Source of the DNA: Blastococcus saxobsidens
GTDB lineage: Bacteria > Actinomycetota > Actinomycetes > Mycobacteriales > Geodermatophilaceae
NCBI RefSeq assembly: GCF_010682065.1
Contig: NZ_JAAGWG010000022.1
Span: forward strand, 1 to 64,000
Length of the DNA: 64,000 nucleotides
Direction: 5' to 3'
Shown here: piece after piece, positions 1 to 64,000 of the stretch
Position numbering within the stretch: position 1 is the stretch's first letter
How the letters are laid out: each line of letters starts with the position of its first letter
Made by a program: the position numbers and the translations under genes
Notes under the pieces: model-generated
The model's database searches: none
What the model was told of the DNA's origin: nothing
What the model saw: the letters and a program-made list of their open reading frames with translations, nothing else

Positions 1-75
1 CACCGCGGCCACACCGCGCTCGGCGGACGAACCCCCGCCGCCCGCGTCACCAACCTGGCGGGTCAGTACACCTAG
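1..75 (+). mobile_element. C-terminal tail of an IS481-type transposase (partial)
   Basis: The first 24 codons are open in frame 1 and end with TAG at 73-75. They read HRGHTALGGRTPAARVTNL followed by AGQYT. This is the characteristic C-terminus of IS481-family DDE transposases, where HRxHxALGGxxP is followed by a RxxNLxG ending. The rest of the gene lies outside the window. Its stop shares the CTAG palindrome with the stop of the convergent DNA ligase, so any insertion-sequence end must lie within or very near the ligase 3' end, or this is an old remnant. The family call rests on motif memory over a short stretch. Confidence 0.7.
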
Positions 76-1622
76 GGCGCGCCGGCCAGCAGCGCCCGCA
101 CCGCCTCGAGGGTGTCGGCCTCGGCCGGGGTCTTGTCGGGCCGGTAGCGGAGCACGCGGGCGAAGCGCAGTGCGACGCCGCCGGGGTAGCGCGGGCTGCG
201 CTGGGCGCCGTCCACCGCGATCTCGACGACCAGTCCCGGCTCCAGGAGCACGCCCCAGGGCGTCTCCTCCCGCGCGTGCCCGGGGAAGGTGCGGGTCTGC
301 CAGTCCAGCAGCTCGTCGGTCATGCCCTTGAACGTCTTGCCGACCATCACGGGCTCGCCGCCGTCGGGGTCGCGGGCGCCGAGGTGGATGTTGGAGAGCT
401 TCCCCGCGCGGCGGCCGTAGCCCCACTCCGCGCCGAGGACGACGAGGTCGAGCGTGTGCACCGGCTTGACCTTCTGCCACGCCTTGCCGCGCCGGCCGGC
501 GGCGTAGGGCGCGGTGAGGTCCTTGACGACGACGCCCTCGTGCCCGCCGTCGAGCGCGTCCTCGAGCACCTGGGCGGCCTGGTCGGCGTCGGGCCGGCGG
601 ACGCCGGGCGTGCGCAGCGGGGCGTGGGCGTCGTCGGCGAGCAGTGCGGCCAGTGCGTCGAGGCGGACGTGCAGCGGCTCGTCCAGCAGGTCGCGACCGT
701 CGAGGTGCAGCAGGTCGAAGAAGAACGGGCTGAGCAGCCCGCCGGCATCCGCGGGCTCCTCGCCGGTCGTGGTGCTGCCGAAGCGGCTCATCGTGTCCTG
801 GAACGCCCGTGGCCGGCCGTCGTCGTCCAGGGCCAGCGTCTCGCCGTCGAGGACGACGGTGCGGCAGGGGAGGGCACGCACCCGCTCGACCAGCTCGGGC
901 ACCCCGCCGGTGACCTCGCGCAGCGTGCGGGTCCAGACGCGGACGTCGTCGCCGTCCCGGTGGACCTGGATGCGGGCGCCGTCGAGCTTGAACTCGACGG
1001 TCACCTCGGAACCCAGGGCGGTCAGGGCGGCGTCGAGCGAGCTGCCGGGGCTGGCCAGCATGGGCCGCACCGGCCGGCCGACCTGGAGGCGGACGGCGGC
1101 GAGCGCCTCGGCGCCGCCGGCGAGGGCGGTGGCGGCGGTCGCCGGGAGGCTCCCGGACAGCATGAAGGCGCGCCGGACGTCGGCGGCGGGGACGCCGGAT
1201 GCCGTGGCCACCGCCTCCAGCACCACGCCTTCCAGGGCGCCCTGCCGGAGCTCGCCGGTGATGAGCCGGACGAGGAACCGCTGCTCCTCGGTGGAGGCCC
1301 GGGCGAGGACGTCGCGCAGGAGCATCTCCCGGCGCCCGGACGACCCGGGACCGGCCGTGCCGGCGAGCTCCTCGAAGGTCGCGTCGACGGTGGCCACGGT
1401 GAGCGTCGAGTCCGTCGCGGCGCCGCCGGTGAGGGAGGCGAGCGACCGCCAGCCGACCCCGAGCCGGCGTTGCAGCGGCTCGCCCGAGAGCCAGGCGGTG
1501 ACAGCCGGCAGCTCGCCGGCGTCCGCGCGGCGCAGGGCCTCGGCGATGAGGCCGGCCTTGGCCGTCCGCCCGCGGGCGGCCGTCACCGCGGTGGACGCGG
1601 CGACGACCTCGGCGAGCAGCAT
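72..1622 (-). CDS. lig: ATP-dependent DNA ligase
   Basis: 516 aa. It seals nicks in duplex DNA through a ligase-AMP intermediate. The adenylation motif KLDG is at residues 212-215 (EFKLDGARIQVHR), with the nucleotidyltransferase motifs VLDGE, FFFDLLHLDG and EGVVVKD downstream, and an OB-fold region ending RVLRYRPDKTPAEADT. Residues 1-190 look like the DNA-binding domain of the archaeal/mycobacterial LigB type. The length is normal for that family and the C-terminus is complete, although its TAG overlaps the convergent transposase stop. As actinobacteria also carry an NAD ligase, this one is probably a repair accessory. The start is ATG, with no overlap upstream. Confidence 0.93.
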   Translation of the reverse strand: MLLAEVVAASTAVTAARGRTAKAGLIAEALRRADAGELPAVTAWLSGEPLQRRLGVGWRSLASLTGGAATDSTLTVATVDATFEELAGTAGPGSSGRREMLLRDVLARASTEEQRFLVRLITGELRQGALEGVVLEAVATASGVPAADVRRAFMLSGSLPATAATALAGGAEALAAVRLQVGRPVRPMLASPGSSLDAALTALGSEVTVEFKLDGARIQVHRDGDDVRVWTRTLREVTGGVPELVERVRALPCRTVVLDGETLALDDDGRPRAFQDTMSRFGSTTTGEEPADAGGLLSPFFFDLLHLDGRDLLDEPLHVRLDALAALLADDAHAPLRTPGVRRPDADQAAQVLEDALDGGHEGVVVKDLTAPYAAGRRGKAWQKVKPVHTLDLVVLGAEWGYGRRAGKLSNIHLGARDPDGGEPVMVGKTFKGMTDELLDWQTRTFPGHAREETPWGVLLEPGLVVEIAVDGAQRSPRYPGGVALRFARVLRYRPDKTPAEADTLEAVRALLAGAP

Positions 1623-1661
1623 CCCGCCATCGTGGCAGGCGGTGCCGACGGGCGAGCGCGG

Positions 1662-2891
1662 TCAGCCTGCGCGGGCGCGGGCGGTCTCGTCCGGAAGGCG
1701 TGGCAGGAGCAGGATCTCGCTGCCGTCGGGGCGCCAGGTGCGCCATCGGCCGTCGGCTCGTCGCTCCACGCGGAAGCCGTGGTGGACCTTGCTGTGGTGT
1801 CGTTCGCACAACAGTGCGGAGTTCTCGAGGGTGGTCTCGCCGCCGTCGATCCAGTGCACGAGGTGGTGGACGTCGCACCAGTGCGCGGGGGCGTCGCAGC
1901 CGGTGAAGACGCAGCCGCGGTCGCGGTGGTCGACGGCGCGGCGCAGCTGGGGTGGGGAGACCCGCTGGCGGCGGCCGTAGTCGAGGACCTGGCCGTCGGG
2001 GCCGAGGACAATGCGGCTGACGCCGCCGTCGCAGGCCAGCCAGCGGGCCCGGGCGGCGGAGATCAACGCGCTGAAGCCGGTCTGGGCGGTACCGGGGCCG
2101 GTGGCCGGGTCGACCAGGTCGTCGAGGTCCACGCGGACCACGACGTGCGGCTTCTGGGTGCGCAGGATCGGCAGGGAGCCGGCGGCGAGCTGGTTGTCGC
2201 AGAGCTGGACGAGGGCGTCGGCGGACTGCTGGGCGCGGGTGCGGGTGTCCCCGGCGGGGCGGGACGCCTGCAGGATCGATTCGACCGCGGTGAGCAGCTT
2301 CTCCCCGCCGACGGCGTCGAGGTGGAACCGGCCGCTGAGGGAGCCGTCGGAGTGCCGGGCGGCGGTGAAGCTGCGCTGCTCGGTGGGGTCCGGCTCGGGG
2401 CCGTCGGGGTCCAGGCGCGCGAGGTAGTGGCCGACGACCTGCCGCAGCTCGGCGTGCGGGCGGCCGGCGGCCACCTCGGCCAGCGCCGCATCCACCCCGG
2501 CCACGTCGACGCCCTGGGCATCGGCAGCCGCGAGGTGCTCCGGCGCCGTCACCGGCGCGATCGCAGCGACCGCTTCTGGCGTCACCTCACCGCGCGTGGC
2601 GGCAGCAGCCACGGCGGGCAGCTGGTCCAGTGCCCGCCCGTTGCGGACCAACTGGTTGGCCGCCGCCGCCGACAGCCGGGCGTGGCCGCGCAGCCAGGAG
2701 GCCATCGACGCCTTGCCGTCGTGCTCGGCGGCGCCGGCCAGCTCGCACTGCCGCACCGTGCGGGCGACCTCGGCGGCCAGCCGGTTCTGCATCGCCAGCA
2801 GTGGACCGAGGCGCTCGAGCAGAGCCGGACCGAACAGGCCCTCGATCCGTTCGGCAGCGAGCGCGTCCAGCGCCTCGTCCAGCTGGTCCAC
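1662..2891 (-). CDS. DUF222 / HNH endonuclease domain protein (REP13E12-like)
   Basis: 409 aa. An N-terminal helical DUF222 domain (about residues 10-300) is followed by an HNH nuclease module (about 320-375). That module shows CVFTGC, then CDVHHLVHW, GGETTLEN and LCERHHSKVH, which are the metal and catalytic His/Asn/His positions plus zinc Cys pairs. Proteins of this family are multicopy in actinobacteria (REP13E12 in M. tuberculosis) and are presumed DNA nucleases; the substrate is unknown. The GTG start at 2891 follows GGGAGG. A LexA-type box lies 17 bp upstream, so DNA damage probably induces the gene. The mycobacterial relatives are also reported in the SOS regulon. Confidence 0.88.
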   Translation of the reverse strand: MDQLDEALDALAAERIEGLFGPALLERLGPLLAMQNRLAAEVARTVRQCELAGAAEHDGKASMASWLRGHARLSAAAANQLVRNGRALDQLPAVAAAATRGEVTPEAVAAIAPVTAPEHLAAADAQGVDVAGVDAALAEVAAGRPHAELRQVVGHYLARLDPDGPEPDPTEQRSFTAARHSDGSLSGRFHLDAVGGEKLLTAVESILQASRPAGDTRTRAQQSADALVQLCDNQLAAGSLPILRTQKPHVVVRVDLDDLVDPATGPGTAQTGFSALISAARARWLACDGGVSRIVLGPDGQVLDYGRRQRVSPPQLRRAVDHRDRGCVFTGCDAPAHWCDVHHLVHWIDGGETTLENSALLCERHHSKVHHGFRVERRADGRWRTWRPDGSEILLLPRLPDETARARAG

Positions 2892-2907
2892 GACACCTCC
2901 CGAACGC

Positions 2908-2929
2908 TCGATCAGACGTTCGAATCCTA
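2908..2929 (-). promoter_or_regulatory. LexA SOS box with adjacent -10
   Basis: TCGATCAGACGTTCGA at 2908-2923 matches the actinobacterial SOS box TCGAAC-N4-GTTCGA with one mismatch. On the minus strand a -10-like TAGGAT (2929-2924) abuts it directly. The operator would therefore cover the transcription start of the DUF222/HNH gene (start 2891), which is where a repressor should sit. The rest of 2892-3188 holds a lone TTGACA at 2999-3004 and no other recognisable feature. Confidence 0.75.
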
Positions 2930-3188
2930 CCGCCCATCGGACGGTCGTGCCACCCGAAAGCGCAGGTCAGAGCCCTGTCCACAGAACTTCGGGCACTCTT
3001 GACAGCGACCCCCTACATCGTCGCCGGACACCGGGAGCAGTTCCCGCGACCAGCTCTCGGCTCCCTTCGTCGCAGCGCTCCGGCAGATCGCGCGGCTGGC
3101 TGCCCGCCGTTCCCGCTGACCGGAAGCACCGCGCGTCGCCGCGTGGGACGTGCGCGCGGCCGGGGCCGATCGGGGTCAGGATGGGCAC

Positions 3189-4025
3189 GTGGCTGGACGG
3201 AGAACGGTGGGACCCGACGATGCGCGCTCGTGGCTGCTGGTCAACGGAGCGCGGGGTGAGCTCTTCGACGTCGCGCACGGCTCGCGCGCCGACCAGGTCA
3301 TCCTGGACATCGAGGACGCGGTGGACCCCGCGCACAAGGCGGAGGCCCGCGAGGGCGTGATCCGGTGGCTCGCCGAGCCCGATCACACCGCCTGGGTGCG
3401 CATCAACGACCACGCCAGCCAGTTCTGGGCCGATGACGTCGCGCAGCTCGCCGGCTCCCCGGGGCTGCAGGGCGTCATGCTCGCCAAGACCGAGGCCGCC
3501 GAGCACGTCACCGAGACCTTCGACCGGCTCGGTGGCTCCACCCCGGTGCTGGCGCTGGTGGAGTCGGCCCTCGGCATCGAGGAGTCGGTGAACATCGCCC
3601 GTGCCCGCGGCGTCTTCCGGCTCGCGTTCGGCAGCGGTGACTACCGCCGCGACACCGGCACCAGCGCCGACGAGCTCGCCATGGCCTACCCACGCTCCCG
3701 CCTGGTCGTGGCCAGCCGGATCGGCGGGCTCCCCGGACCGATCGACGGGCCCACGGTCAGCAGCAGCCATCCCGTGCTCCGCGAGCAGACGGCGGTCACG
3801 GTCTCCCTCGGGCTGACCGGCAAGCTCTGCCTGGACATGGACCAGCTGCCCGTGATCAACGAGGTCATCAGCCCGACGCCGTCCGACGTCGCCTGGGCGC
3901 GGGACTTCCTCGCCGACTTCGACGCGCGCGGTCAGGTCATCCGCGACGGCAGCGACCTGCCGCGGCTGGGGCGGGCACGCAAGATCGAGCGGCTCGCCAC
4001 CGTGTTCGGGGTCGAGCCCTCCTGA
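3189..4025 (+). CDS. CitE-like HpcH/HpaI aldolase/lyase (CoA ester lyase)
   Basis: 278 aa from GTG 3189. This is a TIM-barrel CitE family protein. It shows VILDIEDAVDP (metal-binding region), WVRIND, LAKTE and ALVESALGIEE (metal Glu), then FGSGDYRRDTG. Relatives cleave malyl-, citramalyl- or methylmalyl-CoA, and the substrate here cannot be read from the sequence. An in-frame ATG/GTG extension upstream adds low-complexity residues. GTG 3189 is preferred because CAGGAT (3177-3182) lies 6 nt before it, the leaderless pattern seen repeatedly in this window, and because family homology begins at WLLVNGAR. The next gene follows after about 30 bp. Confidence 0.82.
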   Translation: MAGRRTVGPDDARSWLLVNGARGELFDVAHGSRADQVILDIEDAVDPAHKAEAREGVIRWLAEPDHTAWVRINDHASQFWADDVAQLAGSPGLQGVMLAKTEAAEHVTETFDRLGGSTPVLALVESALGIEESVNIARARGVFRLAFGSGDYRRDTGTSADELAMAYPRSRLVVASRIGGLPGPIDGPTVSSSHPVLREQTAVTVSLGLTGKLCLDMDQLPVINEVISPTPSDVAWARDFLADFDARGQVIRDGSDLPRLGRARKIERLATVFGVEPS

Positions 4026-4054
4026 TCCGGCTGCCCGGGGGCCAGGATCGCCGG

Positions 4055-4333
4055 GTGGCGACCTATCGGGTGCTGGTGACGTACACGGTCGACGTCGTGG
4101 ACGAGGACGCGCTGCTCCGCGCCGGCGCGGCCGCGTGGGAGGCGTCGGCCGGGGGATGGGCGGTCCGCGTCGACGAGGACGGCGGCGTCACGGCGGCTAC
4201 GCAGGACGAGGCGGCGGCCTGGGTCCCCGGGCCGGAGGCCAGCATCGCCTTCGTCGTGGGTGCGCAGCCCGCCCCGTCCGTCCCGGGAGTGCGGGTCACC
4301 CGGTCCGGCGTGGACGTCCAGCCGGGCGCCTGA
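4055..4333 (+). CDS. hypothetical protein, 92 aa
   Basis: A small acidic protein that begins with a beta-strand-rich segment (ATYRVLVTYTVDVVDEDAL) and ends with VRVTRSGVDVQPGA. No family is recognised. It has no signal peptide or membrane segment and is probably a small alpha/beta cytosolic protein. The GTG start is preceded by CAGGAT and a 6-nt spacer, so it may be leaderless or co-transcribed with the CitE-like gene about 30 bp upstream. Its TGA directly abuts the TCA of the convergent cyclase gene (TGATCA). Coding is supported by strong third-position GC and the lack of a better alternative frame. Confidence 0.6.
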   Translation: MATYRVLVTYTVDVVDEDALLRAGAAAWEASAGGWAVRVDEDGGVTAATQDEAAAWVPGPEASIAFVVGAQPAPSVPGVRVTRSGVDVQPGA

Positions 4334-5950
4334 TCAGCCGGCTTCGCTGACGACCCGGTCCCGTCCCTGGCGCTTGGCCGTGTAGAGGCGGGCGTCGGCC
4401 CGGGCGAGCATGTCCGTGGCCGCAGGCGAGTCGAGACCGTCGGTGCTGGCCGCGCCGATGCTGACCGTCACCGGCAGGTCGCCGGTCAGCTCGGCCCAGG
4501 CCTGTGCGGCCACGGTGCGCCGCACCTCCTCCAGGTGCCGGACGGCCGCGGCCGGCTCCAGGCCGACGACGACGAGCAGGAACTCCTCGCCGCCCAGCCG
4601 GGCGACGAAGGATCCGGCGTAGGCGCTGTCGGCGTTCGCCGGGTCGGTCTCCACGAGCAGCTGGGCCACCGCGCGGAGCACCCGGTCCCCGGTCTCGTGG
4701 GAGCAGGTGTCGTTGATCCGCTTGAAGTGGTCGAGGTCGAGCAGCGCGACGGTCACCGCGCCGGCGGCCGCTGCCGGGTCGCCCAGCACCCGGGACAGCT
4801 CCTCGTCGACGAACCGCCGGTTGTACAGGCCGGTGAGCGGGTCGCGCAGCGACAGCTCGCGGTATCGGCGGGACTGGCGACGGGCCTCCGCCGTCTCGTA
4901 CATGGCCTGGAGCGCCCGGGCCCGGGCGTCCCGGTCGGCCGACTGGAGCTCCATGAACTCGTCGGTGTAGAGCTTGTGCTCCTCGAAGGCCTGCCGGTAG
5001 CGGCCGGCGGCGGCATGCAGCTCGGCCTGCTCGCGGCGGGCGCGGACGCGGATCGAGGTCAGCCCGTGCTGCTCGCAGCGGCGCACGCACTCGTCGAGGT
5101 TCTCCTGGGCGCCGGCGAGGTTCCCGCGCCGACGGCGCAGCTCGGCCAGCGTGAGCAGGAAGTCGGCCCCGGCGTCGCCGTCGAGGGAGGAGTCGAGCAC
5201 CTCCGGGTGCAGCCCCGGCAGCATCGCCGCCTCGGCGTCCGCCAGCCGCCCCAGCTCCATGAGCGCGCGGCCGATCGTGTCCAGCCGCCCGGCACGCAGC
5301 GGGACGCCGTGCCGCGCGGCGACCTCCTGCAGCCGGGTGCTCCAGACGAGGGCCTCGTCGTATTGGCCGCTGATCGTCTCGCAGTAGGTGCGGTTGTTGA
5401 GGACGAGCACCTGGCGTTCGACGTCGCCGATCTCCTCGGCGATCCCCAGCACGAGGTCGTAGCGCTCGCGCGCCACGAGGTCGCCGTTGAGACCGAGGCA
5501 GTCGGCCAGTCGGCCGTGGTGGTCGATGCGCAGTTCGTCCGGCGCGTCCTCGGCGAGCAGGTCCGCGGCGCGGACGGCGTGCTCGAGGGCCTGGGACAGG
5601 TCGCCCAGCTTCTGGAAGACGCCGGCCAGGAGGAAGTGCGCGCGCGCCTGCAGGTGCGTCGCGCCGTGCTCGACCGCCCAGCGGAGGGTCTCCTGGGCGC
5701 GCCGGCCCGCCTCCGCGACGTTGCCGCGGCGCCGCGTCAGGTCGGCCAGCACCAGACCGGCGCGCCGCTCGAGTTCGAGCAGCCCGAGCTCCCGCGCCGT
5801 GGCGACGGCGCGTTCGGCCGGCTCCTCGACGTCGTCGTGCTCGAACCGGGACACGATCTCCAGGTGGTCCACGACGGCCCAGAGGGCGGAGCCGGACGCG
5901 GGTACGACGGCGTCGCACTCCTCGCCCGGACGCTCCGCAACGCTGGTCAC
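4334..5950 (-). CDS. TPR-repeat diguanylate cyclase (GGDEF, GGEEF active site)
   Basis: 538 aa from GTG 5950; an in-frame ATG at 6046 would add 32 low-complexity residues. The N-terminal ~340 residues are helical TPR-like repeats (for example RAHFLLAGVFQKLGDLSQAL and LLTLAELRRRRGNLAGAQ), likely a ligand or partner sensor. The GGDEF domain starts at RDPLTGLYNRRF and carries the catalytic GGEEF at about residues 453-457, so it should make c-di-GMP from GTP. The usual RxxD inhibitory site five residues before GGEEF reads YAGS, so product feedback inhibition is probably absent. There is no membrane segment. It is divergent from the riboswitch-controlled gene. Confidence 0.9.
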   Translation of the reverse strand: MTSVAERPGEECDAVVPASGSALWAVVDHLEIVSRFEHDDVEEPAERAVATARELGLLELERRAGLVLADLTRRRGNVAEAGRRAQETLRWAVEHGATHLQARAHFLLAGVFQKLGDLSQALEHAVRAADLLAEDAPDELRIDHHGRLADCLGLNGDLVARERYDLVLGIAEEIGDVERQVLVLNNRTYCETISGQYDEALVWSTRLQEVAARHGVPLRAGRLDTIGRALMELGRLADAEAAMLPGLHPEVLDSSLDGDAGADFLLTLAELRRRRGNLAGAQENLDECVRRCEQHGLTSIRVRARREQAELHAAAGRYRQAFEEHKLYTDEFMELQSADRDARARALQAMYETAEARRQSRRYRELSLRDPLTGLYNRRFVDEELSRVLGDPAAAAGAVTVALLDLDHFKRINDTCSHETGDRVLRAVAQLLVETDPANADSAYAGSFVARLGGEEFLLVVVGLEPAAAVRHLEEVRRTVAAQAWAELTGDLPVTVSIGAASTDGLDSPAATDMLARADARLYTAKRQGRDRVVSEAG

Positions 5951-6160
5951 ACCGATCCATCGGGCCCGGACGGCGATTCCTTGAGCCCGCGGACGCCGTG
6001 ACCTGCACCGCACCGCTCCGAGGGGGTAGCCCCCTGACCTGCGCATCCGTGCCCCTGGGGCCCCGACCCCGGCCGGTCGGGGGCGGGGCGGCCCTACACG
6101 GGTCCGCGCTCCGCGCAGCGCCGCGACGCTCGTTCCGATGCCGAAAAAAACGTTCTCGCA

Positions 6161-6190
6161 TTGTCACGAGTCCATAACGGCGGCTACCGT
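6161..6190 (+). promoter_or_regulatory. sigma-70-type promoter of the riboswitch transcript
   Basis: TTGTCA (6161-6166), an 18-bp spacer and TACCGT (6185-6190) form a good actinobacterial housekeeping promoter pointing into the riboswitch. Transcription would start near 6197. An A-tract (CGAAAAAAACG, 6142-6152) just upstream could act as an UP-like element. The remaining divergent region 5951-6160 contains a short GGGGGTAGCCCCC hairpin at 6022-6034 and nothing else that I recognise. Confidence 0.6.
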
Positions 6191-6224
6191 GGCGTCGTCC
6201 GCCCGGTCGTTTCGTCCCCACCAG

Positions 6225-6380
6225 GGGAGCCCGGTCGGACGCCGCCGAGTCGCCCTCCGGGGCGAGCCGGGGACCCACCGCAGTACTGGGGTGAATCCAG
6301 CTCAGGGCGCGAGCCCGGAGCCGGTAGGGCTGCTTCCCGCCCGAATCCGTCAGCTAACCCGGTAGGCGGCAACGGAAGAA
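6225..6380 (+). ncRNA. c-di-AMP riboswitch (ydaO/yuaA type)
   Basis: The conserved blocks of this class appear in order: AGCCGGGGACCCACC (from 6265), TACTGGGGTGAATCC (6284-6298), a variable stem, then CCCGAATCCGTCAGC and TAACCCGGTAGGCGGC (6339-6370). A closing helix can form between GCCGCC (6241-6246) and GGCGGC (6365-6370). In actinobacteria such elements typically switch off cell-wall hydrolase and Rpf genes when c-di-AMP is high. The downstream gene fits that pattern. The boundaries are approximate to about 15 nt. Confidence 0.92.
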
Positions 6381-6659
6381 CGGAGAGCCGCCGGATGGCG
6401 TGCCCCTGCACGGACGTACGACCCCGCTCGACCCAGCGACCCACCCCGGTGTGCTCCCGGATCTGACCCCGCGCGGCCGCATCTGACGCCGCGCCACCGC
6501 GGGCCCACCGCCCCGAGCGCCTCCGCTCGACCGGCTCCACGCCGCTTCCCAGGTGACCCGCACCGGCCCGGCCCCGGCCGCCGCTGCCCGCACATCCGCG
6601 CCCGCGCGCCCCTGCCAGGGGGCCCTGCTGCGCTCGTACCCACGGAGCACCGAACACCC
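6381..6659 (+). other. long C-rich leader between riboswitch and start codon
   Basis: About 280 nt without a convincing gene. From about 6398 to 6630 the RNA-like strand is markedly richer in C than G (many CCCC/GACCC/CACC runs) and has few strong hairpins. That composition suits Rho loading. No intrinsic terminator with a U-tract was found, so the switch may act through Rho or translation rather than an intrinsic terminator. A weak GGAG lies about 11 nt before the ATG. The mechanism is inference. Confidence 0.4.
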
Positions 6660-7532
6660 ATGAACCCCCGCACCACCACCTCCGGCCGCGCTGCCCGCTC
6701 GCGCTTCCGCACCCCCACCCCCGCCCGCCGTCCCGGCGTGTACCTCGGCATGGCCGCGGCCGGCGCCGTCCTGGTCAACGTCCTGATCGGTGTCGAGCCC
6801 TCGGCCCAGGCCGAGGCCACCCCCAGCGAGTCGCTGAGCGTCGCCGCCGAGCTCGGGCTCAGCGCGCAGTCCGGGCCGATCGACGTGACCGAGGACATCC
6901 AGCCGCTGGAGCAGCTGGCCGCCAGCCGCAGCTCCCGCCAGGCCGCCGAGACCCAGGCCCAGCAGGCGCAGGCCGCCGCCGACCAGGCCGAGCTCGACCG
7001 GCGCAAGGCGGAGGAGGAGGCCAAGGCCAAGGCCGCCGCGGAAGAGGAGGCGAAGGCCAAGGCCGCCGCCGAGGCGGCTGCGGCTGCGGCCGCCGCGGAG
7101 ACGGCCACCGCGACGGCGACGCAGTCGGCCCAGGGCTCACCGGCGGCCGCCGCCTCCACCGCGGCCAGCGCGATCGCCAAGATCACCAACAGCGCCGGCC
7201 CGGTGTCCGCGCGGGTGCAGGCCGCCGCGAACGCCGTCGTCAGCAACGTGCCCGGTGCCGACCGCATCACCCTCGGCGGCACCCGGGCCAGCGCGGCCGA
7301 CCCGGGCGGGCACCCGTCCGGCAACGCGCTGGACTACATGGTCATGTCCAACTCGGCCCTCGGGGACGCGATCGTGGCCTACCACCGCGCGCACTGGGAC
7401 GAGCTGGGCGTCGACTACATCATCTGGCAGCAGCGGATGCTCTCCTCGGCCAACGGCTCGTGGCGGGCGATGGAGAACCGCGGCAGCGCCACCGCCAACC
7501 ACATGGACCACCCGCACGTGAACTACCGCTGA
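6660..7532 (+). CDS. exported coiled-coil protein with ARB_07466-like C-terminal domain
   Basis: 290 aa. A basic N-terminus (RSRFRTPTPARRPG) leads into one hydrophobic segment (about residues 27-45) that serves as signal or anchor. An Ala/Lys/Glu-rich coiled coil covers about 80-150 and a compact C-terminal domain about 195-290. That domain shows DRITLGGTRASAADPGGHPSGNALDYM in the region after residue 199 and ends NHMDHPHVNYR. The conserved His and Asp residues resemble the peptidase-like domain that actinobacterial wall hydrolases share. It probably acts at the cell envelope on peptidoglycan. Control by the c-di-AMP riboswitch upstream supports a wall-remodelling role. Confidence 0.8.
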   Translation: MNPRTTTSGRAARSRFRTPTPARRPGVYLGMAAAGAVLVNVLIGVEPSAQAEATPSESLSVAAELGLSAQSGPIDVTEDIQPLEQLAASRSSRQAAETQAQQAQAAADQAELDRRKAEEEAKAKAAAEEEAKAKAAAEAAAAAAAAETATATATQSAQGSPAAAASTAASAIAKITNSAGPVSARVQAAANAVVSNVPGADRITLGGTRASAADPGGHPSGNALDYMVMSNSALGDAIVAYHRAHWDELGVDYIIWQQRMLSSANGSWRAMENRGSATANHMDHPHVNYR

Positions 7533-7554
7533 CGCCGGCGGCCCCGGCGACCGG

Positions 7555-7710
7555 TCACAGCAGCCGGTCGAGGTCGTCGGGGCCCGGGCCTGTCCCGCCC
7601 TTGTCGGTCAGCGGCGAGGTCTCGGGCAGGTCGTCGTCCGGCGGTTCGGGAGCGACCGGCCCCTCGGCGTAGAGGGTGTCGGGGTCGCTGGGGTCCATCT
7701 CGGTGGGCAC
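7555..7710 (-). CDS. small acidic protein, 51 aa
   Basis: GTG at 7710, TGA at 7555. The product starts MPTEMDPSDPDTLYAEGPV, is rich in Asp, Glu and Pro, and ends DDLDRLL. AAGGG sits 6-10 nt before the GTG as a ribosome-binding site. No family is recognised. The composition suggests a disordered, strongly acidic peptide. It is convergent with the riboswitch-controlled gene and lies downstream of the ArsC-like gene on the same strand (35 bp), so it may be read from that transcript. Confidence 0.55.
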   Translation of the reverse strand: MPTEMDPSDPDTLYAEGPVAPEPPDDDLPETSPLTDKGGTGPGPDDLDRLL

Positions 7711-7745
7711 CGACCGCCCTTACCCGCGCGGCGCGGCCGGAAAGC

Positions 7746-8117
7746 TCAGGTCGCGCCGTCGTCGCGGGCGGCCGCGACCACCTCGGCCAGCGTCCCGCCG
7801 TCGCGGGCCACCCACGCGCGCCCGTCGTCGGCCAGCACGATGGGCCGCTGGATGAGCAGCGGGTGCGCCACGAGGACCGCGATCCAGGCGTCCCGCTCGC
7901 GCGGCAGGTCCCGCAGCCCGAGCTCGCGGGCCACCGGCTCCGACATGCGGGTGATGTCCCACGGCTCCAGCCGCAGGGCCGTCAGCGCCGCGCGGAGCTC
8001 GTCCTCGGTCGGCGGGGCGTCGAGGTAGTGGCGCAGCGTGAACTCCGCGCCCGACCGCTCCAGCTCGTCCCGCGCCACGCGGCACGTGGAGCACGACGGG
8101 TTGAACCAGACCTCCAC
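7746..8117 (-). CDS. ArsC/Spx-family thioredoxin-fold protein
   Basis: 123 aa from GTG 8117. VEVWFNPSCSTCRVARDEL shows the thioredoxin-fold start with CSTC, followed by YLDAPPTEDELRAAL and LIQRPIVL (the conserved Arg-Pro loop of ArsC). Relatives are arsenate reductases or redox regulators. Without ars genes nearby, arsenate reduction is not established. An ATG at 8204 would overlap the upstream gene and add a Cys-rich, non-homologous leader. GTG 8117 is preferred because TACGGT lies 6 nt before it (8129-8124), suggesting its own leaderless promoter. It is the last gene of a STAS/MBL/ArsC run. Confidence 0.82.
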   Translation of the reverse strand: MEVWFNPSCSTCRVARDELERSGAEFTLRHYLDAPPTEDELRAALTALRLEPWDITRMSEPVARELGLRDLPRERDAWIAVLVAHPLLIQRPIVLADDGRAWVARDGGTLAEVVAAARDDGAT

Positions 8118-8142
8118 CCGGCCACCGTAGAGGTGCCGCTCC

Positions 8143-9075
8143 TCAGGGCAGCAGGCTCCACGGGTCCTCGCGCCGCCACACGGTCGGCAGGTGCAGCCCG
8201 ACACCCTGCGCGGCGGCCAGCCCGCCGAGCACCCGCAGCGTCACGTCGAGGTCGTCACCGGCGTACGGCAGCCCCCGCAGCGGGCGGTCCAGCGGGCGGA
8301 AGAAGTCGTCCCAGTGGACGAGCACCACCTCCCGGGCGCCGACGGCCTCCACCGTCTCGGCCCAGTAGGCCCGGATGTAGTCCTCGGACTGCACGCCGAG
8401 CTGCCCCACGCCCAGGTGCACCACGTCCGCGCGGACGCCGGCCAGCGCGCCCGGGACGAACCCGGCGCTGCCCTGCACCAGCGTCGTCCGCCCGCTCCGG
8501 TGGGCCACGAGCACCGACCAGGCCTCACCGCAGCGGTAGGCGGTCGTGCGCACCGGCGGGACCACCGGCTCGGTGATGCGGCCCGGATACCGGTCCGGCG
8601 GGCAGTGCGCGGACTCGACGAAGGTGAGGGTGAAGGAGCCGAAGGGCATCGGCGCGTGCGGTGCCACCAGCTGGATCCGGCTGTCGGGCAGCCCGCCGCC
8701 GCGCCCCACCTGGGCGGCCGACCCGCCGCCCACGAGGACGGCGCCGGTGCGGGCGGCGACGGCCGCGGAGTCCAACGCGTGGTCCACGTGCGTGTGCACC
8801 GGCACCACGGCCCGCAGCCGGGAGCCCGGCCCGTCCAGCCCGAGCCGGCCCAGCGCGGCGTCGATCCGCCCCGCGTCCGGGGCCACCCGGCCGAGCGCCA
8901 CCCGGAGCAGGGGCGGCCGGGAGAAGAAGCCGTCGGTGAGGACGGCGTCCTGGCCGTCGTCGAACAGCAGGGTGGAGACCCCGAGGAAGGTGACGCCGAG
9001 GTCGCCGCTGGCCGCGGGGACGTCGAACAGGTCCGCGCGGTCGGCCAGCGAGGGGCGGCCCGGCTTCATGCGCAC
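8143..9075 (-). CDS. MBL-fold metallo-hydrolase
   Basis: 310 aa. The metallo-beta-lactamase signature HTHVDH appears in VPVHTHVDHALDSAAV. Upstream strands (VTFLGVSTLLFDDG) and later His/Asp positions (ESAHCPPD, VHLGVGQLG, VLVHWDDFF) resemble the UlaG/RomA-like L-ascorbate or N-acyl hydrolase branch. It is cytosolic with no signal peptide, and its substrate is unknown. It starts 9 bp after the stop of the STAS-like gene and is followed 25 bp later by the ArsC-like gene, so the three are probably co-transcribed. The ATG at 9075 has a nearby in-frame ATG two codons on as an alternative. Confidence 0.82.
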   Translation of the reverse strand: MRMKPGRPSLADRADLFDVPAASGDLGVTFLGVSTLLFDDGQDAVLTDGFFSRPPLLRVALGRVAPDAGRIDAALGRLGLDGPGSRLRAVVPVHTHVDHALDSAAVAARTGAVLVGGGSAAQVGRGGGLPDSRIQLVAPHAPMPFGSFTLTFVESAHCPPDRYPGRITEPVVPPVRTTAYRCGEAWSVLVAHRSGRTTLVQGSAGFVPGALAGVRADVVHLGVGQLGVQSEDYIRAYWAETVEAVGAREVVLVHWDDFFRPLDRPLRGLPYAGDDLDVTLRVLGGLAAAQGVGLHLPTVWRREDPWSLLP

Positions 9076-9084
9076 CCGCGCACG

Positions 9085-9390
9085 CTAGCCCCCGGCTGCC
9101 GCCAGCAGGCTTTCCACGGCGGGGGAGCGGCGCACCCGGACCGGGCGCCCGGCGCGCTCGGCGGCGGAGAGGTGGTCGAGCACCAGGTCCACCGCGGGCA
9201 GCGAGAGGCCGGTGACGGAGCCGGCGTCGATGCCGTCGACGGGCATGGGCTCGCGGCCGTAGCGGGCGACGAACGAGTCGACCGACGCCGCGTCGACCTC
9301 CCCGGCCAGGCAGAGCACCCGCCCGGCTGAGGTGTTCAGCAACCGGACGACGCCGCGGGACGGGCCGGTGCGGGCCGGTGCGGAACTCAT
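9085..9390 (-). CDS. STAS-like domain protein
   Basis: 101 aa from ATG 9390. It resembles anti-sigma-factor antagonists. A strand reads RVLCLAGEVDAASVDSF, the typical GEVDxxS pattern. A strand-turn follows (DGIDAGSVTGLSLPAVDLVLDH), with the residue just before SLPAVDLV at the place where these proteins are phosphorylated. The C-terminal helix is SPAVESLLAAAGG. No partner kinase is in view. CAGACT followed by 6 nt lies directly before the ATG (-10 at 9402-9397), so the mRNA is probably leaderless. It is divergent from the polymerase gene, with an 85-bp gap. The STAS assignment is from pattern only. Confidence 0.65.
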   Translation of the reverse strand: MSSAPARTGPSRGVVRLLNTSAGRVLCLAGEVDAASVDSFVARYGREPMPVDGIDAGSVTGLSLPAVDLVLDHLSAAERAGRPVRVRRSPAVESLLAAAGG

Positions 9391-9475
9391 TCCCGCAGTC
9401 TGTGCCGGAGCGGCCGCCGGGGCACGGCAGCCGGCGTCCGGCGGACCTGTCGCCGGTGTCGGCGAGACTGCGCGG

Positions 9476-11128
9476 GTGAAGCGGATCGTCCTCGTGCGTC
9501 GCGGTGGCGACACCGTCGAGGTGTTCGAGCCGGCGTCCCCGGGCCCCGGGGCCGGCCCGGTCCTGATCCCGGCCGCCGACCTCCCCGCGTTCGTCCGGGA
9601 GCGGGAGGCCGGACCGGTGCGCTGGGTCTGGGACGACACCACCCGCTGGTACCCGGCGCTGCTGGACGCCGGCGTGCGGATCGCCCGCTGCACCGACCTG
9701 CGGCTCACCCATGCGCTGCTGCGCCGCTCGCCGTTCGCCGACCGCGCGCTGCTGCTGGCCGACGAGTCGGCCGGGTGGGCCGCGCTCCAGCCGGTCACCG
9801 CCACCGACGCCGCGCTCTTCCCGCTGGACGACCCGGCCGACCGGCTCGACCCGCTCTCCGAGCACGGGCGCCAGCAGGCGGTGCTGGGCGCTTCCCCGGA
9901 GCGGCGCCGGCTGGAGCTGCTGCTGGCCGCGGAGTCCTCGGGGGCGCTGGTCGCCGCGGAGATGACGCACGCCGGGCTGCCGTGGCGCACCGACGTGCAC
10001 GAGCAGCTGCTCACCGACCTGCTCGGGCCACGCCCGGCGGGTGGGCACCGGCCCGCCGTCCTGGAGCGGCTCGCCGGGGAGCTCCGGCAGGCGCTGGGGG
10101 CACCGGCGCTGAACCCCGACTCGCCGGTCGACGTGCTGCGGGCGCTGCAGGGCGCGGGACTCCCGGTGGAGGACACGCGCTCGTGGACCCTCGAGGGCAT
10201 CGACCACCCGGTAGTCCCGCCGCTGCTGGAGTACAAGAAGCTCTCCCGGCTGCTGCAGGCCAACGGCTGGGCGTGGCTGGACACCTGGGTGCGCGACGGC
10301 CGGTTCCGCTCCTGGTTCCTCCCCGGTGGCGTGGTGACCGGGCGGTGGGCGTCCAACGGCGGCGGAGCGTTGTCCGTCCCCGTCCAGGTGCGGCCGGCCG
10401 CGGTGGCCGACGAGGGGTGGCGGTTCGTCGTCGCCGACGTCGCCCAGCTGGAGCCGCGGGTGCTGGCCGCGATGAGCGGTGACCTCGCGATGGCGGAGGC
10501 CGCGCGGTCGGCCGACCTGTACCAGGGCATGGTCACCGCCGGTGCCGTGGCCACCCGGTCCGAGGCGAAGCTCGGGATGCTGGGCGCGATGTACGGCGGC
10601 ACCCGTGGGGAGAGCGGGCGCATGCTGCCGCGGCTGGCCCGCCGGTACCCGCACGCCATCGGCCTGGTGGAGGAGGCGGCCCGGGCGGGGGAGCGGGGCG
10701 AGGTGGTGCGCACCCTGCTCGGCCGCGGCTCGCCGGCCCCCAGCGGGCCCTGGGCGGAGGCCGACCTCGGCGAACCACCGGAGGCCGGTGGCTCAAGGCA
10801 GGAGCAGGACCGGCACCGGCGCGCCTGGGGCCGGTTCACCCGCAACTTCGTCGTCCAGGGCACCGCCGCGGAGTGGGCGCTGTGCTGGCTGGCCGACCTG
10901 CGCAACCGGCTGTGGCGGCTGGGGGAGGGGGAGCCCGGCGAGCGTCCGCACCTGGTCTTCTTCCTGCACGACGAGGTGCTCGTGCACACCCCCGCGCACC
11001 TGGCGCCGGCCGTGGCCGAGGAGGTGCGGCAGGCCGCGGCCGAGGCCGGCCGGCTGCTCTTCGGGTCCTTCCCGGTCGATTTCCCGCTCGACGTCGCCGT
11101 CGTCCGGTCGTGGGCCGACGCCGGATGA
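9476..11128 (+). CDS. PolA-family DNA polymerase (bifunctional exonuclease/polymerase-like)
   Basis: 550 aa from GTG 9476, about 300 residues shorter than DNA polymerase I because the 5' nuclease domain is missing. Family A motifs are intact. Motif A is DVAQLEPR (321-328), motif B has R361, K365 and Y373 in RSEAKLGMLGAMYGG, and motif C is HDE (498-500). The N-terminal ~190 residues occupy the place of the 3'-5' exonuclease, but I see no clear DxE, so proofreading is doubtful. Relatives in actinobacteria are annotated as bifunctional 3'-5' exonuclease/DNA polymerase. A repair role is likely. GAGACT plus 6 nt before the GTG suggests a leaderless mRNA. Confidence 0.88.
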   Translation: MKRIVLVRRGGDTVEVFEPASPGPGAGPVLIPAADLPAFVREREAGPVRWVWDDTTRWYPALLDAGVRIARCTDLRLTHALLRRSPFADRALLLADESAGWAALQPVTATDAALFPLDDPADRLDPLSEHGRQQAVLGASPERRRLELLLAAESSGALVAAEMTHAGLPWRTDVHEQLLTDLLGPRPAGGHRPAVLERLAGELRQALGAPALNPDSPVDVLRALQGAGLPVEDTRSWTLEGIDHPVVPPLLEYKKLSRLLQANGWAWLDTWVRDGRFRSWFLPGGVVTGRWASNGGGALSVPVQVRPAAVADEGWRFVVADVAQLEPRVLAAMSGDLAMAEAARSADLYQGMVTAGAVATRSEAKLGMLGAMYGGTRGESGRMLPRLARRYPHAIGLVEEAARAGERGEVVRTLLGRGSPAPSGPWAEADLGEPPEAGGSRQEQDRHRRAWGRFTRNFVVQGTAAEWALCWLADLRNRLWRLGEGEPGERPHLVFFLHDEVLVHTPAHLAPAVAEEVRQAAAEAGRLLFGSFPVDFPLDVAVVRSWADAG

Positions 11129-11168
11129 GGGTGCAGGCCGGATGAGGGTGCAGGCCGGAGGGTGCAGG
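11121..11168 (+). repeat. 17-bp tandem repeat (2.8 copies) across the polymerase stop
   Basis: CCGGATGAGGGTGCAGG occurs at 11121-11137 and 11138-11154, followed by a copy shortened by 3 bp at 11155-11168. The polymerase TGA lies in the first unit, so the extra units are untranslated. This is probably slippage. A hairpin-forming role was not evident. Confidence 0.85.
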
Positions 11169-11256
11169 CCGTGAGGAAGGATCTGCCCGTGGTCGCAGGC
11201 GCTCCGGAGATCCCGCTCGGCGGCGACCCGGGCGTCGCGCAGGCGGCGTCGCCGGC

Positions 11257-12081
11257 ATGATCGACCTGTTCTCCGCCGATCTCCTGCCCGAGGGCCTGAC
11301 CACGGCGACGCTCGTGCTGCTGCTGCTGGCCGCGCTGACGGCGGGCTTCGTCGACGCCGTCGTCGGTGGCGGCGGCCTGATCCAGCTGCCGGCGTTGCTG
11401 CTCGTGCCCGGCATGAGCCCGGTCCAGGCCCTCGCGACGAACAAGCTCGGTTCGGTGTTCGGGACGAGCACCAGCGCGATCACGTACTACCGCCGCGTGC
11501 GCCCGGACCTGCGCACCGCGCTGCCCATGGCCGGCATCGCGCTGGTCAGCAGCTTCGTCGGGGCCTCGGTCGCCGCGCTGCTGCCGGCGAGCCTCTTCCG
11601 CCCGGTGATCGTGCTGGCGCTGGTCGGGATCAGTGCCTTCACCCTGTTCCGGCCCGCGCTGGGCGAGGTGACCGCGCTCCGGCACGCCGGCCGCCGGCAC
11701 CACGGCATCGCCGCCGGCCTGGGCGCGGCCATCGGCCTCTACGACGGCATCCTGGGCCCGGGCACGGGGTCGTTCCTGGTCTTCGCGATGGTCTCGCTGC
11801 TGGGTTACGACTTCCTGGCGGCCAGCGCCAAGGCCAAGATCGTCAACTGTGCGACCAACCTCGGGGCGCTGCTGTTCTTCGTCCCGCACGGCTCGGTGTT
11901 CTGGGGGCTGGGTCTGCTGCTGGGGGCGGCCAACATGATCGGGGGGTACCTCGGCGCCCGGACGGCGACCAGCCGCGGCACCAGGTTCATCCGGATCGCG
12001 TTCCTCGTGGTCGTCACCGCGCTCATCCTCCGGCTGGGTGCCGACGTCTGGTCGGAGAACGTGGCACCGCTCCTCGACTGA
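11257..12081 (+). CDS. TSUP (TauE/SafE) family membrane transporter
   Basis: 274 aa, about 7-8 hydrophobic segments. The two TSUP half-repeats are visible: AGFVDAVVGGGGLIQLPALL near the start and GLYDGILGPGTGSFLVFAM after the centre. Each has the conserved Gly-rich re-entrant pattern plus the ATNKLGSVFGT and AKAKIVNCATN stretches. Family members (YfcA, TauE, SafE) export or import sulfite, sulfonates or other small organic acids, and the substrate here is unknown. It starts about 90 bp after the tandem repeat behind the polymerase gene and could be read through from there. Confidence 0.88.
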   Translation: MIDLFSADLLPEGLTTATLVLLLLAALTAGFVDAVVGGGGLIQLPALLLVPGMSPVQALATNKLGSVFGTSTSAITYYRRVRPDLRTALPMAGIALVSSFVGASVAALLPASLFRPVIVLALVGISAFTLFRPALGEVTALRHAGRRHHGIAAGLGAAIGLYDGILGPGTGSFLVFAMVSLLGYDFLAASAKAKIVNCATNLGALLFFVPHGSVFWGLGLLLGAANMIGGYLGARTATSRGTRFIRIAFLVVVTALILRLGADVWSENVAPLLD

Positions 12082-12099
12082 CCGGCGCGTCGACCGGTT

Positions 12100-12136
12100 G
12101 CTTATACTTGCAAACTCATAAGCTGAGAGCTAATGT
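12100..12136 (+). promoter_or_regulatory. promoter with dyad operator of the SatD-like gene
   Basis: TTGCAA (12108-12113), a 17-bp spacer and TAATGT (12131-12136) form a promoter whose start would coincide with GTG 12144, giving a leaderless mRNA. A dyad GCTTAT-N12-ATAAGC (12100-12105 / 12118-12123) is centred on the -35 hexamer in an AT-rich patch that stands out from its surroundings. A repressor bound here would block polymerase. The downstream gene encodes an HTH protein, so autorepression is likely (inference). Confidence 0.55.
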
Positions 12137-12143
12137 CAGCCGC

Positions 12144-12815
12144 GTGAGTGTCGAGGAGCACTGGACCGCGGCCGTCCTGGGTGACGTCGTCGCCTCGAAG
12201 ACCCATGCCCGGCGGGCGGAGGTCCAGCGGAGCATCGAGAGCGCCCTGGCGGAGGTCAACGAGGCGGTCCCGGCGGTGCAACCGCTCGACGTGACGATCG
12301 GCGACGAGTTCCAGGGGGCCTACCGCTCGGTGGCGGACGCCGTCCGCGCCACCCTGCTCGTCCGCCTGCTCCTGCTCCCTGAGGTGGACACGCGCTTCGG
12401 CATCGGCAGCGGACCGGTCACCGTCTTCGACGCCACCCGCCGGCCGATCTCCCAGGACGGCCCCGCCTGGTGGGCGGCGCGCGAGGCCATCGACCACGTG
12501 CACCGGCAGCAGACCCGCGGCGGGCACGAGCGGGCGGCGCGCACCTGGTACGTGGCCGCCGACGGGGCGGACGGCGCCGACGGCGGGGAGCAGGCGCGCT
12601 TCGTCAACGCCCACCTGCTGTGCCGGGACGCCCTCGTCCCGCGGCACGACGAGCGCGGCGTCACCCTCCTCCGCGGGTGGCTCACCGGCCGCACCCAGGT
12701 GGACCTGGCCGCCCAGCTCGGCATCTCCCAGTCGGCGGTGTCCCAGCGGCTGACCCGCATGGGCGCGTTCGCCGTCCGCGATGCCCAGGAGGCGCTGGGC
12801 GGGGCCGGGTCATGA
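12144..12815 (+). CDS. SatD-family regulator with C-terminal HTH
   Basis: 223 aa from GTG 12144. The N-terminal part matches the SatD family: AAVLGDVVASKTHARR, then ALAEVNEAVPAVQPLDVTIGDEFQG and RFGIGSGPV. The last ~50 residues are a sigma-region-4-like helix-turn-helix (QVDLAAQLGISQSAVSQRL). SatD proteins are poorly understood. The first domain looks like a nucleotide- or ligand-binding module, so this is likely a ligand-controlled DNA-binding regulator. Its TGA overlaps the ATG of the membrane gene (ATGA), indicating translational coupling. The promoter-embedded dyad upstream suggests self-control. Confidence 0.78.
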   Translation: MSVEEHWTAAVLGDVVASKTHARRAEVQRSIESALAEVNEAVPAVQPLDVTIGDEFQGAYRSVADAVRATLLVRLLLLPEVDTRFGIGSGPVTVFDATRRPISQDGPAWWAAREAIDHVHRQQTRGGHERAARTWYVAADGADGADGGEQARFVNAHLLCRDALVPRHDERGVTLLRGWLTGRTQVDLAAQLGISQSAVSQRLTRMGAFAVRDAQEALGGAGS

Positions 12816-13747
12816 TCTGGCCGGCACTGGTGCTGCTCTCCCTCGGCGTCGTCGACCTGGCGCGCTGGGACAGCGAGCGGCTGGGCCGGGGGAGCCTGCT
12901 CGGTCCGCTCCTCGCCGGACTGCTGGCCGCGGTCGTGCTCCGGCTGGGCGGCCTCGGCACCGGGGCGACCGCGGGTGCGGTCGTCGTCGTGGTCCTGCTG
13001 TCCCTCGGCTGGGCCGTCGCGGTCGCCGCCTCGGTGCGCGAGGAGCGGCCGACGTGGCCGGCCCTGCTCGTCGCCGGCTGCCTCCTGGGTGCCGCGCTCG
13101 TCCTGGCGCCGGCCGCCCCGCCGCTCGGCGGACGCCTCGAACGCTGGTACCGGTCCCTGCCGTGGCCGGCGCTGGACGGCGTGCCGCTGGAGCGGGCCCT
13201 GCTCGTGGTGGCCTGCGCGGTGTTCCTGATCGGCACCGGGAACGTGCTCGTACGCCTCGTGCTCACCGCGTCCGGCAGCAAGGTCCGGCGCAGTGAGCAG
13301 CAGATCAAGGGCGGTCGGGTGCTCGGGCCCATGGAGCGGCTGCTCATCCTCGGGCTCGGCCTGTCGGGCAACGTCGCCGCCGCCTCGATCATCGTCGCCG
13401 CGAAGGGGTTGCTCCGGTTCCCCGAGCTGCAGTCCTACCGCGCCGAGCCGGGCGTCGACGGTCGTCCGGCCGACGTCGCCACGTCCGACGGCGCCAGGTC
13501 CGACGGCGCCAGGTCCGACATCGCCAGGTCCGACATCGCCATGTCCGACATCGCCAGGTCCGACATCGCCATGTCCGACATCGCCATGTCCGACATCGCC
13601 ATGTCCGACATCGCCACGTCCGACATCGCCACGTCCGACGACGAGCCGGCGACGCCGGGGCAGCGCATCGACGTCCTGACCGAGTACTTCCTCATCGGCT
13701 CGATGACCAGCTGGCTGCTGGCGCTGGCCTGCCTGGCCCTGGTATGA
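12812..13747 (+). CDS. SatD-coupled multi-pass membrane protein with pentapeptide VNTR
   Basis: 311 aa with about 6-7 hydrophobic segments. The N-terminal half is four to five helices (WPALVLLSLGVVDL, LLAGLLAAVVL, AVVVVVLLSLGWAVAVAA and others). A helix follows at ALLVVACAVFLIGTGNVLV, then a conserved-looking amphipathic stretch (SEQQIKGGRVLGPMERLLIL). A hydrophilic loop of S-D-I-A-x repeats (about residues 220-277) comes before a final helix (FLIGSMTSWLLALACLALV). I do not recognise the family. The start overlaps the stop of the SatD-like gene, so the two probably act together, with the membrane protein as sensor, channel or effector and SatD as its controller. Confidence 0.72.
   Translation: MIWPALVLLSLGVVDLARWDSERLGRGSLLGPLLAGLLAAVVLRLGGLGTGATAGAVVVVVLLSLGWAVAVAASVREERPTWPALLVAGCLLGAALVLAPAAPPLGGRLERWYRSLPWPALDGVPLERALLVVACAVFLIGTGNVLVRLVLTASGSKVRRSEQQIKGGRVLGPMERLLILGLGLSGNVAAASIIVAAKGLLRFPELQSYRAEPGVDGRPADVATSDGARSDGARSDIARSDIAMSDIARSDIAMSDIAMSDIAMSDIATSDIATSDDEPATPGQRIDVLTEYFLIGSMTSWLLALACLALV
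13469..13642 (+). repeat. 15-bp in-frame tandem repeat, about 11 copies
   Basis: The unit TCCGACATCGCCATG (with R, M or T as the last codon) encodes Ser-Asp-Ile-Ala-x. In order the units are ADVAT, SDGAR twice, SDIAR, SDIAM, SDIAR, SDIAM three times, SDIAT twice, then SDD. The pattern [STA][DN][hydrophobic]xx also fits a pentapeptide-repeat helix, although about 11 units would form fewer than three coils. Near-identity at the DNA level points to recent expansion, so copy number probably differs between strains. Confidence 0.93.
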
Positions 13748-13842
13748 GCCCTGGGCTTCTACCGCGTGGGCTATGAGCAGCCGGTCGCGGTGTGCCCGCC
13801 CGAGCCCGCGTGCACCCGTGCTTGCGGTCGTACGCTCGGACG

Positions 13843-15306
13843 GTGAGCGTCGCCCCCGGTCCCACGGTCGCCCTCGGCGACCGGTTCGCCCGTGACCTGC
13901 CCGAGCTGGCGGTGGCCTGGCGGGCCGAGGAGGCACCCGACCCACGACTGCTCGTGCTGAACGACGCCCTGGCCACCGAACTGGGTCTGGACCCGGCCGC
14001 GCTCCGCGGTCCTGACGGTCTGCGGTTCCTGACCGGCAACGCCGTCCCGGATGGCGCCTCCCCGGTGGCGCAGGTCTACGCCGGGCACCAGTTCGGCGGC
14101 TACAGCCCGCGGCTGGGCGACGGCCGGGCACTGCTGCTGGGCGAGCTCACCGGCGAGCAGGGCCGGCTGCGCGACCTGCACCTCAAGGGTGCCGGCCGCA
14201 CGCCCCTGGCCCGCGGGGGCGACGGCCTGGCCGCGGTCGGGCCGATGCTGCGCGAGTACGTCGTCAGCGAGGCGATGCACGCCCTTGGCATCCCGACCAC
14301 GCGCTCCCTCGCCGTGGTGGCCACCGGCCGCCCCGTGCGCCGGGAGACGATGCTGCCCGGTGCGGTGCTGGCCCGCGTGGCCGCCAGCCACCTGCGCGTC
14401 GGCAGCTTCCAGTACGCCGCGGCCACCGGCGACCTGGACCTGCTGCGCCGGCTCGCCGACCACGCGATCGACCGTCACCACCCGGCGGCGGCCGACGCCG
14501 AGCAGCCCTACCTGACGCTGTACGAGGCGGTCCTCGAGGCACAGGCCGCGCTGGTGGCGAGGTGGATGCTGGTCGGCTTCGTGCACGGGGTGCTGAACAC
14601 CGACAACGTGACGATCTCCGGCGAGACGATCGACTACGGCCCCTGCGCGTTCCTCGACGTCTTCGACCCGGCGACGGTCTACAGCTCGATCGACACCGGT
14701 GGCCGCTACGCCTACGGCAACCAGCCGGTGGTGACCGAGTGGAACCTCGCCCGGCTGGCCGAGGCGCTCCTCCCGCTGTTCGCCGAGGACCAGGAGACGG
14801 CGGTGGCCATGGCGACCGAGGCGCTGGGCACGTTCCGCCGCCGGTACAGCACGGCGTGGACCGCGGGCATGCGCGCCAAGCTCGGGCTCCCCGACGGCCT
14901 GGACGACGAGGTCACCGAAGCGCTCGCCACCGACCTGCTGGCCCTGATGCGGGACAACCGCCTGGACCACACGTCCTTCTTCCGCCGGCTCGGCGAGGCG
15001 GCCCGCGGCGACGCCGAGCCCGCCCGGCTGCTCGTGCTCGACCTGGCAGGGTTCGACGGCTGGCTGGAGCGCTGGCGGGCGCTGCAGCCTGATGCCGCGC
15101 TGATGGACCGGACCAACCCCGTCTACGTGCCGCGCAACCACCTGGTCGAGGAGGCGCTCGCCGCCGCGACCGACGGCGACACCGGCCCGCTGGACCAGCT
15201 GCTGGAGGCCGTGTCCCGGCCGTTCGACGAGCGGGCCGGCTTGGAGCGTCACGCGGAGCCGGCCCCGGACGCGTTCGGGCCCTACGTCACGTTCTGCGGC
15301 ACCTGA
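13843..15306 (+). CDS. selO: SelO/YdiU family protein AMPylator
   Basis: 487 aa from GTG 13843. This is a pseudokinase-fold enzyme that transfers AMP from ATP to protein hydroxyls, with a redox-stress role in known members. Family blocks are clear: [34 protein letters not shown] (ATP-binding Lys), [41 protein letters not shown] (catalytic loop and metal Asn/Asp) and GRYAYGNQP. The protein ends TFCGT, with a Cys third from the end where eukaryotic SelO has selenocysteine. TACGCT (13831-13836) lies 6 nt before the GTG and supports this start as leaderless. Confidence 0.94.
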
Positions 15307-15424
15307 GACGGCGCGCCGTCCTCGGGAGGGGCGGGCGGTTGTGGGGGAGGGGCAGGGGTAGGGCGGCCGGAAGCGGGCCGTCGTGCGGGACGGGCCCGAT
15401 CCCCCCTCTCGCCCCGGAGCTCCC

Positions 15425-16345
15425 ATGGACACGCCCACCCCGGAAGTGCAGACGATGCCGTTGGGTCTCTACGACGTCGTCCAGCTCGCGATCCTCGGTG
15501 CCGGGTTCGCCCTGCTCGCCTACGTCGTCTACTCCTGGAACAGCAAGGACGAGGTGTCGGCGCGGTACCGGCCCTCGGTGCTGGCGGGCCTGAGCCTGGC
15601 GGCGGTCGCCATGGTCGCCTACCTGATCCTGTACCTGGACTGGGACACCGGTTTCCGGCTCGAGGGCGATGTCCACGTGCCGAACGAGGAGGCGCGGACG
15701 ACGCTGGGCACCCGGTACATCGACTGGTCGATCACCGTCCCGCTGCTGACCGTCGAACTGCTCGCCGTCTGCTCGATCGCCGGTGCAGCCGCCCGCAGGT
15801 TGCGCTTCACGACGATGGCGGCGGCCTTCCTCATGATCGTCACCGGGTACATGGGGTCGCAGGTGCTGTCGCAGGGGCGGGACGCCACGGCGTTGGTGGT
15901 GTGGGGCCTGATCAGCACCGCGTTCTTCGTCTACCTGTACGTGGCGCTGATCGGCGCGGTCCGCGTCTCGCTGCCCACCATGGGCACGGAGGCCGCCGCG
16001 AGCCTGCGCAACGCCACCATCGTGCTGCTGAGCAGCTTCGGCGTGTACCCGCTGGTCTACGCCGTCCCCGTCTTCGTCGACGTCACGCCGGCCTGGTTCA
16101 CCGCGATGCAGGTGGGCTACTCGGCCGCCGACGTTATCGCCAAGGTGGGGTTCGGGGTGCTGACCCACAAGGTGGCCAAGCTGCGCACCGCCGAGGACGT
16201 CGCCGCTGGGCGCGACACCCACCCCGAGTCGGTGTGGTCGAGCAACGTGCACAAGAGCGACGCGGTGCTGCCCGAGCTGGCCCGGGTGTCGCCGGCCGTG
16301 CTGGCCGCGCTCCGGGCCGAGGGCGCCGTGCGCGACCGGCGTTGA
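15425..16345 (+). CDS. microbial rhodopsin, DTE-type (putative outward proton pump)
   Basis: 306 aa, seven helices. Helix C reads RYIDWSITVPLLTVELL: R97, D100, T104 and E111 align with bacteriorhodopsin R82, D85, T89 and D96, giving the Asp-Thr-Glu motif of proteorhodopsin-like outward H+ pumps. Helix G ADVIAKVGFG gives the counterion D236 and retinal Lys K240. L108 at the L93 position predicts green absorption. Helix E has WGLIST, with G161 at the Trp138 position, as in carotenoid-binding xanthorhodopsin. Helix F has F205 where Trp182 is usual. GGAG precedes the ATG. A charged 55-residue C-tail follows helix G. No retinal-synthesis gene lies in the window. Confidence 0.95.
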   Translation: MDTPTPEVQTMPLGLYDVVQLAILGAGFALLAYVVYSWNSKDEVSARYRPSVLAGLSLAAVAMVAYLILYLDWDTGFRLEGDVHVPNEEARTTLGTRYIDWSITVPLLTVELLAVCSIAGAAARRLRFTTMAAAFLMIVTGYMGSQVLSQGRDATALVVWGLISTAFFVYLYVALIGAVRVSLPTMGTEAAASLRNATIVLLSSFGVYPLVYAVPVFVDVTPAWFTAMQVGYSAADVIAKVGFGVLTHKVAKLRTAEDVAAGRDTHPESVWSSNVHKSDAVLPELARVSPAVLAALRAEGAVRDRR

Positions 16346-16420
16346 CCACGACGGACCGGGCCCGACCGGTGAGGGCGTCCGCGCGGCGGCGGATGCGGTG
16401 CCTCACCGGCCGGCGGGTGA

Positions 16421-16969
16421 TCAGGCGGAGCGGACGCCCCTGGCGACCTCGGAGGCGCGCTGCTGCTCGCCGGCGTAGGAGCTGATCGCGACCAGCGTGC
16501 CGGTCAGCGCAGGGATGACCCACTGCAGGGTGTCCAGCTGCTGCTGGGCCATCGCGACGTCGGCCTGCGCCACCTTGGTGCGCCGGCTCGGCTTCGTGCC
16601 CTTCTTGGACGGCACGGCCCCGGCGGCCGACACCCGCTGGCCGAGCACGCGGCTGTAGGCGGTGGCGCCCAGGGCCGCGGCGGTGACCAGGGTCTTCAGC
16701 GCCGACATGCCGGCCACCCCCTGCTGGGCGGCGACCCGCTGCTTGTTGGCGCGGAGCTGGCCGACGCTGCCGATCAGGTGGGCGCCGATCGCGGCGGCGT
16801 TGACCGGGGTCCAGCGGTCCCAGCCGGCGTTGGCGACCCGGCCGGTCGCGGCGTCGGTGCCGGCCTCGCCCGCGGCGGCGTTCAGCGCGACGGCGTTGGC
16901 CAGCGTGCCGCCGAACCAGGCGGAGAGACCGAGATCGTGGAGCGAGCGGGACAGGGTGTTGCGGGCCAT
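16421..16969 (-). CDS. hypothetical membrane protein, 182 aa
   Basis: ATG 16969 follows a strong AGGAGCTCTCC site. Hydrophobic stretches include LGLSAWFGGTLANAVALNAA, NAAAIGAHLIGSVG, ALKTLVTAAALGATAYSRVLG and VIPALTGTLVAISSYAG, so three to four membrane segments are likely. A basic linker (KKGTKPSRRTK) lies between the last two. No family with known function is recognised. It resembles uncharacterised actinobacterial membrane proteins with a SxWFGGxLxNAVAL start. It lies downstream of whiB on the same strand but about 95 bp away, and is convergent with the rhodopsin gene. Confidence 0.8.
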   Translation of the reverse strand: MARNTLSRSLHDLGLSAWFGGTLANAVALNAAAGEAGTDAATGRVANAGWDRWTPVNAAAIGAHLIGSVGQLRANKQRVAAQQGVAGMSALKTLVTAAALGATAYSRVLGQRVSAAGAVPSKKGTKPSRRTKVAQADVAMAQQQLDTLQWVIPALTGTLVAISSYAGEQQRASEVARGVRSA

Positions 16970-17064
16970 GGAGAGCTCCTCGGCAGACGGGTGGGGTGCT
17001 CCGTCCCTACCCGCGCCGTCGGGCCTCACGCCGGTTGCGCGCGATCGAAGGTCAGACGCGGCGC

Positions 17065-17580
17065 TCAGGCGCTGATCGAGCCGCCGCGCTGCTGGCGCAG
17101 CCGACGGCGCTCGCGCTCCGACAGCCCACCCCAGATGCCGAACCGCTCGTCGTTGGCCAGGGCGAACTCCAGGCACTGGGCCCGGACGGGGCAGCCGGTG
17201 CACACGCGCTTGGCGTCCCGCGTGGAGCCGCCCTTCTCCGGGAAGAACGCCTCCGGGTCGGTCTCGGCGCAGAGCGCGTCCATCCGCCACGACTCCTCGC
17301 CGGCGGGCTCCTCGGTCCAGGCCGGGGCCTCCGGCCACACGGTGGTGGCGGGCTCCGACTGCGGGGCGACCTCCCACTCGGGCGCGGCCGCCCACTCGGG
17401 CGCGGTCTCCCACCGGGGAGCGGGGGCCCACTCGGCGGCAGCCCACTGCGGGGCGGCGTAGGTCCCGGCGGGCTCGAACCGCTCGGCGGAGACGCGCGGC
17501 TCGGGGATGCGGGTCTCGGTCGCGAAGCCGGAGGCGCCGTCGTGGACCAGGGTCAGGGCGGGGCGGGAGAAGGAAGGCAT
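17065..17580 (-). CDS. whiB: WhiB-family iron-sulfur regulator (WhiB2/WhmD-like)
   Basis: 171 aa from ATG 17580 (GAGGAG site; an upstream GTG/ATG would add 10 residues). The Wbl domain occupies the last ~75 residues. Four Cys ligands for a 4Fe-4S cluster are C104, C127, C130 and C136 (LCAETDPEAFFPEKGG, then VCTGCPVRAQC), followed by the GIWGG turn and the basic tail RERRRLRQQR. The sequence FGIWGGLSERERRRL is closest to WhiB2/WhmD, which controls septation. Unusually, about 90 residues precede the domain, with repeated A-P-x-W elements (residues 42-100). Such a long Trp-rich extension is not typical of Wbl proteins. Confidence 0.93.
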   Translation of the reverse strand: MPSFSRPALTLVHDGASGFATETRIPEPRVSAERFEPAGTYAAPQWAAAEWAPAPRWETAPEWAAAPEWEVAPQSEPATTVWPEAPAWTEEPAGEESWRMDALCAETDPEAFFPEKGGSTRDAKRVCTGCPVRAQCLEFALANDERFGIWGGLSERERRRLRQQRGGSISA

Positions 17581-17743
17581 GGGAAGCTCCTCGATGGGTG
17601 ACGCACTCACTGCGGGTGACGGACCGGTACGGCCCGGCTGCTGAGAGTCACGTTACCGAGCCGTTATGCGGTTCGGCACTGGCAAGAACCGGACGAAAGC
17701 GTCTCGGTCTGTTGGTGGATTGTGTGCTGGCGGCCCGACGGGC

Positions 17744-18214
17744 TCAGCGCCGCAGGTGCTCCCGGAGGACACCGGTGAGCATCCGGTGGTCCGCGAGCTG
17801 GGGGAGCCCGGACACCGCGATCACGCCGACCGGACCGACATCGCGCACCAGGAGTGGGAACGCGCCGCCGTGCGCGGCGTACCGCACGGGATCAAGGCCG
17901 AACTCCGCCTCGAAGGTCGTGCCGCGCTCGATGCTGGCCTGGCGCACGTACAGCGAGCTGTGCCCGAACCGGTGCACGACCCGGCTCTTGCGCTCGATCC
18001 ACGACGCGTTGTCCGGGGTGGCGCCGGTCAGCGCCGCGGAGAAGAGGCGGTGCCCGTTCCGTGCGATCTCCACGGCGACCGGCGCGCCGGCCCCTCGGGC
18101 GGCGGTCACCAGTGCCGAGCCGAGCGTCCACGCGTCGTCGTTGGAGAAGGAGGAGAACTGCAGCTCGTCCTCCTCGGCGGCGAGCTCGGCGAGGGACGGG
18201 AAGGCGTCGGGCAT
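17744..18214 (-). CDS. haem-degrading-domain (DUF336/UPF0303) family protein
   Basis: 156 aa. The UPF0303 branch is recognised from NDDAWTLGSALVTAA, PVAVEIARNGHRLF, NASWIERKSRVVHRFGHSSLYV and the terminal YAAHGGAFPLLVRDVGPVGVIAVSGLPQLADHRML. Proteins of this fold bind haem or small ligands (HbpS, GlcG), but UPF0303 itself has no firm function. The adjacent iron-regulated siderophore reductase on the same strand, 124 bp upstream, is suggestive of iron/haem handling. AGGAA lies before the ATG. Confidence 0.85.
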   Translation of the reverse strand: MPDAFPSLAELAAEEDELQFSSFSNDDAWTLGSALVTAARGAGAPVAVEIARNGHRLFSAALTGATPDNASWIERKSRVVHRFGHSSLYVRQASIERGTTFEAEFGLDPVRYAAHGGAFPLLVRDVGPVGVIAVSGLPQLADHRMLTGVLREHLRR

Positions 18215-18338
18215 GACCCGTTCCTACCGTGCCGGTGCGCGACCGGCCGCCTCGGCACCACCGGGGTCGGGGAGCCGCTGCACCCGCGCCACGTGCCCGG
18301 CGACGCGCTCCTCGTGCCCTGGACCGTGCGCTGACCGG

Positions 18339-19202
18339 TCAGCGGATGACGGTCTCCTCGGCCTCGATGGCCGCGTTCCACTCCTGCTTGGTCGTCTGCC
18401 ACCGGTCCTCGGTGTCCCCGCGCCGCCAGTAGCCGGAGATCGAGGTCCAGGCCGGGTCCAGCCCGCGCTCGGCACGCAGGTGGCGGCGCAGTTCGCGCAC
18501 GGCGTAGGCCTCGCCGTGGACGAAGACGTGCCCGTTCCCGTCCGGCAGCGGCACCGCGCGCACCGCGTCGACCAGCCGCTCACCGGGCTCGGCCCCGCCC
18601 CGGTGCAGCCACCGCAGGTCGACGCCGCGGCCGACGGCGAGGTCGTGCTGCTCCTCCTCGGGGCCGGCGACCTCCACGAACGCCAGCGCGCGGGCACCGT
18701 CGGGCAGGCGGGCGAGCGCGGCTGCGATGGCGGGCAGCGCAGCCTCGTCACCGGCCAGCAGGTGCCAGTCGGCGTCCGGACGGGGCGCGTAACCGCCGCC
18801 GGGACCCATGAACTGGATCCGGTCGCCGGGGCGGGCGGCCGCCGCCCACGGGCCGGCCACGCCCTCGTCACCGTGGTGGACGAAGTCGATCGTCAGCTCC
18901 CCGGCGGCCGCGTCCCACGCCCGCACCGTGTAGGTGCGGGTGACCGGCCAGTGCACCTGCGGGTGGTCGGCCCGCACCTGCTCCACGTCGTAGGGCACGC
19001 CGTACGGGGCGCCGGCCGGCGGGAAGAGCAGCTTGACGTAGCGGTCGGTGAACTCGCCGTCGGGGAACCCGGCTAGCCCCGGGCCGCCCAGGACGACGCG
19101 GACCATGTGCGGGGTGACCCGCGAGGTGCGCACGACCTCACCGATCCGTGGGGTCCGCTTGCGGGGCGGGCCGCCCTCGCCGTTCCGTCGTGCCTCGCTC
19201 AT
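18339..19202 (-). CDS. siderophore-interacting FAD protein (ferric-siderophore reductase, SIP/ViuB family)
   Basis: 287 aa from ATG 19202 (GGGAG site). The FAD-binding half carries RTYTVRAWDAAAGELTIDFV and HHGDEGVAGPWAAAARPGD, the RxYTxR and HxxxGPAxxWA-like SIP motifs. A NAD(P)H half follows (HLLAGDEAALPAIAAALARL, FVHGEAYAVRELRRHL), ending in the SIP-typical SGYWRRGDTED. The enzyme releases iron from ferric siderophores in the cytosol by reduction. A near-perfect IdeR/DtxR palindrome 72 bp upstream indicates iron-dependent repression. No transport genes are adjacent. Confidence 0.93.
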   Translation of the reverse strand: MSEARRNGEGGPPRKRTPRIGEVVRTSRVTPHMVRVVLGGPGLAGFPDGEFTDRYVKLLFPPAGAPYGVPYDVEQVRADHPQVHWPVTRTYTVRAWDAAAGELTIDFVHHGDEGVAGPWAAAARPGDRIQFMGPGGGYAPRPDADWHLLAGDEAALPAIAAALARLPDGARALAFVEVAGPEEEQHDLAVGRGVDLRWLHRGGAEPGERLVDAVRAVPLPDGNGHVFVHGEAYAVRELRRHLRAERGLDPAWTSISGYWRRGDTEDRWQTTKQEWNAAIEAEETVIR

Positions 19203-19273
19203 CGCGCTCCGCTCCCGAATGGCGCGGCCGCCCCGCCGGACCGGGCCGGGCTCGCTGCCACGGACGACGGTAC

Positions 19274-19292
19274 AGAGGTAAGCCTTACCTTC
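19274..19292 (-). promoter_or_regulatory. IdeR/DtxR iron box
   Basis: AGGTAAGCCTTACCT (19276-19290) is a perfect 7-1-7 palindrome. In the 19-bp window it follows the TTAGGTTAGSCTAACCTAA consensus at most positions, with outer pairs deviating. It lies upstream of the siderophore reductase. The rest of 19203-19506 holds the 14-bp tandem array and no gene. Confidence 0.85.
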
Positions 19293-19356
19293 GGACAGCC
19301 AGGTCGTCGAACGACCGGGTGGGGGCCCGGATCCGGAGCAGTCCCCATCGGGGCCG

Positions 19357-19454
19357 CCCGGACACGACGGCCCGGACACGACGGCCCGGACACGACGGCC
19401 CGGACACGACGGCCCGGACACGACGGCCCGGACACGACGGCCCGGACACGACGG
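19357..19454. repeat. 14-bp tandem repeat, 7 perfect copies
   Basis: CCCGGACACGACGG is repeated seven times without a mismatch. It is flanked on both sides by GCCCGGATCCG (19325-19335 and about 19454-19464). It lies between the 3' end of the helicase gene and the iron box of the siderophore reductase, outside any gene. The unit is not a multiple of three and has no spacers, so it is a minisatellite (VNTR) and not a CRISPR. Confidence 0.95.
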
Positions 19455-19506
19455 CCCGGATCCGCGGGCCGGGACGCGAGAGTCCTGGTCCCCGCCGGGC
19501 CGGTGC

Positions 19507-21315
19507 TCAGCCCCGGCGGGTGCGCCCCCGGGGACCGCCCTGGCGTCCGCCGAGCGCGCGGCCGGCCGCGCGGCCCGCGGTCCGGCGGCCACCGGCTGCC
19601 GGCCGGGCGGCCCGGTCGCCGCCGCCGCGCCGTCCGGTGGGCACGCTGCACGGGCGGCAGGTGGTGAACCACGGTGCGATCGCGTTGCCGCACTCCACGC
19701 ACTTGCCGGAGCGGCCGAGCGCGATGGCGTCGGGGAGCAGCTCGGTGATGGTCTCGGCGCACTCCTCCTCGACCCAGGCGGCGTCCTCGCTGCTCAGGCC
19801 GGCGACCCCGGGGAACTGGCGCAGCAGCGCCTGGGCGTCCCGCGCCGCGGCGGCGGCCTGCTCGAACTCCTCGACACCGCCGCCACGGGGGACGTCGGGG
19901 AGCACGGTCTCCGGCTGGACCGGGAGGCCGGCGGCGTGCTGCAGCGCGGCCTTGGCCAGCACCAGCCAGCGGGTGCGCCGCGGCGGGTTGTAGTCGATGG
20001 GCAGATTGGCCAGCCGCCAGACGGTGTCCAGGTCGCCGACGGCGCCCAGCGGGCCGCGCAGCAGCGGCAGCAGGGCGTGCACCCGCAGCACCAGGCTGGT
20101 GACGTCGTCGGCGGTCATGGCCTCGTCGCGGGTGGCCGCCCGCGCCCAGGCCATCCAGCGGGTCAGCGCCTCGGGGAGGTCGACGGCCTCGAAGGCGCCG
20201 AGGTCCTCGAGCTCCGGGCGCAGCCGTGGGGCGCGCTTGGGCAGGTCGCTCATCTGGTCGCCCCGGGCGACCGTCGCGCCGGCGGCGACGAGGGCGGCCA
20301 CGGGCTTCAGCCCGGTCACGCCGATGAGGATGCCGGCGGCGCCGTGGCCGGTCAGGCCGTACCGGCCGGCCCGGCCGGCGATCTGGGCGGACTCCCAGGT
20401 GCGCAGCGGGCGCATCTCGGTGCCGTCGAACTTCGTCGTCTCGGCGAACAGCACGGTCGTGGCCGGCACGTTGATGCCGTGCCCGATCACGTCGGTGGTG
20501 ACCAGCACCTCCAGCTCACCGCTGGTGAACCGCTCGATGACCTCGCGGCGGGTGGCCGGGGGCAGCGCGCCGTAGAGCACCCCGACCTTGCCCGGCCGGT
20601 GCTGGTCGAGCTCCGCGGCGGCCGCGTACACCGCCTTGCGGGAGAAGGCGACGACGAGCGTCTGCGGGCGGACGCCCTCGGGGCGGACCGGGGCCTTGAG
20701 GACGTCGAGCCGGGAGAGCCGCTTGTGGTTGACGACCGTGATCCGCTCGGCGTCGGCCACCAGGGGCTTGAGCAGCAGGTAGGCCTCCGCCGCGGAGATC
20801 AGGTGCATCTGCCGGTACTCGCCGGTGAGCAGCAGCCGGGCCCAGTGGTGGCCGCGGTCGGGGTCGGCGACCCAGTGCGACTCGTCGAGCACGAGCATCT
20901 CGCCGCGCATCGGCGCCTTCTCGACGGTGCAGCAGACGATCGGCGCGAAGGGGTCGATCTCCTCCTCGCCCGTGGACAGGCCGACCGTCCCCTCGGGGAG
21001 CAGGGCCGCGAGCTTGGCGTAGGCCTCGTGGGCCAGCTGGCGCAGCGGCGCGGCGTAGACCCCGGATCCGGTGGCGGCCAGCGCCTGCAGCGACTCGTAG
21101 GTCTTGCCGGAGTTGGTGGGGCCGAGGTGGAAGACGACCTCGGCGGGGCGGACGGTCCGGCCCGGGAGCTCGGGGGCCGCGCCCTCGACCCAGCTCTGCT
21201 GTGCCCGCCGCTCCTCGCGCTCGGCCGCACGGTCGCTGGTGCGGGCCGACGACTGCCGGACTGCGGAGCGTTCCCGGCGGCGGGAGGTGGCGGGCTGGGG
21301 CTGGGTGTCGGGCAA
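19507..21315 (-). CDS. Suv3-like DEAD/DEAH-box RNA helicase with zinc ribbon
   Basis: 602 aa from TTG 21315, which has AAGGA 7 nt before it; GTG 21375 would add 20 residues. Walker A is GPTNSGKT, the Suv3 form. Then come YAAPLRQLAHEAYAKL, motif II DESH in VLDESHWVAD, and a second RecA domain with TTDVIGHGINVPATTVLF and QIAGRAGRYG (motif VI). After a helical region a zinc ribbon appears, CVECG-N-WFTTCRPC, and the tail is Arg/Gly-rich (GRRTAGRAAGRALGGRQGG), resembling RGG-like RNA-binding tails. It probably unwinds RNA or RNA/DNA duplexes. Bacterial relatives are uncharacterised. Confidence 0.86.
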   Translation of the reverse strand: MPDTQPQPATSRRRERSAVRQSSARTSDRAAEREERRAQQSWVEGAAPELPGRTVRPAEVVFHLGPTNSGKTYESLQALAATGSGVYAAPLRQLAHEAYAKLAALLPEGTVGLSTGEEEIDPFAPIVCCTVEKAPMRGEMLVLDESHWVADPDRGHHWARLLLTGEYRQMHLISAAEAYLLLKPLVADAERITVVNHKRLSRLDVLKAPVRPEGVRPQTLVVAFSRKAVYAAAAELDQHRPGKVGVLYGALPPATRREVIERFTSGELEVLVTTDVIGHGINVPATTVLFAETTKFDGTEMRPLRTWESAQIAGRAGRYGLTGHGAAGILIGVTGLKPVAALVAAGATVARGDQMSDLPKRAPRLRPELEDLGAFEAVDLPEALTRWMAWARAATRDEAMTADDVTSLVLRVHALLPLLRGPLGAVGDLDTVWRLANLPIDYNPPRRTRWLVLAKAALQHAAGLPVQPETVLPDVPRGGGVEEFEQAAAAARDAQALLRQFPGVAGLSSEDAAWVEEECAETITELLPDAIALGRSGKCVECGNAIAPWFTTCRPCSVPTGRRGGGDRAARPAAGGRRTAGRAAGRALGGRQGGPRGRTRRG

Positions 21316-21450
21316 GCAGTGTCCTTCGGGTGTGACGACAGGCCGGTCGACGCCAGTGGTGGCGGACCGTCGCACAGCACAACACGGACGGTGGCCGGTT
21401 CATGCCCCGGGGCCCCGGGACCCGCCGGGCGGCGTCCCGGGGCGGGGACC

Positions 21451-22485
21451 TCAGAGCTCGGCGCGGAGCTGCGCCGCCGCCTCGGCGAGCGAGCGCATCT
21501 TGCCGGCGGCCGCGGCCCGCGGCAGGTACTTCAGCCCGCAGTCGCTGGAGAGCACCAGCTTGTCGACGTCGACGTGGTCGAGCGCCCGCCGCACCCGGTC
21601 GGCGACCGTCTCGGGGGTCTCGACCTCGGGCGTGGAGAGGTCCAGGACGCCGAGCGCGACGCCCTTGCCGCGCAGCGGTCGCAGCGTCTGCGGGTCCAGC
21701 CGCGACTGGGCCGTCTCCACCGAGACGGTGTGGGCGGGGGTGTCGGCCAGCTCGGCGAGGAACGAGTAGCCCTCCGGGCGGTCGGCGACCATCGCGGCGT
21801 ACCCGAAGCAGAGGTGCACGTGCACCGGGCCGGGGGCGTCGGCGATGGCGCGGGTCAGCGCCTCGGCGCCGTAGCGGCGGGCGATCTCCGGGCGTGCCTG
21901 CAGCCACGGCTCGTCGACCTGCACGATGTCGGCGCCGGCGGCGAACAGGTCGGCGATCTCCTGGGCGACGACGTCGGCGTAGGCCAGCGCCAGCGCGCGG
22001 TCGTCGCCGTAGTGGTCGTCCTGCGACTGCTGGGCCATCGTGAACGGCCCCGGCACAGTGATCTTGACCGCGCGGTCGGTGTGCGCCCGGAGGAAGCGCA
22101 CGTCCTCGACCTGGACCGGCGCGGGACGGCGGAGCTCGCCGGTGACCCGGGGGACCGGGATGTCGATCCCCGAGCGGTTCCGCACCGTGCCGGGGTGCTC
22201 GAGGTCCAGCCCGTCCAGCGCGGTGGCGAAGTGGTTGGAGTAGGACTCCCGGCGGATCTCGCCGTCGGTGATGACGTCGAGCCCGGCCTCCTCCTGCGAC
22301 CGGATGGCGGCCAGCGTGGCGTCGTCCTGGGCCTCCTGCAGGAGCGGCGGCGGGATGCGCCAGAGCTCCTGCGCCCGCACCCGGGGCGGGAACTGGTGGC
22401 CCAGCCGGTCGCGGTCGATCAGCCAGTCGGGCTGGGGCAGGCTCCCGACGACCATCGTGGGCAGCGGGGGGAGCGACGCCGGCAT
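21451..22485 (-). CDS. core MetE-like cobalamin-independent methionine synthase family protein
   Basis: 344 aa, matching only the catalytic C-terminal half of MetE. Zinc ligands are visible: H and C in VHVHLCFG, E in HTVSVETAQSR and C in LVLSSDCGLKYLP. Start MVVGSLPQPDW and DEPWLQARPE are also family-typical. The N-terminal folate-binding half is absent, as in archaeal-type core enzymes and the MesA-D groups, which take methyl from corrinoid proteins or other donors. Donor and acceptor are unknown here. AGGAGG precedes the ATG. Confidence 0.85.
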   Translation of the reverse strand: MPASLPPLPTMVVGSLPQPDWLIDRDRLGHQFPPRVRAQELWRIPPPLLQEAQDDATLAAIRSQEEAGLDVITDGEIRRESYSNHFATALDGLDLEHPGTVRNRSGIDIPVPRVTGELRRPAPVQVEDVRFLRAHTDRAVKITVPGPFTMAQQSQDDHYGDDRALALAYADVVAQEIADLFAAGADIVQVDEPWLQARPEIARRYGAEALTRAIADAPGPVHVHLCFGYAAMVADRPEGYSFLAELADTPAHTVSVETAQSRLDPQTLRPLRGKGVALGVLDLSTPEVETPETVADRVRRALDHVDVDKLVLSSDCGLKYLPRAAAAGKMRSLAEAAAQLRAEL

Positions 22486-22588
22486 CCGGACCTCCTGACA
22501 GGGCGGCGCGGTGCCGCGAGCGGAATCGTGAACCCGGCCATCCTCGCCCGCCGGGGGCCGGGTGCGCCCGCCGGGCGGCCCCGCGGGG

Positions 22589-23209
22589 TCAGAGGGTCTC
22601 GGGCACCCGCAGCTCGGCGATCGAGAGGTCGAACTCCGCGGAGTCGAGCACCTCGATGCCCAGGGACGGGCCGAACTCCTCGCGGAACTCCCGCGCGCCC
22701 TCGGCGGAGGCCTCCAGGTCCGCCCGGGAGTCGTAGGTGACCGTCGCGACGGTCCTGCCCTCGTCCCGCCGCATCAGCACGCTCACGCTGCAGAACCCCG
22801 GCAGGTCGTCCAGCTTGGGCATGAGCGAGAGCCGGACGGCGTCCACGGCCTTGTCGACGGCGTCGGGGTCGGTGCGCAGCCAGGTGACGCGGGAGCAGGT
22901 GCCGGAGTGCGACTCGTGCACCCGGTGCATCGCGGCGATCTCCCACTCGTCGACCTGCGCCGTGCCCCCGAGCACCCCGAGGGTGCGCTCCTGCGACGTC
23001 CGGACGGCGTCCTGGCTGGCGTGCATGGCGGCCTCGTCACGCCACGACGTCGTGACGATGCACCGGCCGGTCTCGCGGTCGGCCAGCATCGACAGACCCA
23101 CGCAGCCCTCCAGCTGCCGCACCGCGGGCATGTCCTCGTCGCGGACGAAGGCGATGCCCTGCTCCACCGACTGCGGGTTGCCGTGGATCGTCGTCGATCG
23201 GGCGTACAT
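22589..23209 (-). CDS. tandem antibiotic-biosynthesis-monooxygenase-like (ABM) protein
   Basis: 206 aa with two ferredoxin-like alpha/beta-barrel repeats. The first half (TTIHGNPQSVEQGIAFV, then CVGLSMLADRETGRCIVTTSW) is mirrored by the second (RTDPDAVDKAVDAV, then FCSVSVLMRRDEGRTVATVTY). Such dimeric-barrel proteins act as cofactor-free monooxygenases, haem-degrading enzymes or stress-response proteins. No catalytic set is diagnostic here. It sits about 100 bp upstream of the core MetE gene on the same strand. Function unassigned. Confidence 0.8.
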   Translation of the reverse strand: MYARSTTIHGNPQSVEQGIAFVRDEDMPAVRQLEGCVGLSMLADRETGRCIVTTSWRDEAAMHASQDAVRTSQERTLGVLGGTAQVDEWEIAAMHRVHESHSGTCSRVTWLRTDPDAVDKAVDAVRLSLMPKLDDLPGFCSVSVLMRRDEGRTVATVTYDSRADLEASAEGAREFREEFGPSLGIEVLDSAEFDLSIAELRVPETL

Positions 23210-23381
23210 CGGCAGCCACCTCTCTCGCGGGTGCCCGGTCCCGGTGGTCCCGGCCGGCAGCGCCGTCGCAGCACAGCGTGCTCGACCGCCGGGCCGGCGG
23301 CAACACCGTCGCGCCGGGAGGGGCCGGGCCGGCGGCGGGGGACGAACTGCCTGCGTGCGCCGCCCGTGGCAGGCTCGCCGG

Positions 23382-24356
23382 GTGGCGCGCGTGGGCTTGG
23401 TGCTGGGTGGTGGTGGTGTCGTCGGGCAGGCCTACCACTCCGGGGTGCTGGCCGTCCTCCAGCACGACTTCGGCTTCGACGCGCGGACGGCCGACCGGGT
23501 CGTCGGCACCTCCGCGGGCTCGATCACCGGCGCGCTCCTGCGGCTGGGCGTCTCCGCCGAGGACCTCGCCGCCTGGACGGTGAAGGCGCCGCTGTCCGGC
23601 GACGGCGACGTGCTCCGCCAGATGGCCGAGGCGCAGGTGCCCGAGCTGGCGCCCTTCCGGCCCTGGACCCTGCTGCGGCGGCCGCTGCGACTGCCCGGCC
23701 CGCACATGGTGGGACGGGCGCTGGCGCGGCCGCTGCAGTTCCGCCCGATGGCGGCCGGGATGGCGCTCATCGCCTCGGGACGCCACGACATCGTCGAGCA
23801 GCTCGCGGCGCTCCGGGAGCTGGACCAGCCGGGGTGGCCGGACCGGGACCTGTGGATCTGCGCGGTGCGCCGGCGGGACGGCCGCCGGGTCGTGTTCGGC
23901 CGCCCCGGCGCGCCCGAGGCGCCCCTGCACCTGGCGATCGGGGCGTCCTGCGCCGTGCCGGGCTACTTCGCCCCGGTGCGGATCGGGCCGCGGAGCTACG
24001 TCGACGGCGGGGTGCACTCGCCGACCAACGCCGCGGTGCTGCGCGGGCAGGGGCTCGACGTCGTGATCGTGATCGCCCCGATGAGCGGCCCCACGGGCTG
24101 GCGGCCCGGCATCTTCACCGCGGCCCGCCGGCACTCCGAGCGGCTGCTGCAGCGCGAGGTGCGGGCCCTGCGCGCCGAGGGCGTGCGGACCGTCGTCTTC
24201 ACCCCCGGCGCTGGCGAGCAGCTGGTGATGGGGAACGACATGATGTCGCGCAGCCGCCTGCACGAGGTGGTCGCGCAGGCGTTCCTCGCCGCGGGCTCGC
24301 ACGCCGCCACCCCCGAGGTGGCCGAGCTGCTGCGGGAGGCCGCCGGCGACGGCTGA
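23382..24356 (+). CDS. patatin-like phospholipase
   Basis: 324 aa from GTG 23382. The oxyanion-hole glycines GLVLGGGGVVG come first, then GTSAGS with the nucleophile at S44, and the dyad Asp in SYVDGGVHSP. This is a complete patatin fold expected to hydrolyse acyl esters of phospholipids or other lipids, with no signal peptide. CAGGCT plus a 6-nt spacer lies directly before the GTG (leaderless pattern). A second GTG four codons in is possible. It is convergent with the BrkB-like gene and not in an operon. A second patatin gene lies at 45532. Confidence 0.9.
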   Translation: MARVGLVLGGGGVVGQAYHSGVLAVLQHDFGFDARTADRVVGTSAGSITGALLRLGVSAEDLAAWTVKAPLSGDGDVLRQMAEAQVPELAPFRPWTLLRRPLRLPGPHMVGRALARPLQFRPMAAGMALIASGRHDIVEQLAALRELDQPGWPDRDLWICAVRRRDGRRVVFGRPGAPEAPLHLAIGASCAVPGYFAPVRIGPRSYVDGGVHSPTNAAVLRGQGLDVVIVIAPMSGPTGWRPGIFTAARRHSERLLQREVRALRAEGVRTVVFTPGAGEQLVMGNDMMSRSRLHEVVAQAFLAAGSHAATPEVAELLREAAGDG

Positions 24357-24377
24357 CCGGCGCAGGACCCCGGTGCC

Positions 24378-25370
24378 TCACTCCTCGCCCGGATAGGGCG
24401 GGGCACTGTCGGCCACGACCGCGCCCCGCTCGCCCAGCGGCTGGTCGGGGCCCACGGTCGAGTCGCGGCTGGTCTCCCGCTCGGTCTCGGCGTTGACAGT
24501 CGCGCCGAGGAGGACCAGCAGGACCGTCGCCCACAGCCAGAACATGCTGATGGCGACGCCGGCCAGCGGCCCGTACGTCGACTCGTAGCTGCCCAGCGTC
24601 TCGACGTAGGTGAACAGGCCGATCGTGGTGGCCAGCCAGAGCACGGTCGCCACCGTCGAGCCGCCGGTGATCCACCGCCAGCGGGCGTCCTTCCGGTCCG
24701 GGCCGAACCGGTAGAGCAGGGCCAGCACGGCGCTCATCAGCAGGGCGACGGCCCCCCAGGTGAGGACCGGCGCGACGGCGCGCAGCAGGCCCGGCGCGTC
24801 CTGCAGCCAGCGGGAGGCCGCACCCGCCCCGGCGATGACGGCGCCGAGCAGCAGCGCGCCCCCGAGGACCATGACGAGGGCGGTGGCCGTGCGGCGCAGG
24901 AAGCTGCGGGTCTCGGTCTCGTGGTAGGCCAGGGTCAGCCCGTCGATGAGGTAGCTCACGGCGGTCGCCGCCGTCGACAGGGCCACGACCAGCCCGGCGA
25001 GGCCGCGCAGGGTGAGCACCTGCGTCGAGGCGGTGGTGATGGTGGTCAGCTGGTCGGCGACCAGCGGCTCCAGCTCGGTGGGGAGCATGCGCACGACACC
25101 CGAGAGCTGCTGGAGCGCCTGGTCGGGGGTGCTGACCGCGCCGTAGACGGAGATCGCGGTGACCAGCACCGGCGCGATCGACAGGACGGCGAAGAACGCG
25201 ACGCCCGCGGCCTGGACCATGAGCCGGTCGCTGAACACGTGCGCCGCGACCCGCCGCAGGACGTGCCGCCAGCCCTGGGCGGGGATGCCGAAGGGCGAGG
25301 CGGCGTCGCTGGGACGGGGGTCGCGGCCCGCGCGCCCACCGGTCCGCCGCCGCCCGCTGACCGACGCCAT
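24378..25370 (-). CDS. YihY/BrkB family inner-membrane protein
   Basis: 330 aa with six hydrophobic segments. Family hallmarks are GVAFFAVLSIAPVLVTAISVYG near residue 55, GLAGLVVALSTAATAVSYLIDGL, the SVYGPLAG-like YESTYGPLAGVAISMFWLWATVLLVLLGATVNAE, and cytosolic basic ends. Once annotated as ribonuclease BN, the family is now regarded as membrane proteins of unknown transport or permeability function. The acidic C-tail is about 40 residues. The next gene on this strand (DivIVA-like) ends about 50 bp upstream. Confidence 0.9.
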   Translation of the reverse strand: MASVSGRRRTGGRAGRDPRPSDAASPFGIPAQGWRHVLRRVAAHVFSDRLMVQAAGVAFFAVLSIAPVLVTAISVYGAVSTPDQALQQLSGVVRMLPTELEPLVADQLTTITTASTQVLTLRGLAGLVVALSTAATAVSYLIDGLTLAYHETETRSFLRRTATALVMVLGGALLLGAVIAGAGAASRWLQDAPGLLRAVAPVLTWGAVALLMSAVLALLYRFGPDRKDARWRWITGGSTVATVLWLATTIGLFTYVETLGSYESTYGPLAGVAISMFWLWATVLLVLLGATVNAETERETSRDSTVGPDQPLGERGAVVADSAPPYPGEE

Positions 25371-25423
25371 GGCTCATGACACCCGTGCGGAGCGCGCACC
25401 GCAAGCCGCGCGCGGCGGCTGCC

Positions 25424-26446
25424 TCAGTGCGTGCGGGGCGTCCCCGACCACGAGCGGAGCCGCGCACGCAGCCGGGCCGGCCACAGCGCGCCGGCGGCCG
25501 ACCTGCCCTGCTCGAGGCGCCGGACCTCCGCCTGCAGCGCGGACCGCCGGCTCACCAGGTCCTGGACCTCGGAGTCCAGGGCGGACCGCCAGGTCCGGAG
25601 GACGTCGACCTCCGCCAGGACGGCGGCCGAGCGGAGCGCTGCGTCGTCCTCGCGGCGCTGCCGGAACGCGGCGGCCTCCTCGTCGGCCCGCCGGCGCTCC
25701 TCGCGCGCGGCGGTCAGCATGCCGACGACCTCCTGGCGGGCCCGCTGCCGCGCGGCCAGCGCATCCTCGGCGGCCGCGCGCCGGATGCCCTCGGCGTCCC
25801 CGCGGGCCTGCTCGCCGGTGGCGCGCGCCGCGGCCAGTTCGCCCGCGGCCTCGCTGCGCAGCTGCGCAGCTGCCCGCTCGGCCTCGGTCACGACCGCGCG
25901 GGCCCCGGCCGTCAGCGCGTCCGCCTGCGCCGTCGCCGCCTCGACCGTCTCCCGGGAGCGGTCCTCGGCCTCGGCGATGGTCCGCGCCGCGCAGGCCAGC
26001 AGCTGCTCGGCCTCCGTCGTCGCGGCGGCCCGGCAGGCCGCCGCCTCGGCCCGCAACCCCTCGGCCTCGTCGGCCGCGGTGGCCAGCAGGGAGCCGATCC
26101 GATCGGCCACGGCCAGGAACTGGCCGCCGCCGGGGGAGTGCCCGAGCAGCCGCTGGGCGTCGCGCAGCTCGCTGGACACGCGGAGCAGCCGGACCTCCAG
26201 GTGTTCCCGCTCGCGGTCGGCGGCGACGAGCTCGTCCTCGGCCCACCGGACGTAGGTGTCGACCTGGAACCGGTCGTAACCGGTGACGGCACGGCGGAAC
26301 TGCGGGCCGACGTCGAAGAGGGTGGGCAGGTCGCCGGAGACGTTGGGTCGCCGGCGGTCGCCGTCCGCCCGCGTGTCCGGCGTCGTCCCGGTGGGGTCGG
26401 CGAGGGCCGCCCCGGCCTGGGCGTCGGCGGCGAGCTGCACGGTCAT
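25424..26446 (-). CDS. DivIVA-like coiled-coil protein
   Basis: 340 aa from ATG 26446 (ACGGAG site; GTG 26464 would add six residues). After about 45 disordered residues comes FRRAVTGYDRFQVDTYVRWAEDEL, which matches the DivIVA membrane-targeting N-domain (F-x-V-x-GYDxxxVDxY). A long Ala/Glu/Arg heptad coiled coil then runs almost to the end. DivIVA-type proteins assemble at curved membranes and organise polar growth and septation in actinobacteria. It is too divergent to be called Wag31 itself, and a paralogue with its own role is likely. Confidence 0.78.
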   Translation of the reverse strand: MTVQLAADAQAGAALADPTGTTPDTRADGDRRRPNVSGDLPTLFDVGPQFRRAVTGYDRFQVDTYVRWAEDELVAADREREHLEVRLLRVSSELRDAQRLLGHSPGGGQFLAVADRIGSLLATAADEAEGLRAEAAACRAAATTEAEQLLACAARTIAEAEDRSRETVEAATAQADALTAGARAVVTEAERAAAQLRSEAAGELAAARATGEQARGDAEGIRRAAAEDALAARQRARQEVVGMLTAAREERRRADEEAAAFRQRREDDAALRSAAVLAEVDVLRTWRSALDSEVQDLVSRRSALQAEVRRLEQGRSAAGALWPARLRARLRSWSGTPRTH

Positions 26447-26598
26447 CCGGTCCGCTCCGTTCACTCTGCGTGATGAGTCAGGAACGCTACGGCGTCATCC
26501 GGAAGGCTGCAGGGCGGGGAGCGTTCGGCGTCACCCTGACGAGCGACGGCCGCCCACGGGAACCGGCGACGGTCCTCCACGTCCCGCACGCTTGCCCC

Positions 26599-26871
26599 AT
26601 GGACCCCGAGACGCCGGCACCGCTGCCCGGCAGCATGAGCGTCCCTCTCTGGTTCCAGGGGGAGGTCGTCGTCGCCGTCGTCGTGGTCGCGGTGGTGCTG
26701 GCCCTCGTCGCCCTCGCGCTCGGCAGCGTCCGCCCGGGCGCCTCGGAGCGTGCGGAGTGGCAGTCGTGGCTCGCCGCGCGCTCCCGGCACGCCGACGCCG
26801 CGCCGCCGGCGCGCCCCGGGGGCGCCGGCCCCCTCGGGGACGGTCCGGCGCGGGGGGCCCGGCGGACCTGA
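26599..26871 (+). CDS. small single-pass membrane protein, 90 aa
   Basis: ATG 26599 is preceded by CACGCT and a 6-nt spacer, the leaderless pattern; an upstream ATG would add 43 unrelated residues. One strong membrane helix (VVVAVVVVAVVLALVALALG, about residues 22-42) is followed by a basic region with EWQSWLAARSRH and a disordered Pro/Gly/Arg tail. The N-terminus is probably outside. No family is recognised. It lies between the divergent DivIVA-like gene and the TetR gene. Confidence 0.6.
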   Translation: MDPETPAPLPGSMSVPLWFQGEVVVAVVVVAVVLALVALALGSVRPGASERAEWQSWLAARSRHADAAPPARPGGAGPLGDGPARGARRT

Positions 26872-26933
26872 GGCCCCCGTCCACCGGATCGGCCGTGTGG
26901 CACGCTGCGCGGGCCGAACCGAACGGAGGTGCG

Positions 26934-27581
26934 ATGCCAGCCACGGACCAGGAGCAGATCCCGGTGACCGAGCGGGGCCGCCGGACCAGGGCCGCGCTCC
27001 TGCAGGCCGGCCGGGAGCTGTTCGAGGAACGCGGGTTCGCCGACGTGCGGATCGACTCCGTGGTCGAGCGGGCCGGGGTCTCCCACGGCACCTTCTACAC
27101 CTGGTTCGACTCCAAGGAGTCGCTGCTGCGCGCGATCGTCGCCGCCGTGGTCGACGACGTCTTCACCGCCACCACGGTGGGCTCCCGGCTGCCGCCGGAC
27201 GCCCCGTACGCGCGGATCGAGGCGGCCAACCGGCTGTACCTCACGGCGTTCACCCGGCACGCGCGGATCCTCCGGGTGCTGGACTCCCTCGCCGACACCC
27301 GCGAGGAGTTCCGGCGGCTGCGGGTCGACGTACGGGAGGCCTTCGTGCGCCGTGGCACGGAGGGCCTGGAGCGCCTGCAGGAACTCGGGCTGGCCGACCG
27401 CGACCTGCCGCCGCGCGCCACGGTGAGCGCACTGGGCGCCATGGTGGAGTCCTTCGCCCAGCTGTGGCAGGACCCGGCGGAGGGGCTCGACGAGGACGCC
27501 GCCGTCGAGATCCTGACCCGGTTGTGGGCCGGCGCCATCGGCCTGCCGCGCTCGGCCTGGGAGTCCTACCGCCCCGTCTGA
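26934..27581 (+). CDS. TetR-family transcriptional regulator
   Basis: 215 aa from ATG 26934 with GGAGG directly upstream. The N-terminal HTH reads ALLQAGRELFEERGFADVRIDSVVERAGVSHGTFYTWF, split here to its key residues: R..F...G, I..V...A.VS.GT.Y.WF. The C-terminal ligand domain (about 70-215) is specific to this protein. It is convergent with, and 2 bp from, the end of the seven-gene acyl-CoA operon. It is a candidate for that operon's regulator, as in pseudomonad atu clusters where TetR-type AtuR represses, but the operon promoter is about 10 kb away. Confidence 0.9.
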   Translation: MPATDQEQIPVTERGRRTRAALLQAGRELFEERGFADVRIDSVVERAGVSHGTFYTWFDSKESLLRAIVAAVVDDVFTATTVGSRLPPDAPYARIEAANRLYLTAFTRHARILRVLDSLADTREEFRRLRVDVREAFVRRGTEGLERLQELGLADRDLPPRATVSALGAMVESFAQLWQDPAEGLDEDAAVEILTRLWAGAIGLPRSAWESYRPV

Positions 27582-27583
27582 GG

Positions 27584-28351
27584 TCAGCTCCCGGCGGCCC
27601 ACGCGGGACGGCGCCTGCCGAGCAGCGCGGCGATGCCCTCGGCCGCCTCCGCCGAGCCGAACCGCTCCGCGGAGACCGCGGCCATCCGGCGGAAGTCCTC
27701 CGCGAGGTCGGGGCCGGGCAGGTCGCGCAGCAGCTGCAGGGTGGCCGCGATCGCCTCCGGCGCCCCCTGCGCGAGCTGCTCGACGAAGGCGTCCACCGCG
27801 GCGTCGAGGTCGCCGTCGCCGACCGCGCGGTCGAGCAGGCCGGCCTGCTGCGCGCGGGCGCCGTCGAAGGGCTGCCCGGTGAGGAACAGCTCGCGGGCGG
27901 CCCGGGGGTCCATCCGGCGCAGGCACGGGACGGCGATGATCGCCGGCGCCACCCCGATCCGCACCTCGCTGAAGGCGAAGGTCGCCCCGGCCAGACCCAC
28001 GGCGAGGTCGCACGCGGCGATCAGCCCCAGCCCGCCGGCCCGGGCGGCGCCGTCGACCCGCGCGACCACCGGCTTGGCGCTGTCCAGGAGCAGCGTCAGC
28101 ACCTCCGGGAGCCCGACGGCGCCCGGGCGCCCGCCGGCCCGCTGCTCCTTGAGGTCGGCCCCGGAGCAGAAGACCGGCCCGGCCCCGGTCAGCACCACCA
28201 CCCGGACGCCGTCGTCGGCCAGGGCCGCGGCGAGGGCCGCGTGCAGCTGCTCGACCAGCGCCCGGGACAGCGCGTTGCGGTTGGACGGCGAGTCCAGCGT
28301 CACGACGGCGGCCGGGCCGCGCCGCTCGGTGCGCACCAGCAGGTCAGGCAC
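27584..28351 (-). CDS. enoyl-CoA hydratase/isomerase family protein (last gene of acyl-CoA operon)
   Basis: 255 aa, crotonase fold. The oxyanion-hole stretch is GPVFCSGADLKEQ, followed by DGAARAGGLGLIAACDLAVG and FAFSEVRIGVAPA. The second catalytic Glu (FSEV, rat E164) is present, but the first (rat E144, normally GGGxE) is Gly. That pattern is compatible with methylglutaconyl- or isohexenylglutaconyl-CoA hydratases (LiuC/AtuE type) as I recall them; ordinary enoyl-CoA hydration is less likely. Its ATG overlaps the TGA of the acyl-CoA ligase by 8 nt. Confidence 0.86.
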   Translation of the reverse strand: MPDLLVRTERRGPAAVVTLDSPSNRNALSRALVEQLHAALAAALADDGVRVVVLTGAGPVFCSGADLKEQRAGGRPGAVGLPEVLTLLLDSAKPVVARVDGAARAGGLGLIAACDLAVGLAGATFAFSEVRIGVAPAIIAVPCLRRMDPRAARELFLTGQPFDGARAQQAGLLDRAVGDGDLDAAVDAFVEQLAQGAPEAIAATLQLLRDLPGPDLAEDFRRMAAVSAERFGSAEAAEGIAALLGRRRPAWAAGS

Positions 28352-29945
28352 GGAACTCGTCGCGGAGCTCGTGCTTCTGGATCTTCCCGGTCGCGGTCTT
28401 GGGCAGACCCACGCGGACCTCGATCCGCTTGGGCACCTGGAAGCCGGCGAGGTGCTGCCGGCAGTGCTCGAGCAGCCGCCCGGTCAGCGCGTCGGCGTCC
28501 ACGTCCGGGTCGGCCGGGACGACGACGCCGGTGACCGCCTCGCCCCAGCGGTCGTCCGGCACACCGATGACGGCGGCCTCGACGATCTCGGCGGAGGCGA
28601 GCAGCACCCGCTCGACCTCGACCGAGGAGACGTTCTCCCCGCCGGTCTTCACCATGTCCTTGACCCGGTCGGTGAACCAGACGACGCCCTCGTCGTCGAG
28701 GTGCCCGACGTCCCCGCTGTGGAACCAGCCGTGCGCGAAGGCGGCGGTGTTGGCCTCGGCGTTGTTCCAGTACCCGCTCATCACGTGCGGGCCCCGGTAC
28801 ACGATCTCGCCGGTCCCGCCCGGGGGCAGCAGCTCCCCGGCGGCGTCCATGATCCTGGTGTCGACGGTGACGGTGGACGGTCCCCACGAGGCCGCCTTGG
28901 TCTCCTGGTGGGCGGGCCACTGGAACACCGTCGCCGGCACGCACTCGGTCTGCCCGGAGCCCAGCAGCACCTGCGCGGAGGGGAAGGCGGCGGCGATCGC
29001 GGCGATCCGCTCCTGGGGCATCGGGGCCATGGCGTAGATGCACAGCCGCACCGAGGAGAGGTCCCGGGTCCGGATGCCGGGGGAGGCCAGCAGCGCGGCG
29101 TACATCATCGGCAGCAGCATCAGGTGGGTGGCGCGGCGGCTCTCCACCACCTCCAGGAAGCCCTCCGGCTCGAACCCGCGGGGGAGCACCGCGGTCCCGC
29201 CGGTGAGCAGGATCGGCAGCAGCAGGGTGTCCAGCGCGGTGGTGTGGAACAGCGGCAGCACGATCGGCAGCACGGAGAACTCGTCGCCGCGGCGGTGGCC
29301 GGTCTGCAGCGCGTTGCTCAGCACGCCGACGTGCACCGACAGGTGGCTGGTCAGCACGCCCTTCGGCCGGGCCGTGGTGCCGGAGGTGTAGAGGCAGTGC
29401 AGGGTGTCGCGGTCCTCCACCACCACCCGCACGGGCGTCGGGTCGGCCGCCACGTCCGCCCAGCGCCGGACCGGCCGTCCGGCGATCGACTCCGGGACCT
29501 CGTCGCCGGTGACGACGACGGTGGTGATCTCCGGCAGGGACGGCAGGACCGCCTCCAGCAGGGGCAGGAACGGGGGGTCCGCGACGACGGTCCGGGTGCC
29601 GGAGTCGGCCAGGATCCAGCCGATGTCCTCCGGCGCGAGCATGAGGTTCACCGGCAGGGCGACCAGCCCGGCCTTGGCGCAGCCGAAGAAGCTGGCGGCG
29701 AAGCGCCAGGAGTTGCCCAGGAGGAACGCGACCGGCTCCTGGTGCCGCACGCCGGCGTCGAGCAGACCGCGGCCGAACGCCTCCGAGGCGGCGTCCAGCC
29801 GGGCGTAGGTGATCTCCTCGTCCCCGTCGACGATCGCCGTGCGGCCGGCGAAGAGCGCGGTGGTGCGGGTGAGCATGTCGCCGACCGAGAACCGGGTGGC
29901 GAGGTTGAACTCCAGGGGGTCGACCCCGGACAGGTCAGGACGCAT
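28344..29945 (-). CDS. AMP-forming acyl-CoA synthetase
   Basis: 533 aa, ANL superfamily. The phosphate-binding loop is LYTSGTTARPKGV, followed by GSGQTE (motif A5), YRGPHVMSGYWN, WFHSGDVGHLDDEG (A7), FTDRVKDMVKTGGENVSSVEVE (A8 hinge) and the catalytic Lys in PKTATGKIQKHEL. It should activate a carboxylic acid to its CoA thioester at the head of the pathway that this operon encodes (AtuH-like position). It overlaps the biotin carboxylase gene by 11 nt and the hydratase gene by 8 nt. The length is normal. Confidence 0.92.
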   Translation of the reverse strand: MRPDLSGVDPLEFNLATRFSVGDMLTRTTALFAGRTAIVDGDEEITYARLDAASEAFGRGLLDAGVRHQEPVAFLLGNSWRFAASFFGCAKAGLVALPVNLMLAPEDIGWILADSGTRTVVADPPFLPLLEAVLPSLPEITTVVVTGDEVPESIAGRPVRRWADVAADPTPVRVVVEDRDTLHCLYTSGTTARPKGVLTSHLSVHVGVLSNALQTGHRRGDEFSVLPIVLPLFHTTALDTLLLPILLTGGTAVLPRGFEPEGFLEVVESRRATHLMLLPMMYAALLASPGIRTRDLSSVRLCIYAMAPMPQERIAAIAAAFPSAQVLLGSGQTECVPATVFQWPAHQETKAASWGPSTVTVDTRIMDAAGELLPPGGTGEIVYRGPHVMSGYWNNAEANTAAFAHGWFHSGDVGHLDDEGVVWFTDRVKDMVKTGGENVSSVEVERVLLASAEIVEAAVIGVPDDRWGEAVTGVVVPADPDVDADALTGRLLEHCRQHLAGFQVPKRIEVRVGLPKTATGKIQKHELRDEFRA

Positions 29946-31986
29946 GGCTGTTCCCTTCGCTCGCGCGCTCGGTGGGGGTGTGCTCGCCGACGACCGCGAG
30001 GACCGCGCCCGTCTCCACCTGGGCGCCCACGGAGGCGTGCAGGTGGGTGACCACCCCGTCGGTCGGCGCGACCACGGGATGCTCCATCTTCATGGCCTCG
30101 AGGACCAGCACCAGCTGGCCCGCGCGGACCTCCTGGCCCTCCTCGACGGCAACCCGGGTCACCGCGCCGGGCATGGTGGCGGTGAGCGACCCGGGGGCCA
30201 CCGATGCGGTGGGCTCCGGGAACCGCGGCAGCTCTACCAGCGTGGTCGAGCCCTCGGGCCCGTCGACGTAGGACCGGTCGCCGTCGACGTGCACGTGGTA
30301 CCTGCCGCGCAGCCCGTCGGCCTCCACGTCCAGGCGGACCGTGGGCCCGTCAACCGCGGTGCGCAGGACCGCCAGTTCCACCGGCTCCCCGTCGACGTCG
30401 GCGGTGAGCCCGGTCCGGTCCAGTCGGTAGCGCACCGATCCGGCGTCGAACGCCGTCGTCTGCGGAGCGGTCGAGTTGTTGCGCCAGCCCGACGGCAGAC
30501 CGGCCAGCACCGGCGCGGCCGCCCGGCGCAGGGCCGCACCGGCGAGCGCGGCCACGACGGCGTGCACCCGGCGGCCGGCCTCGTCGACCAGCGGGGCGGC
30601 CAGGGTGTCCAGGCCGTGCCGGTCCAGGAACGCGGTGTCGGTCTCGCCGGCGAGGAAGGCCTCGCTGCGCAGGATCCGCACGAGCAGGTCGCGGTTGGTG
30701 GTCAGCCCGTGCAGCCGTGCCCGGGTCAGCCCACCGGCCAGTGCGAGCGCCGCCGAGGCGCGGTCCGGCGCCCAGGCGATGACCTTGGCCAGCATCGGGT
30801 CGTAGTGCACGCCGACCTCCCCGCCGGGGGTCACGCCGCTGTCCAGCCGCAGGCCGGGGCCCACGGTCGGGCCGAAGGCGGCGTCGGCCGGGATCTCGAA
30901 GTCCGCCAGCCGGCCGGACTGCGGCAGCCAGTTCTGCGCCGGGTCCTCGGCGTAGAGCCGCACCTCGATCGCCGCGCCGGTCAGGGTGGGGGAGACCGCC
31001 TCGGCCGGCAGCGGCCGGCCGGCCGCGACGTCGAACTGCAGGCGGACCAGGTCCAGGCCGGTGACCGCCTCGGTGACCGGGTGCTCCACCTGCAGCCGGG
31101 TGTTCATCTCCAGGAAGAAGAAGTCGCCGGAGTCGTCGAGCAGGAACTCGACGGTGCCCGCACCCCGGTAGTCGATGGCCCGCGCGGCCGCCACCGCCGC
31201 CTCCTGCAGCCGCTCCCGCAGGTCGGGGTCGACCGCGGGCGAGGGCGCCTCCTCGACGACCTTCTGGTGCCGGCGCTGGATGGAGCACTCGCGCTCGAAC
31301 AGCGCCACGGTGGTGCCGTGCCGGTCGCCGAAGACCTGCACCTCGATGTGGCGGGGCCGCTCGACCAGCCGCTCGAGGAACACGGTGCCGTCGCCGAACG
31401 CCGACGCGGCCTCGCGACCGGCCGCCGCGACGGCCTCGGCCAGCTCCGCCGGTTCGCGCACCTCGCGCATGCCGCGGCCCCCACCGCCGAAGGAGGCCTT
31501 GACCAGCAGCGGGTAGCCCACCTCGGCGGCGGCCTCGGCCAGCGTGGCGCCGGCGAGCCCGGTCGCGTCCACGCTGGGCAGGGTGGGGACCCCGGCCCGG
31601 CGCATCAGCTCCTTGGCGGCGAGCTTGCTGCCCATCGCCTCGACGGCCTCGGGGCTCGGTCCGACGAACACCAGCCCCGCGGCCTCCACCGCCCGGGCGA
31701 AGGCCGCGTTCTCGGACAGGAACCCGTAGCCCGGGTGCACGCAGTCCGCGCCGGCGCGCAGCGCCGCGGCCACCACGAGGTCGGCGCGCAGGTAGGTCTC
31801 GGCCGGGCTGTTGCCCGGCAGCCGGACGGCGACGTCGGCGTCGGCGACGAACGGCGCGTCGGCATCGGCGTCGGAGTGCACCGCGACCGTGCGCAGCCCC
31901 ATGGCCCGCGCCGTGGTGAAGACGCGGCGGGCGATCTCGCCACGGTTGGCGACGAGCACGCACGTCAGGTTCCGCGGAGTGCTCAC
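29935..31986 (-). CDS. acyl-CoA carboxylase biotin carboxylase/BCCP subunit
   Basis: 683 aa from GTG 31986. The biotin carboxylase domain shows LVANRGEIARRVF, ADCVHPGYGFLSENAAF, the ATP-grasp loop KASFGGGGRGMR, FLEMNTRLQVEHPVTE and the lid/catalytic Arg region. A BT-type linker follows, then a BCCP domain with the biotinyl Lys at about 633 in EAMKMEH. It carboxylates biotin with bicarbonate and ATP for transfer by the partner carboxyltransferase. The order fits MCC, GCC or acyl-CoA carboxylase alpha subunits. The GTG overlaps the stop of the carboxyltransferase gene (GTGA). Confidence 0.93.
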   Translation of the reverse strand: MSTPRNLTCVLVANRGEIARRVFTTARAMGLRTVAVHSDADADAPFVADADVAVRLPGNSPAETYLRADLVVAAALRAGADCVHPGYGFLSENAAFARAVEAAGLVFVGPSPEAVEAMGSKLAAKELMRRAGVPTLPSVDATGLAGATLAEAAAEVGYPLLVKASFGGGGRGMREVREPAELAEAVAAAGREAASAFGDGTVFLERLVERPRHIEVQVFGDRHGTTVALFERECSIQRRHQKVVEEAPSPAVDPDLRERLQEAAVAAARAIDYRGAGTVEFLLDDSGDFFFLEMNTRLQVEHPVTEAVTGLDLVRLQFDVAAGRPLPAEAVSPTLTGAAIEVRLYAEDPAQNWLPQSGRLADFEIPADAAFGPTVGPGLRLDSGVTPGGEVGVHYDPMLAKVIAWAPDRASAALALAGGLTRARLHGLTTNRDLLVRILRSEAFLAGETDTAFLDRHGLDTLAAPLVDEAGRRVHAVVAALAGAALRRAAAPVLAGLPSGWRNNSTAPQTTAFDAGSVRYRLDRTGLTADVDGEPVELAVLRTAVDGPTVRLDVEADGLRGRYHVHVDGDRSYVDGPEGSTTLVELPRFPEPTASVAPGSLTATMPGAVTRVAVEEGQEVRAGQLVLVLEAMKMEHPVVAPTDGVVTHLHASVGAQVETGAVLAVVGEHTPTERASEGNSHAS

Positions 31987-33578
31987 AGCCGGAACACCCC
32001 CCATCCGTCGTGCAGCCCCTGCACGGGTGCGTTGTGGACGGCCGACAGGGCCAGGCCGAGGACGGTCCGGGTGTCGCGCGGGTCGATGATCCCGTCGTCG
32101 TAGAGCCGCCCCGACAGGAACAGCGCCAGCGACTCGGCCTCGATCTGCTGCTCCACGGCGGCCTTCATCAGGGTCGCGGACTCCTCGTCGTAGTCCCGGC
32201 CGCGGGCCTGCGCGCTGGCCCGGCCGACGATGTCGAGGACACCGGCGAGCTGGGCCGCGCCCATCACGGCGCTCTTGGCGTTGGGCCAGGTGAACAGGAA
32301 GCGCGGGTCGTAGGCCCGGCCGCACATGCCGTAGTTCCCGGCGCCGTAGGAGGCCCCGATGTTCAGCGTGAGGTGCGGGACGGTGCTGTTGGACACCGCG
32401 TTGATCATCTGCGAGCCGGCCTTGATGATCCCGTCCTGCTCGTACTCGGTGCCGACCATGTAGCCGGTGGTGTTCTGCAGGAACAGCAGCGGGGTGTCGG
32501 TCTGGTTGGCCAGCTGGATGAACTGGGCGGCCTTCTCGGCGTCCTGCCGGAAGAGGACCCCGCGGGCGTTGGCCAGCACGCCGATCGGATAGCCGTGGAT
32601 GCTCGCCCAGCCGGTGACCAGCGAGCTGCCGTAGAGCGGCTTGTGCTCGTCGAACCGGCTGCCGTCGACGATCCGGGCGAGCACGTCGCGGGGGTCCAGC
32701 GGCCGGCGCAGGTCGGCCGGCGCCAGGTCGAGCAGCTCCTCGGGGTCGTGCAGCGGCGGGTCGGCCGGCCGGGACGGGCCGGGGCCGCGCTTGCGCCAGT
32801 TGAGGTTGCGCACGATCTGGCGGCCCAGCCGGATGGCGTCGACCTCGTCGACGGCGAGGTGGTCGGCGCTGCCGGAGATCCGGGCGTGCATCGACGCCCC
32901 GCCCAGGGACTCCTCGTCGGCCTCCTCGCCGGTGGCCATCTTGACCAGCGGTGGCCCTGCCAGGAACACCTTGCTCCGGCCGTCGATCATCACCACGTGG
33001 TCGCTCATCCCGGGCACGTAGGCGCCCCCGGCGGTGCTGTTGCCGAAGACCAGGGCGACGGTGGGGATGCCCTGGGCGGACAGCCGGGTGAGGTTGCGGA
33101 AGCCGCGGCCGCCGGGGATGAAGATCTCCGACTGGGTGGGGAGGTCTGCGCCGCCGGACTCGACCAGGCTGAGGAACGGCAGCCGGTTCGTCTCGGCGAT
33201 GTCGTGCGCCCGGCCCGACTTTCGCAGGGTGTAGGGGTTGGACGTGCCACCGCGGACCGTCGGGTCGTTGGCGGAGATCATCACCTCCACGCCCTCGACC
33301 ACGCCGATGCCGGTCACCGTGCTCGCCCCGACCGGGAAGTCGGTGCCCCAGGCGGCGTAGGGCGAGAGCTCCAGGAACGGGCTGTCCCGGTCGAGCAGCA
33401 ACTCGATCCGCTCGCGCACGGTCAGCTTGCCGCGCGTGCGGTGGCGGGCCAGCGCGCTCTCGCCGCCGCCGGCGTTGGCCAGGCCGCGCTGCTCCTCGAG
33501 CTCGGCGAGGCGTTCCAGCATCGCCGAGCGGTTGCCCGCGCCGCGATCGTCGGTGCTCGTCTCCTGGGGGACCGTCAT
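31983..33578 (-). CDS. acyl-CoA carboxylase carboxyltransferase subunit
   Basis: 531 aa from ATG 33578. Crotonase-like halves show MISANDPTVRGGTSNPYTLRK, FLSLVESGGADLPTQSE and GNSTAGGAYVPGMSD in the N-half. The C-half shows FLQNTTGYMVGTEYEQDG, IKAGSQMINAVSNS and GASYGAGNYGMCGRAYDPRF. The TTGYMVG and AGNYGMCGRAYxPRFLFTWP blocks place it in the methylcrotonyl-/geranyl-CoA carboxylase beta group and away from propionyl-CoA carboxylase. Which of the two cannot be decided here. ATGA overlap with the upstream AtuA-like gene and GTGA overlap with the biotin carboxylase gene imply equimolar synthesis. Confidence 0.92.
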   Translation of the reverse strand: MTVPQETSTDDRGAGNRSAMLERLAELEEQRGLANAGGGESALARHRTRGKLTVRERIELLLDRDSPFLELSPYAAWGTDFPVGASTVTGIGVVEGVEVMISANDPTVRGGTSNPYTLRKSGRAHDIAETNRLPFLSLVESGGADLPTQSEIFIPGGRGFRNLTRLSAQGIPTVALVFGNSTAGGAYVPGMSDHVVMIDGRSKVFLAGPPLVKMATGEEADEESLGGASMHARISGSADHLAVDEVDAIRLGRQIVRNLNWRKRGPGPSRPADPPLHDPEELLDLAPADLRRPLDPRDVLARIVDGSRFDEHKPLYGSSLVTGWASIHGYPIGVLANARGVLFRQDAEKAAQFIQLANQTDTPLLFLQNTTGYMVGTEYEQDGIIKAGSQMINAVSNSTVPHLTLNIGASYGAGNYGMCGRAYDPRFLFTWPNAKSAVMGAAQLAGVLDIVGRASAQARGRDYDEESATLMKAAVEQQIEAESLALFLSGRLYDDGIIDPRDTRTVLGLALSAVHNAPVQGLHDGWGVFRL

Positions 33579-35350
33579 GCGCCCACCTCCGGGGGCAGCA
33601 GGCGCACCGGGACGTCGACCACGCGGGAGCGCAGCCATTCGCCCACGGCCTTGGCCTGGGGGTCGAACCGGGTCCCGGCGGCGACGCCGTCGCCGAGCAG
33701 GCCGGGCAGTTGGAACAGCAGCGCCCGCAGCCCGGGCAGCAGCTCGCGGGTGACCGGCAGCGCAGCGGCCTCGGGGAGCAGCGCGCGCAGCCGGTCGGGG
33801 GTCAGGAAGGCGGCCAGCCAGGCGTAGCCGTCGTCGGTGCGGGCGTAGACGCCGAGGGTGGCGGCCCCGCCCTTGTCGCCGCTGCGCGCCCCGGCGACCA
33901 GGCCGAGCGGCACCGGCCGCGTCGGCCCGCCGTCGCGCGCCGCGGGCGGTCCGACCGGGTTTGGCGCCACCGCCGGGGTTCCGGAGCGGGCGGGGGAGGG
34001 CAGGGTCTCCGTCGTCCCGTCGGGCAGCCCGACCACCTGCGGCACCTCCGCGGCCGGCACCCACGCCGCGGAGTAGACGCCGTACGGGACGGGGCTGGGC
34101 GGCGCGCTGGTGGCGTGGAAGCCGGGGATGCTGGCCAGGCCCAGCTCGATGACCGGCACGGTGAACGCCTTGCCGACCAAGCGCCGGTCGCGGTCCTTGA
34201 CCGTGACGTGCAGCAGCGCGGCCGCCTCCTCCTGGACGTCCGCGTCGGGGGAGTCGGTACGCGCGAGGGCCACCCGGACCTCCTCGACGCCGGCCAGCGC
34301 CGGGGCGAGCTGGCGGCGGAGGAGTGCGGCCTTCTGCTCGACGTCCAGGCCGGTGAGCGGCAGCGTCATGGAGTTGCGGAAGCCGCCGAGCCGGTTGACC
34401 GCCACCTTGAGCCACTCCCCGGCGGGCAGCCCCCGGGCGCCGGTGATCTCCACCCGGTCGGGCCCGTCCTGGCGCAGCCGCAGCGCGTCGAAGCGGGTGA
34501 CGACGTCAGGTCCGCCGTAGCGGGTGCCGGTGAGCTCGTAGAGCAGCTGCTCGGTGACCGTCTCGACGGTGACCGCCCCGCCGGTGCCCGGGTGCTTGGT
34601 GATCACCGACGTGCCGTCCGCGGCGATCTCGGCGAGCGGGAAGCCGATGCGGTCCAGGGCGGCCGGATCGGCGTCGAGCAGCTCGGCGAAGAAGCTGAAG
34701 TTGCCGCCGGTGGCCTGCGCGCCGCACTCGAGCACGTGCCCGGCGACCGTGGCGCCGGCCAGGGCGTCGACGTCGTCCTCACCCCAGCCGTGGTGCCAGG
34801 CGGCCGGTCCGACGACGAGGCTGGCGTCGGTGACGCGGCCGGTCACGACCACGTCCGCGCCGGCGTCCAGCGCCCGCACGATGCCCCGGCACCCCAGGTA
34901 GGCGTTGGCGGTGAGCGCGTCGGCCACCTCGGCGTCCCCGGGCGGGCCGTCTCCGCTGCGCAGGAGCCCGCGGCCGCGCAGGTCGTCCAGGCGGGGGAGC
35001 AGGTCGTCGCCGCCGACGGTGGCCACCCGCACCACGAGCCCGAGCCGCCGGCCCAGCTCCGTGACGGCGGCCGCGAGGCCCTGCGGGTTCAGCCCGCCGG
35101 CGTTGCTGACGATGCGCACGCCGCGCTCCAGGGCGGTGCCCAGGCTCTGCTCCAGCTGGGACAGGAAGGTGCGGGCGTAGCCGGCGGAGGGGTCGTCGGC
35201 GCGCTGCCGGCCGAGGATGAGCATCGTCAGCTCGGCCAGGTAGTCGCCGGTGAGGACGTCGATCTCGCCGCCGTCGAGCATCTCGCGCATCGCGCTGTGC
35301 CGGTCGCCGTAGAAGCCCGAGACGTTGGCGACCCGCAGGGGCGCGGTCAC
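33575..35350 (-). CDS. AtuA-like DUF1446 family protein
   Basis: 591 aa from GTG 35350. LRVANVSGFYGDRHSAM, DVLTGDYLAELTMLIL, RIVSNAGGLNPQG, DVVVTGRVTDASLVVGPA and GGNFSFFAE are DUF1446 hallmarks. The C-terminal AtuA-like ferredoxin-fold extension includes GLVAGARSGDKGGAATLGVYAR. In Pseudomonas AtuA is required for growth on citronellol/geraniol, with unknown chemistry. It is the diagnostic member of this operon. Start and stop overlap both neighbours by 4 nt. The start is chosen from that overlap; longer upstream reading adds noise. Confidence 0.88.
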   Translation of the reverse strand: MTAPLRVANVSGFYGDRHSAMREMLDGGEIDVLTGDYLAELTMLILGRQRADDPSAGYARTFLSQLEQSLGTALERGVRIVSNAGGLNPQGLAAAVTELGRRLGLVVRVATVGGDDLLPRLDDLRGRGLLRSGDGPPGDAEVADALTANAYLGCRGIVRALDAGADVVVTGRVTDASLVVGPAAWHHGWGEDDVDALAGATVAGHVLECGAQATGGNFSFFAELLDADPAALDRIGFPLAEIAADGTSVITKHPGTGGAVTVETVTEQLLYELTGTRYGGPDVVTRFDALRLRQDGPDRVEITGARGLPAGEWLKVAVNRLGGFRNSMTLPLTGLDVEQKAALLRRQLAPALAGVEEVRVALARTDSPDADVQEEAAALLHVTVKDRDRRLVGKAFTVPVIELGLASIPGFHATSAPPSPVPYGVYSAAWVPAAEVPQVVGLPDGTTETLPSPARSGTPAVAPNPVGPPAARDGGPTRPVPLGLVAGARSGDKGGAATLGVYARTDDGYAWLAAFLTPDRLRALLPEAAALPVTRELLPGLRALLFQLPGLLGDGVAAGTRFDPQAKAVGEWLRSRVVDVPVRLLPPEVGA

Positions 35351-36135
35351 GACCGTGCTCCGGTCGAGCGCTGCCGGCCGCGGCCGGGCGGACCGGCGAA
35401 GGCCTGGGCGATGCCCATCCACTCCTGCGCGGCCGGCCCGGTGATCTCGAGGTCCAGGTCGTCGCGGTGCCGGCGCTGGGTGACCAGCAGGCAGAAGTCC
35501 AGCGCCGGACCGCGGACGACGTCGGCGGCGTCCTCCGGCCCCCAGGTCCACTCCTCGCCGCCGGGACCGCGCAGCTCCACCCGGACCGGCTGCTCGGGCA
35601 CGGTCAGCCCGCGGACGGCGTAGGAGAAGGGCCGGGCGCGCACGCCGATCTCGGCGACCGAGCGCAACCGCGGCGTCGCCGGCCGGTCCTGGCCGAGCGC
35701 GTCGACGACGTCCTGGCCGTGCGCCCAGGTCTCCATCAGCCGGGCGGTCACGAACGACGCGGGGCTCATGGGCGGCCCGAACCACGGCACCCGCACCGAC
35801 GGGTCGACGGCCAGGAGCGCGTCGGCGAGAGCCTCCCGGCCCGCCCGCCAGCCGGCCAGCACCTCGGCCGGGGGAGTGGCCCGGCTCTCGCGGGTGCGCC
35901 GCTCGACGAAGCCCTCCTCGTCGGCGGTACCGGCGTGCAGCGCGGCGAAGGCGGCGGGGTCGGTGACGGCCAGCAGTGCGTCGGAGTCGAAGAGGCGCAG
36001 GTGGTCGACGGTGTCGCGGACGTCCCAGCCGGTCGCGGGCGTCGGCGTGGCCCAGGCGTCCTCGGGGAGCGGGGCCACCCGGGCGTCGAGGTCGGCGACG
36101 AGCGCGGTGAGCAGCGCGGTCCGGGGGTCGGTCAC
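35347..36135 (-). CDS. TIGR03084 family DinB/maleylpyruvate-isomerase-like protein
   Basis: 262 aa from GTG 36135. The N-domain is a four-helix DinB-like bundle with the metal-site pattern ATPATGWDVRDTVDHLRLFD (His after TVD) and ETWAHGQDVVDALG (H-x-x-D), typical of mycothiol-dependent-isomerase-fold proteins. A C-terminal domain carries VRVELRGPGGEEWTWGPEDAADVV and RGPALDFCLLVTQRRH, like SCP2-related modules. TIGR03084 proteins regularly accompany DUF1446 and acyl-CoA genes in actinobacteria, with no known function. GTGA overlap with the ACAD gene and 4-nt overlap with the AtuA-like gene. Confidence 0.85.
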   Translation of the reverse strand: MTDPRTALLTALVADLDARVAPLPEDAWATPTPATGWDVRDTVDHLRLFDSDALLAVTDPAAFAALHAGTADEEGFVERRTRESRATPPAEVLAGWRAGREALADALLAVDPSVRVPWFGPPMSPASFVTARLMETWAHGQDVVDALGQDRPATPRLRSVAEIGVRARPFSYAVRGLTVPEQPVRVELRGPGGEEWTWGPEDAADVVRGPALDFCLLVTQRRHRDDLDLEITGPAAQEWMGIAQAFAGPPGRGRQRSTGARS

Positions 36136-37277
36136 GGCATGAACCCGTCCATCCGGGCGAGCACCTGCAGCATGACCTCGTCCGCGCCGCCGCCGATCGA
36201 GGCCAGCCGGCTGTCGCGGAAGAAGCGGGAGGTCCAGTTCTCCTCCATGTAGCCCATGCCGCCGTGGAACTGCAGGCAGGTGTCGGCCACCTCGCGCAGC
36301 AGCCGGCCGGCGGTCAGCTTGGCCACCGTGGCCTGCCGGGTGGTGTCCTCGCCGTTCAGGTAGGCCTCGGCGCAGGCGTAGTTGTGCGACTGGAGCAGGT
36401 CCACCTGGGCCGACAGCTCCGCGAGGCGGAAGGCGAGGTACTGGTTGGCCAGCAGCGGCCGGCCGAAGGCCTCCCGCTGCCGCAGGTAGTCGCGGGTGCG
36501 CTCGAGCGCGTGCCGGCAGCTGCCCACGGCGCCGTAGGCGGCGAACATCCGCTCCACCACGAACTGGGCCATCTGCTGCTGGAACCCGCGGCCGATCGTG
36601 CCGATGGTGTTCGACACCGGCACCCGGACGTCCGAGAAGTTGAGCTCGGCGGTGTCGGAGGAGCGGTTGCCGAGCTTGTCGAGCTTGCGGGACACGGAGA
36701 CGCCGGGGGTGGTGGTCTCCACGACGATCTGGCTGAGACCGCGGTGGCCGCCCTCGTCGGAGGTGCGGGCCAGCAGGCACAGCCAGTCGGCCTGGGTGCC
36801 GTTGGTGATGTAGAGCTTGCTGCCGTTGATCACCCAGTCGTCGCCGTCCCGGACCGCCCGGGTGCGCAGGCTCGCGACGTCGGAGCCGGCGCCGGCCTCG
36901 GTCACGGCGATGGAGCAGACGGCCGTGCCGCGGATGGCCGGCTCCAGGTAGCGGCGCTTGAGCTCGTCGCTGCCGAACTCGTGCAGCGAGGGCGTCGCCA
37001 TCATCGTCTGGACACCGATCGCCATCGGGATGCCCGCGGCGCCCGCCCGGTGCAGCTCCTCGCAGAGGATGACGCTGAACAGGTGGTCGGCGCCCTGCCC
37101 GCCGTACTCCGGGTCGTACTCCAGGCCCAGCAGTCCCACCTCGCCGAGCTTCGGGAAGAGCTCGTGCGCCGGAAAGGTGCCGGCCTGCTCCCAGGCGTCG
37201 ACGTGCGGCGCGATCTCCCGCTCGACGACGTCCCGCACCAGCTCGCGGAAGGCGGTGTGCTCGTCGGTGAAGCGCAT
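36132..37277 (-). CDS. acyl-CoA dehydrogenase (first gene of the operon)
   Basis: 381 aa from ATG 37277. ACAD blocks are complete: CSIAVTEAGAGSDVASLRTRAVR (substrate/FAD loop), SKLYITNGTQAD, DKLGNRSSDTAELNFSDVRVP, ERMFAAYGAVGSCRHALE, REAFGRPLLANQ, and at the C-terminus CLQFHGGMGYMEENWTSRFFRD. There the Glu of GYMEE is at the isovaleryl/short-branched or long-chain catalytic-base region. It is expected to desaturate the acyl-CoA before carboxylation (AtuD/LiuA-like position). It heads seven overlapping genes and has a divergent promoter region of 142 bp. Confidence 0.92.
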   Translation of the reverse strand: MRFTDEHTAFRELVRDVVEREIAPHVDAWEQAGTFPAHELFPKLGEVGLLGLEYDPEYGGQGADHLFSVILCEELHRAGAAGIPMAIGVQTMMATPSLHEFGSDELKRRYLEPAIRGTAVCSIAVTEAGAGSDVASLRTRAVRDGDDWVINGSKLYITNGTQADWLCLLARTSDEGGHRGLSQIVVETTTPGVSVSRKLDKLGNRSSDTAELNFSDVRVPVSNTIGTIGRGFQQQMAQFVVERMFAAYGAVGSCRHALERTRDYLRQREAFGRPLLANQYLAFRLAELSAQVDLLQSHNYACAEAYLNGEDTTRQATVAKLTAGRLLREVADTCLQFHGGMGYMEENWTSRFFRDSRLASIGGGADEVMLQVLARMDGFMP

Positions 37278-37419
37278 GGGGACCCCCGGGTGCAGTGGCC
37301 CACGGCAGCGCGACGGGCCGAACTTGACGATGGCGTCAGGTCTATCAGGCCGGTGTGACCTGCACAACGATCAGCTCGGTACGGTCGCGCCACTTCCCGG
37401 CCGGGACGAGAGGAGCGCC
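37278..37419. promoter_or_regulatory. divergent promoter region with two dyads
   Basis: Between the acyl-CoA operon and the luciferase-like gene lie TGACG-ATGG-CGTCA (37325-37338) and CAGGTC-N14-GACCTG (37337-37342 / 37357-37362). For the rightward gene TACGGT (37379-37384) is a possible -10. No convincing -35 is seen on either strand. The dyads are candidate operators for a TetR-type repressor (inference). Confidence 0.4.
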
Positions 37420-38442
37420 ATGAGACTCGGGGTGTCGCTGGGCTACTGGGGCGCCGGCCCGCCACCGGGCCATGCCGCGCTCGTGGCGCTGGCCGAGGAG
37501 CTGGGCCTGGACTCGGTGTGGACGGCGGAGGCCTACGGCTCCGACGCCCTCACCCCGCTGGCCTGGCTGGGCAGCCGGACGACGCGGCTGCGGCTGGGCA
37601 CCTCAGTGGTGCAGATGTCGGCGCGCACCCCCACGGCGACCGCGATGGCCGCGCTGACCATGGATCACCTCTCCGGCGGGCGCTTCGTCCTGGGCCTGGG
37701 CGTCTCCGGGCCCCAGGTGGTCGAGGGCTGGTACGGCCGGCCCTACCCGGGGCCGCTGGCGCGGACGCGGGAGTACGTCGACGTCCTGCGCCAGGTCTTC
37801 GCCCGCCAGGCGGTGTCCCTCGACGGGGAGCACTACCGGATCCCGTTCGACGGCGGCACCGGGCTGGGCAAGTCGCTGCGCTCGACGGTGCACCCCCTGC
37901 GCACCGACCTCCCGGTGCTGCTCGCCGCCGAGGGGCCGAAGAACGTGGCGCTGGCCGCGGAGATCGCCGACGGCTGGATCCCGCTCTTCTACTCACCGCA
38001 CGACGACGGGCACTACCGGGCCGCGCTGGCGGAGGGCTTCGCCCGGCCCGGCGCCCGACGCACCGCCGAGACGTTCGAGGTCACCTGCATGGTGCCGGTG
38101 GAGGTGGCCGACGACGTCGACGCCGCCGCCGACCGGGTCCGCCCGATGCTGGCGCTCTACATCGGGGGCATGGGCGCCCGCGGGGCCAACTTCCACTACG
38201 AGGTGTTCGCCCGGATGGGCTTCGAGGCCGAGTGCGCGCGGATCCAGGACGCCTACCTGGGCGGTCGCAAGGACGAGGCCGTCGCCGCCGTCCCGCTGGC
38301 GATGGTCGAGAAGGTGGCGCTCGTCGGGCCGCGGGACAAGATCGCCGACGACCTGGCGGCGTGGCAGGAGTCCCTGGTGTCCACGATGCTGATCGGCGGA
38401 CCGCCGGAGACGCTGCGGATGATGGCCGAGCTCGCGGGCTGA
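37420..38442 (+). CDS. LLM-class F420-dependent oxidoreductase
   Basis: 340 aa from ATG 37420, AGGAG site. Luciferase-like TIM barrel: MRLGVSLGYWG, LGLDSVWTAEAYGSDALTPLAWLGSRT within the N-part, LGTSVVQMSARTPTATAMAALTMDHLSGGRFVLGLG in separate blocks, and VLLAAEGPKNVALAAEIADGWIP. Members use F420 (or FMN) to oxidise alcohols, aldehydes or other substrates. Its position divergent from the acyl-CoA operon suggests it feeds an oxidised acid or alcohol into that pathway, but this is inference. The HpaI-like aldolase follows 36 bp later, probably on the same transcript. Confidence 0.9.
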   Translation: MRLGVSLGYWGAGPPPGHAALVALAEELGLDSVWTAEAYGSDALTPLAWLGSRTTRLRLGTSVVQMSARTPTATAMAALTMDHLSGGRFVLGLGVSGPQVVEGWYGRPYPGPLARTREYVDVLRQVFARQAVSLDGEHYRIPFDGGTGLGKSLRSTVHPLRTDLPVLLAAEGPKNVALAAEIADGWIPLFYSPHDDGHYRAALAEGFARPGARRTAETFEVTCMVPVEVADDVDAAADRVRPMLALYIGGMGARGANFHYEVFARMGFEAECARIQDAYLGGRKDEAVAAVPLAMVEKVALVGPRDKIADDLAAWQESLVSTMLIGGPPETLRMMAELAG

Positions 38443-38478
38443 GGTCCGCACCGCGGGCGGACGACGGGAGGACCGGGC

Positions 38479-39210
38479 ATGGCGCTGGACGAGACCGACC
38501 TGCGGGCGCGGTGGTCCGCGGGGCGGGCCTGCCATGGGGTGTGGAACATGCTGCCCGGGGCGGTGAGCGGGGAGGTGCTGGCCCGGGCCGGCGCCGACTT
38601 CGTCGTCGTCGACCTGCAGCACGGAGCCCTGGTCGAGGCCGACCTGCCGGGGGTCGCCGCGGCGATCACCGGAGCCGGCGCGGTGCCGCTGGTCCGCACC
38701 CGCAGCCCGCTGTTCCCCGACGTCGGGCGCCCACTGGACCTCGGCGCGCGCGGCGTGATCGTGCCGAACGTGCGGGACGCCGAGCACGCGCGGGAGGTGG
38801 TCGCGGCGTGCCGCTACGCGCCGGCCGGCGGGCGGTCGATCGGGCGGCTCTCCGGCGGCGCCGAGCAGCCGCTGGTGATCGCGATGGTCGAGACGGCCGG
38901 CGCGCTCGAGGACCTGGACGCCGTGCTGGCCGTGGACGGGCTGGACGGGATCTACGTCGGACCGGGCGACCTGTCGCTCTCCCTCGGGCTGACCGGGGAG
39001 GACTCCCGGGCGGAGCTGCGAGCGGTGCTGTCCTCGGTGATCGGCCGCGCACGGGCGGCCGGCGTGCCGGTCGGCGTCCACGCCTACGACGGCGCCGCGG
39101 CGGCGGGCTTCGCCGCGGAGGGCGCCACGATCGTCACGGTCGCGGTGGACGTCACCTCCCTCGGCGCCGCGGTGGCGCACCATCTCGCCACCGCCCGCGA
39201 CGGGGCCTGA
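38479..39210 (+). CDS. HpcH/HpaI-type class II aldolase
   Basis: 243 aa from ATG 38479 with GGGAGG upstream. Family signatures are FVVVDLQHGALVEADL (D-x-E/Q-H loop), PLVRTRS (substrate Arg), GARGVIVPNVRDAEHA, MVETAGALEDLDAVLAVDGLDGIYVGPGDLSLSLGL in consecutive blocks. The metal-binding Glu of MVET and the following Asp of GPGDLS are present. Such enzymes perform retro-aldol cleavage of 4-hydroxy-2-oxo acids, releasing pyruvate. It is co-directional with the LLM oxidoreductase, suggesting a catabolic pair. Confidence 0.9.
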   Translation: MALDETDLRARWSAGRACHGVWNMLPGAVSGEVLARAGADFVVVDLQHGALVEADLPGVAAAITGAGAVPLVRTRSPLFPDVGRPLDLGARGVIVPNVRDAEHAREVVAACRYAPAGGRSIGRLSGGAEQPLVIAMVETAGALEDLDAVLAVDGLDGIYVGPGDLSLSLGLTGEDSRAELRAVLSSVIGRARAAGVPVGVHAYDGAAAAGFAAEGATIVTVAVDVTSLGAAVAHHLATARDGA

Positions 39211-39522
39211 GCGCGACCCGTACCGCCGGGATCGGGCCGGGCGCGCTCGCGGCGGAGCGGCACGCGCTAGCATCGGTGGCGCACCGTTCACGGGGCTGAC
39301 GGCGCCTGTCTGGCGACGACGTCCATGTGCACTCGTCGCCTCGGTCCGCGCCGGCGATCCCGGTCCGCACCGGGACGGACATCCGGCACCGGGCCCTGCG
39401 CCGCGGGGCCGCCGATGGCGGTCGGCGCGGCCGCCGTCACGTGGCGTCCGCCACCGGCGACCGGGGAGCGGTGCGCAGCACTCTGCCGCGGCTCCCGTGC
39501 CGGGCAGACCAGAGGAGGAGTC
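39211..39522 (+). other. long intergenic/5' leader before the SNF2 helicase
   Basis: No gene is convincing in these 312 bases. TAGCAT (39268-39273) could be a -10, which would give a 5' leader of about 240 nt. The stretch contains several GC-rich self-complementary pieces (for example around 39341-39420) but no riboswitch motif that I recognise. A consensus AGGAGG lies just before GTG 39523. Confidence 0.35.
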
Positions 39523-41640
39523 GTGGCTCGACCAGGGCAGCGCCGGCCGAGCGCTCGCCGCACCGCTCCGCGGGACCGGCGACGCGGCCCCGAGGACGTC
39601 ATGTCCGTGCTCGCGCGCACCGTCCGCGAGGTCGAGGCCGCCGCCGAGCGCGGCCGGGTGACCCCGTCGGTGCGCACCAAGTTCCAGGTCGTGGCGCTGC
39701 TGCTGCGGGACGAGCGGGAGCGGGTGCGGGCGGAGGAGTCCGGCAGCGCCACGCACCGCGCCGAGCAGCTCAAGCGTCTCGACGGGATCGCCCAGATCCT
39801 GGCGCGGACGGCGGTGCGCGACGCCGGGATGCTGGCGCTCCTCGGCGAGGACGCCGTCGTCTCCGCGGCCGCCCGCACGCTGAAGCGCGAGATCCTGGAA
39901 GGCCTCGGGATCGAGCCGGAGCCGGAGGAGGAGCCGCCGGCCGAGCCGCAGGCGGCCGCCGCCGCTCCCGAGCGCCGGGTCGTGCCGCAGTCGGTCATCT
40001 CCCGGCAGCTGGCCAACCCCTTCCTCGCCCCGGACTTCTCCAACGCGCCCCCGCCGCCGGCCCGGCCGCGGCGGCTGGCCGGCTGGGAGCTGCTCGACCC
40101 GCTGCTGAACTCCTTCGAGCGGGCCGGCGGCGGGGACGCGGCGTGCATGCCGCTCCCGGCGCCGTCGTCGCTGCGCGCGGCCGGCGGCCGGGAGCTGATG
40201 CCGCACCAGGCGCAGGTCGTGGCCGCCGCCGCGGCCGGGCACCGGACGTACCTGCTGGCCGACGAGCCGGGCCTGGGCAAGACGGCGCAGGCGCTGCTGG
40301 CCGCGGAGGCGGCCAACGCCTATCCGCTGCTCGTGGTGGTGCCGAGCGTGGTCAAGACCAACTGGGCGCGCGAGGCGGGCATCTGGACGCCGCACCGCAC
40401 GGCCACCGTCGTGCACGGCAACGGGGAGACCGTCGACGGCTTCGCCGACATCGTCATCGTCAACTACGAGGTGCTCGACCGGCACGTGGGCTGGTTCGGT
40501 GACTTCGGCTTCCGCGGGATGGTCGTCGACGAGGCCCACTTCATCAAGAACAAAACCTCGCAGCGGTCCCAGCACGTGCTGGAGCTGGCCGACCGCATCC
40601 GGGCCCGCTTCCCGCGCCCGCTGCTCATGGCCCTCACCGGGACCCCGCTGATCAACGACATCGACGACTTCCTGGCGATCTGGCAGTTCCTCGGCTGGAT
40701 CGACGAGGGCAAGCCGCTCGGCGACCTGATGAACGCCCTGGAGGAGACCGGCCTGACGCCGGCCGACCCGGGCTTCTACCCGGCCGCCCGGCGGTGCGTC
40801 GTCGAGCAGGGCATCGTCCGCCGGCGCAAGGTCGACGTCGCCGCCGACATCCCCGCCCGCCGGATCGCCGACCTGCCCGTGGAGCTCGACGACAAGGCCG
40901 GCCGCTCCATCCGGGCGGCCGAGCAGGAGCTGGCCCGCCGGCTGGTCAAGCGGTACGAGAGCGCGCTGGCCGCCCGCGGCTCCGCCGACGTGGTGGAGGA
41001 GATCGACCGCGAGCTGGTGCGCAAGGTGGCGCGGTGGGAGCTCAAGGACGCGACCGCGTCGGCCACCGGCGAGAACGTGTTCAGCATGATGCGGCGGATC
41101 GGCCAGGCCAAGGCCGGCCCGGCCGCCGACTACGCCGCCCAGCTCGCCCGGAGCGCGGGCAAGGTCGTCTTCTTCGCCAAGCACGTCGACGTCATGGACG
41201 CCGCCGAGGAGTCCTTCACCCGGCAGGGGATCGGCTTCTCCTCGATCCGCGGGGACCAGACGCCGTCGGCGCGGCAGAAGCAGATCGACGCCTTCGTCAA
41301 CGACCCCGACGTCGCCGTCGCGGTCTGCTCGCTGACCGCGGCCGGCGTGGGGCTCAACCTCCAGGTGGCGTCCAACATCGTGCTGGCCGAGCTGTCCTGG
41401 ACCGACGCGGAGCAGACGCAGGCCATCGACCGCAGCCACCGGATCGGCCAGACCGAGCCGGTGACGGCGTGGCGGATCATCGCCGCCCAGACCCTCGACT
41501 CCCGCATCGCCGAGCTGATCGACAGCAAGGCCGGGCTCGCCGCCCGGGCGCTCGACGGGTCCGACGAGGAGGTCTCGTCCTCGGCCGACGTCCAGCTCGA
41601 GGCGCTGGTGGCGCTGCTGACCGACGCGCTGTCGGCGTAG
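39523..41640 (+). CDS. SNF2-family DEAD/DEAH helicase
   Basis: 705 aa from GTG 39523. Helicase motifs are I ADEPGLGKTAQALL, II DEAHFIKN, III ALTGTPLINDIDDF, and the C-lobe motifs IRGDQTPSARQKQIDAF, SLTAAGVGLNLQVASNIV and SWTDAEQTQAIDRSHRIGQ. It is a dsDNA-translocating SNF2 ATPase, HARP/RapA-like in layout, with about 200 residues of helical and disordered sequence before motif I. A role in remodelling, repair or transcription recycling is possible. Upstream ATGs (39325) give Arg-rich extensions and are disfavoured because AGGAGG precedes the GTG. Confidence 0.9.
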   Translation: MARPGQRRPSARRTAPRDRRRGPEDVMSVLARTVREVEAAAERGRVTPSVRTKFQVVALLLRDERERVRAEESGSATHRAEQLKRLDGIAQILARTAVRDAGMLALLGEDAVVSAAARTLKREILEGLGIEPEPEEEPPAEPQAAAAAPERRVVPQSVISRQLANPFLAPDFSNAPPPPARPRRLAGWELLDPLLNSFERAGGGDAACMPLPAPSSLRAAGGRELMPHQAQVVAAAAAGHRTYLLADEPGLGKTAQALLAAEAANAYPLLVVVPSVVKTNWAREAGIWTPHRTATVVHGNGETVDGFADIVIVNYEVLDRHVGWFGDFGFRGMVVDEAHFIKNKTSQRSQHVLELADRIRARFPRPLLMALTGTPLINDIDDFLAIWQFLGWIDEGKPLGDLMNALEETGLTPADPGFYPAARRCVVEQGIVRRRKVDVAADIPARRIADLPVELDDKAGRSIRAAEQELARRLVKRYESALAARGSADVVEEIDRELVRKVARWELKDATASATGENVFSMMRRIGQAKAGPAADYAAQLARSAGKVVFFAKHVDVMDAAEESFTRQGIGFSSIRGDQTPSARQKQIDAFVNDPDVAVAVCSLTAAGVGLNLQVASNIVLAELSWTDAEQTQAIDRSHRIGQTEPVTAWRIIAAQTLDSRIAELIDSKAGLAARALDGSDEEVSSSADVQLEALVALLTDALSA

Positions 41641-41677
41641 CGGCAGCCGCGGCCGGCCGCACCCGACCGGGCAGCAC

Positions 41678-41755
41678 CACCCGTGCTTTTCCGCGGAAAA
41701 GCACGGGTGAGTTTCCGCGGAAAAGCACGGGTGAGTATCCGCGGAAAAGCATCAC
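41678..41755. repeat. array of palindromes: 32-bp perfect palindrome and 24-bp direct repeats
   Basis: A perfect palindrome spans 41678-41709 (core GCTTTTCCGCGGAAAAGC). The half CCGCGGAAAAGCACGGGTGAG is then repeated with 24-bp spacing at 41691 and 41715, with a degenerate third copy at 41739, so that three TTCCGCGGAA-type dodecamers stand in line. It lies 37 bp after the SNF2 stop and ahead of the metal-sensor gene. It could form a terminator-like hairpin (no U-tract), an operator array or a dispersed palindromic element. Confidence 0.93.
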
Positions 41756-41780
41756 GCTCGGGACCATCGGGATGCGCCGG

Positions 41781-41802
41781 GCGATGGCGCTATCATCGCC
41801 GC
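41781..41802 (+). promoter_or_regulatory. leaderless promoter and dyad of the ArsR-type gene
   Basis: TATCAT (41791-41796) lies 6 nt before ATG 41803. A dyad GCGATG-N7-CATCGC (41781-41786 / 41794-41799) overlaps this -10, a natural site for the ArsR-type repressor encoded just downstream. No good -35 is seen. Confidence 0.5.
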
Positions 41803-42186
41803 ATGACGATGGCCGGTGTGCCCGAGGTCGCGCAGACCACCGCGGGGGACGAGGCCGCTGCCCTGACGGCAGCGGCGTGCATGTTCCGCAGCCTCGGTGA
41901 TCCGAGCCGGCTGGCCCTCGTGCGTCACCTCGCGGTCGGCGGTGAGCACAAGGTCGTCGAGCTGACCGAGCACCTCGGCCTGGCCCAGTCCACCGTGTCG
42001 GCGCACCTGGCCTGCCTGCGCGACTGCGGTCTGGCGACGTCCCGGCCGCAGGGCCGGGCATCGCTGTGGTCGCTGACCGCCGACGCCGAGCTGCTCGGCG
42101 TGCTGGCCGCTGCCGAGCGGCTGCTGGCTGTCACCGGCGACGCGGTCACCCTCTGCCCGGCCTACGGCGAAGGAGCGGGCCGGTGA
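41803..42186 (+). CDS. ArsR/SmtB-family metal sensor, CmtR-like
   Basis: 127 aa from ATG 41803. Winged-helix HTH: MFRSLGDPSRLALVRHL and LGLAQSTVSAHLACLRDCGLATSRPQGR in two blocks. The recognition-helix region carries C71-x3-C75 and the C-terminus C118 (VTLCPAYG). This is the same Cys pattern and spacing as the three Cd(II)/Pb(II) ligands of mycobacterial CmtR (C57, C61, C102). Metal binding should release the repressor from DNA. Its stop overlaps the GTG of the transporter gene (GTGA), so sensor and exporter are coupled. The mRNA is probably leaderless. Confidence 0.88.
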   Translation: MTMAGVPEVAQTTAGDEAAALTAAACMFRSLGDPSRLALVRHLAVGGEHKVVELTEHLGLAQSTVSAHLACLRDCGLATSRPQGRASLWSLTADAELLGVLAAAERLLAVTGDAVTLCPAYGEGAGR

Positions 42187-42908
42187 CCGCCACCCGGGCG
42201 CACGCGCACCCCACGCTGACCCCCGCCGAGCGCGGCCGGCTCGGCCGGCGCGCGCAGCTGCTCGCCGGCGCCAGCGTCGCCTACAACGTCGTCGAGGCGG
42301 TCGTCGCCGTCGCGGCGGGCATCGTCGCCGGCTCGGTGGCCCTCATCGGCTTCGGGCTCGACTCGGTCGTCGAGGTCTCCAGCGGGCTCATCGTGCTGTG
42401 GCAGTTCCGCCACCGGCTGCCGGAGTCCCGGGAGCGGCTGGCCCTGCGGCTGATGGCGGTGTCGTTCTTCGCCCTGGCCGGCTACGTCGGGTTCGAGTCC
42501 CTGCGCGCCCTCGTCGTCGGCAGCGAGCCGGACGCATCCCCGGTCGGTATCGGGCTGGCCCTCGCCTCGCTGGCGGTCATGCCGTTCCTCTCCTGGGCGC
42601 AGCGCCGGACCGGGCGGGCGCTCGGGTCGAGCACGGTGGTCGCCGACTCCACCCAGACCCTGCTGTGCACCTACCTCAGCGCCGTCCTGCTGCTCGGCCT
42701 GCTGCTGAACGCGACCCTCGGCTGGAGCTGGGCGGACCCCGTCGCCGGCCTGGTCATCGCCGCCGTCGCCGTCCGCGAGGGCCTGGAGGCCTGGCGCGGA
42801 GAGGGCTGCTGCGCCCCCGGCCGCGCGGACGACGGCCACGGCGACGGCGACGGTGGGTGCGCGAGCGGCTGCGCCGGCGGCTGCTGCGCCGCGACGGCGA
42901 CGCCGTAG
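42183..42908 (+). CDS. cation diffusion facilitator-like metal exporter with Cys-rich tail
   Basis: 241 aa from GTG 42183. Six hydrophobic segments fit the CDF transmembrane domain. Helix 2 has GFGLDSVVEVSSG and helix 5 VADSTQTLLCTYL, which take the place of the usual HxxxD metal site. The cytosolic beta-domain of classical CDFs is missing. The last ~35 residues form a His/Asp/Cys-rich tail (GCCAPGRADDGHGDGDGGC, then GCAGGCC) with seven Cys. Coupled to a CmtR-like sensor, it probably exports cadmium, lead or another thiophilic metal. Confidence 0.87.
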   Translation: MTATRAHAHPTLTPAERGRLGRRAQLLAGASVAYNVVEAVVAVAAGIVAGSVALIGFGLDSVVEVSSGLIVLWQFRHRLPESRERLALRLMAVSFFALAGYVGFESLRALVVGSEPDASPVGIGLALASLAVMPFLSWAQRRTGRALGSSTVVADSTQTLLCTYLSAVLLLGLLLNATLGWSWADPVAGLVIAAVAVREGLEAWRGEGCCAPGRADDGHGDGDGGCASGCAGGCCAATATP

Positions 42909-42935
42909 CCGCGCCAGGTCGCCGCCGGGACCGCG

Positions 42936-44411
42936 CTAGCGGTGGTCGGCGAAGTCGGCGGGCCGGAACTGCCCCTTCGAGAGCTTGTTCTCGATCTGCT
43001 CCAGGCTGCGGCCGGTCAGCTCCGGCATGCGGCGGTAGAGGAAGACGAACCCGGCGATGTTGAACGCGGCGTACAGCCAGAAGGTCTGGCCGGTGCCGAT
43101 CGTGTCGATGATCGTGAGCAGCGTCAGGGTGATGAGCAGGTTGGTGCCCCACAGCGACGCCGACTGGGCGGCCGCGCCGGCCTCCCGGGTGGCCAGCGGG
43201 TAGATCTCCGAGCCGGTCAGCCAGCCCATGAGCTGGATGCCGCCGGCGGTGAAGGCCATGAAGGCGATCAGCGTGGCGATGATGTAGGGGACCTGCGCAT
43301 CGCCGTCGTTGCCGGTGACGAAGAAGGTGCCCAGCACGATCAGGGCGAGCGCCGCGCCGGGAAGCGTGATCAGCGTCAGGCGTCGCCTGCCGACCCGGTC
43401 GATGATCGCCAGGCCGATCAGCTGGGTGATCAGGTACGTCGCCCCGAGGGCGACCGAGACCCGCAGGGCCGCGCTGTCGGAGAAGCCGTTGTCGGTGAGG
43501 ATGGTCGGCGAGTAGTAGACGATCATCTCGATGCCGGACAGCTGGGTGAAGATCGCCAGACCGCACCCGACGACGAGCGCCGGCCGCACCCACGGCTCCC
43601 GCAGGCCGCGCCAGCCGCTGGTCCTCGCCGTCCGCTCGGCCTCGACGAGTTCGTCGATCTCGCTCAGTTCGGGGGAGACGTCGGTCCCCGCGGGGCGCAC
43701 CCGCTCGAGTGCCTCCCGTGCATCCTCGTCCCGGCCGGCCTTGACCAGCCAGCGCGGGCTGTCGGGCAGGCGCAGCATCAGCCCGAGCATCAGCGCGCTG
43801 GGCACCACCGCCGCGCCGATCGCCACCCGCCAGTCGACGCGCTCGGTGGCACCGACGATGGTGGCGATGAGGATGCCGACGCCGATGGCGATCTGGAAGA
43901 ACAGCACCAGGCGGCCGCGGTACCTCGTCGGGGCCAGCTCCGCGACGTAGACGGGGGCGGTCTGCGTGGCGCCCCCGACGGCGAAACCGAGCACGACGCG
44001 GGCCAGGGACAGGGTGAGCGGGTCGGGCGCCAGGGAGGCCGCGAGCGAGCCGATCACGAAGATCGTGGCGACGACGAGCAGCGTCATGCGCCGTCCGCGC
44101 CGCTCGCTGAGCCGGCTGCACACCAGGGCGCCGATCACCGCGCCCGCCAGGATCGAGGCAGCGATCACCTGTTCCCAGCCGCTGCCGATGCCGAACTCGT
44201 CGGTGATCTGCAGCAGCGCCCCGGAGATGATGCCCGTGTCGTAGCCGTAGAGCAGGCCGGAGATCGCCGAGACCAGCGCGACGACCACGACGGCGCCGGT
44301 CAGCCCTCCGCCGTCGTCCCCTCGGGGGTCGGCGCCCGGCGCGCGGGACGGGGTCGGGGCCTCGAGGCGCTGATCGGTCTCTCCATCGGTGTGGCGGTGC
44401 GGCGCCGTCAC
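42936..44411 (-). CDS. MFS sugar porter family transporter
   Basis: 491 aa, 12 predicted membrane helices. Sugar-porter signatures are GLLYGYDTGIISGAL in helix 1, SRLSERRGRRMTLL (loop 2-3 RxGRR), PVYVAELAPTRYRGRL (PESPR-like loop), LPDSPRWLVKAGRDEDA after helix 6, QLSGIEMIVYYSPTI in helix 7 and DRVGRRRLTL in loop 8-9. It is a proton-coupled uptake system for a sugar or polyol; the substrate is unknown. It starts 22 bp after the asparaginase gene on the same strand, so the two may share a transcript. Confidence 0.92.
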   Translation of the reverse strand: MTAPHRHTDGETDQRLEAPTPSRAPGADPRGDDGGGLTGAVVVVALVSAISGLLYGYDTGIISGALLQITDEFGIGSGWEQVIAASILAGAVIGALVCSRLSERRGRRMTLLVVATIFVIGSLAASLAPDPLTLSLARVVLGFAVGGATQTAPVYVAELAPTRYRGRLVLFFQIAIGVGILIATIVGATERVDWRVAIGAAVVPSALMLGLMLRLPDSPRWLVKAGRDEDAREALERVRPAGTDVSPELSEIDELVEAERTARTSGWRGLREPWVRPALVVGCGLAIFTQLSGIEMIVYYSPTILTDNGFSDSAALRVSVALGATYLITQLIGLAIIDRVGRRRLTLITLPGAALALIVLGTFFVTGNDGDAQVPYIIATLIAFMAFTAGGIQLMGWLTGSEIYPLATREAGAAAQSASLWGTNLLITLTLLTIIDTIGTGQTFWLYAAFNIAGFVFLYRRMPELTGRSLEQIENKLSKGQFRPADFADHR

Positions 44412-44433
44412 CGCACGGCCGCCGGCGCCGGTC

Positions 44434-45402
44434 TCAGTCGGCGAGGTACCGGGCCAGGAGCGCCTGCGGGTCGTCCGGGGCCACGGCGAGCGCCGCGGCC
44501 AGCAGCAGCCGGCCCTGCCACGGGCTCAGGTCACCGGCGAACACGGCGCCGCCGCGGGCCAGGCGGGCACCGCCGGCGGCGTAGAGCGGCAGCACCGGCC
44601 CCGAGGTGACCCGGGAGCACACCAGGACGGGGATCCCGCCGGCGACGAGCTCCTCGGCCGCCTCGGCGATCGGCGGTGGGACGTTCCCGGCGCCGAAGGC
44701 CTGCAGCACGATCCCGGCGGCACCGGCGGCCACCGCCGCCCGCAGCAGCGACGCGTCCGTGCCCAGGTAGCAGGCGACGACGTCGACCCGCGGCAGCTCC
44801 GTCCGCAGGTCCAGCGGGAGGGGCGAGGAGCGCACCGGCCTGCCCAGCGGGAGCACCGAGTCGCCGGCGACCCGGAGCACGGGGCCGCGCCCGGGAGCGC
44901 CGAAGGCGCCGCTGCGCAGCGTGTCCACCTTGCGCACACCGCGGGCGGCGAAGGCCAGCCCGTCGAAGCAGAGCAGCGCACCGAGGTCCCGGGCGGCGGG
45001 GGAGGAGGCGACGCGCAGCGCCGCCGCGAGGTTGGCCGGCCCGTCGGGGGCCGGGTCGTCGAAGGGGCGCTGCGCCCCGGTGAAGACGATCGGCCGCGGG
45101 TCGTCGTGCACCAGGTCGGCGAGGTACACCGACTCCTCCATGGTGTCGGTCCCCTGGGTGACGACGACGCCGTCGGCCCCCTCGTCCAGCCGTCGGCGGG
45201 CCTCGGCCACCAGGCCTCGCAGGTCGCCGGTCGTGAGGGCGAAGCTGCCGACCGTCCCGAGGTCGCTGGTCGTCACGGTCAGCCCGGCGGGCGGCCGGGT
45301 CGCCGCGAGGAGCTCGGCGGCGGGGGTGCGGGCCGCGAGCCCGTCGGGCCCCTCCCGGCTGGCGATGGTGCCGCCCGTGGCGAGCAGATGGACCCGGGGC
45401 AC
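44434..45402 (-). CDS. L-asparaginase
   Basis: 322 aa from GTG 45402 with a GAGGAGG site. The first active-site block is VHLLATGGTIASREG (nucleophile Thr in TGGTIA), the second GVVVTQGTDTMEESVYL (TDTMEE, Thr/Asp/Lys-type triad), and PIVFTGAQRPFDDPAPDGPANL follows. No signal peptide, so it is a cytosolic type I enzyme. It converts asparagine to aspartate and ammonia. The sugar transporter gene follows directly. Confidence 0.92.
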   Translation of the reverse strand: MPRVHLLATGGTIASREGPDGLAARTPAAELLAATRPPAGLTVTTSDLGTVGSFALTTGDLRGLVAEARRRLDEGADGVVVTQGTDTMEESVYLADLVHDDPRPIVFTGAQRPFDDPAPDGPANLAAALRVASSPAARDLGALLCFDGLAFAARGVRKVDTLRSGAFGAPGRGPVLRVAGDSVLPLGRPVRSSPLPLDLRTELPRVDVVACYLGTDASLLRAAVAAGAAGIVLQAFGAGNVPPPIAEAAEELVAGGIPVLVCSRVTSGPVLPLYAAGGARLARGGAVFAGDLSPWQGRLLLAAALAVAPDDPQALLARYLAD

Positions 45403-45531
45403 GGAACCTCCTCGCTGGTCCGGCGGCGCGCGCCGGGGAGCTGGACGCCACCAGGCTCTCCCACGCGGGTGCCGCCGGCGACCGGAGCGGTGCGGCGGCG
45501 ACCGTCCCGGCGTGGATGGCACGATGCCGCC

Positions 45532-46395
45532 ATGACCGCGCCCGACGCCCCGACCGGGCGCACGGCGTTCGTGCTCGGTGGCGGGGGAGTCCTCGGCGCG
45601 GTCGAGGTCGGGATGCTGCAGGCGTTGTTCGAGCACGGCATCCACCCGGACCTGATCGTGGGCTCGTCCGTCGGGGCCATCAACGGCGCCCTGGTCGCGG
45701 CCGACCCCGGACCGGGTGCCGTGGACCGGCTGCGCGCCGTCTGGGAGCAGCTGGCCTCGCAGCAGATCTTCGCGGGGTCCGTGCTCGGCCGGATGAGCAC
45801 CCTGGCACGCACCCGCACGCACGTGCACCCGCCCGAGCCGCTGCGGAACCTGCTGGAGACCCACCTGCCGGTGCGGACCTTCGCCGAGCTGCGGGTGCCG
45901 TTCCAGTGCGTGGCGGCGAGCATCGAGCGGGCTGCCGAGCACTGGTTCTCCGAGGGCCCGCTGGTCGACGCGGTGCTCGCCTCCTCCGCCGTCCCCGGCC
46001 TGCTGCCGCCGGTGGAGCTGGACGGCGAGCACTACCTGGACGGCGGTCTGGTGCACAGCATCCCGGTCGGCCGGGCGGTGGCCCTCGGCGCCGACACCGT
46101 CTACGTCCTGCACGTCGGCCGGATCGACCGCCCGCTGCAGCCGCCGACCCGCCCGTGGGAGGTCGCCACGGTCGCCTTCGAGATCGCCCGCCGCCACCGG
46201 TACGCCGCCGACCTGGCGGCGCTCCCGCCCGGCGTCACCGTCCACGTCCTGCCCTCCGGCGACGCGGACCCGCCCGGCACGGCCAACCTGCGGTACCGGA
46301 ACTTCTCCGGCGTCGCCGGCCGCATCGACCGGGCGCACGCCGCGGCCGACGGCTACCTGGCCCGCGCGGCCACCCGCGCGGACGGCGAGGGCTGA
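45532..46395 (+). CDS. patatin-like phospholipase (second copy)
   Basis: 287 aa from ATG 45532. Oxyanion loop FVLGGGGVLGAVEVG, nucleophile S46 in VGSSVGAI, and dyad Asp in YLDGGLVHSIPVG. It is a different subfamily from the gene at 23382 (RssA/YlbK-like layout, shorter). CACGAT with a 6-nt spacer precedes the ATG. Only 1 bp separates it from the acyltransferase gene, so deacylation and reacylation functions appear to be co-expressed. Confidence 0.9.
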   Translation: MTAPDAPTGRTAFVLGGGGVLGAVEVGMLQALFEHGIHPDLIVGSSVGAINGALVAADPGPGAVDRLRAVWEQLASQQIFAGSVLGRMSTLARTRTHVHPPEPLRNLLETHLPVRTFAELRVPFQCVAASIERAAEHWFSEGPLVDAVLASSAVPGLLPPVELDGEHYLDGGLVHSIPVGRAVALGADTVYVLHVGRIDRPLQPPTRPWEVATVAFEIARRHRYAADLAALPPGVTVHVLPSGDADPPGTANLRYRNFSGVAGRIDRAHAAADGYLARAATRADGEG

Positions 46396-46396
46396 G

Positions 46397-47440
46397 GTGC
46401 TCCCGCCACGCGGCGTGCGCCGGCTGAGCGGGCCGCTCCTGCTGGCCGTGCTCGTGGCCGCGGTGGTCTCGCTGCCGCTGCTGGTCGTGGTGGCCGCGAT
46501 CGCCTCGGCGTTCCTGCCGGGACGCTGGCGCGCGCTCCGGCTGCTGTGCTTCGCGCTGGTGTACCTCGCCCTGGAGGTCGCCGGTCTGCTCGCGGCGGCG
46601 GTGCTGTGGGTGGGGTGCGGGCTCGGTCGCCGGCTGGACACCCCACGGGCCCGGGCGGCGCACTACACCGTGCTGCGGCTGGGCCTGGACGTCCTGATGC
46701 GGGCCGCGCAGCGGCTGTTCGCGCTGCGGCTGGTCACCGACGGGACGTCCTGGTCGCCGCTCGACGACGGGGTGCCGGGCTCGACGAACGCCATGGTGGT
46801 GCTCTCCCGCCACGCCGGCCCGGGGGACTCTTTCCTGCTCGTGCACACCCTGATGAACCGCGACCACCTCCGCCGGCCGCGGATCGTGCTCAAGGACGCC
46901 CTGCAGTGGGACCCGCTGCTCGACGTCTACCTCAACCGGCTGCCCAACCACTTCGTCCGGGCCGAACGCTCCGGGAGCCGCAGCTCGCCCGAGGCGATCG
47001 CCGACCTCGCCCGCGACCTGGGGGAGGAGGACGCGCTGCTGATCTTCCCCGAGGGCGCCAACTTCACCCCGCAGCGCCGGTTCCGGGCCATCCAGCGGCT
47101 GCGCGCCCGCTCGCTGGCCTCGGCGGTGCGCCGGGCAGAGGAGCTCCGGCACCTGCTGCCTCCGCGGCCGGCCGGCGTCGCAGCGGCGCTGCGGGCGGCG
47201 CCGCACGCCGACGTCGTGCTCGTCGCCCACACCGGCCTCGAGCACCTGAGCACGGTCCGCGACGTCTGGCGGGCCCTGCCGATGGACAAGACGCTGCACC
47301 TGCGCTGGTGGTTCGTCCCGGCCGCCGAGGTGCCGCGCGAGGACGCGGAGCTGACCGACTGGCTCTACCGGTGGTGGGCGACCGTCGACGACTGGATCGA
47401 CACCACGCGGCAGCAGGAAGCGACCCCGAGCCGGACCTGA
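46397..47440 (+). CDS. PlsC-like membrane acyltransferase
   Basis: 347 aa from GTG 46397. Two to three N-terminal membrane segments (LLLAVLVAAVVSLPLLVVVAAIASA and the following region) precede a PlsC fold. The catalytic HxxxxD is SRHAGPGDSF (about residue 138), LKDALQWDP comes next, and the lipid-binding Glu is in IFPEGANFTPQRR. It probably acylates lysophospholipids or glycerol phosphate. It follows the patatin gene after 1 bp, suggesting membrane-lipid remodelling. GAGG lies before the start. Confidence 0.87.
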   Translation: MLPPRGVRRLSGPLLLAVLVAAVVSLPLLVVVAAIASAFLPGRWRALRLLCFALVYLALEVAGLLAAAVLWVGCGLGRRLDTPRARAAHYTVLRLGLDVLMRAAQRLFALRLVTDGTSWSPLDDGVPGSTNAMVVLSRHAGPGDSFLLVHTLMNRDHLRRPRIVLKDALQWDPLLDVYLNRLPNHFVRAERSGSRSSPEAIADLARDLGEEDALLIFPEGANFTPQRRFRAIQRLRARSLASAVRRAEELRHLLPPRPAGVAAALRAAPHADVVLVAHTGLEHLSTVRDVWRALPMDKTLHLRWWFVPAAEVPREDAELTDWLYRWWATVDDWIDTTRQQEATPSRT

Positions 47441-47466
47441 ACGCGCGCACACCGGGAGGACGACGC

Positions 47467-48084
47467 GTGGACACCTACGACGTCAAGAAGGAACGCAGGG
47501 ACCTGTACGCGCCGAAGCCCGGCCGCTTCCACCTCGTGGACGTCCCCGAGATGGCCTTCCTGATGGTCGACGGATCCGGCGACCCGAACGTGTCGAGCGC
47601 CTACCGGGAGGCGGTCGAGACGCTCTACGTCACGTCCAACGCCGTCCGCGCGGTGGCGAAGCGGACGCTGCGGCGGGTGCACACGGTCGCGCCGCTGGAA
47701 GGGCTGTGGACGGCGGAGGACCTGGCGGTGTTCCGCACCCGCGACAAGAGCGCGTGGGACTGGACGATGATGATCGCCCAGCCGGACTGGATCTCCGCCG
47801 CGATCGTCGAGGAGGCACTGGCCCTCACGCGGCAGAAGCAGGCGCCGGCCCTCGGCCTGCTCCGCTTCGAGCGGTACGCGGAGGGGCGCAGCGTGCAGAT
47901 CCTGCACGTCGGGTCCTACGACGACGAAGGTCCCACGCTCGAGCGCCTGCACGAGGAGTACCTCCCGGCCTCCGGGCTCCGGCCGACGGGCCGCCACCAC
48001 GAGATCTACCTCTCCGATGCCCGGAAGACCGAGCCCGCCAGGTTGCGGACCGTCCTGCGCCAGCCCGTCACCGCAGCCGGCTGA
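47467..48084 (+). CDS. GyrI-like small-molecule-binding domain protein
   Basis: 205 aa from GTG 47467 with GGGAGG upstream. The start DVKKERRDLYAPKPGRFHLVDVPEMAFLMVDGSGDPN (shown for its key Y-x-P and DG-x-GDPN elements) and the ending HHEIYLSDARKTEPARLRTVLRQPV are typical of standalone GyrI/AraC-effector domains. Such proteins bind hydrophobic cations or drugs, or act as hydrolases toward cyclopropanoids. No DNA-binding region is attached. It lies 26 bp after the acyltransferase gene in the same direction. Confidence 0.88.
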   Translation: MDTYDVKKERRDLYAPKPGRFHLVDVPEMAFLMVDGSGDPNVSSAYREAVETLYVTSNAVRAVAKRTLRRVHTVAPLEGLWTAEDLAVFRTRDKSAWDWTMMIAQPDWISAAIVEEALALTRQKQAPALGLLRFERYAEGRSVQILHVGSYDDEGPTLERLHEEYLPASGLRPTGRHHEIYLSDARKTEPARLRTVLRQPVTAAG

Positions 48085-48138
48085 GCGATCGGTGGAGTGA
48101 CCGCCGATGCTCCGTCCGCCCCGATCCGTTCGGCCCGA

Positions 48139-48594
48139 TCAGTTCGGCTCGGGCGGGTCCGGGAGGTACCACAGCGCGCCGGCCAGGGCGCCGTAGACGA
48201 GCGCCGGGCCGGTGTGCGGCAGCCGCTTGCCCGACGCCGCCCGTGCCTGCCCGTGGCGGAAGGCGCGCCGCTCGGCGGCCACGACGAACCCGACGAACCC
48301 GGCGGACGCCGCGGTCGCCAGGCCGAGGCCGACCGCCTTGCTCCGGGTGGGCAACGACCGGAAGACCTCGGAGGGGGGCGGCGTGCCCTCGACCGCCAGG
48401 CCCTCGCGGGCGGTGGCCCACGCCGAACGCAGCTCCGGCAGGGCAACGGCGAGGGACGCCGCCGTGAGCCCCGCCTTCGTCCAGCCGCGCGCCCTGCGCG
48501 AGGGGACGAGGTCGGGCATGGCGTAGTAGAGGGCGGTCGCGGCTGCGGAGCCCATGGCGGCGACTGCACGTGACGGCGGCGACTTGCGGACCAT
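48139..48594 (-). CDS. hypothetical membrane protein, 151 aa
   Basis: ATG 48594. Likely three to four membrane segments: AVAAMGSAAATALYYAM, LTAASLAVALPEL, LGLATAASAGFVGFVVAA and TGPALVYGALAGALWYL. A basic loop (RRAFRHGQARAASGKR) lies before the last. No family with known function is recognised. It is convergent with the GyrI-like gene and divergent from the broken reductase gene. Confidence 0.75.
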   Translation of the reverse strand: MVRKSPPSRAVAAMGSAAATALYYAMPDLVPSRRARGWTKAGLTAASLAVALPELRSAWATAREGLAVEGTPPPSEVFRSLPTRSKAVGLGLATAASAGFVGFVVAAERRAFRHGQARAASGKRLPHTGPALVYGALAGALWYLPDPPEPN

Positions 48595-48651
48595 GCGCGC
48601 ATTGTCTCCCGCGGAGGGCGCCGGCGTCCGGTGGCTGGCAGGGTGGAGGGC

Positions 48652-49559
48652 ATGGTGTCCTCCTCTCCCGTCGTCGTGGTGACCGGTGCGAACGGCCTGG
48701 TGGGCACCGCGGTGTGCCGGGCCCTGGCCGAGGGTCGGTGCAGGTGCGCGCACTCGTGCGCCGGGCCGGGACCGCACCCGTGCTCGACGGCGTCACCGAG
48801 CACGTCGGCGACTTCGCCGACGGGGACGTCGCCCGCGCGGTGTCCGAGGGCGCCGACGCGGTCGTGACCACGGTCCACCCGATGGGCTCCTCCCGGGAGG
48901 AGCAGCACCGGGTCGGCGCCGAGGGCACGCCGGTCCTCGCCCGCGCCGCCCGGGACGCCGGCGTCGCCCGGCTGGTGCACGTGTCCACGGCCGGCGTCTA
49001 CGACCGCTCGGCCGGGATCGGGGACATCGCCGAGGACGGCGCTCTGCTGCCCGAGGGCAGCGGTGACTACCCGGACACGAAGAACGCCACCGACGCCGCG
49101 CTCGCGGAGGTCGACGGCCTCACCACCGTGCTGGTGCGCCCGCCGGCGATCCTGGGCGCCGGCGACACCTCGGTCTGGAACACGCTGCGACCGCAGGCGG
49201 TCCGCGACGGCGACCGCCGGGCCAACCCGGCGCAGACCTGGCCGTGGGTGCACGTGGACGACCTGGCGGCGTTGATCGCCGAGGTCGCCACGGGCGCCGT
49301 CGCGACCGCCGACGATCCGGAGCGCGGACCGGTGGCCGGGAGCACGACCGCGGTGATCGTCGCGGGGGAGCCGGCGACGTGGCGGGACTACCTCGGCACG
49401 GTGGCCGACGCGGTGGGTGTCGCGCCCGAGTGGAACGACGAGCCGGCCTGGACCGGACGGCTGCTGACCGACCGCGCGCTCCGGTGGGGCTGGACGCCGC
49501 GGGTGACCCTGGCGCAGGCGATGCAGGAGCTGCGGCAGGGCCTCACCACCAGCCCCTGA
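48652..49559 (+). pseudogene. NAD(P)-dependent epimerase/reductase, frameshifted
   Basis: The Rossmann start is in one frame from ATG 48652 (VVVVTGANGLVGTAVCRALAEG), but the rest continues in another frame from about 48735 (SVQVRALVRRAGTAPVLDG to the TGA at 49557). Inserting one base in the GGG run at 48732-48734 restores AEGSVQVRALVRR and a single ~300-aa extended short-chain reductase. The remaining parts are intact: VHVSTAGVYDRSAG, SGDYPDTKNATD (YxxxK), LVRPPAILGAGD and WPWVHVDDLAAL. Either a recent inactivation, a sequencing error at a homopolymer, or slippage explains it. Confidence 0.82.
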
Positions 49560-49587
49560 CCCCCACCGGCGGCGGACGGGCGGGCCG

Positions 49588-50538
49588 TCAGAGGAGCGAC
49601 AGGTCCAGGCGCTCCGACAGCAGGTGGAGGGCGGCGCGGCCGGCCCGCGAGTTGCCCTTCTCGTCCAGCGGCGGCGACCAGGCACAGACGCCGAACCGCC
49701 CCGGGACGTCGCCCATCACCGCGCCCGCGACGCCGCTCTTGCACGGGAACCCCAGGTCGTAGGCGAACTGCCCGGCGGCGTCGTAGGTGCCGCACGTCAG
49801 CATCAGCGCGTTGACCCGCCGGGCGAGGGGCTCGGACAGCACCGGCGTCCCGGTCCGCGGGTCGACGCCCTCGTTGGCCAGGAAGCGGGCGGCCCGGGCC
49901 AGCGTCCGCGTGGTCACCGTCAGGGAGCAGAGGCGGACGTAGAGCTCGACGACGTCGTCGACCGGGTGGTGCAGGTTGCCGAACGAGCTCATCAGGTAGC
50001 CCATGGCCCGGTTGGCGGCGCTGCCCTCCCGCTCGGAGTCGAGCGCCGTCTCGTTGACGGTGAGCTCCGTGCCGACGAGGTCGCCGAGGAGGCCGGCGAC
50101 GGCATCGAAGGGGTCGTCCGCGGCGTCCAGCAGGACGTCGCAGACGGCGAGGGCGCCGGCGTTGATGAACGGGTTCCGCGGCACGCCCTTCTCGTGCTCG
50201 AGCTGGATGAGCGAGTTGAACGAATCCCCGGAGGGCTCCCGGCCCACCCGGTCGAACAGGTCCTCGCCCACCAGCCGCAGGGCCGCGGTGAGCCCGAAGA
50301 CCTTCACCACGCTCTGGATGGCGAAGCCGACGTCGGCGTCGCCGGTCACGTGCTCGGTGCCGTCCAGCTCGGCGAGCGCCAGGGCGAAGCGGGTGGACTC
50401 GGCCGAGGGCAGCTCTTCCGGCTGGTCCTCGACCTCCCCTTCGTCGGCGAGGTGCCGCGACCGGTCGGAGACCTCGGTGAGCACCTCCTCGAGGTCGCTG
50501 GTCGTGTCGGGTGCGGCATCGGGAGGGGAGGGGGGCAC
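49588..50538 (-). CDS. glsA: glutaminase A-like enzyme
   Basis: 316 aa, serine-dependent beta-lactamase-fold glutaminase. The SxxK nucleophile motif is FAIQSVVKVFG, followed by VGREPSGDSFNSLIQLE, GVPRNPFINAGALAV, SAANRAMGYLMSSFGN, LMLTCGTYDAAGQFAYDLGFPCKSGVAGAV, shown here as key blocks, and VCAWSPPLDEKGNS. It hydrolyses glutamine to glutamate and ammonia. The first ~60 residues deviate: the normal VAxYIPxL substrate loop is replaced by an acidic DEGEVEDQPEELPSAEST region, so substrate access may differ. It starts at GTG, with the gene divergent from the photolyase gene. Confidence 0.9.
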   Translation of the reverse strand: MPPSPPDAAPDTTSDLEEVLTEVSDRSRHLADEGEVEDQPEELPSAESTRFALALAELDGTEHVTGDADVGFAIQSVVKVFGLTAALRLVGEDLFDRVGREPSGDSFNSLIQLEHEKGVPRNPFINAGALAVCDVLLDAADDPFDAVAGLLGDLVGTELTVNETALDSEREGSAANRAMGYLMSSFGNLHHPVDDVVELYVRLCSLTVTTRTLARAARFLANEGVDPRTGTPVLSEPLARRVNALMLTCGTYDAAGQFAYDLGFPCKSGVAGAVMGDVPGRFGVCAWSPPLDEKGNSRAGRAALHLLSERLDLSLL

Positions 50539-50659
50539 CCACCCTGGCTACCCACCGGCCGGGTGCGGACACGCGGCGGCGCTGCTCCGGTCCCGAGCGG
50601 CACCACGAATCGCGCCCCGACCGTCGATCACCGCACGATGTCCGCACAGGAGGTGGCCG

Positions 50660-52219
50660 GTGGCGGCGAGCGCGGACGGCGGGGCCGGGCCGGACCCTGC
50701 CCTGGGCGACTTCCCGGACCGCGCACCCGGTACGAGGCGCTGGTGCTTCGCCGACCAGCTCGGGCCGCACTTCCTCGACGAACCCGGCCAGCCGGTGCTG
50801 CTGATCGAGTCCAGGGCGGTGTTCGCGCGCCGCCGGTTCCACCGGCAGAAGGCGCACCTGGTCCTCTCCGCCCTCCGCCACCGCGCCGCCGAGCTGGGCG
50901 ACCAGGCCGAGTTCCACCAGGTGGGCACCTACGGCGAGGCGCTCGACCGGGTCCGCGAGCCGCTGAGCGTGTGCGCGCCGACCTCGTGGGGCAGCCGGGA
51001 CATGGTCCTCCACCGTCCGGGCGTGGAGGTGCTGGCCGCCCGGGGCTTCGTGACCACCCAGCCGGAGTTCGCGGCCTGGGCCGAGGGCCGGGGCAGGCGG
51101 AGGCTGCTCATGGAGGACTTCTACCGGGACTCCCGGCGCCGCCACGATGTGCTGATGAACGGCGCCGAGCCGGTGGGCGGCCGGTGGAACCTCGACACCG
51201 ACAACCGCGAACCCCCACCGGCCGACGGCCGGATCGGGGTGCCGGAGCCGTGGTGGCCGGCGGAGGACGAGATCGACGAGGAGGTCCGGGCCGACCTCGA
51301 CCGCTGGGAGGCGGCCGGCGACGTGACCTTCGTCGGCGACGACGGCCCGCGGCTGTTCCCGGTGACCCGGGCGGAGGCGGTGCTGCGGCTGGAGGACTTC
51401 CTGCAGCACCGGCTCGGCGCCTTCGGCCCGCACGAGGACGCGATGCTGGCGGGCGACCGCTGGCTCGCCCACTCCCTGCTCTCCCCGGCGCTCAACCTGG
51501 GTCTGCTCGACCCGCTGGAGGTGGTCGTCGCGACCGAGGGGAGCGCCCGCGACCGCGCGGCCGCGGGGGAGCTGCTGCCGCTGAACAGCGTCGAGGGCTT
51601 CGTCCGGCAGGTCATGGGCTGGCGGGACTACATCTGGCACATGTACTGGCACCTCGGCCGGGACTACCGGCGACGGAACCTCTTGGCCGCCCGCGAGGAG
51701 GTGCCGGACTGGCTGGCCGGCCTCGACGACGGCGCGGTCGACGCCGCCTGTCTCTCCGACGTGCTGGGCGACCTGCGGCGGGACGGCTGGGTGCACCACA
51801 TCCCGCGCCTGATGGTGCTCGGCAACTACGCCCTGCAGCGGGGCATCGACCCCTCGGCGATGACCGACTGGTTCCACGAGAGCTTCGTCGACGGCTACGA
51901 GTGGGTGATGGTCGCCAACGTCGTCGGCATGAGCCAGCACGCCGACGGCGGGCTCCTGGCCACCAAGCCCTACGCCTCCGGCGGCGCCTACATCGACCGG
52001 ATGAGCGACTACTGCGGCGGCTGCCGGTACGACCCCAGGAAGCGGCTCGGGGACGACGCGTGCCCGTTCACCGCGGGCTACTGGGCCTTCCTCGACCGCA
52101 CCCGCGACCGCCTGGCCGGGAACCACCGGATGCGCCGCCCGCTGCAGGGCCTGGACCGGCTCGCCGACCTCGAGGCGGTCGTCGCGCAGGAACAGGACCG
52201 GGGCACGACGCCGCCGTAG
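50660..52219 (+). CDS. iron-sulfur (6-4) photolyase / cryptochrome (FeS-BCP, PhrB-like)
   Basis: 519 aa from GTG 50660 with a perfect AGGAGG 6 nt away. CFADQLGPHFLDEP opens the Rossmann domain. The FAD-binding helical domain carries LPLNSVEGFVRQVMGWRDYIW and MSQHADGGLLATKPYASGG. Four Cys (C364, C452, C455, C468) have exactly the spacing (88, 3, 13) of the 4Fe-4S ligands C350, C438, C441 and C454 of Agrobacterium PhrB. The family repairs (6-4) photoproducts with light. An epimerase-like gene and a CPBP protease gene follow in the same direction. Confidence 0.95.
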   Translation: MAASADGGAGPDPALGDFPDRAPGTRRWCFADQLGPHFLDEPGQPVLLIESRAVFARRRFHRQKAHLVLSALRHRAAELGDQAEFHQVGTYGEALDRVREPLSVCAPTSWGSRDMVLHRPGVEVLAARGFVTTQPEFAAWAEGRGRRRLLMEDFYRDSRRRHDVLMNGAEPVGGRWNLDTDNREPPPADGRIGVPEPWWPAEDEIDEEVRADLDRWEAAGDVTFVGDDGPRLFPVTRAEAVLRLEDFLQHRLGAFGPHEDAMLAGDRWLAHSLLSPALNLGLLDPLEVVVATEGSARDRAAAGELLPLNSVEGFVRQVMGWRDYIWHMYWHLGRDYRRRNLLAAREEVPDWLAGLDDGAVDAACLSDVLGDLRRDGWVHHIPRLMVLGNYALQRGIDPSAMTDWFHESFVDGYEWVMVANVVGMSQHADGGLLATKPYASGGAYIDRMSDYCGGCRYDPRKRLGDDACPFTAGYWAFLDRTRDRLAGNHRMRRPLQGLDRLADLEAVVAQEQDRGTTPP

Positions 52220-52270
52220 CCCGCGCGACCCCGGGTCGCGCGCGCAGCCCACCCGGGCGAGGCTGGGCCG

Positions 52271-53212
52271 GTGAGGATCCTGGTCACCGGCGCATCGGGA
52301 TTCGTGGGCAGCCGGTTGGCCACCGCGCTGGAGGAGGCGGGGCACGAGGTCAGGGCCATGACCCGCCGGCCCGAGCGCTACCAGGGGGCCGGCACCCCGG
52401 TGGCCGGCGACGTCGGCGACGAGGCGTCTCTGCGGCGGGCGATGGAGGGCTGCGAGGTCGCCTACTACCTCGTGCACTCCCTCGACGACCCCGACTTCGA
52501 GCGCAAGGACGCCGCCGCGGCCCGCACCTTCGCCGGGGCGGCCGCAGCAGCCGGTGTCCAGCGGATCGTCTACCTCGGTGGCCTGGGCCGGGACGGCGAC
52601 CAGCTGTCCCGGCACCTGCGCAGCCGCCGCGAGGTCGAGCGGCTCCTGGGCGGCACCGGTGTGCCGGTCACGGTGCTGCGCGCGGGGATCGTGGTCGGCC
52701 ACGGCGGGGTGTCCTGGGAGATGACCCGCCAGCTGGTCGCGCACCTGCCGGCCATGGTCACCCCCCGGTGGGTCAGCACGCGGACGCAGCCGATCGCGGT
52801 CGCCGACGTCGTCCGGTACCTGGTCGGTGTCCTCGACGCGCCGCAGGCGGCCGGGCGGGTCTTCGAGGTGGGCGGCCCCGAGGTGCTCAGCTACCTGCAG
52901 ATGATGATCCGGGTCGCCGAGATCCAGAACCGGCACATGTTCGTCGTCCCCGTGCCGCTGCTCAGCCCGCAGCTGTCCTCGCGCTGGCTGGCCCTGGTCA
53001 CCGACGTCGACGCGGCCACCGGCCGCTCGCTCATCGACTCCATGACCAACGAGGTCGTCGTGACCGACGACGCCATCCGCTCGGTCGTGCCCTTCGACCC
53101 GATGGACTACGACGAGATGGTGATGACGGCGCTGGTCGAGCGTGCTCGGGAACGCCGGCAGCAGGCCGGTGAGCGGCGCGGGGGCTGGCTGAGCCGCGGA
53201 GCGCGCCGGTGA
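52271..53212 (+). CDS. atypical short-chain reductase / NAD(P)H-binding protein
   Basis: 313 aa from GTG 52271. The Rossmann start is RILVTGASGFVGSRLATAL, followed by VAYYLVHSLDDPDFE, QRIVYLGGLGRDGDQLS and VTVLRAGIVVGHGG. The protein resembles atypical SDR groups (NmrA/DUF2867-associated) that often accompany photolyase genes, and lacks the classical YxxxK. The C-terminal half (about 195-300) is probably substrate-specific. GAGGCT plus 6 nt precedes the GTG (leaderless pattern). The stop overlaps the start of the CPBP gene (GTGA). Confidence 0.85.
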   Translation: MRILVTGASGFVGSRLATALEEAGHEVRAMTRRPERYQGAGTPVAGDVGDEASLRRAMEGCEVAYYLVHSLDDPDFERKDAAAARTFAGAAAAAGVQRIVYLGGLGRDGDQLSRHLRSRREVERLLGGTGVPVTVLRAGIVVGHGGVSWEMTRQLVAHLPAMVTPRWVSTRTQPIAVADVVRYLVGVLDAPQAAGRVFEVGGPEVLSYLQMMIRVAEIQNRHMFVVPVPLLSPQLSSRWLALVTDVDAATGRSLIDSMTNEVVVTDDAIRSVVPFDPMDYDEMVMTALVERARERRQQAGERRGGWLSRGARR

Positions 53213-53973
53213 CCCCTCGCCGCGCGGCCCGGGCGGTCGGCGACCGGGTCCGGTCGGCGGCCCTGCCGCTGCTGCGCCGCGTGCCGCGGGACCACCGGGA
53301 GAGCGACGAGGCCTTCCGGCGCCGCCGGCGCGTCACCGGCGTCACCGCGATCACCGGCGCGTCCCTGCTCGGGGTCTCGCTGTCGGCGCCGCCGGGTTCA
53401 CCGCGGTTCTACTGGCTGACCCTGGGGGTGGCCGGTACCTGGGTGGCCGGCGGGCTGGCGTCCGGGCCGCTGCACCTGGGGCGGATGTTCGGGCCCGGTG
53501 ACCGGCTGCGCCGGCCGGTGCTGACGCCGGTCGCCGCGGGGATCGGTGCCTTCGGTGCCTTCTACGCCGCGGCGCTGGTCGCCCGGCGGATCCGGGTCCT
53601 GGAACGGGCCATCGGCTCGGTGCTCCGTTACGCCGACCAGGGCTCGGCGCCGCTGGTGGCGGCCACCACGCTGGCCAACGGCGTGGCGGAGGAGGTGTTC
53701 TTCCGCGGCGCGCTCTACGCGGCGGCCGGGACCCGGCGGCCGGTGCTCGTCTCGACGGCGGTCTACGGGCTGGCCACGACCGCGACCCGCAACCCGGCGC
53801 TGGTGCTGGCCAGCGTCCCGATGGGGCTCCTGTTCGGCGTCCAGCGCGGCATCACCGGGGGCATCCAGGCGCCCGTGCTCACCCACGTGGTGTGGTCGGC
53901 GCTGATGCTCCGCTACCTGCCGCCGCTGTTCGCCTCCCAGCTGGCGGAGGAGCGGCTGCCGACGCCCGCGTGA
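53209..53973 (+). CDS. CPBP-family intramembrane metalloprotease
   Basis: 254 aa from GTG 53209, overlapping the previous stop. A basic N-terminus precedes about six membrane helices. CPBP motif 1 is VAEEVFFRGALYAA (EExxxR), motif 2 lies at ASVPMGLLFGVQRGITGG (FxxxH replaced by FGVQR), and motif 3 is APVLTHVVWSAL with His. Members cleave prenylated or membrane peptides or have non-proteolytic roles. The missing His in the second motif leaves activity uncertain. It probably works with the epimerase-like product. Confidence 0.85.
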   Translation: MTPRRAARAVGDRVRSAALPLLRRVPRDHRESDEAFRRRRRVTGVTAITGASLLGVSLSAPPGSPRFYWLTLGVAGTWVAGGLASGPLHLGRMFGPGDRLRRPVLTPVAAGIGAFGAFYAAALVARRIRVLERAIGSVLRYADQGSAPLVAATTLANGVAEEVFFRGALYAAAGTRRPVLVSTAVYGLATTATRNPALVLASVPMGLLFGVQRGITGGIQAPVLTHVVWSALMLRYLPPLFASQLAEERLPTPA

Positions 53974-53989
53974 GGGCGCCGGCACCTGG

Positions 53990-54328
53990 TCACCCGCGCC
54001 GCGCGCCCGGCCCGTCGCCGACGGGCCCGTCACCGGCAGGCGGCGGGGTCGTGTCCCCGCGCTCGAGCCGCTGGCGGATCGCCGCGACGTTCAGCGCCAC
54101 GTCCTCGAGCGCCTCCACCGCACGCGTGGCGAGGGCGAACGTGAGGTTCTCGCGCTGCTCCTCGGCGCTGGGCTCCCGATGACTCCGCGCGGTGGCCGGG
54201 CGCTCGCCCGCCGACCGTGTCGCGGCGTTCCAGGGCTCGGATTCCCCCGGGGGACCTGCGAACAGATCGCGCAGCATCTGCTGCGCCCGCTCGATGAACT
54301 CGCCCGGGTCGGGCCGGTTGGTCGACAT
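53990..54328 (-). CDS. hypothetical small helical protein, 112 aa
   Basis: ATG 54328 with AGAGGAG upstream. The N-terminus (DPGEFIERAQQMLRDLFAG) and a second amphipathic helix (ENLTFALATRAVEALEDVAL, NVAAIRQRLERG) are separated by a disordered acidic/basic linker. The tail is Pro/Gly-rich. No family is recognised; the helices suggest a protein-interaction or coiled-coil role. The zinc-ribbon gene ends about 105 bp upstream on the same strand. Confidence 0.7.
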   Translation of the reverse strand: MSTNRPDPGEFIERAQQMLRDLFAGPPGESEPWNAATRSAGERPATARSHREPSAEEQRENLTFALATRAVEALEDVALNVAAIRQRLERGDTTPPPAGDGPVGDGPGARRG

Positions 54329-54433
54329 CCGTGCTCCTCTCGGCTCTGGTGAGCACATCGCGCCGGAACCGGCGCGCAGGTAGGGGTGTACCCCGCCCCG
54401 GGCATCCACTCGCCGGGCGGCCGGCGAGCCCGA

Positions 54434-54637
54434 TCAGACCTCGACTGACGTGCCGCAGATGCCGCAGACCTCCAGCCGCCGCCGTCCCCATCGGGCGATC
54501 GGGATGAAGAAGACCGTGAACTGCTTGACCAGCCGCACCCGCGCCCACTGCGAGGTGTTCCCGCAGTTCGGGCAGGTGCGGACCTCCCCGGGCCCCAGGT
54601 GCTGTTCCTTGGTGCCGAAGCCGAAGAGGAAGAACAT
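54434..54637 (-). CDS. zinc-ribbon protein, 67 aa
   Basis: ATG 54637. Two Cys pairs, TCPNCGN (C22/C25) and EVCGICGT (C58/C61), form a zinc ribbon flanking a basic/hydrophobic stretch (RVRLVKQFTVFFIPIARWGRRR). The N-terminal MFFLFGFGTKEQHLGPGE matches the widespread zinc-ribbon family PF17032-like proteins, which have no known function. The 226 bases upstream (54638-54863) contain no gene or signal I can support. Confidence 0.8.
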   Translation of the reverse strand: MFFLFGFGTKEQHLGPGEVRTCPNCGNTSQWARVRLVKQFTVFFIPIARWGRRRLEVCGICGTSVEV

Positions 54638-54863
54638 CCCGCCACCGTAGGCAGCAGACCCTCCAGCCGCCCGGTGACGGCGGGCCAGGGAGTGACGGGT
54701 CAGTCCCCGACCGTGCCGCTCCGGGACCGGTGGAGCAGGTCGCCGTACTCCGGCGGACGAGCACATCACGCCCTCCGGTCGGCGGGTCCTGGCCGGGCTC
54801 GCTCCACCCGGCGGGGCCGTGCGGCCTCCGGATCCCTTCTCCCGCCGATCACCGTGCGGGGGC

Positions 54864-55589
54864 TCACGCGACGGCCCGGAGCACCACCTGCCCGGCGGCA
54901 CCCAGGGGCAGGACCACGAGCAGCCAGGTCATGGCGGCGCCCAGGGCCCGACCGGGCGCTCCGGCCGATCGCGCCGCCGGCGCCCTGGCTGCCAGCGCTG
55001 CCACCAGGAGCGCCCCGATCACGCAGAAGAGGACGGCGTTGCCGGCATGGTGCAGGTAGTACCCGTAGCCGACGGCGCCCTCGGTGAGGAACACCCCGCC
55101 CATGAGCGCCGCGCTCGCCCCGGTCCAGCGGATGGACCGTGCGTGGCGCCAGAACCAGCCTGCGAGGCCGAAGAGCGGGCCGCCGACCACGCCGGTGATC
55201 GCCCAGAACGCGACCATGGAGGGGTTGACACCGAAGTCGCGCAGCGCGGAGACGGCGTAGTAGCCGCCCACCTCGCCGAAGCACACGAGGACGCCGGCTG
55301 CGGCGGCGACCCCGGGCCGTCGGCACAGGGCGCCGACAGCGAAGGCGGTGACGACCCAGGGACCCACCGCGTTCGCGAGCCCGCTGAACGGCCCGGACAG
55401 GACCGTCTGGAGGCCCGAGGTCGCCGCTCCCCACGCGACGCCGATCACGACGGCCAGACCGAGCGCCGCCGCGGTCGTCAGCCCGGGTCCCTGCCCGTGG
55501 GCGGGCACCGGACCGGCAGTGTCGACGCCGCCGGACGGGTGGTTGGCCATGCCGGTCGGCTCAGCCGCAGCGGAACTGGTTCTGCTCAC
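54864..55589 (-). CDS. multi-pass membrane protein (DUF6518-like)
   Basis: 241 aa from GTG 55589. About seven hydrophobic helices, including AAALGLAVVIGVAWGAATSGLQ, GPWVVTAFAVGALC and VVGGPLFGLAGWFWR, with conserved-looking motifs GEVGGYYA and EGAVGYGYYLHHAGNA. The layout resembles DUF6518 membrane proteins of unknown function. CATAGT (55601-55596) plus 6 nt precedes the GTG, supporting this start as leaderless. It stands alone on its strand. Confidence 0.75.
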   Translation of the reverse strand: MSRTSSAAAEPTGMANHPSGGVDTAGPVPAHGQGPGLTTAAALGLAVVIGVAWGAATSGLQTVLSGPFSGLANAVGPWVVTAFAVGALCRRPGVAAAAGVLVCFGEVGGYYAVSALRDFGVNPSMVAFWAITGVVGGPLFGLAGWFWRHARSIRWTGASAALMGGVFLTEGAVGYGYYLHHAGNAVLFCVIGALLVAALAARAPAARSAGAPGRALGAAMTWLLVVLPLGAAGQVVLRAVA

Positions 55590-55779
55590 GATCGAACTAT
55601 GGCAGGTGGCCGGTCCCGCGACGTCAGCTCTCGGACGGATCCTGCGCGGAGCAGCCTCATCCTCTGGTCGGACGGGTCACCGATGCGGCGCCGCCACCTT
55701 GCCGGGAGGACAAGCGACGATCCACTGCCGCCGTGGCCCTCCACCGGGTCCTTCCGGCTCCAGGCGGGTAGAAGGGCGT

Positions 55780-57252
55780 ATGCCCATCGACGCGTTCGAA
55801 CCCCATCCCATCGTCCGCCTGCTCGGCAAGCCGTCGGCCGACTTCACCGGCGGGGACCTGGTGCGAGCGGTCGAACAGCTGGGGTTGCACCAGGTGAACC
55901 TGCGCTACGTCGGCGGCGACGGGCGCCTGAAGACCCTGGCGTTCCCGATCAACTCGCGGGACCACCTGCTCGGGGTGCTGATCCGCGGCGAGCGGGTGGA
56001 CGGCTCGAGCGTCTTCTCCGGTACGGATCCCGATGCCAGCGACGTGTACCTCGTGCCGCGGCACCGCACGGCCTTCGTCAACCCCTTCGGCGAGCGGCCC
56101 TCCCTGGACGTGCTGTGCTCCTTCTACGCCGAGGACGGGAAGCCGCTGCCCTACGCCCGCGAGCAGATCGTGCGCCGGGCCGCCGAGGTCCTGACCGAGG
56201 AGACCGGCATGACGCTCGAGGCGTTCGGCGAGCTGGAGTACTACCTGGTCGACGAGCCGGCGCGGATCTACCCGGTCGAGGAGGAGCGCGGCTACCAGGA
56301 GTCGAGCCCCTTCTCCAAGGGGCAGCGGGTCCGGGAGCAGGTGCTGGGACACCTCAGCGCCATGGGGGTGCCGTTGAAGTACGCCCACGGCGAGGTCGGC
56401 AACATCCTCGAGGAGGACCGGCAGCTGGTGCAGCACGAGATCGAGCTCCAGCCCGTGCCCGTGGAGCAGGCCGCCGACCACCTCGTCCTGGCCAAGTGGG
56501 TGGTGCGGGAGGTGGCGGCCGCACACGGCCTGGAGGCGACGTTCGCCCCGTCGGTGAGCAGTGCGGGCGCCGGGAACGGCCTGCACATTCACAGCCGCCT
56601 GGTCCGCGACGGCGTCAGCACCATCGTCGGCGACGAGGGCATCGACGACACCGGGCGACGGCTGGTCGCCGGCTACCTCATGGCGGCCGGCGCGCTCACC
56701 GCCTTCGGCAACACGGTGCCCACGTCCTACCTGCGGTTCGCTGACGGCGACGAGTCACCCGGGGACATCTGCTGGGGCGAGAAGGACCGCACCGGGCTGG
56801 TCCGCGTCCCCCTGGCCTGGAACGGGGACGTGCTGCCCGGGATGGTCGCCCACGCCAATCCCGGCAGCACCGAGGCCGTCCCCGAGCCCGCTCCGCATCC
56901 GCAGACCGTCGAGCTGCGGGTCGGCGACGGCTCCGCCGACGTGCACCTGCTGCTGGCCGGCATGGCCGTCGCGGCGAAGCGCGGGCTGACCGATGCCGGG
57001 AGCCTGAAGCTGGCCGAGCGGCTCAGCACCGCCGACCACGACGACTTCGAGCAGCTGCCCACCTCGTGCGCCGGGTCGGCCGACGCGCTGGAGGCCGAGC
57101 GGGAGCTGTTCGAGGCCGACGGCGTCTTCCCGCCGGAGCTGGTGGACGCCGTTCTCGAGAGGCTCCGGGCGGCCGACAAGGCCGCCGGGGACTTCACGAA
57201 GGACGACGACGCCCGCGAGCTGCTGGTCCGCCGCTACTGGCACGTCGGCTGA
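55780..57252 (+). CDS. glutamine-synthetase-family enzyme, substrate unknown
   Basis: 490 aa from ATG 55780, with AAGGG upstream. GS catalytic residues are visible: ExE in FGELEYYLV, then HGEVGNILEEDRQLVQHEIE (metal Glu positions), GNGLHIHS (metal His), and ELRVGDGSADVHLLLAGM (Arg near the C-end). Against classical GS, about ten residues (NILEEDRQLV) are inserted between the two central metal Glu residues and the N-terminal domain is divergent. It may ligate ammonia or an amine to a glutamate-like substrate (gamma-glutamyl ligase), but ordinary glutamine synthesis is not assured. It is convergent with an acyl-CoA dehydrogenase gene. Confidence 0.85.
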   Translation: MPIDAFEPHPIVRLLGKPSADFTGGDLVRAVEQLGLHQVNLRYVGGDGRLKTLAFPINSRDHLLGVLIRGERVDGSSVFSGTDPDASDVYLVPRHRTAFVNPFGERPSLDVLCSFYAEDGKPLPYAREQIVRRAAEVLTEETGMTLEAFGELEYYLVDEPARIYPVEEERGYQESSPFSKGQRVREQVLGHLSAMGVPLKYAHGEVGNILEEDRQLVQHEIELQPVPVEQAADHLVLAKWVVREVAAAHGLEATFAPSVSSAGAGNGLHIHSRLVRDGVSTIVGDEGIDDTGRRLVAGYLMAAGALTAFGNTVPTSYLRFADGDESPGDICWGEKDRTGLVRVPLAWNGDVLPGMVAHANPGSTEAVPEPAPHPQTVELRVGDGSADVHLLLAGMAVAAKRGLTDAGSLKLAERLSTADHDDFEQLPTSCAGSADALEAERELFEADGVFPPELVDAVLERLRAADKAAGDFTKDDDARELLVRRYWHVG

Positions 57253-57275
57253 ACCCGGCCGGCCTCTCCGCTCGC

Positions 57276-58571
<1,296 letters not shown>

Positions 58572-58687
58572 CTGGTGTCCCTCTCAGCTGGCCGGCGCGG
58601 CGTCAGCGCCCGGGTCGACGAGCCCGAGCGTGACACAGCGCACGGTGCTCCCTGCGACGAGGTCCCCGCTCGGCAGCGTCCCCTGCG

Positions 58688-60076
58688 TCAGCTCCCCAGG
58701 ACCGCTGCCTGTGCGCGCACCGCCCGCACCACGTCCTCGACGGCGGCGACGCTGAAGGCGGAGGCGGAGGCGTCGAGCAGCAGGGACGAGTGAGTCGCCG
58801 GTACGAGCCGGTGGCTGCTGGTGGGGGAGAGCTCCGCCAGGGCGTCCTGGGCGGCGGACCACCCGGCCTGGCGGTCACCTGCGGTGGCGGTGACGACGAC
58901 GAGCGGCGTGCTGCCGATGCCGGGCAGTGCCTGGGCCTGCTCGAAGACCGCGGGGTAGGCAGCCACCTCGTCCCGCTCGGCACGCAGCTGGCGGGTGCTC
59001 CAGTCGAAGGCGCGCATCTGTGCCCGCGCCGCGGCCGGCAGGTCGGCCGGGGCGCCGGAGGTCAGCAGCGGACCGGCGCCCAGTCGCTGCAGGGTGGGCA
59101 GCAGTGCGGTGGCCCTCCGCGCGAGCGAGTACGCACCGGGGTAGTCGGGCAGTGCCGTGAACTGGTGCGGGGTCGAGGAGTCCAGCAGGACCAGACCGGC
59201 GACGTCGTCGGGGTACTGCGCGGCGTAGACCATCGCGTACGTGCCGCCCACGGAGTGCCCGGCGAGCACGAAGGGACCGCGCTCGCCCGCCCGGTTCAGC
59301 AGATCATGCAGGTCGGTCGCCACCTGGACGCCGTCCTTCGGCCCCGGAGCGCTGTCGCTCCAGGCCTGGCCGGCCCGGTCGTAGGCGCACACCCGCGTCG
59401 TCCCGGCGACGGCGGGCTGGACCAGGCCCCAGGCGGCGGAGGTCTCGCCCATCCCACCGAGCAGCACCACGGTCGGGCCGCCGCTGCCGGTGCAGGCCAG
59501 GTGCAGCCGGCGGTCCCCGACGTCGACCAGCTCCCCGGGCATCGAGGGGCTTCCGCCCAGCGCTGTCCGCACGGTCGTCGCGGCGCCGCCGACCGAGGCG
59601 AGCACGAGCAGCACCAGGACGGGGGAGAGCAGCCAGAAGGGGAGCCGGAGGCCGAACGACCGCACCGCACGGTGGATGGTCCAGCCCGCGAGCCCCAGGA
59701 GGAGGGGCGGCCAGAGCCAGCCGGCGGCGGTCAGCGGGCCGTCGCCGGGTGCGAGCACGAGCAGGGCCGTCCCGACAGCGCCCAGCGCTGCCGCCGGTAC
59801 CGCGGCCCAGCGCTGCGGCCGGCCGGTCAGCGTCGTCGAGCCGAGCGCGAGCGCGGCCCAGCCCAGCGCGAGGCCGAGCAGCCCGGTGCCGGTGAGGACG
59901 TGCTCGGGAGCGCCGCCGAAAACACCGACGGTGGCGACTCCGGCAGCGAGCGGCCCGAGGACGGCCGATCCGGCCACCACCCAGGTCAGGCGCCGTGCCG
60001 ATGCCCGGCGGCTGCCGTCCCGGGCGCTCCGGCGCGCAGGCCGGCCCGTCGTCGTGGCGGCGGCTGTGGTGGACAC
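58688..60076 (-). CDS. membrane-anchored alpha/beta hydrolase
   Basis: 462 aa from GTG 60076. Residues 30-175 contain about five membrane helices. An alpha/beta-hydrolase domain follows with TVVLLGGMGETSAAWGLVQ (oxyanion), the nucleophile Ser in LAGHSVGGTYAMVYA, VLLDSSTPHQ (acid) and the His of ATHSSLLLD. Substrate unknown; ester or haloperoxidase-like chemistry is possible at the membrane. CATCGT plus 6 nt precedes the GTG. A 37-bp element shared with the gene at 61579 lies at -32 to -68, which points to common control by the divergent GlxA-type regulator. Confidence 0.87.
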   Translation of the reverse strand: MSTTAAATTTGRPARRSARDGSRRASARRLTWVVAGSAVLGPLAAGVATVGVFGGAPEHVLTGTGLLGLALGWAALALGSTTLTGRPQRWAAVPAAALGAVGTALLVLAPGDGPLTAAGWLWPPLLLGLAGWTIHRAVRSFGLRLPFWLLSPVLVLLVLASVGGAATTVRTALGGSPSMPGELVDVGDRRLHLACTGSGGPTVVLLGGMGETSAAWGLVQPAVAGTTRVCAYDRAGQAWSDSAPGPKDGVQVATDLHDLLNRAGERGPFVLAGHSVGGTYAMVYAAQYPDDVAGLVLLDSSTPHQFTALPDYPGAYSLARRATALLPTLQRLGAGPLLTSGAPADLPAAARAQMRAFDWSTRQLRAERDEVAAYPAVFEQAQALPGIGSTPLVVVTATAGDRQAGWSAAQDALAELSPTSSHRLVPATHSSLLLDASASAFSVAAVEDVVRAVRAQAAVLGS

Positions 60077-60107
60077 GCGACGACGATGTCCGAGGTTCCG
60101 CGACGGC

Positions 60108-60144
60108 GCCAGGACGCAGCGTTGACGATTCCGGACATGCCTCC
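60108..60144. promoter_or_regulatory. conserved 37-bp element, copy 1 (GlxA operator candidate)
   Basis: GCCAGGACGC, GTTGACGAT and GCCT blocks are shared with copy 2 at 61611-61647 (30 of 37 positions identical). It is 31 nt upstream of the hydrolase GTG (60076). It also spans -52 to -16 relative to the predicted start of the GlxA-type gene at 60160, so one bound regulator could activate leftward transcription and repress its own promoter. Confidence 0.65.
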
Positions 60145-60159
60145 CCGTACGGTGGCGGG

Positions 60160-61128
60160 GTGGCTGCCCTCGACGTCGCGGTGGTGACGTTCCCCTCGGC
60201 CCAGATCCTGGACGTGACCGGTCCGCTGGAGGTCTTCTCCAGCGCCGACCACCTGCTGCCGACGGTGGAGTACCGCACGCAGGTGGTGAGCCCGTCGGGT
60301 GGGATGGTGCAGGCCAGCTCGGGGCTGTCGTTCGGGACCACCGCGCTGGCCGACGTCGTGGAGCCGGTCGACACGCTCGTGGTGGCCGGCGGCCGGGACA
60401 TGGACGAGGCGTGCGCGGACGAGGAGCTGCTGGCCCACGTCCGGCGACTGGCGGGCAGCGCCCGGCGGGTCACCTCGGTCTGCTCCGGGGCCTTCGTCCT
60501 GGCCGCCGCCGGGCTGCTGGACGGTCGTCGGGCCACCACCCACTGGGCGGAGTGCCAGCTGCTGGCGAGCGCGCACCCGCAGGTGTCGGTCGACGGTGAT
60601 GCGATCTACGTGCGCGACGGCGACGTGTGGACCTCCGCCGGCGTGACGGCGGGCATCGACCTGGCGCTGGCCCTCGTCGCCGACGACCACGGCGCGCGGG
60701 CAGCGGCGGCGGTCGCCCGGCACCTGGTGGTCTACCTGCGGCGGTCCGGTGGGCAGGCGCAGTTCTCCACGCTGCTCGCCGCGCAGGCAGCGGAGAGCGA
60801 ACCGGTGCGGGAGCTGCTGGCGTGGCTGCCCGACCACCTGGCCGAGGACCTGTCCGTGCCGGCCCTGGCCCGCCGTGTGCACCTGTCGGAGCGGCAGTTC
60901 AGCCGGGTGTTCAAGGCCGAGGTCGGACTGACGCCGAGCGAGCACGTGGAGGGGCTGCGGCTCGAGGCGGCCTGCCGGCTGCTGGAGACCACCGGTCACG
61001 CCGTCGACCACATCGCCCGGACCTGCGGGTTCCGGGTGCCGGAGACGATGAACCGCACGTTCCGGCGGCGGTTGGACACCACCCCGGGGGAGCACCGCCG
61101 GCACTTCGGCCAGTTCGCCGGCCGGTAG
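60160..61128 (+). CDS. GlxA-family regulator (DJ-1/PfpI domain plus AraC HTH)
   Basis: 322 aa from GTG 60160. The N-domain is a DJ-1/PfpI-like fold (LDVAVVTFPSAQILDVTGPLEVF in parts) with VTSVCSGAFVLAAAGLLDGRRATTHW, where the nucleophile-elbow Cys is in VCSG. The C-terminal AraC-type double HTH shows VPALARRVHLSERQFSRVFK and RTCGFRVPETMNRTFRR. GlxA proteins sense small metabolites through the N-domain. TACGGT (60148-60153) plus 6 nt precedes the GTG, giving a leaderless mRNA. The nearby 37-bp elements are its likely binding sites. Confidence 0.92.
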   Translation: MAALDVAVVTFPSAQILDVTGPLEVFSSADHLLPTVEYRTQVVSPSGGMVQASSGLSFGTTALADVVEPVDTLVVAGGRDMDEACADEELLAHVRRLAGSARRVTSVCSGAFVLAAAGLLDGRRATTHWAECQLLASAHPQVSVDGDAIYVRDGDVWTSAGVTAGIDLALALVADDHGARAAAAVARHLVVYLRRSGGQAQFSTLLAAQAAESEPVRELLAWLPDHLAEDLSVPALARRVHLSERQFSRVFKAEVGLTPSEHVEGLRLEAACRLLETTGHAVDHIARTCGFRVPETMNRTFRRRLDTTPGEHRRHFGQFAGR

Positions 61129-61138
61129 CCGTCCGCTG

Positions 61139-61579
61139 TCACCACCCCACCCGCAGATCTGCGAGGACGACGACGGCAAGGAGCGCGGCAGCGACGAAGT
61201 CGACGGTGGCGCAGAACGGGGGCCACCACCGGGTGTTCGCCACGAACCCCGTCCGGTGCTGCCAGAGGTCCTTGAGACCGTGCCCGGCCAGGCCCGCGAC
61301 GAGCAGCCATCCCGACCCGGTCACCGCCACCGCTGCGACGCCCACGAACGCCGCGGCGACACCGGTCTCGACGGCGAGGACCTCGGTCCGCCCGTCGGCG
61401 ACCCCGAACCCGATGTAGACGGCGGCGATGAGCACGAGACCCATGCCGTGGACCGTCGATGGCTGCAGCCAGGGGAAGGCCAGCGGCGAGGCGGCCTGCA
61501 GGATGCCCCCGAGAACTCCCCACGCCACCGGCGTCCTCAGAGCCGTTGGTCGCGTCCTCGTGCGGAGAGTCGTGGGCAC
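61139..61579 (-). CDS. four-helix membrane protein, 146 aa
   Basis: GTG 61579. Four hydrophobic segments: VAWGVLGGILQAASPLAF, GLVLIAAVYIGFGVADG, VLAVETGVAAAFVGVAAVAV and TVDFVAAALLAVVVLADL. The conserved-looking loop GHGLKDLWQHRTGFVANTRWWPPFC sits before the last helix. No functional family is recognised. CAGGCT plus 6 nt before the GTG suggests a leaderless mRNA. Copy 2 of the 37-bp element lies 31 nt upstream of the GTG, exactly as copy 1 lies upstream of the hydrolase, implying co-regulation. Confidence 0.75.
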   Translation of the reverse strand: MPTTLRTRTRPTALRTPVAWGVLGGILQAASPLAFPWLQPSTVHGMGLVLIAAVYIGFGVADGRTEVLAVETGVAAAFVGVAAVAVTGSGWLLVAGLAGHGLKDLWQHRTGFVANTRWWPPFCATVDFVAAALLAVVVLADLRVGW

Positions 61580-61610
61580 GGACCGAGCCTGGGTCAGCAG
61601 CAGCCACGGT

Positions 61611-61647
61611 GCCAGGACGCCGGGTTGACGATCTCGGCCACGCCTGC
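61611..61647. promoter_or_regulatory. conserved 37-bp element, copy 2
   Basis: GCCAGGACGC-N3-GTTGACGAT-N2-CGG then CA and GCCT, aligned without gaps with copy 1 at 60108. It covers -32 to -68 relative to the predicted leaderless start of the gene at 61579, a typical activator position just upstream of the -35. Confidence 0.65.
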
Positions 61648-61671
61648 GCGCGAGCCGGTCCCGCCAGCTCG

Positions 61672-62433
61672 TCAGCTGAAGGTCACGCCGCCGTCCACGA
61701 TGATCGTCTGCCCGGTGATGAACCCGCTGCCTGCGGAGCAGAGGAACGACACCACCGGCGCCAGGTCACCGGGCTCCATCGGGCGTGGGACGGCGCGGTG
61801 TCCGGCGGCCGTCGCCAGATAGTCCTCGTCGTTGAGGGATCGGGTGGCGTCGGTCTCGACGAGCCCGGGCGCGACCGCGTTCACCGTGATGCCGTCCCGA
61901 CCGACCTCGCGCGCGACGCTGCGGGTCAGCGCGATCACCGCGCCCTTGGACGCGGTGTAGTGGGCGAAGTAGGGCACGCCGCTGTGCACGGTGGACGAGG
62001 CGATGTTGACCACGCGGCCTCCGCCCTGGGCCTTCATCGCCGGGTGGACGGCGCGCATGCCCAGCCAGACGCCACGGGTGTTCACCGCCATGACCCGGTC
62101 CCACTCGTCGACCGTGATCTCGGTGAACGGCCGCTTGGCGCCGAGGCCCTGGTAGATGGCCGCGTTGTTGACCAGCGCGTCGATGCGGCCGTGCCGGTCG
62201 AGGACCGTCGTCACCAGCTGCTGCCACGACGTCTCGTCGCTCACGTCGGCCTGCACGTGGGTGATGTCCAGGTCGCCTGGATCGCCGTCGGCCTCGACGA
62301 GGTCGGCCGCGACCACGGCCGCTCCCTGGGCGGCCAGGTGCCGGCTCAGCTCGGCGCCGATGCCGCGCGCGCCGCCGGTCACCAGGACGACCGTGCCGGG
62401 CGCGACGCTGCCGCGCATGTCGGTCGGCTTCAC
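61672..62433 (-). CDS. short-chain dehydrogenase/reductase
   Basis: 253 aa from GTG 62433 (GGGAG five nt upstream); ATG 62418 is a shorter option. Classical SDR: cofactor loop VLVTGGARGIGAELS, VNNAAIYQG, and the catalytic Ser/Tyr/Lys in NIASSTVHSGVPYFAHYTASK. The end is GFITGQTIIVDGGVTFS. The D in VAADLVEAD favours NAD(H). It resembles 3-oxoacyl-ACP/glucose dehydrogenase-type SDRs; the substrate is unknown. Downstream, the region to 61647 contains the second 37-bp element belonging to the next gene. Confidence 0.9.
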   Translation of the reverse strand: MKPTDMRGSVAPGTVVLVTGGARGIGAELSRHLAAQGAAVVAADLVEADGDPGDLDITHVQADVSDETSWQQLVTTVLDRHGRIDALVNNAAIYQGLGAKRPFTEITVDEWDRVMAVNTRGVWLGMRAVHPAMKAQGGGRVVNIASSTVHSGVPYFAHYTASKGAVIALTRSVAREVGRDGITVNAVAPGLVETDATRSLNDEDYLATAAGHRAVPRPMEPGDLAPVVSFLCSAGSGFITGQTIIVDGGVTFS

Positions 62434-62617
62434 ACGCACTCCCGGAGTGGTCGGTCGCTGGACGCGCGGATCGGTGCGGCCCGCGCGAGGGACTTCATAG
62501 CGCACCGGTGTTCCGGGGGCATCCGGGCAGGAACGGCCGGCGACGCGGTGCGACCCCGTGGAGGGCCTGCCGGCCCGACGGCGCAGCGAGCGCTTCCGCC
62601 ATGCCGGGAAGGGGTTG

Positions 62618-63289
62618 TCACCGCCGGGCGGCGATGACCTCCCGGCCCCGGTCGGAGGCGGGGAACCGGTCGATCATCGCGCGCAGCTGCTCGGCGTCGA
62701 CGTCGGCGCCGAAGGGCTCGGTGCCCGGTTCGAGGCGCACGCCCTGCGCGAGAGGGCCGGCGACGACCGGGTCGAAGCCCAGGTCGGAGACGATCCGGGC
62801 AACGGTGTCGAGGTCGGCGGCCTCGTCCCCGGCGATCGCGATCGCCTTCCGGCGGGGATCGCCGGCGGGACGGGCCCCGCCTTCCAGGTCGTGGTAGCCC
62901 ATGTGGTTGAACGCCTTCACCACCCGGGAGTCCGGCAGGAACGCCTGCACGATCTCGCTGGTGGAGGTACGCGGATCGGTGAGGTCGTCGCGGATCCCGT
63001 CGATCTCCCACCAGTAGTTCATCGCGTCGATGACCAGCTTCCCGGCCAGTTCCTGGACCGGGAGCGCGCGGTGCTTGCCCAGCGGCAGGGCGAGGACGAC
63101 GACGTCGGCCTCGAGCGCAGCGGTGGCCGCCGTGGTGGCGGTCGCCCCGGGGACGAGCACCTCGATGGTGAGGGCGATCTTCGCCGGGTGGCCCGAGCCG
63201 GCGATCAGCACGTCGTACCCGGCGGCCACCGCGAGCCGAGCCAGCACGGTGCCGACCTTGCCGGCGCTGAGGATGCCCAGCGTGGTCAT
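62618..63289 (-). CDS. NADPH-dependent F420 reductase-like NAD(P)-binding protein
   Basis: 223 aa from ATG 63289 with AGGAAGGG upstream. The cofactor loop is [18 protein letters not shown], followed by [16 protein letters not shown] and the FNO-type region [13 protein letters not shown] and [14 protein letters not shown]. Members transfer hydride between NADPH and F420 or are related oxidoreductases (FNO/ProC-like). An F420-dependent LLM enzyme elsewhere in the window (37420) fits with an F420-using cell. The bases up to 63332 separate it from uvrA. Confidence 0.87.
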
Positions 63290-63332
63290 GGATGGCCCTT
63301 CCTGACGGCATGAAGTTGAGCGTTCATCCTCT

Positions 63333-64000
63333 TCAACGGCTCGACGCTGCGGGTGTTCCAGGCACCCCGTCAGAGCTGGCGAGACGCCGCGCGAGGTAGG
63401 GGGCGGTGGCGCTGCCCGGGGTCGTGGCGATCTCGGCCGGAGTGCCGCAGGCGACGACGCGCCCGCCCGCATCCCCACCGCCCGGGCCCAGGTCGAGGAC
63501 CCAGTCGGCGGAGGCGATCGTGTCGAGGTCGTGCTCGACCAGGACCACGGTGTTGCCGGCGTCGACGAGCAGGTGCAGCTGGGTGAGCAGCAGTCTGGTG
63601 TCGGCCGGGTGCAGGCCCGCTGTCGGCTCGTCGAGCAGGTAGAGGGCGTGGCCGCGGCGGGCGCGCTGCAACTCGGTGGCGAGCTTGATGCGCTGGGCCT
63701 CGCCACCGCTGAGCTCGGTCGCCGGCTGGCCCAGCCGCAGGTATCCCAGTCCGACGTCCTGGAGCGTCTGCAGGCTCCGCGCCGCGGCCGGGACGTCGGC
63801 GAGGAACGGAGCTGCGTCGTCGACCGACAGAGCCAGGACGTCGGCGATGCTCCTGCCGCGGTGGAGCACCTCGAGGGTCTCGGCGTTGTAGCGGGCGCCA
63901 TGGCAGGTCGGGCACGGCGCATAGGTGCCGGGCAGGAAGAGCAGCTCGACCGAGACGAAGCCTTCCCCCTGGCAGGTCTCGCAGCGGCCCTCGGCGACGT
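63333..64000 (-). CDS. uvrA: excinuclease ABC subunit A (UvrA-type), C-terminal part
   Basis: 222 codons of the 3' end; the start lies beyond the window edge. From the edge, the C-terminal zinc finger appears as [11 protein letters not shown] and [10 protein letters not shown] (CxxC-x19-CxxC). Then come the ABC signature [15 protein letters not shown], Walker [12 protein letters not shown] and the H-loop [10 protein letters not shown]. The ending [14 protein letters not shown] is family-typical. It recognises DNA lesions in nucleotide-excision repair. Whether this is the main UvrA or a UvrA2 paralogue (lacking UvrB binding) cannot be judged from this part. Leftward transcription runs into the F420 reductase-like gene. 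Confidence 0.93.

Follow-up and report, generated by a model that had tools for sequence, protein, structure and literature searches.

A predicted operator tied to a GlxA-type regulator lies upstream of a hydrolase gene and a membrane protein gene in Blastococcus saxobsidens

Introduction

AraC at araBAD and RhaS at rhaBAD bind tandem half-sites, the nearer of which lies against the -35 element, and in the case of AraC the divergent regulator gene is covered by nearby sites. The regulators of the GATR subfamily (CdhR, GbdR, SouR, and ArgR of Pseudomonas aeruginosa) couple an AraC-type helix-turn-helix (HTH) to a GATase-1-like (DJ-1/PfpI-type) sensor, an architecture that they share with the regulator described here. 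Published work on CdhR describes sites made of direct repeats of GGTCGC with a 15-bp spacer, corresponding by our arithmetic to a 21-bp period, a regulator gene divergent from its target, and a close similarity of these sites to those of GbdR, SouR, and ArgR (PMC5806209). Here we analyze a 64,000-nt stretch of the Blastococcus saxobsidens genome (the window; positions 1 to 64,000 of contig NZ_JAAGWG010000022.1), in which a sequence-only reading had noticed two similar elements around a glxA-type gene and proposed that the regulator activates the gene downstream of each and limits itself.

Results

Two matching elements lie at equal distances from two GTG codons

The elements, at 60108-60144 (copy 1) and 61611-61647 (copy 2) on the minus strand, align without gaps with 30 of 37 positions identical, and the original description of them proved exact to the base. 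The next-best 37-mer on either strand of the window matches copy 1 at 24 and copy 2 at 25 of the 37 positions, and when the two 120-nt upstream regions are compared without gaps the best match is 30, a value that never exceeded 23 in 60 Markov resamples; a chance repeat was rejected on these grounds. Each element lies exactly 31 nt from a GTG codon on the minus strand (60076 and 61579), as had been claimed, and each GTG is preceded at six nt by the reported -10-like hexamer: CATCGT (60083-60088, minus strand) for the hydrolase gene and CAGGCT (61586-61591, minus strand) for the gene that we call mem. Both hexamers are weak and both lie 19 nt from the predicted operator. Copy 1 (conserved core 60108-60137) reads TGTCCGGAATCGTCAACGCTGCGTCCTGGC in the direction of its target, with predicted half-sites at 60137-60133 and 60116-60112, and in the hydrolase promoter would occupy positions from about -32 to -61, provided that transcription begins at the GTG. 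The predicted position of copy 2 (conserved core 61611-61640) relative to the mem promoter is the same.

The hydrolase gene (58688-60076, minus strand), with a GTG start that is probably leaderless, encodes an alpha/beta hydrolase (Abhydrolase_1) with an N-terminal part that is hydrophobic as judged by eye. Between the elements is glxA (60160-61128, plus strand), with a -10-like TACGGT (60148-60153, plus strand) six nt before its GTG. Its product is a GlxA-type regulator, as first thought, with the N-terminal DJ-1/PfpI domain and C-terminal AraC-type HTH (HTH_18) that define DJ-1/PfpI-AraC (GATR-type) proteins, and Pfam domain scores of 90.2, 80.2, and 52.6 bits that all pass the cut-off. Membership in the GbdR equivalog NF052371 was rejected at 144.8 bits against a cut-off of 480. 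The best named full-length match is FtrA (NF006902), but with 251.7 bits against an equivalog cut-off of 425 the regulator is not assigned to it.

The product of mem (61139-61579, minus strand) is a small membrane protein in which the motif HGxKDxWQ.R...NTRWWPxFC is conserved and which has no match in Pfam or NCBIfam; mem was found in three of 40 genomes searched, that of B. saxobsidens included. The four helices proposed earlier for this protein become five in our prediction. Of five AlphaFold models only one is confident (pLDDT 83, the others 49 to 57), and Foldseek found nothing in the PDB at E <= 0.001, so we claim no fold.

The predicted site has the geometry of a class II activator site

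The pattern by which we gathered 24 sites holds CGTCAA and most half-site bases constant, which makes their column conservation partly circular. No such circularity affects the raw upstream sequences, where AGGAC and TTGACGA occur in all 17 loci. When offsets from 8 to 44 were tried, the best internal direct repeat was found at 21 (mean 4.88 of 8) and the runner-up at 26 (mean 4.21), the repeat having the form TGKCC...YGTCC with a central CGTCAA. Beyond the core, a -10-like YANNNT lies at 19 nt in 22 of the 24 sites and at 20 nt in the other two, with three matches altogether at 43 other offsets. This spacing, found in 24/24 sites, is that expected of promoters activated by AraC-type proteins in the class II manner. 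The target promoters have a -10 and no evident -35 consensus, and the element reads as an AraC-type class II activator site. The AdpA consensus, given as TGGCSNGWWY (PMC9952706), fits the first half-site (positions 1-10) in nine sites; the 15 that fail include both window copies, and an AdpA binding site was rejected.

The site accompanies the glxA orthogroup

The site adjoins glxA in 17 of the 18 examined loci with a close glxA relative. L108, where the contig has 3055 bases and the glxA match covers 94 residues, yielded no site, and in L106 the glxA-side site is lost and the glxA match lies in pieces of differing frame. A scan of related genomes beside glxA homologues, which the sequence-only reading had suggested, bore out the association: within the genus the site occurs in four of 23 genomes, and a glxA orthologue occurs in the same four at E <= 1e-100, a cut-off chosen after the gap in match scores was known. 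Scatter of the element through genomes, which would have spoken against the reading, was also looked for. The B. saxobsidens genome (4.09 Mb, ~91% complete) contains two sites with one mismatch or fewer, both of them the window copies, and in 15 relatives the glxA locus accounts for all 19 sites that have 0-1 mismatch (coordinates matched to glxA loci by hand; three of these relatives are apparently identical to three of the genus genomes). Given this confinement in the genomes searched, a mobile or scattered repeat was rejected. In a wider sample of the class, 17 of 18 one-mismatch sites lie away from glxA, as chance matches would. We also considered off-locus sites with 2-3 mismatches as further regulon members, taking those with loci retrieved (eight of the 14 sites with 2-3 mismatches in the B. 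saxobsidens genome and, in relatives, 11 of the 12 sites with two), and rejected them, as 0/19 has YANNNT at offset 19.

The element is a conserved predicted site tied to the GlxA-type regulator. It is extremely improbable that it is conserved as the coding sequence of an N-terminal extension of GlxA, or that it is a chance or mobile repeat. An ORF in the glxA frame (59995-61128) does run through copy 1, but six copies have no intact glxA start after them and AGGAC and TTGACGA are unchanged even at codon third positions, on which grounds coding conservation was rejected; the repeat is countered by the two sites in 4.09 Mb. The core also contains CGTC, which some ECF -10 boxes resemble, and the element could in principle bind another regulator or be an alternative sigma-factor promoter, with glxA a mere neighbor. 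We regard this as very unlikely, given that the site co-occurs with the glxA orthogroup across several genera, that sites and regulator diverge together, and that the -10-like box stands at a fixed distance outside the element. The presence of the site beside the regulator in other actinobacteria instead suggests that the regulator probably activates the hydrolase and mem genes.

Copy 2 appears to be left over from a promoter duplication

Six extra copies precede homologues of the hydrolase or mem, all in the same orientation, toward the predicted target: four are upstream of mem (window copy 2, L040 copy 2, L106, and L051) and two upstream of a hydrolase gene (L047 and L051). Extra copies in other genera precede homologues of the window's two target genes, L051 being from Naasia. 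The first divergent gene in 11 loci (L046-L055 and L107) encodes a DJ-1/PfpI protein in six, another alpha/beta hydrolase in two, a beta-lactamase-family protein in one, and an unassigned product in two. The predicted target genes turn over among loci, which we count against the favored explanation.

Decayed remains of a glxA start (126 nt, 75%) and of the 5' part of a hydrolase gene (158 nt, 73%), both with their best matches to L044, flank copy 2 in L040. From these remnants in a relative, copy 2 looks like what is left of a duplicated glxA/hydrolase promoter region, an origin that the sequence-only reading had missed. A FastTree tree of 90-nt upstream pieces was not strong enough for dating the duplication. 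The same flanking pieces would also suit a neutral fossil, with copy 1 alone functional and mem not regulated by copy 2. We consider this unlikely: amid the decay of the gene pieces, the -10 spacing and GTG register of copy 2 are kept in the window, L040, and L106, and its core has no mismatch to the pattern in the first two and one in L106. Moreover, mem is in frame from the GTG of copy 2 in L106, its frame begins at that GTG in the window, and the Naasia locus also has a site before mem. The mem gene looks to have taken over the leaderless start of the hydrolase, its start codon probably being inherited from a lost hydrolase copy.

Diverged sites face glxA in many of the more distant relatives

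In 18 of 19 further loci, with glxA 50-56% identical, a diverged site faces glxA and scores above 200 shuffles, and nine of the 18 have YANNNT at 18-20 nt. This test set comprised non-own matches with loci retrieved, all of which scored best or nearly best in their genomes. Among 50 more distant loci (L056-L105), 22 have a site scoring above 10 and 28 do not; for two of the 22 another place in the same locus scores at least as well, and six of the 22 had served to build the scoring model. As a control we took 26 non-orthologous DJ-1/AraC loci (L006-L031), of which 25 were scanned, L016 being omitted at a contig edge, and flagged those whose score exceeded 12 and also beat the best of 50 shuffles by 2. 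Two of the 25 were flagged (L008, 48% identity, and L010, 44%), and 0/20 among L011-L031, where L011 and L017 beat their shuffles but stayed under 12. L007 appears site-like by eye, yet scored below its shuffles. A diverged form of the predicted site that faces glxA itself is found in many of the more distant relatives, an arrangement that the sequence-only reading had also overlooked.

A model for regulation by GlxA

Very probably, the element is the operator of the GlxA encoded between the copies, which would activate the hydrolase and mem genes and probably restrain glxA, with copy 2 a probable remnant of duplication. A GlxA dimer is predicted to bind the 21-bp-spaced direct repeat, the near edge of which would lie at about -32 of the putative leaderless promoters; in a class II manner, bound GlxA would bring RNA polymerase to the promoters of the hydrolase and mem genes. 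The -35 and spacer of the putative leaderless promoter of glxA itself would lie under copy 1, and binding there would probably restrain glxA. Copy 2 and the mem start codon would be leftovers of a duplicated divergent locus that lost its glxA and the body of its hydrolase gene. An inducer and a physiological role for the module can be presumed.

The overlap of copy 1 with the -35 and spacer of the glxA promoter would also suit an operator at which GlxA acts mainly as a repressor, blocking the hydrolase, mem, and itself until released by an inducer. CdhR has been modeled as an inhibitor of its own gene when carnitine is absent, although the abstract of the same paper states that it enhances its own expression (PMC5806209). 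We consider predominant repression improbable: toward the targets the site reaches to about -32, a constant 19-20 nt from the -10, and no -35 consensus is evident, an arrangement that fits activation better than blocking. The earlier reading, in which GlxA would activate both genes and limit itself, is supported by the link of the predicted site to the glxA orthogroup, the recurrence of its predicted targets, and the fixed -10 spacing.

Discussion

On balance we lean toward a broader reading in which an actinobacterial DJ-1/AraC branch shares one type of operator with a near-fixed step to the -10. In distant members the operator would face glxA, behind which a DJ-1-like gene is often found. 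In the clade of the window it would be reversed, toward mem, neighboring hydrolases, and a DJ-1/PfpI protein that is apparently anchored in the membrane. Operator and leaderless start would travel as one unit through duplication and deletion, so that captured genes inherit promoter, start codon, and regulator at once, and the stages seen among the loci illustrate how genes may capture a ready-made, probably leaderless, regulated promoter. For a branch without a described site in the literature searched, the analysis predicts the binding site, the regulon, and the promoter architecture, and it ties the uncharacterized mem family to a defined predicted regulon. A search of titles and the beginnings of abstracts found no description of this operator or module.

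The closest solved DNA-binding domain is that of AdpA of Streptomyces (3w6v, 2.5e-19), with RTFDR in the aligned recognition helix where the window regulator has RQFSR. AdpA is pleiotropic and has a short, loose consensus, whereas the window site is long and, at 0-1 mismatch, confined to its own locus in the B. saxobsidens genome and 15 relatives. AraC and RhaS have similar tandem half-sites, but their sensor domain and targets are unrelated. A 21-bp repeat period in the site sequence and a divergent regulator gene are common to the window and to CdhR as described (PMC5806209), where CdhR is called class I; the window site, in contrast, would abut the -35 (class II). The half-site sequence also differs from that of the GATR proteins, the window promoters are probably leaderless actinobacterial ones, and the predicted targets are hydrolases and mem rather than amine catabolism.

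The element and its neighbouring genes

The two copies of the element flank the gene for a GlxA-type regulator (glxA, 60160..61128, + strand), with copy 1 (60108-60144) upstream of a hydrolase gene (58688..60076, - strand) and copy 2 (61611-61647) upstream of a small membrane-protein gene (mem, 61139..61579, - strand). Re-reading the sequence confirmed the earlier observation that the copies are identical at 30 of 37 positions, and that both lie 31 nt from a GTG with a -10-like hexamer 6 nt ahead of it. The runner-up 37-mer in the window matches copy 1 at 24 and copy 2 at 25 of 37 positions, and the match between the two upstream regions reached at most 23 in 60 Markov resamples of both. The protein encoded between the copies is a regulator with DJ-1/PfpI and AraC-type helix-turn-helix parts, the left gene encodes an alpha/beta hydrolase with a hydrophobic N-terminal part (by eye), and mem has no match to any Pfam or NCBIfam model. 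The best solved match to the regulator's sensor domain (60160-60720) is the isonitrile hydratase InhA (6.6e-32), with which it shares VTSVCSG/VTSVCTG and RATTHWA stretches.

The site accompanies glxA across genomes

A search for related loci gave 73, and we examined the 18 whose glxA match is both long and close (best segment 68-91% identity; L040-L055, L106, and L107). The raw sequence has the element directly upstream of glxA in all of these except L106 (17 of 18); the site was also looked for in L108, a short contig with a close 94-residue glxA match, and is absent there. For genome scans we used the pattern AGGACN6TTGACGATNNCGGNCA, every fixed letter of which is common to both window copies. 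The only sites with at most one mismatch in the window's own genome are the two window copies, and in the genomes of 15 of the 18 loci all 19 sites with 0-1 mismatch are at the glxA locus (coordinates matched by hand). The check for genome-wide scatter without a link to glxA, covering the own genome and these 15 relatives, thus did not refute the association proposed in the sequence-only reading. Within the genus, 4 of 23 genomes have the site and the same four have a glxA orthologue (E <= 1e-100); the genus and locus tests overlap, because three of the four genomes appear identical to those of L042, L044, and L045. In the class sample, 19 of 394 genomes contain a site with at most one mismatch; sites without any mismatch are confined to the own genome. 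One of the 18 one-mismatch sites, in genome G226, is immediately 5' of its glxA homologue, while the other 17 have no glxA match nearby at E <= 1e-80 and are probably chance matches.

A model for distant sites, trained on close and distant sites, was applied to 19 further loci with glxA 50-56% identical (non-own matches from the class search). A diverged site that beat all of 200 shuffles and faced glxA was found in 18 of the 19, with the hexamer YANNNT at 18-20 nt in nine of those 18. A narrower model scored above 10 in 22 of 50 distant loci and not in the other 28; six of the 22 had been part of that model, and in two the score was no higher than at the best place elsewhere in the same locus. 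Among control genes, other DJ-1/AraC genes, 2 of 25 were flagged, and 0 of 20 in L011-L031. In 24 of the 50 distant loci a second DJ-1-domain match (one Pfam-checked) follows glxA on the same strand. DJ-1/AraC paralogues from the genus at four loci (L021, L023, L025, and L029; 37-39% identical) have a common upstream motif, TGGCAG...TTTTCTGCCA, near the start codon (by eye); it differs from this site and is possibly the operator of another branch. In L107 (5001-5905, Arthrobacter sp. H5), the glxA match is in two pieces whose frames differ, reflecting either a broken gene or a sequencing error.

Promoter geometry and structure of the site

The window and the 18 loci yielded 24 sites, 18 adjoining glxA and six extra. 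Toward the target gene, YANNNT starts 19 nt past the 30-bp core (60108-60137 and 61611-61640 in the window) in 22 of the 24 and 20 nt past it in two, with three hits altogether at the 43 remaining offsets within 5-49. A GTG is found at 31 nt in eight and at 32 nt in two of ten sites (window, L040-L045, and L106); the latter two are the sites with the 20-nt hexamer step, so that the GTG is 6 nt past the hexamer throughout, which fits leaderless transcripts. A start codon at that position is absent from the Modestobacter MAG locus L046 and from most sites in other genera. The spacing of hexamer and GTG would place the near edge of the site at about -32. Each of 19 off-locus sites with two or three mismatches lacks the hexamer at offset 19. 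On the glxA side, TACNGT is found 6 nt ahead of a GTG or ATG in 8 of 8 cases (window and L040-L046), suggesting that window copy 1 overlies the -35 and spacer of the glxA promoter.

Because the 24 sites were gathered with a pattern, their column conservation is partly imposed; AGGAC and TTGACGA, present in all 17 raw upstream sequences, are conserved independently of pattern selection. Compared at offsets of 8-44, the leading octamer of the core best matches the stretch 21 bp on (4.88 of 8), followed by offset 26 (4.21 of 8).

Genes downstream of the site

The extra sites are upstream of mem in the window, L040, L106, and L051, and upstream of a hydrolase gene in L047 and L051, all six with the same orientation to their gene. 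In L041, L043, and L044, mem is immediately 3' of the hydrolase gene, with one site ahead of the pair; L045 has mem followed by a hydrolase of 51% identity, and L042 has the hydrolase and no mem match. Across 40 genomes, the own genome included, mem has a match in three. In 11 loci (L046-L055 and L107), the first gene divergent from glxA encodes a DJ-1/PfpI protein in six (L046, L048, L051, L052, L053, and L055), another alpha/beta hydrolase in two (L049 and L054), and a beta-lactamase-family protein, downstream of the same operator, in one (L047, 3102-4694, Microbacterium sp. SS28); L050, which is cut by its contig, and L107 have no assignment. In L051, a Naasia MAG, three pattern sites without mismatch occur inside 5 kb (at 4930, 5993, and 9627), preceding the DJ-1/PfpI gene, mem, and the hydrolase gene. 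The DJ-1/PfpI protein of L052 (3613-5013) has hydrophobic segments at its N- and C-terminal ends (by eye), and its DJ-1-like domain is apparently exported and membrane-anchored.

Origin of copy 2

Two pieces flank copy 2 in L040, one of 126 nt with 75% identity to the glxA promoter and start of L044, and one of 158 nt with 73% identity to the 5' part of the L044 hydrolase gene; the stop codon closing this hydrolase remnant overlaps the mem ATG. In L106, the frame from the copy 2 GTG leads by way of a 140-nt hydrolase remnant (71% identity to L044) directly into mem, and the window has the same start and junction with a shorter intervening piece. Given these remnants, copy 2 is probably what remains of a second, duplicated glxA/hydrolase divergent locus, from which mem probably acquired promoter, operator, and start codon alike. 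Such a descent would explain why both copies are equidistant from a GTG. In L106 (4881-6640, Blastococcus haudaquaticus), the site next to glxA has been lost, as has most of the hydrolase gene, and the glxA match is divided among three pieces, of which the middle piece is in a different frame; mem there retains a site with one mismatch. The SDR gene to the right of copy 2 in the window (61672-62505) finds matches at 29-35% identity only, and these are located elsewhere in some of the related loci; the vicinity of copy 2 therefore probably contains the border of a rearrangement.

A predicted class II operator

On the best reading, the element is a predicted class II operator of the AraC type, belonging to the GlxA-type regulator. 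From this operator the regulator would drive the hydrolase gene and mem, and at copy 1 it would probably restrain glxA itself. We found no description of the site, the regulon, or the mode of capture of mem in the literature searched for them; the mechanism is already of a known kind. Among solved DNA-binding domains, the one closest to that of the regulator is from AdpA, whose consensus fits 9 of the 24 sites and neither window copy. CdhR has the same domain type and binds half-sites, GGTCGC, separated by a 15-bp spacer, so that its sites also have a 21-bp period (PMC5806209).
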